From Mugil cephalus (lineage: Eukaryota > Chordata > Actinopteri > Mugiliformes > Mugilidae): a stretch of DNA of 64,000 bases. Positions 1 to 64,000 of this stretch are shown here, piece after piece. The number at the start of each line of letters is the position of its first letter. Positions within the stretch are counted from its first letter, which is position 1. The notes beneath the pieces are model-generated. The model saw only the letters and a program-made list of their open reading frames with translations. It made no database searches and was not told the origin of the DNA. Position numbers and translations under genes: made by a program. The stretch is from positions 5,815,501 through 5,879,500 of the forward strand of contig NC_061772.1 in NCBI RefSeq assembly GCF_022458985.1, given 5' to 3'.

Positions 1-230
1 TTTTTTTTTGGCGGGTGGGGGGGGGGGGGGGGGGGGGGGGGTTCACTTCAATCTTAAAGATGTGGCTATTCTGCTTTTACGCACCCCTTCTTGTTGTTAA
101 TACATTCATGCATATATTATCTGTCTTGCATATGTTATGTTATGTCTGATCTCTGTGTATGTTTGTGTACATGCTACTGGACACTTGAATTTCCCCCAAG
201 AGATTAATAAAATTCTATTCTATTCTCATA
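1..230 (+). repeat. LINE-like 3' end plus a G homopolymer
   Basis: Bases 10-41 are an almost pure run of G. From about 42 the sequence is AT-rich and ends in AGATTAATAAAATTC followed by TTCTA repeats at 200-227. A GGATTAATAAA-like end followed by a short tandem repeat is the usual 3' terminus of several teleost non-LTR retrotransposons. The family cannot be named because no reverse transcriptase is present; the element runs off the left edge. The G run may also reflect assembly trouble at a homopolymer. Confidence 0.5.
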
Positions 231-2850
231 ATCTGTCCTTGTCTATCACACTGTAAGTGTGTATAAGAACATTTACTCAAGTATCGCTAATACTACTGAA
301 AAAGAGTGTTGGTGTTGTTCATTCATTTAGTCCGCATTTAAGTAAGATCTACAACAAATATAATAGCTAATGGAAATACAAACAGAAACAAATAGCTAAT
401 GAAAATTGCTATGAGTTGTAGCTGTAATTTGTATTTAGCTGTATTTGACCAACAAGCTGGAAATTACATATCTGCATTCGCTTGTTGAATGTAGTTCATC
501 CTCACTCATATCTCTGAACGGTCTAGGGTTTCATCACAAACACTGGCACGACTGTACTGCAGGACAAAAAAAAAAATCTGCATAATGTGAGTCTTAATAA
601 TCAGGCTAAACTTAAGAGCAATGCTGCATTTGAACTTAAACATTAGCACAAGTACGTCAGAAGAAATCCTCTGTATCCTTTTCCTTGGTTCCCTCTTGAA
701 TGTCATTTTCATATCTTGTATTTCATGTTCAAAGCCCTGAGCCAATGTTCTGACCTAGATGCAAAAATTAATGGTTTCTGGCAAACAGCATCTGTCAAGC
801 AGATGGGGAGCAATGATCTAGTGGTATGGGCTTGAGAAAGAGAGACGCTCATTTCTATGGCCACCTGACTCTGAACTTATCAAGAGCGTGCTACACAATA
901 AGCTATAATCCTCAGCATATTGCAGGAAGAAATCCATCAATAGCCCATTTCAGAATGTTCTTACACAACTCAATTAGATGAGCTTCGGAAAAGGTTGCTT
1001 GCCATATTGAAACTAGGAATAGCCTTATATCAATCTCTTTAATGGAATTTACTTTTTGAACCACTTCTAAATGCATTTCACAACATAATCACCAACTGGC
1101 AAACCCTGACCCGTTGTCTCATGTACAATATTACTGCACTGTAACTGAAAAAACAAAAAAACATTTCAGATATGAGCAAAAACATGCATGTGACTTGATG
1201 AAGGATGTATTTTTATGAACTTTTATGAAGTGAGTTGCAGAGACTTGCCACTCAGTCTAAATATGTGCTTTTTTGGCTTTTTTTCCCCCAACCAGTTCTC
1301 AGGTTTGTAGCCACATGTGATCTGGGATATTTTTCACTCTGTGTTTTAAATGGTTTCCAGGCACCTTTGCATAACACAATAACTCTACAATATGCTGCTG
1401 TTACCCAGTGATATCCTGAATGGATTAAACCAAGATAACGATTTAACTTGCAGGGATGACATTTGGAAATGCTATACATGCAGATTTGTTTGTCTTTGCA
1501 CAGACAATGTAACTTTATATTTAATTCACTGAGCAGTGAAAGCACATTTTGGAAAAAAAAATAAAAAAAACTTTTCCTGTTGAGTACTCACATGTTGGGA
1601 ATCAGTGAACAGTTCATTTGCAAACATAAACGCTGCCAGTGGAGCCAGCAGGTGACTTGACTAGGTGAGTCAGAGTCAGTCACTGTAAGTGAGGATTCAT
1701 TAGTTCAACTGTGTGGAGCACAGACAAGGTCAGATGACAGCGTTTTCACAGAGGTGAACAAGGGTGAGAGGGAAATTGGGTCTGATCAGTACATGCTTTT
1801 AGAATGCTGCAGTAAGGTTTGTGCAGATTTCACAATGGATGTAATATGTCCACAAAAATGAAAAACATGGTGAGACACATTTCAAACTGGAAGGGCAAAC
1901 ACAGTGTAACATGTAAAACCACAGAGCCCAGGCAGAGATTATCTCTTCGTCAACAACTTAGATCACATGCCATCAACATTTCTGTGGGCGGCAACCTTCA
2001 TTTTTATGTTTTTTTTGCTCTTTTTTTCAATCCCTTCACCTTCGTTTTCCAACTAGGGTGTCTTATTATTGATGAGTAAAAGCTGCTCAAGTAGCTTTAG
2101 AAAAGGCTATGTGCTTTAAAAAAAAAAAAAAAAGAAAGAAAAAAAGAAAAGAAATTCATTATCAGTAGACGCTTTGATTTACTTTGTTATGTTGCTGATT
2201 TCTCATCTGTTGGTGAAAAATGCCTTTGAGCTTTCCTTCATCTGCAGGGGATAGTCCCAGGCGCTAATTGTTTAATTAACTGCTGCTTTTATGAAGCACA
2301 CACAACCACATAATTGCAAAGAGCTGCCACAAACCAAACACAACGCTTCCAGGTATCCAGCCTTTAGACTCCTTGAGCACAATGAAAATACATATTTTTC
2401 TTTACATACGTAGATTTCACTCATTATAAATTTCCATTTGACATCTCGTATAGATACAAACCCACTAAGTCTAGGTTGTATAAGATGAAAGAGCTGAATA
2501 TTGGCACATTTTGCACCCGTATGCATTTACAATATCAGACTTGCAAACACTGCAGTGCACTTGCAGCCAGAGGCTCTTTTGTTATGTTAATAACAAAGAA
2601 AATAGTAAAAATTCAGTATTCCCTCATTTTCATCACCATTGGCAGTTATCAGTGTCTTGTATTGACAATCAGCATGCTCTTCAGATGGTCCCGTTTCCTG
2701 ATTTGGGAAGTTGTTCTTCAGTTTTCATCATCTTTTAAGTCAGAATCTTAAACAATGTGAATGTTGCAGAAACAACAAAGGGAGCAAAGACATATATGAT
2801 TAATTTAAAACATATGCATGATAATCAGAAAAAATACTCTGATTGGTCTA
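231..2850. other. gene-free AT-rich spacer
   Basis: No ORF here has coding character and I recognise no repeat family. There are A/T homopolymers near 1550-1570 and 2119-2150. Short ORFs at 506-745, 1252-1545 and 1819-2079 have no recognisable motif and no codon bias. Confidence 0.5.
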
Positions 2851-3127
2851 CACTGATAAAAATATGGTGCTCCATCAAAAAAAAAGAAAAAGAAAAAAAA
2901 AGAAGTAGGGCACCATTTTGCATCATTTTATCCCATAGATCAAAAAAGACTAGTCTTTGTTAGTAGAACATTAACACCAAAGTAAGGATCACTTTGAGTA
3001 CACCTCTTACTTTAGTGTTAAAAAAAAAGTAAGGCAACTTTTTGCATCACGTCCTTTGTCCTTTGAGTACACCCAACGCAAACTTGGATAATTTTTAAGT
3101 AGATGGAACACCATATTTTTGTCAGTG
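2851..3127. mobile_element. CACTG-ended MITE (CACTA/EnSpm-like)
   Basis: A 277-bp unit is bounded by terminal inverted repeats. The left end (2851-2873) and the reverse complement of the right end (3105-3127) agree at 21 of 23 positions and both begin CACTGAyAAAAATATGGTG. The flanking triplets CTA and CTG could be a decayed 3-bp target duplication, as expected for the CACTA superfamily. Inside are an A-rich run and two related segments carrying TTTTGCATCA. There is no coding capacity, so it is non-autonomous. The ends are seen directly; the superfamily is inferred from the terminal bases. Confidence 0.6.
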
Positions 3128-4576
3128 CTGTGTTAAGGCTAATCGGTGTTCGCTCCGTAAGCTAACGTTACGTAGAGGAAAAAAAACACATCTCTGCTTA
3201 CTTTAAGTTACAGTCATTTGCAAACATTAGCTTGAAATGAAATTTGAATCAAGTGTTTAAAAACAAATTGCCAACGTTCACATAAAAAGTCTTTTGAAGC
3301 CACTTGCTATTGTTAATTCCAAATAACATCAAGAGTCACCGGTTATTGTACTTATTCATTTCTACAACAATATAAACCCAGATATTTTCTTATATATTCT
3401 TAGATTGACTTTTTTTTTACTGTATTTGCAAGTCTGATGTTATCTACTTATAATGGGTGTGTAGCTCGTAATAGACTGTCACATTTGGCAAAATTTTCTA
3501 CATAGGGATCTACATGTACAACACAAACTCGGCAAGTCACTCTCTAAGGTTTTCAGATTTTTCAGAAGATGGGGGCCTCCACATACGCAAGTAATTTAGA
3601 TGGCTCTCTAGAGCCATTAATAAACCAGGCTGAAGAGTAGGAGAACTCAAACAGCAAAAGCAAGGCACAGGGCAGTTTGTTAACAATCCCTTCTTTAATA
3701 TGCATCTCACTCTGCCATCCTCAATGAAAACAAATGACCTGAGCAGCGTGGTACACTGAGTTAGCAACTCTGATCTTGTTATCCTGAAAGACAAGATGTG
3801 ACAGATTTTTAGATGCTTAAATTGTTTGAAATGCAAATGAAGTAAAGTTAAATAACAAGAGGGGAATATCTATAAATGCTCATCAGCATGTGCACATTAT
3901 GCAAGTCACAAATGAGCACACACCAAAACTCACACCATCACAATGCTGTTCAGTACTGTAAGACTGCAGCGACTCAAGGATTAGGCTTCAACGTTTTAAT
4001 ACTTACAGACACAATAAACTCTGCACCCGAGGCTTCCTCCTTGACTTAGGGGTCATGAGGCTGCTCATTTGAGCTGTATCCTGCGCAGCTAGAAGGGGCA
4101 TTAACGAGGGCAAGGAGAATTATGTGATTGATAGTCGTACTGCAGCAACTCAAGCACCTTCACCTTGGTGTCAGACATCGGTAATAAAGAAAGACCTCAA
4201 CCACAAATCAAAGCTCTTGATTTTATTGCCCAGTCCAAGTCACGACCATCACCTGCACAAGCACCTCAAACGAGAAGCCTTTCAAAAAGGAGCCCGACAC
4301 ACTCTGAGTGACAGAATGAGAAATCTGCAATTTCAGAGGAACCTGGCATCCAGCCAGCATAGCTCCACACTGGCGTAATCCCCCTGAAGTGGTCTGAGCT
4401 CCAAATAAGAACGCCTCCCGGATGAGGGAAACAATGGGTCAGACTCAGTCAAGCTGTAGGGACAAAGTGTTTCAAGGTTATATAAAAAAAAAAAATGACA
4501 GCTGTCCTCACATCACCCTGGACCTGGCCTGAATAAATGGCTAAAATGGACACCTATTTTTATTCACCTAGAATAG
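3128..4576. other. gene-free spacer
   Basis: No gene or recognisable repeat was found. The ORF at 3537-3836 (minus strand) has no motif. Confidence 0.45.
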
Positions 4577-4752
4577 TAAATGGTCTTGTTTTTATATAGC
4601 GTCTTTCTACCTATTGGTACTCAAGGTGCTTTACAGTCACAGACACATTCACACACCAGTGCCACGCACTGGGAGCAACTAGGGGTTCAGTGTCAATGGG
4701 ATCGAACCACTATCCCTCTGGTTGCTCCACCTACTGAACCACAGCCACCCCC
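4577..4752 (-). repeat. tRNA-derived SINE, teleost type
   Basis: Read on the minus strand this unit has a tRNA-like head. An A-box-like segment GGTTCAGTAGGTGGAGCAAC lies at 4721-4740 and a B-box GGTTCGATCCC at 4698-4708. The body ends in GCTATATAAA and ACCATTTA, the 3' tail seen in an abundant fish SINE. The spacing of the two boxes fits an RNA polymerase III promoter. Base changes suggest an old copy. Confidence 0.65.
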
Positions 4753-7559
4753 AGGATCTGGCTTCACTGAATATCCATGGTTGATACTACAGCAGGAAAG
4801 ATTGCGCAAATGCACCTCACACTGATCTCTTTAATATTTGAGATAAATCATTAAGAATTAAATTCTGTTTTTAAATAAAACTTCTGGGTGCTACTTTTTA
4901 GGTGTGTTGATCACTAACATTGCATTCAGAGCATTCTGGTCATGTAGCAACTGGGCCAAGTGGAATGGCCATATTACTCATGCATATTTAATGTCCATAA
5001 ACACTCGCTCCGCTTCCTGCATTGTCTATGCCTCCGCTCAGTGCTATGTATGCTTATCATCCATCATGACAGCCTCCCTGGAAAATGTTTACAACACAAA
5101 AGTGTGGCACAGCCCTGAAGCTTCCCTCAGAACAGTTGAATAAATGAATCAGCCGTATGAATGTAATTTATATGAGACAAGGCTGAAAAAATGATCCTGG
5201 TGCCGAAGTACACTTAATGAGGTAACCTGCTTACAGGTGAGAGTGATCATCTGGAATTTAAAAGATGTATAACCAGTAGGTGCAGGAATAATTGTCTTTA
5301 ATTTTAATAGCTGGAACACTGACATATTTAGTGTGGGTGCTTTATGAGGTTAAGTATAACTAAATTAAACCGTGGCTGCTTGTTAAACATAGCGCCACAT
5401 AGTAAGGCACTGGTACGATGCAGTATGTCTTACCTGCATGATGGCATCTTATTATATCATTGAGCACAGAGCCACTTATTGTCAAGTTGTCAAGTGCGGG
5501 TAAATCTAAGAGTGGATTTATGCCACTAAACATCTGAGAAGTACAAGAAACTCTCTCTCACTTAATAGTTTAACTTCATATCATCCAATCAATCAATCGA
5601 CTGTAAAAGCCTGTTATGCTGACATGTGTAGCCATAAGACCCAGTGTTGGGAAAAAGAAATATTTTACTCAAGAAAAAGAACCAACACAACACTGTAAAA
5701 ATACTAAATTAGAAGTATTTTAATTCATTATTCATATGTTTTATTAACACATCCGTGAATGTTTTCAGACATTCATGATTGATAAGAATGTGATTTACCG
5801 CTTTTTTTTTAATTTTACCTTTGCTGCAGTAAAGGCATTAGCAGCCCTTTTCTCTTCACATAACTGTGAGATCACAACACCATACTAATGTGTTCAGTAA
5901 TGTAAAATCTGAAAGCAAAGCATAAGGAGAAGTGAAGTGACTCCAGTGGAAAAGAATTAAAACATAGATCTTGTTGTTTTTTTCAAACATGTTTTATTAG
6001 CTTTTATCAGAACACGTTACAAAAAACCAAACACAAAATAGAACATAACATAAGACAGTAACTGGCAGTTGTACAAAATAAAATGAATTCATTGTGATGT
6101 TTTTCTGAGGACAAAGATGTACTTAAATAATAAATAAACCTGACTTAATTCATACTGGGGATACACTGGGGAGGGATGGGGAGGCTTGCCTAGCACTGAT
6201 ATATTTGATAAATTGTTTCCAAATCCGATCAAATTTATCAGAGGGGCCGTGTATTGTGTGTCACAGTTTCTCTAACTAAAGATACTGCGTCACCTACGCT
6301 TCCAATGCATAAGAATCAGACTTTGTGATAGCAAAGTAACACATTTTTTCACATTGAGGTTCATTCCAATGAGATTCTTGTTGTTCTCTCCTGCTACACC
6401 AAAAATGTCTAACATAGGATCAGGCTCAATCACCATGAAAACATCCACATAAATCTTGTTTTGTATTCGCTTTTTTATTTTTTAATTTTTAATTTTAGAA
6501 GAGTGAATGTTTGAAGTTCAGGAGCAGGACCACACCTCAATCGCTCCTCTTCTTATCATATGTCTTTTATGTCCCATTTATTGTCATTATCCAATGTCAC
6601 ACCAAACCTACCTCTCATCGTTCTAATCTTAACGATCTATTTTAGGACTCTTGAAAGGTCTGCAGAGCACTTAAGCATTGGTAATTCTCAACCTGCAGGC
6701 ACCTGTAAAATGCCTCTTGTTGGAAACCCTCAATTTTTATATTGCCATGTTACATCTGCAGCGTCCACAACAAGCTGTAAATACAACACTGACCTTCTAT
6801 TCCTGTACTGTAATGTTTTAGTCAGAAATGTGTTATATCCATCAAATAGAAAGCAATGTCATCATGCATTTATAGCTGGACTGTATATGTGTTAGGGTTA
6901 GCCTAGTATTTGAACCTTTATTAGCTTTTTGTTTCCATCAATTCCTGGGGAAACATTTTTTGAAACTTTATGAATAATATGCTAATTAGGTGTTATTTGA
7001 ACATTTTCTTTATGCTAGTCTAAAAGAAGATGGAAGTAAAACAAAGACAAAATTACAGTTTTATTAGGTGGACATGAAATGCAAGTAAATATTGAAATAC
7101 CTTGATTCTGAAACAAAACATTATATAAATACCCCATAGTAGCTCAGAAATATTTAAGTCTGAGATAGAAGCATGGGGTTTAAGATGTTAAAGTTTAACA
7201 ATCCTCAATGTCTTCTTTGTTATTTGCAGAGAAAAAAAGTTAAGAGATCATGGAGTGCAGAGAAAAGGACAGCGGAGTAACACTTGGGAAAGTTCAAGGG
7301 CTGTGCACACAGTCCACTGAGGAATATTAAGCACTCTATGACAGAAAGTGGAATGATGTAAAAAAAAAAATAAATAAATGTTTATAACAAAACTGTCACA
7401 CTGATCTGCAGGTCTGCTTCAAGAAATATACGTATTTTAAGTGATCTAGTTGAGCTAGTATTTAAAGCACTTGTTTTCAAATGGTTGCTTTTCTTCCCTG
7501 AACGCTTGTTAGGTATTTTTTCATTTTAGAGATTTTAAGAAATACAATTTTAAGTATGT
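4753..7559. other. gene-free spacer with decayed repeat remnants
   Basis: No protein gene is visible. At about 5642 the sequence CAGTGTTGGGAAA followed by a run resembling TTTTACTCAAG looks like the decayed start of a common fish hAT-type repeat. The stretch 5975-6450 resembles an interspersed teleost retroelement piece (minus orientation), but I cannot name it. The ORF at 6560-6895 has no recognisable domain. Confidence 0.35.
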
Positions 7560-7712
7560 CTGTGAAGGTTCTCAGTCATCCAGGTCATGGTAATCCAAAA
7601 AGCGTTGAATAAGGTCAGCTGGACTTGTAGAATTTCTTGAAGACGTTTCGCCACTCATCCGAGTAGCTTCTTCAGTTCTGATAAACTAGTGGGAAATTGA
7701 GGTTTAAATAGG
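7560..7712. repeat. common teleost interspersed repeat
   Basis: The segment contains TTCTCAGTCATCCAGGTCAT, then TTGAAGACGTTTCGCCACTC, then AGTAGCTTCTTCAGTTCTG. These three blocks in this order are a repeat I recognise as dispersed through many fish genomes. It has no coding capacity. Its class is not clear from sequence alone. Confidence 0.6.
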
Positions 7713-7899
7713 AATTTTAAATTTTAAAATACAATTTTAAGTAATTTAGGTGAATAGTTTCTGTTTTTCTTTACAGCCAGTATTGTGAATGAATATAAGC
7801 TAATTTTGTAAAGTCAATGTAGGACAAGAACTTAGTCTGATGATTTTATTCAACTTAATTATAGAACAAATCATTTAGCAAATAAATAACAATGAATCA

Positions 7900-8305
7900 A
7901 ACTGAGACAAAATTTCTTCCAAACACACAAATCTGAAAAACAGGTAAAAACCTAAAACCAAGACAAGAACCAACAGGAGGAAGCGTGAGTGTAGGACAAA
8001 CGTGGCTAGCAGAACAGAGTTATGTAACCGGGGATAATGTCACAGACGACTTGGCAAAGGGAAAGGCAGGGTTATATATGCAGTCAGGAACAAGGGCTGA
8101 TGGAATAATGAGACCAACGAGGGGAGGAGCACGCAGACAAAAGACACAAGGCAAGACAGGTGAGGCAAATACCAGAGGCTGGAGCAGACAGAAAGGAAGT
8201 AAGACTTAAATTCAACAAGGAAACTGATTACAAAAGAAAACAGGAAACACCAGAAAAAATAAACAAAGTTACACAAAACTTTTAGAATTAAACACCATGA
8301 CATGT
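7900..8305. repeat. interspersed repeat fragment
   Basis: A purine-rich stretch contains AAAACAGGTAAAA near the left end and AAACAGGAAACAC then ACCATGACATG near the right end. This layout resembles a widely dispersed teleost repeat. The ORF at 7985-8209 inside it is purine-rich repeat sequence, not a gene. A second related-looking piece with CCAGGCGCAGGACTC and GGACTTTATT lies near 9030-9080. Confidence 0.4.
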
Positions 8306-11300
8306 GTGGCTTTGACTGTCTGGAAAAACTATTTAGATATCCATTGTATATCACCTTTAAACTTTAAAATATTGATATGAGTTCTGGTCCATATTGTCCA
8401 GGCCTAGTTCAGACTTTGATAAAAACATTGAAGATACAAACAGTTCTTGAACAGCCAACCAGTTGTGGAATGCTTCATAGTCACAATTTAGATCAGTTGG
8501 GTTGCGATCAATGGTTCCCAACCTTTTTTTAGCGCGTGCAATTGTTTTTGTTGTGTGTCACAGTTTGTCAGTCGTGATGCCCGAATAATCCAATTTAATA
8601 ATGAGCTTACAAAATGACTACAAATATTTTCTTATCATGTTCTAAAATAAATTATCAAATAATTCTGCGTATCCTACCTCACCAGAACCCAGGAATAACA
8701 GCATGATGACATAATCTACACTAATAAGCTGAAAAGAGATGACTACTTTGCTCCACATGCTCAAAACCATTTTTTCTTTTCTCATAATTGATTGCTTCCA
8801 CCACAACAATACACACATTATATGCACATGTTTAACAGAACATTAAATAAAGACTGCTGTGACTAATTCAAAACACTACCTTTAAAAGGATTTGAGAGTC
8901 TTCAAGTGTGCAGAAATAGGGCTCATATTTGTAGTTAGAGATTCAAAAAATAGAGGAAAAAAATGCATTCGTGACTGCAGTGTTGCATTCTCTCTCAAAA
9001 AAAACAACACCTCTAACAAGACCTCAAAGACCCAGGCGCAGGACTCAAGTGCTCTGGCACAAAAACAGGACTTTATTGAGCAAAGCTGAAGCTGATTCCA
9101 CAAAGAAACAAAAACGGTTTGTTCCAGCTCCTTCTCTACAGGGGCTGGAACACAGACTGCACCTGTAGCAAAACAGAGGAGGCCAGTACAATGGAAAGAG
9201 CACTTCAAAAACAGACTAAGCTTCGATCGCTTGCTCACATGAGGCAGGGTGCGTGACCAGATGTCCACTTTTTCCCCAAACATGTCCTCTTATTGAGACC
9301 TAAAATGTGCCAAACTCCAGGATTTTGATCTGCTAGATGCCCAAACATGTTTACATTGAATTTGCGTTGTGTCACCCTCCCCCATCCGATGGGGGAACTC
9401 AAATCTTGTCATCGTAACAGAGGTAAATGTAGAAATAGCTGCAAGTGGGAGAGTAGAACATCTCAAAGTAGTGAAGAGTTTGATTGGATGATGAGGTGCG
9501 GGTGAGACAACAGCCCAGCCAGAGCACAACGACCAGCAGCAGCTCTGCTCCACACACCTGAGGACAAAAAGGAGACAGACAAAAAATCAATGCCGACCCG
9601 GAGAGACTGTGTCTTAACAGAAACAATAGCTTTGTGTTTAAGGCTCAGCACTTTGAAGTCATGCTGTTGATACGCAAGTTTCAAGCAGTTTTAGACTTAA
9701 AAATGTGTCACACTCAAACTTTGAAACAGTTGCAAACTTTACATCAAATGTGTGTTGTGCTGGAGGGCTTGACAAATACAATGGGAAAACATTGGAATAA
9801 TGATGTATTGTCCGTCCTTTTATTCTTACCACTAGGACTCCAACTCCTGGCTCTTGCTGGAGGAAATTTATCAGTTAATTGTTCCCCTTTATTCATGTGG
9901 TATCTTGAAGAGAAACATCTGTTTTTGACAATTATATTGGATTCTTAATTCAAACTGGATAACATCATTAGAGAGTTAATGAAGCGCTGCAGACTTGGGG
10001 AGATTTGGGAGTTCCTAATTGGAGTAGTCTGATTCAGTCACAGCAACAAAATGAGTGGGAGGTGCTAAACCAGTGTGAGATTGTGTTGCAGCTTTTGACC
10101 TAACAGCACATAATGCCAGCAGAGGAGGAGGAGGAGAGTAACTCTCTGGTCAGTGAAAAAGGTGCAGAGGGCTCATTACGTTTTGAAGGGGCAGTATTTT
10201 TCCTCTTTGCAGCCGTTGCCTGCAAACTTTATAGGATACCCAGATGGTCTGTTAAATATGCTGCACGATTGTTTGCTCACCGTGGCACCTAAAGCCTTGA
10301 GTTCATGTGAACTCTCCATCTCTCCCGGAGGACAAAACCATGCTTATGTTGCGTGCTCTGTGTGTTATTTATTACAATATATCTGGCATCTACTCTTCAT
10401 TGAATATTTATATATATAATAATATATAAGGAAATTGCGTTGGCAATTAGGATTCCTTTTGGGACAGAATGGAATAAATACAGTGTTAAGACAAAGGTTA
10501 GAGGGAGGTGAGCAATTACCTCAAGTCATCAGTTTAATTACCCTGATCACATTGCACTATTGAGATTACATGTTATTAATTTTAGTTCCAAGACATTGTC
10601 TACTATGTAGCTGTGCACTGTAGATTATGATAAAGAGAAATTGTGGAAAAGGTGGCTAATATTCAGTGTGAGATTGAAAATAGTCAATTAGGAATTATTA
10701 GTAGAACCGACAGGAGCATATTAACACTGGGCAGGATAAAACATGAGGTTTGTATTTGACACTGGTTGGAAATAGATGCATGTACAGGTTGGAAATATGC
10801 AAATATATGAAACCTAATCAACTCTTTGTTATTCAGATTGTGTGAATTACCAAAATGTCACCTGGGACCCTCTCATTGGAAAACTGCTGCTTTGAAGCAC
10901 CTGCTGATATTCAAAAGATGCTAAAGCTGAAGAAAAGAAATCACAACACAACGTGACAAGAAAATCACAGAACAACACAAGAGTGTTAAGAAGAAACACA
11001 CCTGACAGGAGTGCTAGTTTCATGCCTCTAACTGAAAGAGAACAAAGAGGACGCTTATTCACACAGTTGTTCACCAGCAGAGGTGCTGTCCAAATATGAG
11101 GCATTTGTTACACACTGTGCAACTCAACACAAAATGTTTGCGCGCTATTGTTTCAGTTAGTTTCACTGCGCTGTAAAAAGGGTTGGACTATCCACGAGCC
11201 AAAATGTCCCTGTAGATTTACCCCCTGCTGACAGACACGATCCAACACCGACAGAGGGAGGTGGGTTTATTTTTAAAATCACAAAGAACAGGATTTGTCT

Positions 11301-12150
11301 AAAAGAAGCTCTTTGTTTCTAAGCAGCTATGGTGTTGTCTCTGTAACTGATCTATTTTTATTTAAAAGAAGTCAGGTCTTGTAGCTGTACCTGCATCAAA
11401 AAGTGAGACTGGATGGGAATGGGTGATGCATAAATAATCATGAACAATAAAGCTCCCGTGTAGATTCCTATTTGTCTGTTGTTATCGCTGAATGTAAATT
11501 ACTCTAAATTCACACTTTCTCCAGTGTCACTAGCTAGTTATTCGCTTGGCGAATGCTCTTGATTTGAATTATTTTGAACAAATTTCATAAAAAAAAAGCC
11601 AAACTGAACAGGCTTGATTTCCACCAGGAAGTGTAGTTATTAATATTCAGTAATGAGTCAGATATACTTGCATGTGTTGCATGCAGGATTTCAAGCAGCA
11701 GGTGTGGGTTTGAATCTAAATAAACCACAGTGCCCATGTTCAAAATGAACGACCTTATCATTCACTGCAGCAATGGCTTTATGGACACTAGCTTTCTGCT
11801 AATAATCAGAATAATCCGAATTAAAATCCCTTGTGTAACCACTTCAGCTCCTTCCAACTGAGGCAGTAGCAAGAAAGATAGAGGTAGCAAAACAAACATT
11901 TAACTACACAAGGGTGAAAAGATGAAGAAAGACTGAATTAGTGTGGGCAGCACCGTTCTGTTCCTACAAATCTGTACTGATTGATGTTTTCTTGCATGCA
12001 AATATCATTTTCAATTATTTTATTTAGTGTCTGCATAAACAATCAAGTTGGAGTTCATTAATCAGAATGATTTTATTCATGTTGAAGAATATTGTCCATG
12101 TACATATGGCTAGTGTGTGTCCAACAATAGAGTTCTATATTGGTTTAGAG
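8306..12150. other. gene-free spacer
   Basis: No gene is supported. Several short ORFs (for example 8882-9283 minus and 9634-9948 plus) lack motifs and flanking splice or promoter logic. A TA run lies at 10409-10428. Confidence 0.4.
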
Positions 12151-12683
12151 CATAGACTGTATATAACATGGACAATGTGTCCCTGCTTTCCTTCATTGGC
12201 CAAACTGACTGATTTTTTGATACAGTGCAAGAGTGGAGCCACAAGCCGCATTATTATTCGCGTTTTTTTTTATTTATTTATTTATACTGCGCTCTGCTCT
12301 ACGTCCACCAGTTACAAAGAAATGTGGATTATGCATTATACTTATTTTTATTTATTTATCTATTTATTTGTTTATTTATTTATTTTCCAACTCTCACGGT
12401 CCTACAGGACTTCATGGAGCATTGGCATGGCAACTGGTAGTCTTCATTGCGCCACATCATGTTTCTGTAGTGTCAGATAACCAAAATAAAACTCATCTGA
12501 AAAATGGACACTTGTGTATTGATCAGGATTATATTAACTACCATAACCATCATTGAAAAAAGGTATTTGATGTGTATTTTGGAGTTTTAGTTTGGCCCAA
12601 CTCATATCCCCTAATATGGAGGCAGTTGAGCTTCACCAGGGGGAGCTCTACTTCCTTTGTTTTCATCTTTATACAGTCTGTGG
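12151..12683. mobile_element. short DNA element with CATAGACTGTATA ends
   Basis: The left end CATAGACTGTATATAA (12151-12166) is mirrored at 12668-12683 by TTTATACAGTCTGTGG, so the ends are imperfect inverted repeats of about 16 bp. The interior holds two TTTA tandem runs (about 12262-12288 and 12343-12385). No transposase is present. A CATAGACTGTATATAA-type end is common in non-autonomous fish DNA elements. Target duplication is not clear. Three overlapping small ORFs here are repeat artefacts. Confidence 0.5.
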
Positions 12684-13734
12684 TACAGAGGAATAAACTG
12701 CACAGACTACATTTGTTAGTAGTTTCTTCTTTGTGCAGGATGTGTTTTTTTTTTTTTAACCAGATTTCTTTCTAAGGGTCCATTAAGTCCATACTGGTCA
12801 TTGCATTTAAATTCTTTGAGTTTGCATCAAGTGCTGCAGGAAATGATCTGTACTGTTCAGACAACCATGCAACAATTCACGTCTGTGGCTTGAGACTTGC
12901 TGTCCTTACTGAAATGTCCTTACAAAACGTTTTCCTCCTCTTTCCCCCCACCCCCTCTTCTCATAGCAGAAGTAAAAATAAAAATACAGACAGCAGTCTT
13001 TTTCCGCCTGCTACGCTGTGTCTGCAGGCACTGAACATCTACAAAATCAGACCACAAGACTCGATATGACAAGTCAGCGCCATATCACACCAACGGCATA
13101 ACACAGTGCCTGGGAACAACTCCACATCCTGTCAAACAGTGTGCTGTGCTAACTGAACTCAAAAGCGTGAGCGTGGCACATTCTGGAGTGTTTGCTTGAT
13201 AGCTATCGAAAGAGAGACAAAATCTTGTTTCCACAATAGTTTCACTGGAAAGTCAGCTCACAGCAATAGCATTGAGCCAAAGGGTTCTATATATTGTCTG
13301 ACACCATCATAGCTTCTTCCATTGCAGATTCATCTGTCATGTTCTCACTCCTATACATTTATAGTTGCCAAATAACAGCATTACTGATGTGACTACTAAC
13401 AGCATCTCTGTCAGAGAAAGGGTTATACTTTGTGCCCCCTCATTGGTGAAGTGAAACAAGGTTTGCTTGATATTCTGTCCAGCTGCGGAACATTCTCACT
13501 GCAGTACTCTATCAAACACTCTCGCTATCAAGAGATTGTGTTGCACCTGAAAATCGCACCAATGCAATATTTAATTCGGACCCATATTTATGCTTATTAC
13601 GTTATATAGTTTACTCAGTATGACTGAGGCTCTAGGTCAGTATATCATATGGTATTCAAATAAGTGATATTTGAATGAATCTTAAATAGTGTGCGGTGAA
13701 ATCATAATGATATGTTGACATGTATGACATGTTT
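12684..13734. other. gene-free spacer
   Basis: No gene, RNA or repeat family was recognised. Confidence 0.4.
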
Positions 13735-14930
13735 TCCTGATTTCTTATTTTTTTGCATATTTGTCACACTTAAATGTTTCAGATCATCAAATTTAAATAT
13801 TACTCAAAGATAACTCAAGTAAACACAAAATGCAGTTTTTAAACAAAGGTTGTTAATATTAAGGGAAAACTAAATCCGAACCTACATGGCCCTGAGTGAA
13901 AATGTGATTGTCCCCTAAACCTAATAACTATTTGTTTTACCCTTAGCAGCAACAACTGCAATCAAATGTTCATGATACCTTGCAATGAATCTTTTACAGC
14001 ACTGTGGAGCAATTCTGGCCCATTCACTTGCAGAATTGTTGTAATTCAGCCACATTGGAGGATTTTCCAGCATGTGCCACCTTTCTAAGGTCACGCCACA
14101 GCAGAACCCTGCTGCAGAACTCAAGTCCCCTTCAGATTGAGGTCATGAACAGATGGCCGGACATTCTCCTTCAGGATTTTTTGGTAGACAGCAGAATTCA
14201 TGGTTCCATTTATCACAGCAAGTCTTCCAGGTTCTGTAGCAGAAAAACAGCCCCGGACCATCACACTACCACCACCAGATTTTACTATTATTTTCTGATG
14301 TGGTGTTATTTTTAGGCCATGAGACACACACCTTCATAAAGTTCAACTTTTGTCTTGTCATCATCAAGATGTTTTCAGGCCAAACTGAGATGAGCCTTTA
14401 TGTTGTTTTTGCTCAGTAGTGGTTTTGGTCTTGGAACTTTGCCATGAGGCCATTTTAGAACAATCTCTGTCTAATGGTGGAGTCATGAACGCTGACTGAC
14501 TGAAGCAAGTGAGGCCTGCAGTTCTTTGGATCGTGTTGTGGGGTCTTTTCTGACCTCTTGGATGAATTGTCGCTGTTCTCTTAGGGCACTTTTGGGAAGG
14601 TTCACAACTGTTCTATGTTTTCTCGATTTGTGGATAATGGCTCTGATGTCTTTATAAACTTTTCTAGACTAATAGATCTCAATGGCTTACTTTCTCATTT
14701 GTTCCTGAAGTTATTTGGATCTCTGCATGATGTCTAGTTTTTGAGGATCTTTTGGTCTACTTCATTTTGTCAGGTAGGTCCTATTTAAGTGATTGACTGA
14801 GAACAGGTGTGGCAGTAATGAGGCCTGAGTGTGGCAACTCAGGAGGGGCAAACACTGTTTTGATTTTTTTTTCCTTAATTTAAAAACTTTGAGTTTTATA
14901 TTTGCAAACACTTTTTCAAACCTCTGTATA
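13735..14930 (-). mobile_element. Tc1-like transposon, broken copy
   Basis: On the minus strand the segment encodes pieces of a Tc1/mariner transposase. The piece at 14121-14327 includes SGGGSVMVRGCFSATEPGRL and the piece at 13921-14124 includes ENPPMWLNYNNSASEWARI. The upstream part contains the usual transposase N-terminal DNA-binding region in broken frames. About 14100-14125 shows a deletion that fuses two distant parts of the gene. The left edge has the fish Tc1 terminal sequence near TTTCAGATCATCAAA; the right terminal repeat is truncated. The copy is dead and gives no intact protein. Confidence 0.8.
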
Positions 14931-15404
14931 TATTTTTACATTTTGTTTTGCTCTTGAAGTGCTGAGTGAAATCCCAAAGGTAATAAATTACCAGTAAACA
15001 TAATTATTCTTAGAGGTAACAATGGCTGGTGCAGAAATTAATCAACATAATGAAAGCTGTCGAGTAGACTAATAATCGAAACTGTACAAGGCTAACAAAA
15101 GAATATCTTCTGGTAGTTCATGTCTTGACAGTAAACAAACATCAACGCTAACTCAGGTTCACTCTGCACTTTGTGTAGATGTAATTAAGTTGCAGTCTCT
15201 TTGAGAATGAGAATACCATGTGACTCCCTGATGCCATACAAATTAGGATTGAGCGCAAGAATCTCTTTCAGTCTTTAATATTGATCACTGCACCTGTGCC
15301 ACCTTAACAACGCAAGTCTTGATCATGAATTGAAATCATGAAGCTATGAGATGGTTATGCTGTTTTCAATGTCATACATAGCTGCAGATTTTTATACTAT
15401 CTCC
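14931..15404. other. gene-free spacer
   Basis: Nothing recognisable. The last eight bases (15397-15404) appear to be the left target duplication of the element that follows. Confidence 0.4.
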
Positions 15405-16602
15405 CAGTGGTGATTTTGGTTTGGAAATTCTGGTGGGGCCATGCAGGAAAATCTTATAATGCAGTCCAGAAATATCATAGTCAATACCCTCACAAAAAAA
15501 AAAAAAACGAAAACAAAGGAGCAAGTGAGAGAGGGGACCACAGCACCTGACAACAAACAGGTGACAACAAAATTGCAGCTGAATAATACAATTACACAAA
15601 CAATGTCAATCTGAAGACATATACTATACAGAGTCAGACAGAGTCAAGATCTCACTATATCAAATACTCACGATCGAAAAAATAACGTGACAACAATTAC
15701 AAAACAGTGCACCACTTGGTGTGAACAGCGCACAACCAATACACAGCAATCAATATACAAAGTCACCACACACAATATACCACAGACCTCCATGAGGTTG
15801 TGTCTCCCACACACACCCACACACGTATCACCAGTCAAGCATTATGCAAATTTCACTAGAATTCAAACAATATATAAACTACATTATAAATTCCATTTAT
15901 ATTAAAAAATAAATTAGACTCACAAATCGCCTTTTTTACGAGCTTCCATTTAACCAAGTTTTCTGCCTAAACCACTCCTGATTGAAAGTCTTAGTTTTGT
16001 CTTTTCCCTCTTGAAAAATTATTAAATCCTCCGGTCGATATGGTCCCAAACCTTTTATCTATCTTTTATCTATTTAATTCCTAAATCGCACATTAGTCAG
16101 GTAGCCAGCACAATTTATCACACAATGAAAGAATGAAACATCAATTTACCGGTATGTTATTTTACTGTTAGCCATGCTAACGAGGCCTGCGCAGTCCCTG
16201 CCCCTTGTTTCAAATCAGCCAATGAGAAGTGCTCTGGGGCCCTGAACTTCAGTCCCACTATCCAAACCGAAGTGTGCGCACACACATGCACGCGCAGCTG
16301 TTCACCAGTCCTCAACACTGCAGGCCAGGTCCATCTTAGCTGTGCCTCACTGAGCGGAAACAGAGGACATGGAGCATCAGGCAACTATTCACACACAACT
16401 ACACTACAAAAAGTGGCTACAGAGGGAATTGCATTCATCAAAGGCAGACATTCCATCGGGGACAAAGTTTATTACTTATTAACTTATTCGCAACAACATT
16501 CTTGTCACAGGAAAACTTATAAAAGCTGATAATCCTCATCTGCACAGCAGCGCCATCTGGTGGGGTTGTGCCCCACTGGCCCCTAATGCAAAGACACCAC
16601 TG
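15405..16602. mobile_element. hAT-like non-autonomous element with 8-bp target duplication
   Basis: The unit starts CAGTGGTGATTTTGG and the reverse complement of its end starts CAGTGGTGTCTTTGC, giving 8 perfect terminal bases and further similarity (both go on to a GTGGGGC-type stretch). The flanks CTATCTCC (15397-15404) and CTATCTAA (16603-16610) match at the first six of eight bases, as expected of a decayed 8-bp hAT duplication. The 1.2-kb interior has a GC-richer part around 16180-16380 with no transposase. Ends and flanks are seen directly; the superfamily is inferred. Confidence 0.6.
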
Positions 16603-19600
16603 CTATCTAAACAATACATACAATAGTATGAGAAAGTATTACACCAACATGTATATTTATATAATCAGTATTTAGTTAAATTCAATTTAATAAATGTTAT
16701 TTTATTTATTTTATATAGCATCAGCAACAATACAAATTGTCTCAAAACAAAAATCGTCCTGTAACCAGTAAAGGTGACTAATTCATTCATAAGAACTTAT
16801 TTGTACAACATAACATATAGTGTCATCAGATGTGGGCTGTGGGGATGGTGGTGGAAAATAAAGGTTCCTTATTGCTATTTTTTTCAACTGTAGAAGCCAT
16901 AAAACACCTTGGCAGGTTTGTTAGAGAGCTGCAAAAAATTTGGATTTCCCCAGCCTTGTGTTGTTGAGGCTCTTAGGACGGGCTGTGATAAATCATAGAG
17001 GCTGCAGGTAGTTCTGACCGGGACTACAAGGACTCTGATCCATGTTGACGGACTGAAACTGCAGACAGGACTTCAGTGCTTCCCAGAACAGATTTGAGTA
17101 TCAGGACACAGACATAGGAAGACAGCTAGTCAGGAGCTCAGTTCAGCTCAGCTCTCCCTGTGCTGAGCAGACGGTCTCAGGCTTGGCCACATTACCTCAG
17201 CCTGACTGGAGCTTGTCTCCCAGCTGCTCAGCTGAGTCCTCACCCTGTCACTCTGCTCTACTGGGATCTATGTCTGTCTGAGTGTATGCTGGGAGACATC
17301 TGTCAACATGTGTAACGCACTCCAAGAACAAAACTAAAGCGCTGCACCTTGTGGGAGTTGGTTATCAGTGCCAATAGATCTCAACCTGCATGGAGAAACA
17401 GGGTGGGTGATAAATGATGAAGGGAGAGGCACTGAAGAAGAAATGAACACTGAACTGTCAAACACTTCTTTAGATTTTAAAGCTATTTTTGAGGTAAAAA
17501 ATTAGAGATTTGAAGATGAATAAGAGCAACAGCAGGAAGGACAGTCCCATAAACTGCAGCAAATCCCATAATCCTAAACTAAATACAAATGTGTGAGATA
17601 TTTAATACTTTCTCAGATTCTGTGTCTTTAATGTTCTTAGAGGATGAGCATATATTACTGAATTTGATACAGATTAACATGAATACACACTACACAAGTA
17701 TTAGAAGAGAAAGGCTAATGTATGATGTCTATGCTATCCTGTGCTAAGTGTTGAAAGGGACACAATAAAACAGAATCATTAATATGGATGACTCCAATAT
17801 GCATTGTATAGACAATGAATATTGAGTGAAAATAGACTTTTGAAAATAGGACAGTGAGTGATAGAGCAATAGCCCTGAAACCTCAGCGCTTTAAAAAAAA
17901 AAAAAAATCTTCACTGCATGGCAGGTTAATGCTGAGTGGGTTCTTTAGCCTGTCGCAGCAAAGCAATATAAATGCCAATACGTTCAATCAATATTTATAT
18001 GATTAAAGCAGTCTCCGTTTGACCTGCCATGCAGCACGCTGTGTGTTGTGCTCTCCCTTTCTACTCTAGTAGTAAGAAGCAAAGAGCCATTTTCACACAT
18101 ATTCAAAGTGTAGCTGTATATTTTCTCCAAAGTAAACCTGTTGATAAACGGAAACACTTTTTTTTGAGAGAGAGAACAGTACAGAGGCAGGGTGGGCAGA
18201 AATACCAATGACAAAAGTCTTAATTCACCATGTTTTTCATCTACTAACGAGGTTTGACTCATGAGATTTCTCGGGGCAACATCCTCAGTATCTAAATACC
18301 CGCAGTCTTTTTAGGCATGTACTTATTTAGACATGGGGGTTCAAGGATGCATGTGAGAAAGTGGCACTGCTACACAGCTATATTTTATTTTATTTTTATT
18401 AAGAGATCACGGCCCACATAGAGTACATACTTTGCTGTAAAACAGGCCTTGATATAATAGCATTTACTCTTGTTCATTCTCTGAAAAACTGAAAACACAA
18501 GGTATAATTTATTCAGCTATTAACAGATGCCCAAGGAAAAAGCTCTTATGTGTATTTCACTAATACCAGTAAAGACTACCTGACAAACAGTGTAATGAGA
18601 GGCCCACTGATTCGTCATCATTATATTAAATATAATAAAGAAGACTTGGAGAACAGCTACACCTGAGTTTTAATTACACAAGATTTTGTTACAATAACTT
18701 GTAACCCAAATGGTCAGACACATTATATTTATAATATCTACAAGGAGCAATTAGTTATGTTATGAAATTACATAACTGTTAATTCTAGATGTCCATGTGT
18801 ATCGTTGCTTGAACCCTCAAAAGAAAGCAGCAATAAGCTCTTAGTGATGAGCTAATGAACACCTACTGGCAGCCTTTTTGTTTTGTCTCAGACTGTAGCA
18901 CTGAGCTTTCAGTGCTGCTGCCACCGGGTGATTTTGATAAATGACTTTATTACTTGTTTGGATGTGGAGGGAAGATGTTTTTCTGGTGCCCGGTACATTA
19001 GATCTTTGTCCTTACAGAATGATGGCAACAGACTTAATGGAAGGCGGACCACATTATACGGACTGTTTTTTATAGCGGAGTTGAAGCACCTACTCTATTT
19101 TTCTGGGCCTAAGAAAATTGTCTGTCCCACAATGATGCTTCAGGGCTTTATACAGTGGTTTGTCACCCGGATTAGTCAGGCAAGACTATTTCAGGAATGA
19201 GCGCTGGTACCTTCTGGCTGCAGGATGGCGTGATGGTCACAGGTAGAGCACATATGACATCTGGTGTCCGTCCTGCTCAGTATGTGCTGGGTGCTCAAGA
19301 TCTCTCACACAGATTCACTGAAGAATCTGTTATACTGAACACGTAACTTGACTGTGTTTGAGTGTCAGCGATGGGATACACAAGGGATTTAAGATGCTGT
19401 TCGTGTACTCTCATTGATTCTGGTCTTTGTTGCATGCCATTCCCTGTCATTCCCACTCAGATCATTTTCTGACCAATCTCAGGGCCCACTCTGCAAACAT
19501 CAGTTAAGTCACAAATTAACAGACAAAACACACGTCTTTCCACGCTCTCTGTACAGGCCCTCTGAAGGGTAAGTGGAATTATTTTTCTGAAATTCCTTTT

Positions 19601-22600
19601 TTGCAATCTCATATTGCTTTTTTCAGTAGTTTGTGCACGTAGTCGGTGTGTTGGTGCGTCCAGAGACAATAGACAATAGATGTTTTGACACAGTTATTTC
19701 TGTTCCTCCTAAAAGGCAGAGTCCGACATGATACTGGCTATGAGCAAGCTTCAGCTGCTATGTATTGGCTGAGGCAGGTGCTGTGGATATGGTTATTCCT
19801 TGGACTTTGGCTGTATTTGTGGCTGAACTGATGTTGCTTTCAACTTTTCATAGCTCCCATCACCGTGAGCCGAGGGAGCCAAGACTTCTATCAGATATCA
19901 AACATTGTAGAGATGTGTTACCAGTGCACTGGGAGTTCAGGAAAACAGATTCCATAGTCAGTATTACATCCATTAAAAAGTAATGTGACACTTTATTGTA
20001 ACAGCCAAAGTGCAGCCTGTCCTTACCAACCTCAGTAGCAGCCAATAACGATACAGTGAGCAATACAGGGAGCTAGTACAGCTACATTTACTAGTCCAAC
20101 CTCACAGACACAGCTCAAGCTTTCTCAATTGAGAAGAAAACGTACAAAAAGTAGTGCTAACACAAGATATTGCAGGTGTGTGGAAGATTTATTATGACAA
20201 AAAAAGCAAGTGAAACTAAATAGTTTTCTGATCAGTGACCCATATCTATAAGATGCCACCATATGTCAGTGCCTTCCAAAAATGGTTTTGTCATCTTGGT
20301 AATAAACATGTAATCGATCACTCATCATTTTTAACGTGTTTCATGATATAAAGCTTTTGTGAATTAATAATAGAACATTCAGTCCTATGTCGCTATCCCA
20401 CTTTGGCTTATTACAGAGAATACACTTTAACTTGTCTCCAGGGAGCGCTCTCTTCGCCAGCACTTCTCATGGTAATAGCATCAGACCCTCAGGTAAAGCC
20501 CAGCCAGAGTGTAAGCAGAGCTGGAATCAGACACAGGGCTTGTCACTGATGACTCAGGCAGTCCCTCAAGCCCAACACAATTTGGCACGCAGGACAGTCA
20601 CCATTGCTCTGCCTCAGCATATTCATGCAGTATGTGCTCAGAATATTAAACACACAGTCAGTATGACCAGGTTTCCAAGTCCTCGCTTTTTAATTTTCAG
20701 TGATAAGCGTGGCACCACACCATCTCTGCCATGTAGGAATCACTCCATCGACAAATAAAATGCCACCAACAAGAAAACCATCGTGTAATAAATGTGACAC
20801 ATGTGATGTATGATGTTGGACACTGGATGAATAAGAGAAGCAACAGAAGGGGAAAGTCAGGGAAGAGCTGTAAGTTTTTGAACAACCTGCTTTAGGGTGG
20901 GGTTGTCAAGGGAGGGGGATTCGAGGGGCCAGGATGTATGAATAATTCAGCCAAGCTATGGTTGTTCTTAATGTGATTCATGTTCTGTATGCTGAGAGTT
21001 CAGTCAATTAAATTTGCATTCCAAAGAGGATCTTTTCCCCCTGCTGTCCTGATTCTTTAATGGATGGTTTCTAAACTTGTTGACCTATTCACCACTGCAG
21101 GTATAGAGCTCTAATAATCCTGGAGTGTTTTTCGTGCCCCTGGATTGCGCTCATGCTCAAACAGTAAGAGGGAAGAACACAGACGATGAGAAAATGGAAT
21201 ATTAACGTTACAAGCACATTTCATGACATTTCCCAGACATGTCTGTTTGCGTATGTGCATGCTCTTTTATGTTTCTCAGTTTCACAGGCTTACAGAACCA
21301 GAAGCAATGAAATAAAACTGAGCCGGAACAAGAAAAGATTATGTTATTATCAGAACTGTAATTGTTGGCTGCATTATAACAATGTATGCATTCTCAGATT
21401 TGTAATACTTTTTAATAACTATTCAACATGAGTATAGTAAGCATGTTCACAGTATAGCTGTGCAAATGATATCACATCCTGCACTTTATACATTATTTAA
21501 AGCTTTACAAATACGGCTTTTCCCGCTCTTAGGGTTAAATGTTATGTATTGAAAATTGAAAGTGAATATGAAATCCTACAAATGTTATTATCTGTTACAT
21601 CCTTTTTAAGATTATTTGCATCTTTTTCTGGCTGTGACAGTAGAGGCACAGACATCCACGGGAACAAAAGGGTGATATTCAATTAAGGTCACAGCACGAG
21701 GACCTTACGATCATACAGTATGTTATGTTATTTAACCATGTGGCAGCAGATATCACAGCATACATTTTAACAATAGTTGTAGGGCTTATTTGTGTACAAA
21801 GATCTCGATAAGTCACCTTTTGGCATATTAATCTTAATTTCTGACATGGGCGCACATTTTATCTTTAAAACACACCAACCTGTTTCACAGCAGACAGTGT
21901 GGTCACAGGCGTATTAATGACAGCTCACATCCATTAAGTGAGCATGACAAGCATGCACAGAAGCCAGACCTCCCCGAAGTGGAATGCAGCCGTCATTAAT
22001 ACCCCTGTCTTTTCATACAGTGACAAGTCAAAAATGCCTGCTGTGAAAAAGGGTCTGTTAGGCATAATTTCTCATTTTGAGTTGTCAACATGTCTGACTA
22101 ACAAAAACAATAATTACATTCAGTTCAGGCGTGAGATTTTCAGCGCCTTGCTTCTGTGTCTGTTAATCAATGTGCTGCACTCAATATCATGCATCAAAAT
22201 ATTAGTGAGTAGTAAAAAAAAAAAAAAAAGAGAGAGACCGATTAGATATAAGAGGTTTAACCTAATTACTGTACACAATGTGATTTTTGTTTGGAATGAG
22301 TTCGTTACAGCATTTGTTGATTCATTTTTTTGTGTCATTTTTGTAATTTCTTGTTTGTAACTTTAACTCAGTTGTTCATCAATAAACCTTTAAGCTCCAG
22401 GAGCTATAACTCCTTTCTGTATGAACACTGAAAAAAAACAGGAAGCACTGAAGCACTTTAGCACCATCTACTGGTTTCACCATTTATCAAGCATTCAGCC
22501 GTGCAACCCAAATGAGTTTTAAGCTTTCATGAGATACTTGTTCAGCCCTTTCATTCTTCCCTTTTTTCTTTCTAAATTTAGGCTTGAAAAATAGAGATAG

Positions 22601-25600
22601 ACTGTCATGCATTCGCCTGGGCACCAACTTCAATGAAGCTTAATGAGTTTCTCACAACAGTTTCCATTGTGATCCTTAGTGATGGCCAAAATGAAATACC
22701 TAATTTACTTTTAGTATTGCTGTTTGGCCTCTCACAAGTAAATAGTGTAATTCAAAACTACATGATACATTGTGTTTACACTGTGAATACTCTAAGTATG
22801 AAAACCCAAGGAAAATATTACTAGTAGTCAGAAACTAATTTGGGTTTTGTGAGGGTCACGGTATCAGCCAACTTTAAGTCTTAGTCTATATAGCATGTAA
22901 AGAAAGAGAGAAAGAGCCTCCCTTTGGAAGGACAAAACAGATACTGTGACTTGTTCCCACTTGACAGAGCACTTTGTCTTACAGCTGAAGAGTTCATTTT
23001 CACTTCATCAAAGGTTTATTGCCTATTTGGAAACTCCAGACTCCAGACTCCTCATGCTTTTTCTCCCTCTGCCGTTTTATCACATTTTGATCATAATGTT
23101 GTCCCTCTGGCAAGAAGCACAGTAATAAGGTACCTCTGTTACTGCTTTCCCTGGGTCTTGGTCTACTCCCTGCTGTCCTTTATGGAGCTTGATTTTGAGA
23201 TGTTTTACTATTTATTTTTGGGCTCTGATGACACATTTGGGACATATCCGATTTGTCAATGCAAACAATGCAAACTATTATTTTGATATTCAAATTCAAG
23301 CAGGAAATAGACATTGGAAACAGATAAGTAACATCTTGCCATAAAAATGGAGCTGTCCATTAGAAATATATTTCCATTATTTTTAATTGTTTGCATAGGC
23401 TTTCTGATTTTAGGAATAATCCTGAATTTCCCCATTACTGAGACACCAGACTTATACTGGATCTGCGCAAGGCACTGCAACTTGGATCAACTCACTACTC
23501 CAAAGAAATTTGTGTTGGAAACATGTAAAGGTGAACCACCCCCATATGTATGAAAGAAATGTAAAGTTCAATATTCCATAAACTGTGCGGGACTTCTGTT
23601 TGTATATCAAAATAAAGACATCAGTTCAATCACTTGGTAGCAGTTCTGAGCGGTACAGTTTTTCCACTAGCCTTTTCTGACTTTATTGCCACGCTGGGCT
23701 TAATTAACTTGGAGTGGAATGTTTAGTACAAGACAGCTGGGTTGATTTTGCTTTTGATGAATGATTGATGCCCCTCAGGACGGAAGCAGCAAACAAGTGC
23801 AGGCACAGAAAGATACTCCCTTGTCTGACAGACAAAACGATAAAATAAATCTTCCATAGCTTCATCTGTGAATTGACATGACTTATTTTGAATTTCTCTC
23901 TAACTGGGCACTTGCACCTAAATAGGCTTCAAAAAAATTTTACTGAAGGAAACTACTGGCCCTCACACAAATTAAATGTGTGACAAGTAGCACACACTGT
24001 GTTGTTTTACTCACAGTGTTCTGGTTAAGGTTTACAAGCCACGTCGTTTTGAAATCAGTGGTCTAATTATGCACAGGCCCATATCCGATTTGACTATCGC
24101 TCCGTTCATTGTTCTTGTCACATCAGCACTCAGTTTGTACTAGACACAAGATAGGTATTTTTCAACAAAACACAATGTGTGTAAAAAAGTGTCCCAGACA
24201 GTCTGGATATGCAGGTCTAACCATGTCACAACAAGTTAGATGGAATGCACCAGTTCTTTCAACTGGACTGTGTAAAAGGATTTAAAATGGCGTTTGCCTT
24301 GAAGTTACTCAAAAGGGTTCCAGAATTCTGAAAGCACACATAAAACTCTAAACATGTTTGTTCCATATCTGGATTACGCCCCTCATCATGACAGCAAAGG
24401 TTAGAACTGCCCTTATCTTGCATAATGAGTAGCACAGAGTAACCTGAGGCTCAAAGAGGTGTTGCCAGTCTGGTCTCGCACTGTAGTCACTTACCAGCAG
24501 AAGAGGAAGTGACTCATCTTTCCAAGTCAGTGTGAATAATAAGGAGGTCTGGTATTCTCAATAACAGGCGCAATCAATAGAACTTCCTATGACATGGTTA
24601 GACCCTACAGCCGCTATTCTACCAATAAAATAAGACTGTTTATGATCCCACAGTGACATCTGAAAACAGATCTGGAGAGGTTTATAAAAATTCCCTTGAA
24701 AAGAAAGTAAAACTGGGTGCATTATTCTTCTAATAGTGGTGGTGTTACAGGAAAGGTCAGATGATCACTACAAATGGTATGAATTCGGTGTGTGCCACAT
24801 GATTACCCACTCACCATTTTATGTAAATTTTTGTTCGTTTTTGAAAGGTCAACAAAATCACTCTATATGGGGACGTTTTGTATCTCTGAGGAAGTCATGC
24901 AAATCTATGCAGTGAGATTCAGTTGTGATATGTACAGTTCTAAACTGACTTCTACTTTGTAATCACTGTGGCAGCCTGGAAGGTTCAATTCCTGTGTCAA
25001 CAAACGTCCAACCTTTCCTCTATCAGTTTATTTGTCAACAGCCTGTGCTTGGTTGTGAAGAGGAGTACAATAAAAAAAAAAAAAAAAAAAAAAACACTCC
25101 GCCGGAAGATCAATGTAGATTCACTAGTGGATATACAGTACAGACAACAGCACAGATGACATTGTTCTCTTTAAAATAAATAAACATCAAATAATTCAAA
25201 TTTGACCTAATATTTCATATTAAGGCTATTTCGGGTGCTCCAAATTATGAAATGTAAGGTAAGCATTACAAAACAATTCTAAGTTAGACGTATCACAACA
25301 CAAGCACAAGTTATGACACACTACACTTTTGACTCATCATGCTATAAAAAAAACTGATAAAAACTAATAAATAAATAAACTTCTTTTAATTGTAAATGTT
25401 TACTAGCTAATGTTGGACATATGTCAAAAATGTGGCAATTTTAAAATGATTTCCCTGTTTATCCAAGTATGAGAGTATGTGACGGGATATGCCTGGCAAG
25501 ATTTTAAAGTGTTGTTTACATACAAGACTCGTTTAAGTTGGTCAGTAATTCTTAATTTGATCCAGTGTGCCTCCAAAAAAAAAAAAAAAAAAAAAAACTA

Positions 25601-26380
25601 AATTTGCATTTTAATATATTCATAACGAAATGACACAAAAAACAACAACTTTAACAACTGTTATATGAATGTGAACCAACAAATATCTTTGTTTGTTGTT
25701 AAACATACAGCGCATGGGCCAAAGCCGGCCAGCCAGAGGGTCCAGTCTGGCCTACGAAATTAATTTGTGTGAAAATTACATGGAGACATTAACTGCAATT
25801 TTTGTTTAATAATTAGAATTGTTTGTCCACTTGCGTTTTTGCCTCTTTTAGTAAGAGTTGCAGACCTAACACAATTGAACTAAACAGCAGATGGCAGAAA
25901 TCTGTCTTTTCTTAAGAATTTCAGATTGTTTTCAAAATGTTTTGTAAAAGGGTAGTTTATTAAATGTTAGAATTCCATAATGCACTTGTACGTCTTTGCA
26001 CTAAAACAAAAGGAAGGCTATTATGCCATATTGCTGGTCCAACCCATGTGAGATCAACTTGGACTGTAGTCTATGAGGCCCCAGGAACTACAGTCCATAG
26101 TTTTAAGTTTTCCAGTCAATTGTAGTCCTTTAAAATGTCCACATCAGCTTGACTGAAGGAACTGGACTATTTTGATTTATTTGTGGATATGGTGTCTGCT
26201 AAAAATCATTAAAAGAGGAATTATGTAGCCTCTTTTTTAAAAAAAAAAAAAAAAAAAACACATAGGAGACTCAACGTCAAATTCATTAATCTGTAAAGTC
26301 GCATTTCTATTTCTATTAGTTTGTATATCCGCAGAAAGTGGAATTAAATGAGCACTGGGTTGCGAAATGTTCCGGACTTT
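16603..26380. other. gene-free interval upstream of eif4g2
   Basis: Nearly 10 kb without a supportable exon. ORFs such as 20387-20758, 21938-22360 and 22924-23286 lack domain motifs and have no codon bias. Poly(A) runs lie at 17893-17906, 22213-22228, 25072-25094, 25576-25597 and 26237-26258. The region may hold distal regulatory DNA; an inverted repeat at 21905-22008 is listed separately. Confidence 0.4.
21905..22008. repeat. 20-bp inverted repeat with homeodomain-like cores
   Basis: ACAGGCGTATTAATGACAGC (21905-21924) recurs inverted at 21989-22008 with 18 of 20 bases matching. The loop is 64 bp. Each arm holds ATTAATGAC, and TAATGA/TAATTA-type cores are typical homeodomain contacts. There is no coding sequence nearby. 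It could be a paired enhancer site, a cruciform-prone site or the ends of a tiny MITE. Confidence 0.45.
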
Positions 26381-26388
26381 ACTGAATG

Positions 26389-26664
26389 TGACGTTGGCAT
26401 GATGGGTGGTGGGATGATGACGTTGCGGCGGCGGCCCACATACAAAAAGCGGCTTCCACATGACGTAGTAGGACAGTCAGCAGTCTTCCCTCACGGTAAC
26501 TGGCAGCTAAGTCATCCCTGCCGTCGTGTTCGTGCTATTTTAACAATATAACAAGGCCTTGAAGGGTTTAACACGGCTTTTAGCGCCTCCCATTTCTGTT
26601 TAGACTTATTTTTTCGTCTCTTGGTAGACAAGACAACAACTACGCTGACGTTCCTTTTGTAAAG
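26389..26664 (+). promoter_or_regulatory. eif4g2: eif4g2 promoter and non-coding first exon
   Basis: GC- and CpG-richer DNA begins abruptly here after a long AT-rich interval. Four TGACGT half-sites of the CRE type lie at 26389, 26418, 26461 and 26646. The first exon ends at 26664 (TTGTAAAG followed by the donor GTAAGC). It contains no reading frame joined to the protein, so it is 5' untranslated. No TATA box is evident. The transcription start is not determined but probably lies within 26470-26600. Confidence 0.55.
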
Positions 26665-27744
26665 GTAAGCTGTTTCGGTCTTTTCTTGCTGGCTATCGCT
26701 AGCTCAGCTAACCGACAGGCCAGGTAGGAAGTTGATTTAGGTTAATTAAGTAACATCGGTGTGTAGTGGTAGGATGCGTATCTACTATCTCTCGTTTAAC
26801 ATTGACGGACCTCGCTGACATCAAAAAGCGCCGTTGGACTGAGTTAATGTCGAGGAAAAGCCGGTCCGGGGGCCGAGAGTTGTTTACTGTTAGCTGTTAG
26901 CTCACCGGCGGCCTTCAAACCAAAGCCCTCAAGATGGCGCTGTGTGGACATCCGGTGTCTGAACAAAGACCTCATAAAATCAGCTGATGGGATTTTCCCT
27001 TCTTTATTTACAACAAATACTACTTTTTTTAAAGTAGAAAATACACAAATCTTGACAGATCGAGAAACGTACTCGGCACTGAAGTAAATGGTTTGAGTAA
27101 ATGTTTTTCCTTAGTTTTGATAAACGTTAAATCTCAACATTGACGGTTATCTGTGGAAAAAAATAGGTCATTTACAAATACGCGGGGCAAATGTTCGACA
27201 TTTTAATTAATAACAAGTTATGTGCCGTGAGGTTGGTTCAAATTGCCCCCAGTTTGTTCAAATTAGTATCAACGATAACTCGAATTTTTGTGTCGCAATC
27301 ACGGATTGCGCATCGTGTAACTAATGTTAACGCTCACATCTGCACTATATGGCGAGCGGTTTGATGTTAACTTTGAATTATGGCCGAGGAGGGATCTTTG
27401 AAACGTGTGGTTTGGGTTTAGAGATTGTTGAAGGTGAGCAGTAGCACAAAGCCTTTGGGAAACCTACGACGACACGGACGTAGAGTGCTAACATCACCAT
27501 GCTAGGCTAGTACATTAGCATTGCCGCCGCTCCTAATCCACTTGTACGGACACGTGTTGGCGTTCATGTGCTCAGCGATTTGACTCAAGTTCAAAAAACT
27601 GTGGCTGAAAATGAAACCAACACAAATGGTATCCCCTTATAACTCTAATTCTCTTGATAATTCTCATCGTGTTCATGTGTCTTTGCTCTGTACAGACAGT
27701 AGCTGTTGGCTAATTCTCTTCTGTATGTCCGTCTCTTTTTCCAG

Positions 27745-27810
27745 GTCGCTCTTTCCAGCTCCACTCCCAGAACTTGATTCTTTTCAAATATTATTTGTCA
27801 AGCCGCCAAA
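27745..27810 (+). other. eif4g2: eif4g2 5' untranslated part of exon 2
   Basis: Exon 2 begins after the acceptor TTTTTCCAG at 27744. Its first 66 bases precede the GTG start at 27811 and hold no ATG, so a scanning ribosome meets no upstream ATG in this exon. The region immediately before the start reads GCCGCCAAA, a strong context (A at -3, G at +4). Confidence 0.7.
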
Positions 27811-30800
27811 GTGGAGAGTGTCGTTGCACCAGGGGGTCCTTCTCGTTTCAGGTATTCACCATTACCCAATCACACTTGACCCACTTACACAAAAAGCACT
27901 CTCAACTAGCTCACATAAAAAATATATATATATATATATATATATTAGGCTCGATTTTATGTTAAGTTAAATATCTTTTTTTTCTTTTTTATTTTTGTAT
28001 CACAGTGTAGGGGGAGGAGGTGGGGGTGCACCCCAGCACTATCCCAAGACTGTCGGCAACAGGTGATTTTCTTAATTATCACACCATTAGTATATAGGCC
28101 AGTGCACTGGTCTTAAACATTGCACCCAAATGTGTTATAATCTTTGACATGGGTACATTTTGGAGATTTCCCATGGGAAAATGGCCCGTGGTCAAATTTG
28201 ATAGGTTGGGATCTGAAGTATGTGCATTGGCACTTGGATCACATTTTAGTTTTCAGTGTTACCACTGTCAATATTGTGATTTCAAGCTCTGACATTGTGT
28301 AAAGATAAGATGTTTTCATTTTAATTATAATTCAAATTACCTTAGAGTATGATTCAAGTTGAAATCGATGGGCATGTCAGCAGTTTCACATTTTACTACA
28401 AACATCACTGATCAGTGCATGAGTTAACATGATATGTTATTGGATATTGGATATGCTATATGGATTTAACCAGTGGGCTTATGAACACTAGAGGCAATTT
28501 GTTTCCATGTTTTCCAATGTGACTGCAGTTGCTGTAAGATAAGAGAATTCTGGCCAGATGTATAATCTAAGACTGTTTATTGAGAAAATATTTCTGTATT
28601 GTGACATTTTATGTTTTGTGTACATTGCAGCGAGTTCCTGGGGAAACCCCCAGGTACTAGCGTTCAGAGATGGGTACCTTCTCGAAGCACTAGACGAGAT
28701 GCCAACTCCTCCAACGAGAAAGGGCAAAATGATGGGACCTTCAGAAAAGTGAGAGGGTATGTTCATTGTGATTTTAATTCTATTAAGATTATTTAAATGG
28801 CAACCCAGGTCTGCTTTACAGTGTGTTCAACATCTCTTTGCTGCTCCTCCTCATTAGCATACTCAATAAGCTGACACCTGAGAAGTTTGACAAACTATGC
28901 CTGGAGCTCCTCAACGTGGGTGTGGATTCAAAACTTGTCTTAAAAGGAACCATCTTGTTGGTGAGTGTATTTTAGAACTATATTTATATTTTGAACTCCC
29001 GTTCTAACTATTGAAAAATTAAATATGTATTTTTTTAAAAAAAATTGATAATCTTCTGTTTATTTTTTGTTAGATTGTTGACAAAGCCCTCGAAGAGCCC
29101 AAGTATAGCCAGTTATACGCTCAGCTATGTCTGCGCTTGTCAGAGGATGCACCAAACTTTGAACCCCCATCAACAGAAAGTCAAGCATCACAAAAGCAGA
29201 ATACTGTAAGATATTGACATAGAACTTGCACTTTACTAGTCTGATGTATTTTCTGGTTTCATTCTGAACAACTCCTGCTTTATAGACCTTCAGAAGACTC
29301 CTGATTTCTAAGCTTCAAGATGAGTTCGAGAACCGTGCCAGGAATGTTGAAAGTAAGTGAATTGCATTTGATAATGGCCAAAAGTTACAAAACACAGTTT
29401 GATCATGTTTTGAGTGAATTGTTTTCAATTTTCCTTCTCCTCTAGTCTATGAAAAACATGACGCCCCACTTACCTCTGAGGAGGAGGAGCAGCGTGCTAT
29501 TGCGAAGATCAAGATGCTGGGCAACATCAAATTCATTGGTGAACTTGGCAAACTCAATCTTATCCATGAATCAATCCTCCATAAGTGCATCAAAACAGTG
29601 AGTTATTTGAATAACTTAATACAGTTTATTTTGTTCTCCTGGAACAATTGTGCAAGAAATCAGAGTCGATGTAACTAAGTGTTTTCGTTTTCTTTTGAAG
29701 CTTTTGGACAAGAAGAAAAGAGTCCAACTTAAGGATATGGGTGAAGATTTGGAATGCCTCTGTCAGATAATGAAAACAGTGGGGCCTAAGCTTGATCATG
29801 ATAAAGCTAAGGTGAGTGTGTAAATAAATGTGCAAGTAAAACAAAAGTCTTGTGTTAAAGTCCCTTTCAATTAGTAACCTATATATTCTCCCTTTCAGTC
29901 TTTGATGGATCAGTACTTTGGCCGCATGCGATCCTTAACGAACAACAAGGAACTGCCAGCAAGGATTCGTTTCCTGCTTCAGAACATGGTGGAGCTGCGA
30001 GACAACAACTGGGTGCCTCGCAAAGCTTATGTTGACAATGGACCCAAGACGATCAACCAAGTTCGTCAGGAGGCAGTAAAGGTCAGTTTGCCTGATATGC
30101 TTCGGCATGAGTCACCCGTCCCTTTTTTACAATGGTCCTATAACAATGACTATAATAGTCCAGTGTCTGACTGTGTCCGGTTGTGTTTTGCAGGATTTGG
30201 GCGTCTTCATACCACCCTCAAATGATGCAATGAAGAATGATTTCTTCATGGACAACCCTTCCTTCCTGACAACAAGGATCAAGTTTGACAGAGAAACTCT
30301 TGGTGGGCTGGCTGATATGTTTGGACAAATGCCTGGTATGTTGCAGCTTTTCTTTCCCTATCACACTATTCCCAATAACAATTAGTGTGGATTTAACTTT
30401 TAAATGTTTTGTTTTTGTAGGAAGTGGCATTGGTACAGGTCCAGGGGTGATTCAGGACCATTATTCACCTACAATGGGTCGTCACCGTGCAAACCCTCTT
30501 TTCAACGGCCATATTGGAAATGGCAATGGTTCACACCAGCCTCAGTATGAAGGGGGAAGCAAACCTTTTATAAAACCAAACCAGGTATGTACCGTATTGG
30601 AGATGTATGTATATCCTCTTGAATCTCTGCATGTATATAGCAATAACATTCATTCGTGAAATTTCTCTCTTTTTTTTGTTTGTTTTTAAAGGGGCAGAAC
30701 TCACCAGTTTTCACCCATAAGCAGAATCACTCGGTGCAAATGCAGTCGAAGGATATGGGTCCACGCTTTGGCAAGAAAGGGAAAGTCAATGCTGACGAGG

Positions 30801-32963
30801 TACACTTGCTTTAGATTCTTTTTTTTTTTTTTCGAACTGTTAAGTTAACTACCTTTGGTTGACAAACATTGTGGCATTGTAATAAACTTCCAGATCAGTC
30901 TGAGGCCAGCACAGTCCTTCATCCTGAATAAGAACCAGGTGCCAAAGCTGCAGCCACAGATGACTATGATGCCTCAGATGGGTTCCCCGATAGGACAGGT
31001 AACCGTTTTTTCAGATTTTAAAACAAATAGTGCTTTTGATGTTGCAGGTCCAATGAAATACTTAATTTTGCTTTCTTTGACTCCACAGCTGGGCCTCAAA
31101 ACCAATCCTCCTCCCATTCAGGAAAAACCTGCCAAGTCCAATAAAAAAGCTCCTCCTACAAAGGAAGAGTTGCGCAAAATGACAGTAAGTTCTTCAAGAT
31201 TCACACTTGACTTTCTTCCTGCATAGTATGTTGTATGTCCGGAATATCAAATCTGATAATCTGTTTTTTTGTTGTTTTCCTCCTCATAAGGAGACTTTAG
31301 TGACTGACTACCTGAATAGCAAAAATATCGACGAGGCATTGAATGCTGCAAAGGAGATGAAGGCTCCCAAGCATTTTTTGTCTGAGATGCTGAATAAGAT
31401 GATGGTCTTTTCACTTGACCGTTCAGATGAAGACAAGGAGCATGCAAGCACCCTAATCCATGCACTCTGCACAGAAGGCCTTGCCTCTGGGGAAAACTTA
31501 ATGCAGGTAAGTGTCCTAACGAAGATAAAAATGTTTGGTGCAGGTCTTGCCATTTTAATGTCAAGTTCCTGTTCATTTCTTAAATGCACATGTCGTTTTA
31601 CCTTATAGGCTTTTCTGAGTGTTCTGGACCAGTGTCCCAAGATTGAGGAAGAAATCCCACTGGTGAAGTCGTACCTGGCACAGTTTGCAGCACGGGCAAT
31701 CATTGCTGACCTGGTCAGCATTTCTGACTTTGCCCATCAGCTGGAGAATGGTGCTCACTTCCCACTGTTCCTGCTCTGCCTGCAGCAGATGGTCAAACTG
31801 AAGGACCGCGATTGGCTGACTGACTTGTTCCAGCAGAGCAAGGTCAACATGCAGAAGATGCTACCTGGTATGTCCAACCCCGTGACCATGAGTTTATACC
31901 TGGTGTATTTTGTATTGAGTTGGTTTTGTTATACTATTAAGGTTTCATTCATTGGCTGTCACTGATGAGTAATTTCTACTCTTGCAGAAATTGACCAGAA
32001 CAAAGACAGGATGCTGGAGATTCTGGAGGGGAAAGGTCTCAGCTTTTTGTTCCCACTCATGAAACTGGAGAAGGAGCTGCTGAAGCAGATCAAAGTAGAT
32101 CCCTCTCCCCAGTCCATCTACAAGTGGATCAAAGACAACATCTCTCCTAAACTCCACACTGACAGGGGCTTTGTCAACATTCTTATAACCAGGTACAACA
32201 AGTTTCCAATTATATTTATTGTTGTTACTAGATATTTTATCCATTACATATGCAATGGGTTAAATGGCACGACTCGAACCATGTCGATCTTGTGTCAGCT
32301 TCTTGCAGTACATCGCTTATGAGATCAACCCTGATGACGACGAAGAGCAGTTGGCAGCACCAAGTAAGGAACAGCTGGATGAGGAGAAGCAGCTGCTGCT
32401 GTCTTTCAAGCCAGTAATGCAAAAGTTCCTACATGATCACATCGACCTGCAAGTCAGTGCACTGTATGCCCTGCAGGTGCACTGCAATACCAAGGCTTTC
32501 CCCAAAGGTGAGTGCTCGCATTGAGTTCAACATGGTAGTTTAATGCTCATATTTCTCAAAGAGAACCTAGATTCTCTTGGTACGGAAGTGTAATTTTTAC
32601 TTCTATTTTAAGGCATGCTCCTGCGCTACTTTGTGAACCTTTATGACATGGAGATAATTGAAGAAGAGGCCTTCCTTTCATGGAAAGAAGATGTCACCCA
32701 AGAGTATCCAGGGAAAGGAAAAGCATTGTTTCAGGTAATTTTATTCATTTTGTTAAAATTGCTTCCACTAACAACCCACATCAGTCCTCATATAGATCAT
32801 CAATCCTTAATAATGTATAGAACTGTAAATGTAAAACTGCTTCAACCTGCAGCTCTTTGGATCATAAATAAATGGAGGTTTTGTGTTTGTGTTGCAGGTG
32901 AACCAGTGGCTGACATGGCTAGAAACTGCAGAGGAAGAAGAGTCTGAGGAAGAAGATTACTAA
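27811..32963 (+). CDS. eif4g2: Eukaryotic translation initiation factor 4 gamma 2 (DAP5/NAT1/p97)
   Basis: Scaffold for cap-independent and alternative translation initiation; it binds eIF4A and eIF3 but lacks the eIF4E-binding region of eIF4G1. Coding exons: 27811-27851, 28006-28062, 28631-28756, 28858-28960, 29074-29205, 29286-29352, 29446-29597, 29701-29811, 29899-30081, 30194-30335, 30421-30584, 30692-30799, 30894-30998, 31089-31184, 31291-31506, 31609-31867, 31988-32192, 32299-32507, 32613-32734, 32898-32963. All junctions are GT-AG and in phase: 2664 nt, 887 residues (human 907). Start is GTG, as in mammalian DAP5; it is followed by ESVVAPGGPSRF. MIF4G domain about residues 69-300 (RKVRGILNKLTPEKFDKLCL), MA3 about 521-650 (KEELRKMTETLVTDYL), W2 about 700-887 with the acidic end EEEESEEEDY. 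Teleosts may hold two copies (a and b); which one this is cannot be decided here. Confidence 0.97.
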
Positions 32964-34040
32964 AACGGGCCAAAGCCATGATCGGGATGCAGAGTGAATT
33001 ATTTTTTTTTTTTTTTTTTTTTTTTTTGAGTTTTGTTTTTTTGCATTCGCATTTTCTTCGGTTTCTTTCCCCTCTCTTGTAACCACTGTTACACTTTTGT
33101 CCACTATGAAACGTTTTACCAGATCAAGCCAGCATCACCACCATCCTGTTGTATTTATGCTTTTCTAATTTTCTATCCTATTTGATGTCCTACAGCAGAT
33201 GTTTTATACATTTCAATCAACCTTGTATTTTCTTTAACAGTAGGCAGTATTTTTGCAAGAATGCACCTGAACTTGGCCCATTTTATCACCTTTACATCTG
33301 GATGGAGTCACCAAGTGCTGCCGTAACTATTAACGTAAAAACGGTTTACAAAAGAGAAAAAGCTCTGACGTGTCACAGAGACTTTCCTTGTTTTAATCTG
33401 CAGTTAAACAGTTTTTAGATGCACTTTGCTGAACGTCACGAGTCGTTGCAATAGTAACACACTTTCCTTGTTAAAACAATCCTGAGTTGCAGTTGTTGGC
33501 CGTCATTTATAATGGGTTTCTTCTGCTTGAATATAAACCGTTTTTTAATCTGGGTTTGATTATGTATGTTAACAGTAGTGGCCTATTTTACTTGCACAAT
33601 ATAATTTCAGCTACCCACACCTACTTTAATGAATCAGTGCTTTTTTCCCTTTTTTTTTCTTTTTTTTTTTATTAAATGTATGAAACTTTTTGTGCTGTTA
33701 GGAATGGATCTTGTGTGGCCTCTTTAATTTATCAGTTCATATGGATATACCTCTAATGTATCTCGGACTATACTTGAATGTCTCAGTTTTGACATTGGGA
33801 CAGCCAAAGCTTAGTTTCCTGTGCTACAGTTGTTCACCACTTGTGGAAATTTTACATCTGTTTGCCATATTTGTCAGGTTCTTAAATGGTCTCTTTTTAT
33901 CTTCATAAAATTACAGAGAATGTAGTGTGTGTGCGTGTGTGTACACTTAACACTTTTGGAGTGTCACCGTAATGTTAAGTGCAAGAAGTTGCGTGTACAA
34001 CTACAGCTCAAGCTTGAATAAAGTTTAACTGTTCCATCTT
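32964..34040 (+). other. eif4g2: eif4g2 3' untranslated region
   Basis: About 1.07 kb follows the TAA stop (32961-32963). A long T run lies at 33001-33027. ORFs in this interval are short and without motifs. The end is set by the poly(A) signal at 34017. Confidence 0.65.
34017..34022 (+). terminator. eif4g2: eif4g2 poly(A) signal
   Basis: AATAAA in the context CTTGAATAAAGTTTAACTG, followed by a GT/T-rich stretch (TTTTGGTCCTGTTTCGTG), the usual layout of a vertebrate cleavage site. Cleavage would fall near 34035-34045. Confidence 0.65.
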
Positions 34041-34359
34041 TTGGTCCTGTTTCGTGCTCGTTGAAGCCAAAACTAAAATTTTGAATATTGGGGTTGGGTA
34101 ACATTTTCAAATTTTAGATTTTTATCGAAACCTTGTCTTTAGGTATGGTGGATACATAGGGAAATAAGGAAGTGGTAGGCTCTAGATCTAGCAAGGGTTC
34201 CTTCTATTTGCTTGAGCCTTATATTTCTGTCTACAAGTTTGTAGCTCTGATGTGTATGAACTGAAGTGAATGAGGTCTATGGTCAGGGAGTAATCACTCA
34301 ATCTGCTCCCTCAGTACTATGCATGTTTGCCCACTGATCATAGTGTGTTGGTTTGCAAT

Positions 34360-35472
34360 CACTGGCCACTTTATTAGGTACAACTTGCTAGTAAAACGTC
34401 GGACTCCCTTTTGCCTTCAGAACCGCCTTAATTCTCTGTGGCGTGCTTTCAACAAGGTGTTGGAAACATTCCTCACATTTTGGTCTGTATTGACATGATG
34501 ACATCACGCACATCTATGATTTGAACCTCCCGTTACACCACATCCCAAAGGTTCTCTATTGGATTGAGATCTGGTGATTGTGGAGGCCTTTGGAGTACAG
34601 TGAACTCATTGTCATGTTCAAGAAACCAGTTTGAGATGATATGAGCTTTGTGACATGGTGCATTATCCTGCTGGAAGTAGCCGTCAGAAGATGGTGCACT
34701 GTGGTCATAAAGGGATAGACATGGTCAGCAACAATACTCAGGTAGGCTGTGGCAGAAAGAACAAAATATCCCCCACACCATTACACCACCACCACCAGCC
34801 GTTGATACAAGGCAGGATGGATCCATGCTTTCATGTTGTTTACACCAAATTCTGACCCTGACATCTGAATGTCACAGCTGAAATCGAGACTCATCAGACC
34901 AGACAACGTTTTTCCAATCATCTATTGTGAACTGTTCTCAGTTTCCTGTTCTAAGATGACAGGAGTGGCCCCTGGTGTGGTCTTCTGCTGTTGTAGCCCA
35001 TCTTCTTCATGGTTGGAGGTGTTGTGCGTTCAGAGATGGTATTCTGCATTCCTTGGTGGTAATGAGTGGTTATTTGTGTTACTGTTGCCTTTCTATCATC
35101 TCCAACCAGTCTGCCCATTCTGCTCTGACTTCTCACATCAACAAGGCATTTTCATCCACACAACTGCTGCTCACTGGATATTTTCTCTTTTCAGACCATC
35201 CTCTGTAAACCCTAGAGATGGTTGTGTGTGAAAATCCAAGTAGATCAGCAGTTTCTAAAATATTCAGACCTGGCAGACCTGGCACCAACAACCATACCAC
35301 GTTCAGTCACTTAAATCCTCTTTCTGCCCCATTCTGATGCTCGGTTTCAACAAGTTGTTTAATCACCTCTACATGACTAAATGCAGTGAATTACAGCCAT
35401 GTGATTGGCTGATTAGCTATTTGTGTTAGCAAGCAATTGAACTGGTGTACCTAATTAAGTGGCAAGTAAGTG
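34360..35472 (-). mobile_element. Tc1-like transposon, near full length but inactive
   Basis: The ends are imperfect inverted repeats: CACTGGCCACTTTATTAGG at the left and, reverse complemented, CACTTACTTGCCACTTAATTAGG at the right. The minus strand encodes a decayed transposase. One readable piece at 34951-35136 includes RRPHQGPLL; other pieces follow in shifted frames, including the catalytic-domain region around 34540-34800. Frameshifts and stops rule out a functional enzyme. The family is distinct from the copy at 13735-14930 and from the element at 37034. It lies between the 3' ends of eif4g2 and ctr9. Confidence 0.8.
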
Positions 35473-36420
35473 TAGATTTCTTACCCCAGATAGCATCATC
35501 ATCATCATGATCATCATCATCATCAGTATCAGCCGTGTTTTCACAGACCTTCGCTCTCTGGTCTAAGGCAGCGCAGCACCACCAGTGACAAGTAGGCTGA
35601 CCCTAGGGAGGACTGAAATGAAAGAACTGCCACATTTTCTAAGTTGTGACCTGTACACCATGTTTTTAGTATTTTATATAGTGTTTCTGATTCAGATTTC
35701 TGAAAATCAGCAAAGTGGTGGGAGCATCAAGTTGGGGGGAAGCTTCAAGGCAGCAAAGACTGATGGCCAAAAATAAAAAGTATTTATTTATTTATTTAAT
35801 AGACACTGTAGATAGGTAAATCTCAGGATAGAACGTAGCAAAGTCCTCTCAGCCCTCATTGATGTTGACACATTAGTGAGTCCCAGTCACAGTCTGACAT
35901 CATAGTCCTGTGGTACCTGAGCATCCCGGAGCGGTATAAATAGCTCACAGAATCATTTCACATTCGGTTTGTGCTATTTTGTAATTGTAAACTGAATACA
36001 CAGGTAATAATAAAGATAATGGCTCTTCTTCGTTTTTTGTCCGTATGTTTTTGTATGTGTACCGGTGTATGTACTGTACATACAGTATGTGAATGTGTAT
36101 GTTTGTATCACGTATATATTATGAGTATATGTGTGTATGTATGTGTGTATGTATATACATGTATATTTGTATGTGTGTTGTTACATGTGTGTGTATTCAA
36201 ATATACATTGAATATTATTGTATTATGCAAATATGTAAATTGGATTTATCTTTATTAAATTCAACTTATGAAACAAATTCTATTTATCTATAAGTGTCAG
36301 GCATCGTGTCTAGACATATTTAGACTAGGAGAAGGCGTGGGTGTTTATAAGTTATACTTCTTCCCATCCTTTTTGAATATGTATTATACACCATATGCTT
36401 AAATGTTTTGTCTTATTTTA
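35473..36420. other. spacer with two microsatellites
   Basis: An ATC/CAT run spans about 35494-35530. A TGTA/TGTG-rich run spans about 36050-36195, and the ORFs at 35971-36293 are translations of that run. The remainder has no recognisable feature. Confidence 0.5.
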
Positions 36421-36470
36421 TATTATATATTTTCTGTCTTCATATTCGAAATAAACTTCTTCTTCAAAGT

Positions 36471-36815
36471 GATGAGACAGACCCGAGCCAGACCAGAGCC
36501 AGACGTTACAGAGTCCCCCCCGTGGACGTCCCTGTGCCTCCAACACTGATTCAGTGTCCACCTTTCCCTTCGAGAACAAACAAGATCCAAGAGCAAAGGA
36601 AAAAAACATTTGTGAGCAGTGTTGCAGAGAAGCTCATTTCACGGGTCAGCCACCAGCGGCTGTTCACTAAGATCCGGGATGAAGTTGAGTGCGGAGGTCT
36701 TAACATGAACCCAGACAAGTTGAAGAACATGGACAGGGCCATTGTCAAGGACACCTGCAAAACGCTGCACTGCTCCAAATCATCTTCGTATGGTCTCAGG
36801 GTATCCACCAACTGA
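36471..36815 (+). CDS. unrecognised coding-like ORF
   Basis: Following a possible acceptor (CTTCTTCAAAG, ending 36470), about 113 codons are open to the stop at 36813-36815. The translation is proline-rich at first (VPPVDVPVPPTL) and then basic and helical-looking (SSVAEKLISRVSHQRLFTKI, later DEVECGGLNMNPDKLKNMD). GC content and codon variety are higher than in the flanks. I do not recognise a family. It could be a lone exon of an unknown gene, a pseudogene exon or part of an unclassified repeat. It lies between two dead transposons, and no partner exon was found. Confidence 0.25.
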   Translation, partial: DETDPSQTRARRYRVPPVDVPVPPTLIQCPPFPSRTNKIQEQRKKTFVSSVAEKLISRVSHQRLFTKIRDEVECGGLNMNPDKLKNMDRAIVKDTCKTLHCSKSSSYGLRVSTN

Positions 36816-37033
36816 AGACACCATCATGTCTTCATTTAAAAAGCACCTGAACAGACGAGAATCTGGGACTCACTGCGTCCTCATCAGTTGGGTTTCAAGG
36901 AATCGACAACAGCTCAATGGAGTAAATGTTAACAGGAGTTGCTGCGACGCTGCTTTCCAGTGCACAGACTTATGAAACTGAACAACAAACAGTAGATTGA
37001 TTGAATGCAGGTAATAAACTCCATGTCTGTGCG

Positions 37034-37750
37034 TATACCCTGATCAGGCGCAGCATGGTTACTGACAGGTTAAGTGAATAACAGATAATCTCTATTTCTT
37101 TGCATCTGGTACATTGTCAGCAAGTGAAGTGATGTGTTAGAAGCATTGGTGACGGGGCCATGGGCGGTCAAGGCCTGTTGCTGAACGTGGGGGTAAAGGA
37201 CTGCATAGCCACAGACCAGTCAGGGTGTCCATGCTGTTCCCTGTCAAAATGTCAGAACAACAGACATGAGAGCATCAGACTGGACCCCGGAGCAGTGGAA
37301 GAAAGTGGCGGGCTCCGATGAATCACCGGGTGTGCGTCACTGCTGGGAAAATTTTGGGCCCTGCCATCCATGTGGATGTTATTTTGACACATACCCTCTA
37401 CCTAAGCATTGTGGCAGACCATGTACACCCTTTTATGGAAACAGTATTCCCTGACGGTTGTGGCCTCTTTAGGCAGGATAACGCTCCCTGCCAAAAAAAG
37501 CAAAAATGATTCAGAATTGGCTGAAGGTGCACATCGAGTTTGAGGTGTTGACTCCCCAGAACTCCGTCCCATCAAGCTTCCACGGGATGTGCTAGAAAAA
37601 CAAGTCGGATCTACGGAAGCCCCACCTGGCCACTTACAGGACTTAAAGGATCTGCTGCTAATACTTTGGTGACAGATACCACAGCACAGTAGTTGGTCCA
37701 AGCCTAGACGGGTCAGGGCTGTTTTGGAAGGTTGTGTGGTGGTATCATCT
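37034..37750 (+). mobile_element. Tc1-like transposon remnant with transposase fragments
   Basis: The left end TATACCCTGATCAGGCGCAG resembles the terminal repeat of a common fish Tc1-like family, and TTACTGACAGGTTAAGTGAA follows as expected. Plus-strand pieces match the transposase: 37318-37509 includes ILGPAIHVDVILTHTLYLS and a QDNAPC block containing the conserved catalytic aspartate. The downstream part continues to the family's 3' portion (CTAGACGGGTCAGGGCTGTT) and is cut off near 37750, losing the right terminal repeat. The middle has a deletion and several frameshifts. Shortened relatives lie at 48173 and 54348. Confidence 0.8.
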
Positions 37751-38258
37751 GCATATTCATGGCGAATGCAGTTTACTGGATTTAGATTTGAAATTGCAGC
37801 TTATTTCTGTTAAAGTGCCAAATATCTTGGGAATGCATCAATAACCTTATTTGTAATTTATGTCATGAAGTTGATGGTGCTGTATGTTCTGTTGGGTCTA
37901 AGTTAAGGTAATAACAGAGCATAATATATACACAATTTTTTTGTTCTGTTTTTTTATTAGACATTTTATCTTCCATTTTGGGTCGGGGTTTTATCTCACC
38001 ATGAGACTTTTCTTTTTTTTTCCCACCTTTTTCATTCAAACCATTTCATCTAACGTAAAACACCTTTAACAAAGCACAGCGTTTGTGAAAATACATTTAC
38101 TATAAGACGTGAGCAATACATCATAATGCCGTACCCCCTACAAAAAAGTTTTCTAGGCCGATTATATGGACAAAAATCCTGGCTTTTAACAGAAAATAAA
38201 AATGTAGATGCTGAGCACCACTCAGCATCACTTGAGTCTGTGAGAGCGATTTTAAGAT
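37751..38258 (-). other. ctr9: ctr9 3' untranslated region and downstream spacer
   Basis: The 3' UTR of ctr9 runs left from the stop at 38259-38261 to about 37935, where the poly(A) signal lies. No other feature is seen. Confidence 0.5.
37953..37958 (-). terminator. ctr9: candidate ctr9 poly(A) signal
   Basis: TTTATT on the plus strand is AATAAA on the minus strand, about 300 bases past the ctr9 stop. A second candidate could exist further on, but this is the first clear hexamer. Confidence 0.5.
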
Positions 38259-46250
<7,992 letters not shown>

Positions 46251-47362
46251 CTTGAATGAGAAGAAAAATCCACTTGAAGTTTAAATGTCTAAAAAAAAAA
46301 TACCAGATCTGAGAACCCCAGTCCGTTGTCTGGTGGGAACTACTTCATGCTTCCGACAGGAAACAAACACACGGATGGTGCAACGCAAAATTATCTCCGG
46401 GCGGACTGGAGAGAATAACAGTAAGGTTCCTCAAGAGGTCATACAAGTTACGCTGAATCAAAAATTTACTTGAAAACAATATATTTTGTTTCTCTAGGGA
46501 AGTAGGATTTGTATAATTGGACTTTTACCCACCAGCCCACCACGAACCAATAGTTTCACTTGCACTGGGATGAGGGGACTGACAATAATATATTTGCATA
46601 TATTTACCTTGTACTGACTGGCAAAAGATATTTTGTCTGTACACTTGATGAATCCAACAGTCATGTCGGTGGAAATGCTAAATGTAATTTAAACCGGACT
46701 CCATCGTCACGGTCCATTGTAGGGCAGCAATCTGTCAGAAATGAGGGGCATGGGCAGGAGAAGGGGGAGGGTGGGAGAGGTGGGTTGGTGGGTGTCAGCT
46801 GGTTTTGATGTGAAGCAGGGAAAACAAGGATAAGAGCATCTTGAAGACTTCTTGCAGCATTAACAGTGAATCAGAGACAGACCAGAAAAATAATCGTGAA
46901 AATGTAGTTCCTAACGCTAATCTTTGCAGAAGATCTCCCCGGACTGAAAAGTAAGAACTAGTTTTTCTAACTTGTTTGTATTTTATAAAATGTTCAGTGG
47001 TTACGTGACTATAACAAAGGCAGCCCAAATGCCTTACAGCCTCAGTGCACACACCACTAAATGGAGCACTGTACCATGTATGTGATTTTGTGGAAGTGTA
47101 CATTTTGATGTATTAATTTCTTCTGTCACTATCGTCTGAGAGCAGATCAACAAGGCATTTCTCTCCCTCACCCTAGGATGACGATCAATTCTGATGCAAT
47201 TAAAAGCAGTTAGTCTGGTGTAATTTTCTTCTGCCCTATGTATATATATATATCCTAAGTTAAAGAGAAATAAAAAAAATTATTTGTTTATTTAAATCAC
47301 ACGAATGAACTGACAGACCATCAGCACATTTCCTCCACAGCGTTTCAGGAAAAACAAGCACA
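46251..47362. promoter_or_regulatory. probable divergent promoter between ctr9 and the irag1-like gene
   Basis: ctr9 begins at 46250 on the minus strand and the next gene's first placed ATG is at 47363 on the plus strand. The DNA from about 46000 to 46430 has more CpG than its surroundings (for example the stretches around 46010-46090 and 46340-46420). A possible plus-strand 5' untranslated exon ends at about 46949 (GGACTGAAAA followed by GTAAGA), and an acceptor CCTCCACAG precedes 47341. No TATA box stands out. Starts and untranslated exons are inferred. Confidence 0.4.
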
Positions 47363-48327
47363 ATGACTGACAGCAATGACGGTAAGTTTTGTAATATGTT
47401 CGAACAAATTCATGTAGTATATTTGCCTCTTCCTATGCTCAAAGTTAATTGCTGTCTTTTGCTGCCCATTAAGTTTGGGAGTCACCCAGCTGTGAAGCAA
47501 GTGATGTGCTTGAGGACAATAAGAACACAAGTGGATTCTCTGAACATGAACTCCTTGATATCATGTATAATGCGTGTAACACCAGCAAGTCAGGTACTCT
47601 AACTTATTGTGTATTATTTTGGCACACCATTCATTTCCGTATACATACATTACAGAAAATATACAGCAGCTAAATGGAACCGACCAATAAACTACAATCA
47701 AATAATAATATGAAATCCTGACTCATTTTCTCCTGCTTCCCTCTCATCTCCAGGGGAGGTGTTGGCCTCCACTATTGTACAGTACCTGCAAACTATGACT
47801 GCTCAGAGCCCAGGGCAGGACAGACTGGCTGCCCTGCGACGGCTGCTTGACCCTGACTGTGAGGACCCACATGTGAGCAGAGAAACTTTTCACTCCATCA
47901 TGAGGGAGTGGATCGCCCAGTGCAGCCAGGACAGGTGAGTGTGAATTGTATAGGAGATATTCATGTCTCATTACAGGTTGTTGTTAAAAATGTGTCCCAC
48001 TTGGACAGCATTAAATGAAGTATCTCAAACTCGGAACTTTATTATTTTGACTTAATTTACATAAAAGATCAGTAGTACATTGTTTACCACTACTCCAAGC
48101 AGAAGTGAGAAGATATCAGCCCCTGAAATAAAGAAATGTAATTTGCTTATAATATCTCTGTTGTTAATTACATACACTGACTAACCACAATGTTAAAACC
48201 ACAGACAGGAGAAGTAAATAACGTTGATCATCTTGTGACAATTCAGTGTTCTGCTGGAACACTCCATGATGTCAGCAGCCTGACACACACACACAGGCAC
48301 GCACATACACACACACGCACGCACCCA

Positions 48328-48359
<32 letters not shown>

Positions 48360-51300
48360 CTTTAGGAACATGAAGAACAGCACAAATTGACTAGATCCCA
48401 AACTGATCAAGTATCTGTGGGCTGATCCACAAAGCCCCCCACTAACAACATTCTGTTACCAGACACCACAGGACACCCTCAGAAGGACCATGTCTATTCT
48501 CTGATGAGTCACAACTGTTTTGGAGGCACAAGGGAGAGCTACACAATATTATCATAATGTTACTCCTGATTTATATTTATTATTAATCCTTTCTTTCAAT
48601 GAACTGTTGTAGTTTACTACAAGTAGCTTACTCACTGACTCCTCCTCTGTTTCAGTAGTGCTGTGGATGAAACTCATGTATCTTCTGCAGTCTTATCCAA
48701 AGAGCCTTTAAACGGTGGGTAGGTCGTCCCTCAGACTTCAAATCAGACTGAAATCTAATCACTGAACCAGATTTTTTTTTTAAATTTCAGATTTGGATTT
48801 ATCATTTTCTCAAGGCAACTCAGCTTCATCAGAAAGCCGCCAGTGTCCCTGGTTAGTTATATCACTGCTTTTATCACTGCCCATGTTTGCTTTCTACAAT
48901 CAGCTTGTCACACTGTCATACTCCACCACAAACTGTTTATTTGGCTTCAGTGATGGAACGGACCTGTGTGGCACTGTGGCTGAACTGAAGCATGCCCAAC
49001 GCAAGCTGAGCGAGCAGAACAGCAGCCTGTTGAGGACGGTGGCTCAGTGTGAAGACATAAACCTACAGCTCACTCTGGAGGTCTCAGAGCTGCGCTCAAA
49101 GCTGGTCAGGTGAAGTATCAACTACTTTCTTTCTTGATAATTAGTTTTTTATTATATGTTACTACACTGCACACTTTAAATGTAAAACTGTAGTCTATAG
49201 TAACGCAAAACACATTTCATGAAAAAAAGGTGCGAGGAAACTAAAAAAACAGCAGATTCAAACCAAAGATCAAAAATCGGCCTACTTGAAATATGCAGAG
49301 CCTGGTCCAGATGACCTACAAGTGCTTGATCATTTCTTCTTTTGCGCCATGATTTACACAATAAATGTGTCACCTGCCTCAATAGTTCCTAAATGCATTA
49401 TCACTCTATCTTTTCTGGTCCTGTGACACTGTCACAATGGCATTTCTATTAGTAAATGCTTAGCTAAAACACAGATGGAAGTCTCTGATTTTGCCACTTT
49501 AGAAATAAGTAGAGTTGAGTTGTGTTGGTGCATGCAGTGCTCAGCGCTCAGCAGTGAGAGTCAGATCCCTGACAGAAGAACTGGAGGAGATGCGTCGAGC
49601 ATTTAAAGAGGCCCAGGAGAGAGCCAGTCGCAGTCAGAGCAGCAGCACCAAACTGGTACATCAAACACTCAGCAGACTCCAAAGAAAACTTCCTTCTAAG
49701 CTTGATTTTTTTTATAGCCATGTTTTACATCTAAATTTTCTTTGACCTTCAGAGCAATGAGGTTGAATGCCTGAAGGTTCATATTAGGAGACTTGAAGAC
49801 AAGGTAATAAAGACCTTAGATGTGAGTCCCAATGAAGCAGATGTTCTTTCCGTGTAATAAATTGTCCCTTGTGTACACACAGAACGACAAACTCATCTTC
49901 GAAAGGACATGCTCTGAAGATAGCCTCAACAAGCTGAGGAAAGTTAACGCTGAGCTCAGGGTAGGAACACATCAGTGAAACCCTTGTGTCTGTCTCTGTG
50001 TTCAGTTTTAGACGGTGAGTTAAACATCTCTATGTTCACAGGCCGAGCTTGAGGAAACCCTGGTCATGTTGTCTCTGAGAGACAGAGAAATCACAAAGGT
50101 CGGTTCGTTGTGGCCATGAAAGGAAAATTTGTCACTTCAGATTTTTATTTTGCATTTTAACTTTCAAATATTCCCTTGTAGAAAGACATTGTCATGGACA
50201 AGATGAAGAGTTCTCATGTGGAGAATCACAAAATGATTGAGGTGTGTTTCCCTTCACTTTATAAAGTTTTTATTGCTTTTATTTGTATTATTTTTCACAT
50301 CTTGTTATACAACGTGAGATCAAGAAAAGTCATTTAGCCGTTTGTTAAATCAGTTGTTACTTGTCACATTGACTCTGTACTCGTGTTGCAGGGTCTGCAG
50401 TCAGAGCTGATGAGGTTACAGGAACATTCACACCAAGTACTTTTGAGGTATTTTGAATTAATGAGACTTAAACAAATTGAACTGACTGCACATTCTTATT
50501 TCTCAGTGTACTACTGCAGTAGTCGCTTGTGTGGATTAAACTCCAGAAACGCTGCATCCTACTTTTCCCAGAATGCCCCTCAGGAGAATCCTTTTTAAGA
50601 CTTTTTCTGCAATTAATGTACCCCCCGCTTTTATGTTATGTCCCCCGGTTCTATTTTCTGTTAAAGTGAAAAGAGACAAACTGAAATTCTTGTATAAAGC
50701 CGTTGGAGCTTGACGGAGGGCAGCATCGGCCGGAAAGGGAAGTTGAATATTTTAAAGAAAACGTTTTGGGCTATTTCAAGGACAGAAAAGAACTGTAGGC
50801 TAATGGGTGAAGTAACATCATAGTTTTTTGGTTGACTAGCAGAAATAATTTAAAGTCTTGAGGCTCAGATATTTCTTTTGTATTGTTACAGGTATGAAAG
50901 ACACTGTAACAGTCCTCAGAGCCTCTACGGTCGAGATCCTCCAAACCACCGCTCACTCCAGAGCGAGTTGCAGGATAAGCAGCAGGTAGGATAATCTTTT
51001 TGTCCACTTGTCTAAAATAGTACTTGGTACTATTATATGTTTAATATAGTTCTTGTCTTCTTTGTCTGCAGCAGCATCATAGAGCTCTGGATGACATAAG
51101 TCTCCCATCCCTCCATGCACACACTGATGATATTCAGAGCATCATCCATAGGATCAAGGGTGCAGAAATAGCTCACCTTCTGCACAATAAACATCCTGAA
51201 AGGGTGAGGAAAGAGTTTACACTCAGCGGAGAAGGACATTGATCACAACTAGCGTGTGTTGATTCCTCCTGTGTGTTCTCACGCAGGACTCTGCTCCTGT

Positions 51301-54300
51301 GGATATGCAGGAGAGGCCTTTTCCTCACTTCCAGCAGCAACAGGCAAGCATCAAGCAGCAGCTTGTTAATGTGTATGTGAGTTTTTTACCTACCTTTCTC
51401 CTGTTATGGTAACAGACCGGGTCTAGATCGTGTTAGTCTCTGTTCTGAGAAGCTAAGCTAATAAAAACGGTGTCTGGTACTGATAGTGTATTCATGGGCA
51501 TCTCCATTACACAACCCGCAAGAGTTACTATCTCCTTTGTGTAAGGGTCTACCAGGGATAAGTGCAGTTTTAGTACACCATGGTAGCTACAGACATAACA
51601 GTGTGCGGAGGAGATGTTTATAAAGCGGTGGTGGTTTCAGGCTGCAGGAGCTCGAGCTGCACAATTGTGCGTGGGAGGAGAAAGGGGAGAAGGTGGAGGA
51701 CCGAAAGAGAGCCTGGGAGAAGGAACAAAAGCAAACTGGGAGCCAGACTCAGATCAAGGAGGCCAGGAAGGTGGCAGTGGTAAACTGGTGGAAAACAGTC
51801 CGTGCAGAGGGAGCTAAGGGCTGCACAAAGGAAACCATTTTGACCCAGGAGCTCTCTGAGACTCGGGCAAAGCTCCAACAAGCCGAGCATACCATCACTG
51901 ACATGAGGGAGCAGCTCTGCCACCTGCAAGAATCTCTAAGATCTGCACAGGAGCAGGCTGAGCAAAAACACGCAAGTAGACTTCTGTACATTGATAAGGG
52001 AAGCAACACTGAGCGAAAAGAAGCAGAGAGAGCTGTGGAGAGGGTGGTGAAGGATCAAAGGGATGCAGCAGTGGCCACGGATCCTGTGGAGACCAGAGGG
52101 GGAACAGCCTCTGTGCAGGAACACAGCCAGGTTCAGGAGACCACCGACGGCCTCCTGGTAACTCTCAAAAGGATGGAGGCGATGGTCAACAGCGCCCTGG
52201 AGACCGCCGAGCTGGTGAGAGAGAGCGAGCAGAGGGTGAGCCAGGTGAGAGTGAGGATGGAGAGCATCACTCAGAGGGTGGAGGAGGCGCTGGGCCGAGC
52301 AGCCGACACTGACAAGCAGCTGAACGATCTGGAGGCCAGGATCACAGAGAAAACTCAAACTCAGGTATGAGTTAGAAATAGGTGTGCTTTTAAAATGATT
52401 TATTTAACTAAAATTTGCATATAGCCATATATGGAATTTGAATTAAAGCATTTTATTGTCTAAAACAAAAAAGAAGCTTATGTATGATTGGGTTTCAGGG
52501 ATTTATTTTGTCATGCAGAGAATAATCTACAAACTGATAGCTGAAACTTAAAACAGAAGTATCTGTGTGAACAAAACACAACTGGCAAATCCTTTTAATT
52601 TTAGCATCCAGTAATAAATGTTAATCTTTTTTAAAGAATTTGCATGAAATACTCAATGATACCACATTTAAATGCAATGTAACGCTGACTTACAGCTCTT
52701 CGCCACGGAAGTTTTTTCTGTTTCATTTGTACTCTTTAAGTGCGTGTTCTTATTTCCTTACTCTCATTTGCTGCCGTCACCTACTCTTGGGCTCTGAAGT
52801 TGTAAGACAATCAGCAGGACTACAGATGTGTGAAACCGTCCACGTTATATTTATTTAGAAATCTTTCAAGTGAACCAGTGAACTTTTTGGCAATGTCTTC
52901 AACAAGCTTGAAGAGAGTTTTATTTAACATAAATGATAGTACTTGTACATCCAGTAACTAGTGCTAACCCAGTAGTAAATTTGTTCTCTCTGTCTGTACT
53001 TTCCTCAAGTCTCCAGGTCATGGCGTGCCAGCAGACCCTAGAACAGACACCGCAGGGTTTATAGCCGAGGCTGACGTGAAGCCTGAAGATACAGACGGAA
53101 CAGAGCGTTCTCCTCCCTCTCCTGCAGTACCAGAACTCAGTGAGCCTCCTGAGCTACCCATGAATGGTATCACAAAAATACGACCTCGTGTTGTCGTGGT
53201 TTGGGGCCATGCTGTGAGACACAGATGAATTAAAGCTACTTCCTTTTCTAAGGGTAATCCCTGAGGATGTCTGAAAATAGACTCTGCAGATATTTACATT
53301 GCGCACAACAGCTGGTACAGAGAGGAGGGAGAGAGAACAAGCTCTTAGGGAGTGTACATTATCTGTCTAAAGGGGGCATGGGGGAAATTAAGGAAGATCA
53401 GACTGATATGGGTTTTATATAAATACTCTGAGGGTCAAATAGTTTTAGCTACAAACATTTTTAGCTTTTATGGTTTTATACTTTGTATGTTTAAGGAATG
53501 TTTTTCTGCTGAACTATTTATACCGTGTTCCTAATTTTGTGGTACAGACTGTTTTATATTGACAGTTGTTTTTAAGGGGGTTTATAAAGACACAAGAGAA
53601 ATCACAAACTTACATTACATTACATAACAGCTGGAATTTCACAAATTCAGAGCAATTGAAGTGTTAATGAAATATTATAGTGTACGTTACACAAAGGTAT
53701 TGAAAATGTTTACAACTAAGCTTTCGTTAGAGAGCTCGATACCTGTAGTCTCTCTGATCTTTATTCTCAGCTAAACTATGAAACCTGCATGTACGATGTC
53801 AATCTTCTCCTCCCGCAATGAAAGTTAATGGTTATCAAAATCTTGAATTCCACCATTACGACATTTCTACATCAACTTTGACAGTTCTTGTAATAACAAA
53901 TGTACACTGTCAGTTTCTTCTCCAAAATAAGAACAAAAATATCTTTTTTTAGAACTTCCCTTCTAAAAAAGGTCATAGAAAATATTCCCACACGCTCCTT
54001 CAAGAAAGACTCGCAAAAGCTCAGAGGACCAAGTCTTAAGTTGAATTGTTTATTTGTGATGTTGTGATGTCTGAAGCTTGTTGAGGTTGCTGAGAACCAG
54101 TGGGTGGCCTCGGAGTGGGAAATGATATGTCAAGTTAACATGCAGTAGTCATCGCCATGTCCATGTTTATTTTATAGCTTTCTGTCTAAAGATGATATGG
54201 TCCACTGTGGGCTTGTCTTTACTTAGCAAATGAAGCTACAATCACACATTCAAAATGCTACCATAGAATGAAGACTTTATGATGGATGTTACAGTTGTAA

Positions 54301-57300
54301 AAGTTTAACTGCAGAGTCCAGTTTGTTGTGTGTGTGGTCATGTAATATACATGAATCAGCCACAACATTATGACCACAGATAGGAGAAATAAGTGACATT
54401 GACCATCTTGTGACAACTCATTGTTCTGCTGGGAAACTTTTGAATGTTACTTAGAAATGTAGCACTCACCTAGACCAAACCCCACCCCATAGTAATAACA
54501 CTCCTTGATGGCAGCATCCATCCCCAGCAGGATGCAGCCTGACACAGACACACACACAAAAAGGGACAACGCAAAAAACTTGAAGAACACACAATGACAC
54601 CCATGTCCATTCTCTGATGAGTCTGTTTTGGTAGCACAAGGGAGACCTACACAATATTAGGGAGGTGGTCATAATGTTATGCCTGATTGGTGTGAAGTGA
54701 CTGTTGTGAGGAAAGTTTTGTCTTCCCACATAGTGAATCATACACATGAAAATACTTTTAATCAATAGCAAACAATAACAGCATCAGAAAACAAAGAAAC
54801 TTTACAATGGTCAGGACTTGGACCATGGACACAGTTATACACAAGTAATACTATGTTCACAATAGAGACAAAAGTTAACAAATTGACCAGTTGTGGTCTG
54901 TTACATTGTCAGTCAGTCATCTTTGAAGGGTTGTTCAAGCACTTCTTGATGTCATTCCATTTAAAAATAAACTGATGAGACAATCACATATGACTGACTG
55001 ACATCAGCTCAAGTGTTGGGCATCAGCTTCGTGTCCTAGACCTCCACTGAAAATGACTTGTAGCCCGTTTCCTTTTGAGCTGTAGTGCAAACAAAGCAGA
55101 ATATTCTACAGTCAGGCTTAGGTCACATTTAAGCTAACTGCTAACTTCAGCATGCCATTTAGCTCCAAAAGAAGTGTGGCGCTAACATGCTATTGGATTC
55201 AAGGTTGTGCCACATTTAGCAACATTTACTAATGTCTCCCTACAAAAACACAAATGTCAAACTCATGGTGTCACTAGATGAAAAATCAGTGGATCACCAA
55301 AATGAATGCAATTCATCTTCTCAGGCCCATGAATGCATAAAAACACCATGCCAGTACCATAGGAATTTCAGCCTGAACCACAGTGGTGAACAGCCGACCA
55401 ACAAATATCTTTCTTACACGAAGCGCCATGCTTCTGCCGTGCCTAAAATTAGGTTAAAATAAATATCATTGGTTACAATAATACATGTTGAGCCAGAGAC
55501 GTGTGTCTGAGGTGATGTATTTTTTATTTTGAAGGCCATCTATAACTCACTGGAGTATTCCGCCTCCATTAAGGCTTTTTAAAACTATTTTATATTCCTT
55601 TCACTATCGCCCCAGCACCAATAAAACATTGATCTGAGATATTAAATCAACTTAAGGCATTCCACTCTAACATTACAGACAAATAAAACAGGCTTTTAGG
55701 TTTTATGTCCGTTTAAAACATGACAGACAGACTCGGGGATGCACCGAGATCCTCTGAAGACAGATTGTAAATAATTTAGAAAAGCAGAGCATCTTTAATG
55801 CTCTCTCTCTCTCTCTGTCTCTGTCTCTGTCTCTGTGTATGTGTGTGTGGTGGCTGTAAATAGTGCACCCTTTGATGAGGAATTTATAAATGGGACAAAG
55901 GTGGAAATAATAGACTCTTGAGCTGGAATGTGAATGTGAGTGCATTTGCAGTCAGGTTGAAAGCTTCCAAGAAAAGAAAGTACACTTCTTTGGAAAGCTT
56001 TCCCCCTTTTGTTTCTCAGGGATTTGTGTAATCATATAAGAAGTAAACTCTGGCTGTGAAATTCTGTGATAATTCGGTTGTTGTACTAGAGCTGAAATTC
56101 TTGAGTCATTATCAAACAAGCAACTGTGATCGATTGTTTTTTTATTTGACTTGCCTTGAAATGAACATGCTCAGTTCAGATGATGCTTGATAAACTGTGT
56201 CACCTGCTGTTGCTGGTATTTAGCCCTTAACTTGTTACTACGGTATTATAAACCTTTTCCTGAGAGCCCCTAAAGAAGATGGCAAGAGCTTTCAACCAGA
56301 GGATCAAGCACCTCATGTACTTGAGACGGTTGCTGGGTTATTGTTGCCCCTAGTTATGGAGGTGAGGTGGGTGGGACACTTCCTGAAAGAAGTGTAACAG
56401 TAATTCTACCAATCAGATGAATATCACTCTGGCAGCATCAACCCAACAGGACGAAAAAAAACAAAAAAAAAACAAACATGTAATGTAGTTCTCCATTTGT
56501 TTTCTTTTTCTGTCACACTCTCTCTTTCTCAGTTACCCTTTTCTTTTTTTAACTCTCCCATGCCATTTGCATTGCACATGCTTTCCTGTTAAATGCAAAT
56601 CAACTTCTTTCACTGTGTGTCCGTGCTCTGGCTCTAACAGGTGGCAGAGGACGAAGCAGCTGCAGCAAGGTAAGACCGTCTCTGCTGATTTACCACCATA
56701 AAATACAATGTCGTTTGCGCAAGTAGAGCTAGAACTGCATGCTGTGTCTGAATGTCTCTGAATGTGGCACTAATGACAATGTGTGTCTGGTCTGTTTGTG
56801 CAAGAGAAGATTAACGTTAAGCCATGTACCTACTTGAGAGTGTAGAAAAAGCTTATAAAAACATTACATATTAAATAAGATTTGACCAGCGGTTCGACCA
56901 ACACATCCCCAAGTGGCGTTAACTGTCCCAGTATGTAAAATTATCAGATCTCTTTTACTTTTACTGTTTTATCACAGGAGGAAGGAGGAACCTAAACCAA
57001 CACACATGTAGCTCATGCTACATAAGTGAAATGCTATTTAGGCAATGTTCCATCTGTATCAACAACCAGATAAGGAATTTCAGGCTAATACGTGAACATT
57101 AAGTGCCATTTGTCTACAGAATAAATACTGAATGCAGGGATTTCACAGGGCTTAAGTGAATCTTCCTTCTAGTTGAATTAAATAAGAAGAGCATCTGAAA
57201 ATGGCTCCTTTCATCAACAGCTACTGCAGCCTGTGAGACCGTCGGCTCACATTAATTCAAATTGTGACGCTGTAATTCGCCGTAAATATCAGCTGTGTGG

Positions 57301-60300
57301 CTCCAAACAAAGTGACTGTTGTGCTTCCTTTTTTTATATATACAAAACCCATGAGGATCACAGTGCTTAAAACACAAGCTTCTCAGCAGTATAAAGCAGA
57401 TCAAATGACAGCGGATTTTACAAACAATAATGCACTTCAGGAGTTTGGAAGTAGATGTGTGGATTCCTCCTATCCAGCAGAGTAAACACACCACCTAACA
57501 CACAACCTTACTATCAGTCTCTCACAAACAGGCCCTCGCATACAACAACACACAAAGGAGTCTCTTACGCCTCCCTCATTGGAGCAAAAGTTACCCTACA
57601 TAGCACACTTTTCTAGCACTTCTCTCATACTTTTCTACGGTTTTTAGTTAAGGGATGATCAGAAAAGCATGAGAACACACACACAGGCAGACACACACTC
57701 CACAGCAGCCCAAAGAGGCACACAGAGCCCTTCTCCTTAAATGGTCAAAGCTCCCAGGAGTGAAAGAGAGGCTGCTGCTGAAAAAAGACAGGGAACAGAG
57801 GGGACGGGAGAAGGAAGGAGAAGCCCTGAGGATAGAGGAGTTTTCTGAGGAAAAGGCTGAGTGACAGTTGGACTGTGGGAAGACGGCGTAAGCTGCCGGG
57901 ATCGGCGGGAGTGTGTTTGTTTCTCCACAGCACCGTAGCGGTGGATTCAGGTAACGTACACGCTCTCTGCGGGCAGGTTCAGATGATCAGCTGCTCGGAG
58001 CTGTGTGGTCTTAGTGGCTGATGGTTTAGGTTGGAGGCAGACAGGTTCAGCTCAGTCCGTCCTCTGTTAGCGTGTCTGCAGCTGAGTCAAACGTGGATGA
58101 AGGCTTGTGGACAGTTGTCGGTGTGACTTGAAAACTGCTGCGGTGAGTTTGTCTGGTCTAGTTTTTGCCTTAAATGAAGAAACTGTTTCTCATGTTTGCT
58201 TGTCCTTGATGTGCGTTTTAAAACTTTGTGGAGTTAGTCCGCTCCTCCAGCTAACTGTAGGTCTCTGAGTGCATCCATTTCTTTCTCTTTCACACACTTC
58301 CTCTGCCCTGTTATGTCAGATTGTGCCTCTGTGGTAACCACTTCCTCTGCTGGCCCTGTGCTCTGCGCTTCACACAACCAAATTTTAAACAAATCTGGCA
58401 AGAGGGAGTGCGCTTATGTAACAAAGGAGGGGAGGAGGGTGTAGATTCTCTCATCTCCCTCGGCTAGGCCTTGGCTGCAATGAGAGGGTAGTTTTAACTG
58501 ACGGTTTGGATGGACTTTCTCTCCTTGTTGTGTAAAAGCAAGACGAGAGTTGTGTGAAAGAGGCTATCTGCACTCAGCCTTGTTTGTTCTGTCCTGTTCC
58601 CCCACAGGAAATGATCTGAGTGATTCAATTACTCTGCAATATTTATCTCAGTATCACGGTCTGCTGAGGAAACACTCGGCACCATCGAACCTCCTGCGGC
58701 GAAAGTTTGGGCTGAATCGCTTTTAAGTAGCGTGAGCTTCTTCTGTGTTGGTCAGCGCTGTGTCAGTGATCACTTAAGAGCAGGTTTCTGCCTTCAAAAG
58801 ACATTTAAACTCCTTGGGTCGCATTTGGAAGTTTGCTTCTTGGATTAGTAACAAATGCTTCTTATAAAAACTCTAAAAGAGATGATCAGAAAGATGTTCA
58901 TTCGTAAGTGGTTCTTCTTATTCTTAATGTTCATATCTACGGTTATATGTGGCATGCTTTGTGGCAGAATTAAAAAAGGAGTTCCACAAATCTCATGAGA
59001 TTTGGTGGTCAAGAACATCACAGGTGGTTTTTACCAAAGCACGGGCAATTGTCTAGAAATATTCAGATTCATTCACATTTATAAATGCAGTAGATCTTCA
59101 AAGCCGATTTTGATTATATGCTCATAAAAGAATAAAATCTGTCTGCTTGTGCATACTAAGGAAGAGGTGAATTTACTCCAGTGTTCCTGTAGTCAGGAAA
59201 TAATCCTGCAGCTCACTGGGAGACAGTTAAACAACCCATTTCCTCCCCAGTGACTCACAGGCTTTCTGTCCCTATATGTTCCCAAGAACTTGTCACGTTT
59301 GTGATGACACTGAGCAGCGCTCATGTTTTGGCCATGAATTCTCGGAGGATTAGTCCAGCGTACAGCGCATGCCATACCTCCAAAATAACCCGTAATTCAT
59401 CACACGTTTTACTTGCCTACGCACCTTATTCAACAGCTGCTGCTGAGTGTGACTGCAAGTGCGAGCCGTCCCACCTGTGGACATGTGGATATGAAAATCT
59501 TTCTATTTTTGGTCAAATCAAACAGATGCTTTGGAGTAAATTAGCATCCAGCACAGTAACCCCTGACACAGGCTTCTGCAGTCTACTGTGCTCCATCAAA
59601 GGTTCAAAACGGCTCTGTATTTGGATTTGCATAGATTTGATACTAAAAGGGGAGAGCTGTGTGTCCAAACAATGGTTCAAACAAGTTGCGCACGTTATGT
59701 GCCTTTATCGAAACCAGGTCACTGCTGCAACGCTGATGGGAATGTTAAAATGTCTTAGAGCTGAAACTCCTACCAAATAATTAAATTCATTGTTATGTAA
59801 CATAATGCTCTCTACTGCCTTATATGCAGAAGGACTTCTTTTCTTTTTTCTGCATGAGTTTGTTTTCAGTTTGCTTAACTATTACACTGCTCATGTTTTC
59901 TTGTATCTATTGGACGGATTTTATTCAACCACAAAGGAAATTGTTTGGTCACAGTAGCTCAGTTGCACATAAAAAAAAAAACTCTTGAAAAAATAAAAAT
60001 AAAAATAAAAAAAATAAATAAAGAAATGTGATGTACGATAAGCAATAAATTAACAATAAAATACAACAGTATAAGCAAAAGTATGTAAAATTTTCATATG
60101 TTCAAACAACAAGAACAAGAAATAAAAATACACACTATGTACATATAGGTAGGATAAATGATAGGGTGGAATAATATGGGTTGAAGAGAATTCATGCTGT
60201 CATCCATGTAACTATAACAACACTGGATAAAAGAGCAAATCTATTAAACTTTATGAGGAAATAAAGCCTCTCTAAATTCATGGTTGATTGGCTTTAAATG

Positions 60301-63300
60301 AGTAAACATTTGGTGCATGCTGTACAGCAATGATTTGTAACGATGGTCCACACAGCCTCCGCTCATAGGTTCTTTCCAATACGCCAACATGCATCCCTGT
60401 TTGTTTTACGCGGAGCCTCGTTGCCTCAGTCGGCCTGTGAAAGCAAGTTATGCTGCATGTAGCAGAGTTTTATAACAGTGTGTTCCCGTCAGTGTTTGTG
60501 GTCAAAACAGCAAGCGCCTGATGGAAGTCACAGTGTGGGAAGAAAAACACATGGAAGCGTCGGCTCTGCATTCGCAGCCATGAGCAGTGCTTTTATTTGT
60601 TTTGTGGCTGCCCGTGCTGTAAAGCGAATTGCTGATTCTGTGTTTCTTCCAAAGCAAAAGCAGACACATTTCCTATAGATTCCAGTGAAGGAAGAACACA
60701 TAAAAGTACTGTGATGTTTTCTTCTGGCCTCAACACACACCGTGCATCCTTCAGGTCCAGCCAGCGAGCAGAGGCATCTCCTCCTCATGATCGTCAATTT
60801 GTTGTTTTTTCTGTTGCATTATCACAAAAATTATCATTTTACACACACGCGTTTACTCTCATGTGCACTATGCAAACAAATCAAACTCAAACAGGCATTG
60901 CTCCACAGCGCTGCTAGTGGCCGAAAACTCCACACGGTAAATATTCAAGAATTTCATGGCATAGGTGTTGCAAATTACTCTTTAACCAGTCCAAGTAATT
61001 GTTGAACCTGCAAATTTGACCTCAGGTGTAAGAGAGACTTCAACGGCTCTCAGTGATGGCAACATTTCATAGCAATGTTTTCTATATATACTGTAGTTAT
61101 ATCTGACTGAGTTTTTGTCATGTCAGAGTTCAGAAGTCAGATGTTTCGCATATGAGTCAGAACAATTCAGTAAAAGTTTCAAAGCAGAAGCTTCAGTGGC
61201 GATGAGTCAGCTCAGGACTGTTGGGAATATTTGCTAATACCACTGGTGCAAGACACTGAACACCGAAGCTATTTTAGGATTTGTTTATAGTGCGACTGTC
61301 TGGTTTGCTTTTTTAGCTGTGAATTGATGTTCATCTGTAATATGTAATATGTTCAATAACTACTGAGGACGGGCATTACTTTCCCTCATCTCTATGTTTG
61401 TGTTTATGACACTGCAGGTCCAGGAAGAGGAGGAACACTTACGGCAGGAACCTCCGCCTGAAGAAAGTAACCCCAAGGACTCCTGTGACGCCGAGCGCAC
61501 TGCTGAGAGAACTTTTATTTTCCCCCACACCCGCTCTCGTCCCTCATTGCCCCCCGCCATGCCCTCGCTGCCTGAGGAAGAGGAGGACTCTCCCGAGGAG
61601 CTGGACAGCTCCTCCAGCTCCCCCAGTACGGTGAGTGCACATGTTCAAAATACACATTCAGCCTTCAGCAAAATCATCCACGTCCATCATCCATTTGGCT
61701 CTAGATAGAACTCTGTCAGTGTCCCAAAATACGAGGTGCTTTTCTTCCTTCAGCATGTTGATTTTAATTTACCAGACGCAGCCTTTGATGAATCCCTATT
61801 AATTGAGAGCGCACTGTTCTTTTCATCAACCAAACACTCTCCAGTTTCAAGTCCTCCCAAACTGAGGCTTTGCTGTGCGGAAGAGAAGAGAAGTGACTAA
61901 TGCTACTGAATTGAAATACAATATTTGACTTGATATGTGTTTTACTTTTTTTGGCTCTGCACTCGTATATTAGTTATTTCCCACAAAATCTAATTCTGCT
62001 GATTCCTGGACGTTTTATGAGTCTTTGAAGGCCACTTAGCCTGAGTTTCATCATAAATCTCCTGTAGCAGTGCCTAGCGCTGCGGTATTTAATAAGATGC
62101 GTGGAATTTTCAGCAGAGATTACTCTCTGGTTTTTGAAGCCTCTTCTCTCTTGTCTTGTAAAATGTCTGCTTTGAATATCTTCAGACAAATGTATGATTT
62201 TTAGCTTCAGGCCAGCATTGTTCATCTTCCCAGGGTAAAAACGTTTTAACAAGACTTGATATAACTGACTACATTTTTTTTTTACTATATTTTCCATTTT
62301 CCTTTATTGCCATATGTTCTTGCAGATAGTTTTATCCCTGATGGAAGTGTTTCCATTGACTAAACTGCAAATATGGTTTGCATTTACCTCTGCCTCTGTC
62401 TCCTCACGTCAGAACAAAAATCAGAATGTAAGAATTAAAGTAATCTCCTCTGTATAAGAGCAAACAGAAGACAGTATAAAAACACTGAACCCAGTATAAA
62501 AAACAAACAAACAAAAAAACATTTTCTTTGCATAATTGTTTATGCTCCTTATCATTTACAAACTCATCCATTTTAAGCAAGGTAATCAAGGTCTCCCTCT
62601 TCCCATATTTTTCTAGTTCCTCATGAAGAATCTCAAGGCGTTCCCAAACCACATGAGATATCTAATCTCCCCAGTGAATTCTGGGTTGTATGCTGACTCT
62701 CCTTTCAGCTGACCGTTGCATGACTTTTTTGTAATGAAGTCACCCTCACTTCAGATAAGTCACCATCAGCTGATTTGTAGAAATTAATTTTCATGCAGTG
62801 GGAGTTCCAATGAAAACGTTCCACAGTGTTCCCGACACACGTCTGGGAAAACAGGACTCTCAACCTTTTATGTTTTTATTTTTAGTGCTGTGAAGGCAGC
62901 AGGAGACAAACCAAAACTAACTTCTCCACTAGATACCAGGGGAGGTTTCATCAGAACTGAACGTTTATGAACAATCATGAACAACCCCAAAAACAGAGGC
63001 ACAAGAGATAAAGAATAAATATAATCCGAAAGGAGTCAGATTCAGTATTTGAGTCACTAAACATCCCACAGGCAATAAAGAGTTAAACCTTTAAACTGTG
63101 AGAACATTGTCTTCCCGTGCTGTCGTTGATAAACTGACAGAATGGATAAGATCTTCTCTGTGATGAACCTGTGTAATCTAATCTTCAGGGCATACTGTAT
63201 GCCATCACTATATGAGTATCCATCTTTATCACTGCATATCTGAGGCCTCTCTGCAGCCTGTCTGCTGTGTTGCCATTAGAGGGTTTCTTTTATTAGGAGT

Positions 63301-64000
63301 CTAATGCAAAGAAAAGCTTTTAGTTTTTTACTATTGTTTGATGCCTGCCTGAATTTTATTTGCATGCTTACTTGGTTAAGAATTTTATGCTGTAAAACTC
63401 GAAATTGAGTGATGTTTACTTTACATCTAGATATAAATATAAAGTGCTTTGTCTTGGGTTGCTAGAGGGAACAAAAATGTAATTGAAGGTCCTCTTCAAA
63501 AACAAAACATTAAAAGTATTACGGTATCTGTAGTGATATTTTGCAGGCTTTTGTGCCAGTCAGGCCTCACTTGGGAAAGACCAAGAATACCTTGCAGTTG
63601 GTAATAAGTATTTGTAGTAATGTTTTTATGTGTCTGTTCCTAAATGATCAATCACAAACAAACCATAAAGTACTGTAACAATGGAGACTCGAGAGGAACC
63701 AGGGAGTCAAAAGGATTCTGTCGTCACTGTCATGTCGCTTCAATTCACAGCTACATTTTGTTATCTCTCTCTCTCAGTCTGCTCCATGTGAAAGCCGAAC
63801 CGTCGTCATGACAGCCCCCACCATCGTCTACCCGCAGCAGGCCACTATTGTCCAGCAAGACGGTCGTCCCCTGGAGCAGGCCAGGTAACATTGGACCATC
63901 TCAGAAATATGTTTTCTCGTCTGTGGCTGTAAACAGAGACATTGTGTCTGACTCATTACCATTTCCTCTCTCAGGCCACACAGTCCCAGAGCTCGTCTGC
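47363..64000 (+). CDS. irag1: irag1/mrvi1-like gene with a KASH5-type N-terminus (3' end beyond window)
   Basis: Exons: 47363-47381, 47474-47593, 47754-47934, 48656-48714, 48791-48851, 48951-49109, 49538-49655, 49753-49803, 49883-49960, 50042-50098, 50182-50241, 50392-50447, 50892-50985, 51072-51203, 51287-51376, 51648-52364, 53010-53166, 56641-56669, 61418-61630, 63778-63884, then 63975 to the edge. All joins keep phase; about 860 residues are visible. Residues 30-106 form an EF-hand-like pair (SEHELLDIMYNACNTSKSGE; LDPDCEDP) very like KASH5. Residues 150-370 are coiled coil. The 717-nt exon gives more coiled coil (RKRAWEKEQKQTG; VRESEQRVSQVRVRMESITQ). Later exons are acidic and Ser/Pro-rich (PEELDSSSSSPST). 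IRAG proteins sit on ER or nuclear membrane through a C-terminal anchor, outside this window. The name rests on synteny with eif4g2 and ctr9. Two adjacent genes remain possible. The start is the first ATG (A at -3); exon 1 is open upstream. Confidence 0.6.
48173..48572. mobile_element. shortened Tc1-like element (intron copy 1)
   Basis: The left end TACACTGACTAACCACAATG and the right part CACAATATTATCATAATGTT then ACTCCTGAT are the two ends of the family seen at 37034. Most of the transposase is missing. The interior keeps family scraps (GTGTTCTGCTGG near 48248; CTGTTTTGGAGGCACAAGGG near 48516). A CA/CACG microsatellite occupies 48282-48360. It lies in the intron between the third and fourth coding exons of the irag1-like gene. 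Confidence 0.7.
48282..48360. repeat. CA/CACG microsatellite
   Basis: CA repeats grade into pure ACGC tandem units. The run sits exactly where the parent transposon has a CTGCCACA stretch, so it probably grew from transposon sequence. Confidence 0.9.
51641..51647 (+). promoter_or_regulatory. irag1: alternative 3' splice site before the large coiled-coil exon
   Basis: Two acceptors seven bases apart are possible: GGTTTCAG ending 51640 and GCTGCAG ending 51647. Only the second joins in phase to the preceding exon (51376), so I used 51648 as the exon start. The first would need a different upstream donor. Confidence 0.45.
54348..54694. mobile_element. shortened Tc1-like element (intron copy 2)
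   Basis: The ends are good inverted repeats: CAGCCACAACATTATGACCA at the left and, reverse complemented, AGGCATAACATTATGACCAC at the right. The interior keeps TTCTGCTGGGAAAC, GATGCAGCCTGACACA and TTGGTAGCACAAGGGAGACC, all parts of the same family as 37034. It is shorter than 350 bp and has no transposase. It lies in the intron between 53166 and 56641. The ORF at 54466-54771 is repeat-derived. Confidence 0.75.
55245..55335. repeat. short dispersed repeat fragment
   Basis: TGTCAAACTCATGGTGTCAC then AAAAATCAGTGGATCACC is a block I recognise from many fish introns. It is a small decayed piece. Confidence 0.4.
55799..55851. repeat. CT/CTGT microsatellite
   Basis: CTCTCT units pass into CTCTGT units and then GTGTGT. 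Intronic. Confidence 0.85.
57690..57951 (+). promoter_or_regulatory. irag1: candidate alternative first exon and promoter of irag1
   Basis: A purine-rich, GC-richer stretch ends in GTAGCGGTGGATTCAG followed by the donor GTAACG (exon end 57951). It sits inside the 4.7-kb intron before the exon at 61418. An ATG here opens only a frame of about 35 codons ending near 57848, so it would be 5' untranslated. Spliced to 61418, the first downstream in-frame ATG with a good context (CCCGCCATGC) is at 61559. IRAG1 is known to have several N-terminal isoforms. Inferred; no transcript evidence. Confidence 0.3.
58000..61417. other. intron of the irag1-like gene, no further features
   Basis: The interval has an A-rich low-complexity run at 59970-60030. 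The 176-codon ORF at 59250-59780 lacks motifs and flanking exon logic. An acceptor-less ATG at 58855 is followed by a GTAAGT donor but its phase does not fit the next exon. Confidence 0.4.
61631..63777. other. intron of the irag1-like gene
   Basis: No exon or repeat family was recognised. Minus-strand ORFs at 61974-62297 and 62404-62652 have no known motif. Confidence 0.4.

Follow-up and report, generated by a model that had tools for sequence, protein, structure and literature searches.

Within the window, the whole 64,000-nucleotide stretch of Mugil cephalus DNA analysed here, a gene on the plus strand opens at position 47363 and runs on into irag1. The sequence-only reading had placed it beside ctr9 and eif4g2, and both neighbours are borne out by matches to PDB sequences: a minus-strand open frame at 42964-43413 (about 43 kb) matches CTR9 (E=8.2e-49) and a plus-strand open frame at 31189-31605 (about 31 kb) matches EIF4G2 (E=1.8e-23). 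These are the genes that we take mammalian IRAG1 to adjoin.

The 5′ part of the gene is organized into 17 coding exons (47363-53166) that form a single frame of 737 residues without a stop, with all 16 introns bounded by GT-AG. Exon 1 (47363-47381) carries the start codon and reads MTDSND, where the Perca protein P0002 begins MSDSND. An EF-hand_9 match starts at 47563 in exon 2 (47474-47593), which is supported by the model, Pfam and colinear proteins, and ends at 47914 in exon 3 (47754-47934), which holds the remainder of the EF-hand pair. Exons 4 (48656-48714) and 5 (48791-48851) encode a linker and were placed by the frame model. A KASH_CCD match then extends from 48958 in exon 6 (48951-49109) to 50433 in exon 12 (50392-50447), passing through the coiled-coil exons 7 (49538-49655), 8 (49753-49803), 9 (49883-49960), 10 (50042-50098) and 11 (50182-50241), for which model, Pfam and colinear proteins agree. 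Exon 13 (50892-50985) contains a Spindly-like SLxxE motif (SLQSEL) at 50953-50970. It is followed by exon 14 (51072-51203), based on the model and colinear proteins, and exon 15 (51287-51372), whose donor was chosen after Perca P0002 (...QQLVNVLQELEL). Exon 16 (51641-52364; 724 nt) encodes a second helical region and kept its stop-free frame in 0 of 2000 shuffles; the NCBI Mugil cephalus isoform X1 starts inside it, at 51903. Exon 17 (53010-53166) is acidic and proline-rich.

Three further exons carry the frame into irag1: exon 18 (56641-56669), only 29 nt long and present in the same-species protein P0105; the acidic exon 19 (61418-61630); and exon 20 (63778-63884), supported by the model and P0105. 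The extended model (47363-63884) comprises 20 exons and 853 residues with no stops, and 19 of 19 introns are GT-AG. To judge by P0105, the rest of irag1, including the MRVI1 domain and the anchor, lies beyond the window. The 20-exon model was built by eye and by script, and exon ends were picked by eye to preserve the frame. The open frame alone is thus partly a product of construction; what supports the exon model independently is that it matches Pfam families and that fish proteins are colinear with it. Two intronic segments (48175-48560 and 54353-54660) have similar starts by eye (ccacaa.gtta..accacag..aggaga) and could both derive from a single repeat element. At about 48290-48360 there is also a CA/CG-rich tandem tract.

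The N-terminal module and the IRAG1 half

The 5′ exons had been read as encoding a KASH5-type module, and this holds, as both KASH5 Pfam families match the 737-residue frame above cutoff: EF-hand_9 (PF14658) at residues 37-100 (E=9.6e-13, 48.8 bits, cutoff 37) and KASH_CCD (PF14662) at residues 150-335 (E=7.9e-40, 137.3 bits, cutoff 43.3). The two peptides quoted in that reading, LDPDCEDP and VSRETFHSIMREWIAQCSQ, are present in the translated frame. The human KASH5 sequence used here for comparison is colinear with the module over about 375 columns (24.8% identity; blastp E=1.5e-19), and five percomorph proteins (P0001-P0005) share 71-76% identity across 95-100% of it. The predicted fold consists of the EF-hand pair and a 153-residue helix. 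The expected long coil appears as one predicted helix (residues 149-301 in the relative P0161), but a low-confidence linker parts it from the EF-hands. No likely transmembrane segment is found in the module alone.

In KASH5, the substitutions L77D, F97D and M101D are reported to severely impair dynein association (PMC9242646). At the three equivalent positions Mugil and five other sequences have the identical residues, as do all 30 rows of an alignment of relatives. Mugil retains five of the nine KASH5 contact residues, with changes at the V64 and L98 positions, and by eye the EF-hand loops do not contain a full set of acidic ligands. An LLRYD-type anchor at the coil end is followed within 45 residues by SLxxE[ILMVF] in 74 of the 79 proteins that are long enough. 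In a sample alignment around this motif, S, L and E are kept in 11/11 sequences and two nearby columns in 10/11, while most others score lower. MAFFT sets the fish motif over SLGLEI, residues 372-377 of the human KASH5 sequence used for comparison. A potential Spindly motif of KASH5 is described at 371-376 (PMC10071310), and it is equated here with SLGLEI because a one-residue shift fits seven of the eight residue names given in that source. The published Spindly consensus is L-Phi-X-E-Phi (PMC7615804), in which the second place is hydrophobic; in the fish motif it is mostly Q or H. Judged by its sequence, the fish SLxxE is a candidate Spindly motif only.

The downstream half bears the features of IRAG1. 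In P0105, MRVI1 (PF05781) matches with E=8.4e-119 (398.1 bits, cutoff 27). Paired cGMP-kinase sites 13 residues apart, RSMS-x9-RRVS, occur in 77 of the 78 proteins with a complete C-terminus, among them P0105, and have the same spacing as human Ser664/Ser677 (PMC10298018). The C-terminus is formed by a transmembrane helix and a tail of 10-13 residues in the six proteins examined, among them P0105, and none of these six tails contains PPP. KASH peptides are described as luminal stretches of about 30-40 residues in which a PPPX-type motif provides the contact with SUN proteins (PMC8115505, PMC10298018). The protein is therefore not a KASH protein by sequence, its tail being too short and devoid of PPP. 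Of the nuclear-envelope or ER anchor proposed as common to KASH5 and the IRAG proteins, the membrane anchor at the end of IRAG1 stands; a KASH-type link is not supported.

The join and probable shorter products

The exons of the module had also been said to join in phase to the acidic exons further on. The frame does continue into irag1, although not directly: splicing from 53166 (phase 1) to 61418 (phase 0) is out of frame, so the 29-nt exon 18, which that reading had overlooked, is needed to restore it. This exon is used in the NCBI Mugil cephalus IRAG1 isoform X1 model P0105, which starts inside exon 16 and joins exons 16-17-18-19-20; 322 of its residues align with the window model from residue 532 with 0 mismatches.

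The presence of both parts in one gene is supported by this partial model from the species itself, by proteins of other fishes and by one probably transcript-derived protein. The 184 proteins were retrieved with either one half or the other as the query, so that the following counts are no population frequencies. By blastp, 45 contain 150 residues or more of the EF-hand/coil part and of MRVI1 alike, and the number rises to 52 at a threshold of 100 residues; in 71, MRVI1 is linked to the later portion of the module (residues 341-690). Among the 120 matches listed out of 712, EF-hand_9, KASH_CCD and MRVI1 occur together in 42, KASH_CCD with MRVI1 in 6, and MRVI1 without either KASH5 family in 72. 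P0124, a protein of 1581 residues with all three domains, derives from a 5,293-base contig of the source 'lgn', which is taken to consist of assembled public reads. Since the window gene spans 16.5 kb to exon 20 alone, this contig is most simply explained as spliced RNA. The sturgeon model P0171 likewise has all three domains, with a partial MRVI1 match, and in its relative P0176 the module is, by eye, continuous with the acidic exon. None of the 21 ostariophysan and salmonid matches listed is joined, in a set whose length limits left out full-length joined proteins.

The joined gene is itself not new. NCBI annotation already has it in many fishes, as 'uncharacterized protein mrvi1'. Names of short module proteins, such as 'IRAG2-like' (P0161) and 'KASH5-like' (P0157, if it belongs to this locus), suggest that annotation often splits it. 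Misleading names also occur: the joined irag1 protein P0053 (Siniperca) and the partial module P0158 (Cyprinus carpio) are called 'ciliary rootlet coiled-coil protein 2' and 'golgin subfamily A member 3-like', respectively. Four models, P0062 (Eleginops), P0112 (Channa striata), P0154 (Pampus) and P0170 (Acipenser sinensis), overrun into a gene with a Link domain (PF00193), and single gene models here are to be trusted with caution as a result.

Shorter products are probably made beside the long one. Of the observations that the sequence-only reading had named as speaking against a single gene, two are found in part, together with joined forms. One is that irag1 has a first exon of its own near 57.9 kb. 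Two models, P0098 and P0111, open with an exon at about 57.66-57.95 kb, mapped in the window as an alternative first exon of IRAG1-only transcripts (57661-57950, plus strand; the start is arbitrary and the donor follows 57950), and the contig-derived P0127 has, by eye, a similar leader spliced to exon 19. The other is an end near 53.2 kb. The annotated proteins P0001, P0005, P0006 and P0017 stop just after 53166, where read-through of exon 17 would add 20 residues before a stop at 53226-53228 that is immediately followed by ATTAAA; a module-only product may arise in this way. The tails of P0006 and P0017 loosely resemble this read-through by eye. Starts further within the gene are also annotated. 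The Mugil isoform X2 model P0104 begins inside exon 19, with its start codon at 61559, and the internal methionine at 51903 in exon 16 is the common start of six fish NCBI models (P0105, P0051, P0073, P0092, P0103 and P0133), which suggests either a third promoter or a shared annotation habit. Alternative starts and early ends together make it probable that the locus uses more than one promoter, either two or three, and an early poly(A) site may exist as well.

A proposed tail-anchored dynein adaptor and rival readings

We consider it likely that the segment is the 5′ half of fish irag1 (mrvi1) and that its long isoform is a tail-anchored dynein adaptor, made beside IRAG1-only isoforms. This reading starts from the observed domains, the exon structure, the joined gene models, the one joined protein from an intron-free contig and the conserved residues. 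In the proposed mechanism, a promoter upstream of 47.3 kb would drive the long isoform, of about 1,500-1,600 residues in relatives. Its EF-hand pair would bind the dynein light intermediate chain, and the long coiled coil and Spindly-like motif would contact dynactin. These would be followed by the IRAG1 acidic region, the cGMP-kinase sites, the MRVI1 part that binds the IP3 receptor and a C-terminal tail anchor, presumably in the ER or the outer nuclear membrane. The long isoform could then recruit and activate dynein on its membrane much as KASH5 does, via the IRAG1 anchor, while a second putative promoter near 57.9 kb would yield ordinary IRAG1. The cargo is likelier to be ER or IP3-receptor-bearing membrane than telomeres, because the anchor has no SUN-binding KASH peptide.

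The same exons could instead belong to two adjacent genes: a KASH5-like one, which would have a poly(A) site of its own and end at about 53.2 kb, and irag1, with its start at about 57.9 kb. The joined models would then be read-through or prediction artefacts. The four annotated proteins that finish just past exon 17, the in-frame stop with ATTAAA directly behind it and the alternative irag1 first exon all agree with such an arrangement, as do the Plectropomus locus, split between the models 'IRAG2-like' P0161 and 'IRAG1' P0020 on contigs of equal length, and the over-joined Link-domain models, which occur at irag1. However, in P0020 MRVI1 is attached to the later portion of the module, and the Plectropomus split consequently falls inside the coil. 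In Mugil itself, P0105 links exons 16 and 17 to exons 18-20 by way of the small exon 18, which has the phase needed for it. Both halves recur together in the 45 joined proteins, the contig-derived P0124 is joined end to end, and the module by itself is without a likely transmembrane segment. Two separate genes are quite improbable.

A single gene might also carry the module as a degenerate scaffold without dynein function, a relic of an ancestral adaptor, which is unlikely although somewhat less so. The EF-hand loops with their incomplete acidic ligands, the changed V64 and L98 positions and the non-canonical Spindly-like motif would suit a relic, and the available text of a review on mammalian IRAG1 and IRAG2 mentions no such module (PMC10298018). 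On the other hand, KASH5 itself is reported to show no calcium binding (PMC9242646). The three critical residues are kept in 30 of 30 rows, SLxxE is conserved amid variable flanks, and the percomorph proteins P0001-P0005 align with the module over 95-100% of its length at 71-76% identity.

If the sturgeon models P0170 and P0171 are right, the joined state is at least as old as the split between sturgeons and teleosts. A common ancestor later divided in mammals and a fusion had both been put forward for a single gene with both parts; the sturgeon models and the published homology of zebrafish Lrmp to KASH5 lean towards an ancestral joined gene. Among the matches listed, a limited and in part pre-filtered set, there were no tetrapod, shark or invertebrate proteins, and mammalian KASH5 and full-length fish IRAG2 were likewise absent from the matches listed. 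KASH5, IRAG1 and IRAG2 may plausibly descend from a common ancestor. We presume that KASH5 lies near BCAT2 and RRAS, IRAG2 near BCAT1 and KRAS, and IRAG1 and RRAS2 on the same chromosome arm, a distribution that fits one paralogon. A further proposal, for and against which we hold the balance to be even, is that the three are ohnologues of one early-vertebrate gene whose product was an entire membrane-anchored dynein adaptor, fused to an IP3-receptor regulator. The irag1 of fishes would still encode this protein and use a second promoter to make the short form, whereas in mammals KASH5 would have the motor half and IRAG1 and IRAG2 the calcium half. If so, the long isoform of fishes would act as a dynein adaptor on membrane of the ER or the nuclear envelope, and cGMP kinase would control it.

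Relation to known systems

KASH5 is reported to be the first transmembrane dynein activating adaptor identified (PMC9242646). A joined KASH5-IRAG1 gene would add another tail-anchored adaptor, this one without a KASH peptide, and would offer an origin for KASH5. A dynein-motor adaptor and an IP3-receptor regulator are probably combined in one tail-anchored membrane protein, and dynein recruitment would then be coupled to IP3-receptor and cGMP signalling within a single polypeptide. No paper describing a KASH5-like module at irag1 was found among the matches listed from the open-licence literature.

With KASH5 (CCDC155), a meiotic dynein activating adaptor, the fish gene shares EF-hand_9, KASH_CCD and the L77, F97 and M101 residues, and it has SLxxE after the coil as a candidate counterpart of the putative KASH5 motif; unlike KASH5, it runs on into IRAG1, has neither KASH peptide nor PPPX and sits at the irag1 locus. 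With IRAG1/MRVI1 it shares the locus, the MRVI1 domain, the RSMS-x9-RRVS sites and the C-terminal anchor, but the long fish isoform has about 740 extra N-terminal residues. A close parallel by description is zebrafish Futile cycle/Lrmp, whose N-terminal region is described as homologous to KASH5 and whose fue mutation, located in EF-hand 1, produces zygotes with defective pronuclear migration (PMC10071310). This protein has been called a putative KASH protein (PMC5371868), and KASH5 was discovered by its similarity to zebrafish Fue, the LRMP homologue (PMC8115505). A KASH5-like module in front of an IRAG-family protein is therefore already in print for lrmp; the zebrafish gene is named as LRMP, of the IRAG2 type, whereas the mullet gene lies at the irag1 locus. 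CRACR2A, ninein, ninein-like and Rab45, also compared by description, resemble the mullet protein in that an EF-hand pair forms the part that binds the light intermediate chain (PMC9242646), and differ from it in their cargo ends.
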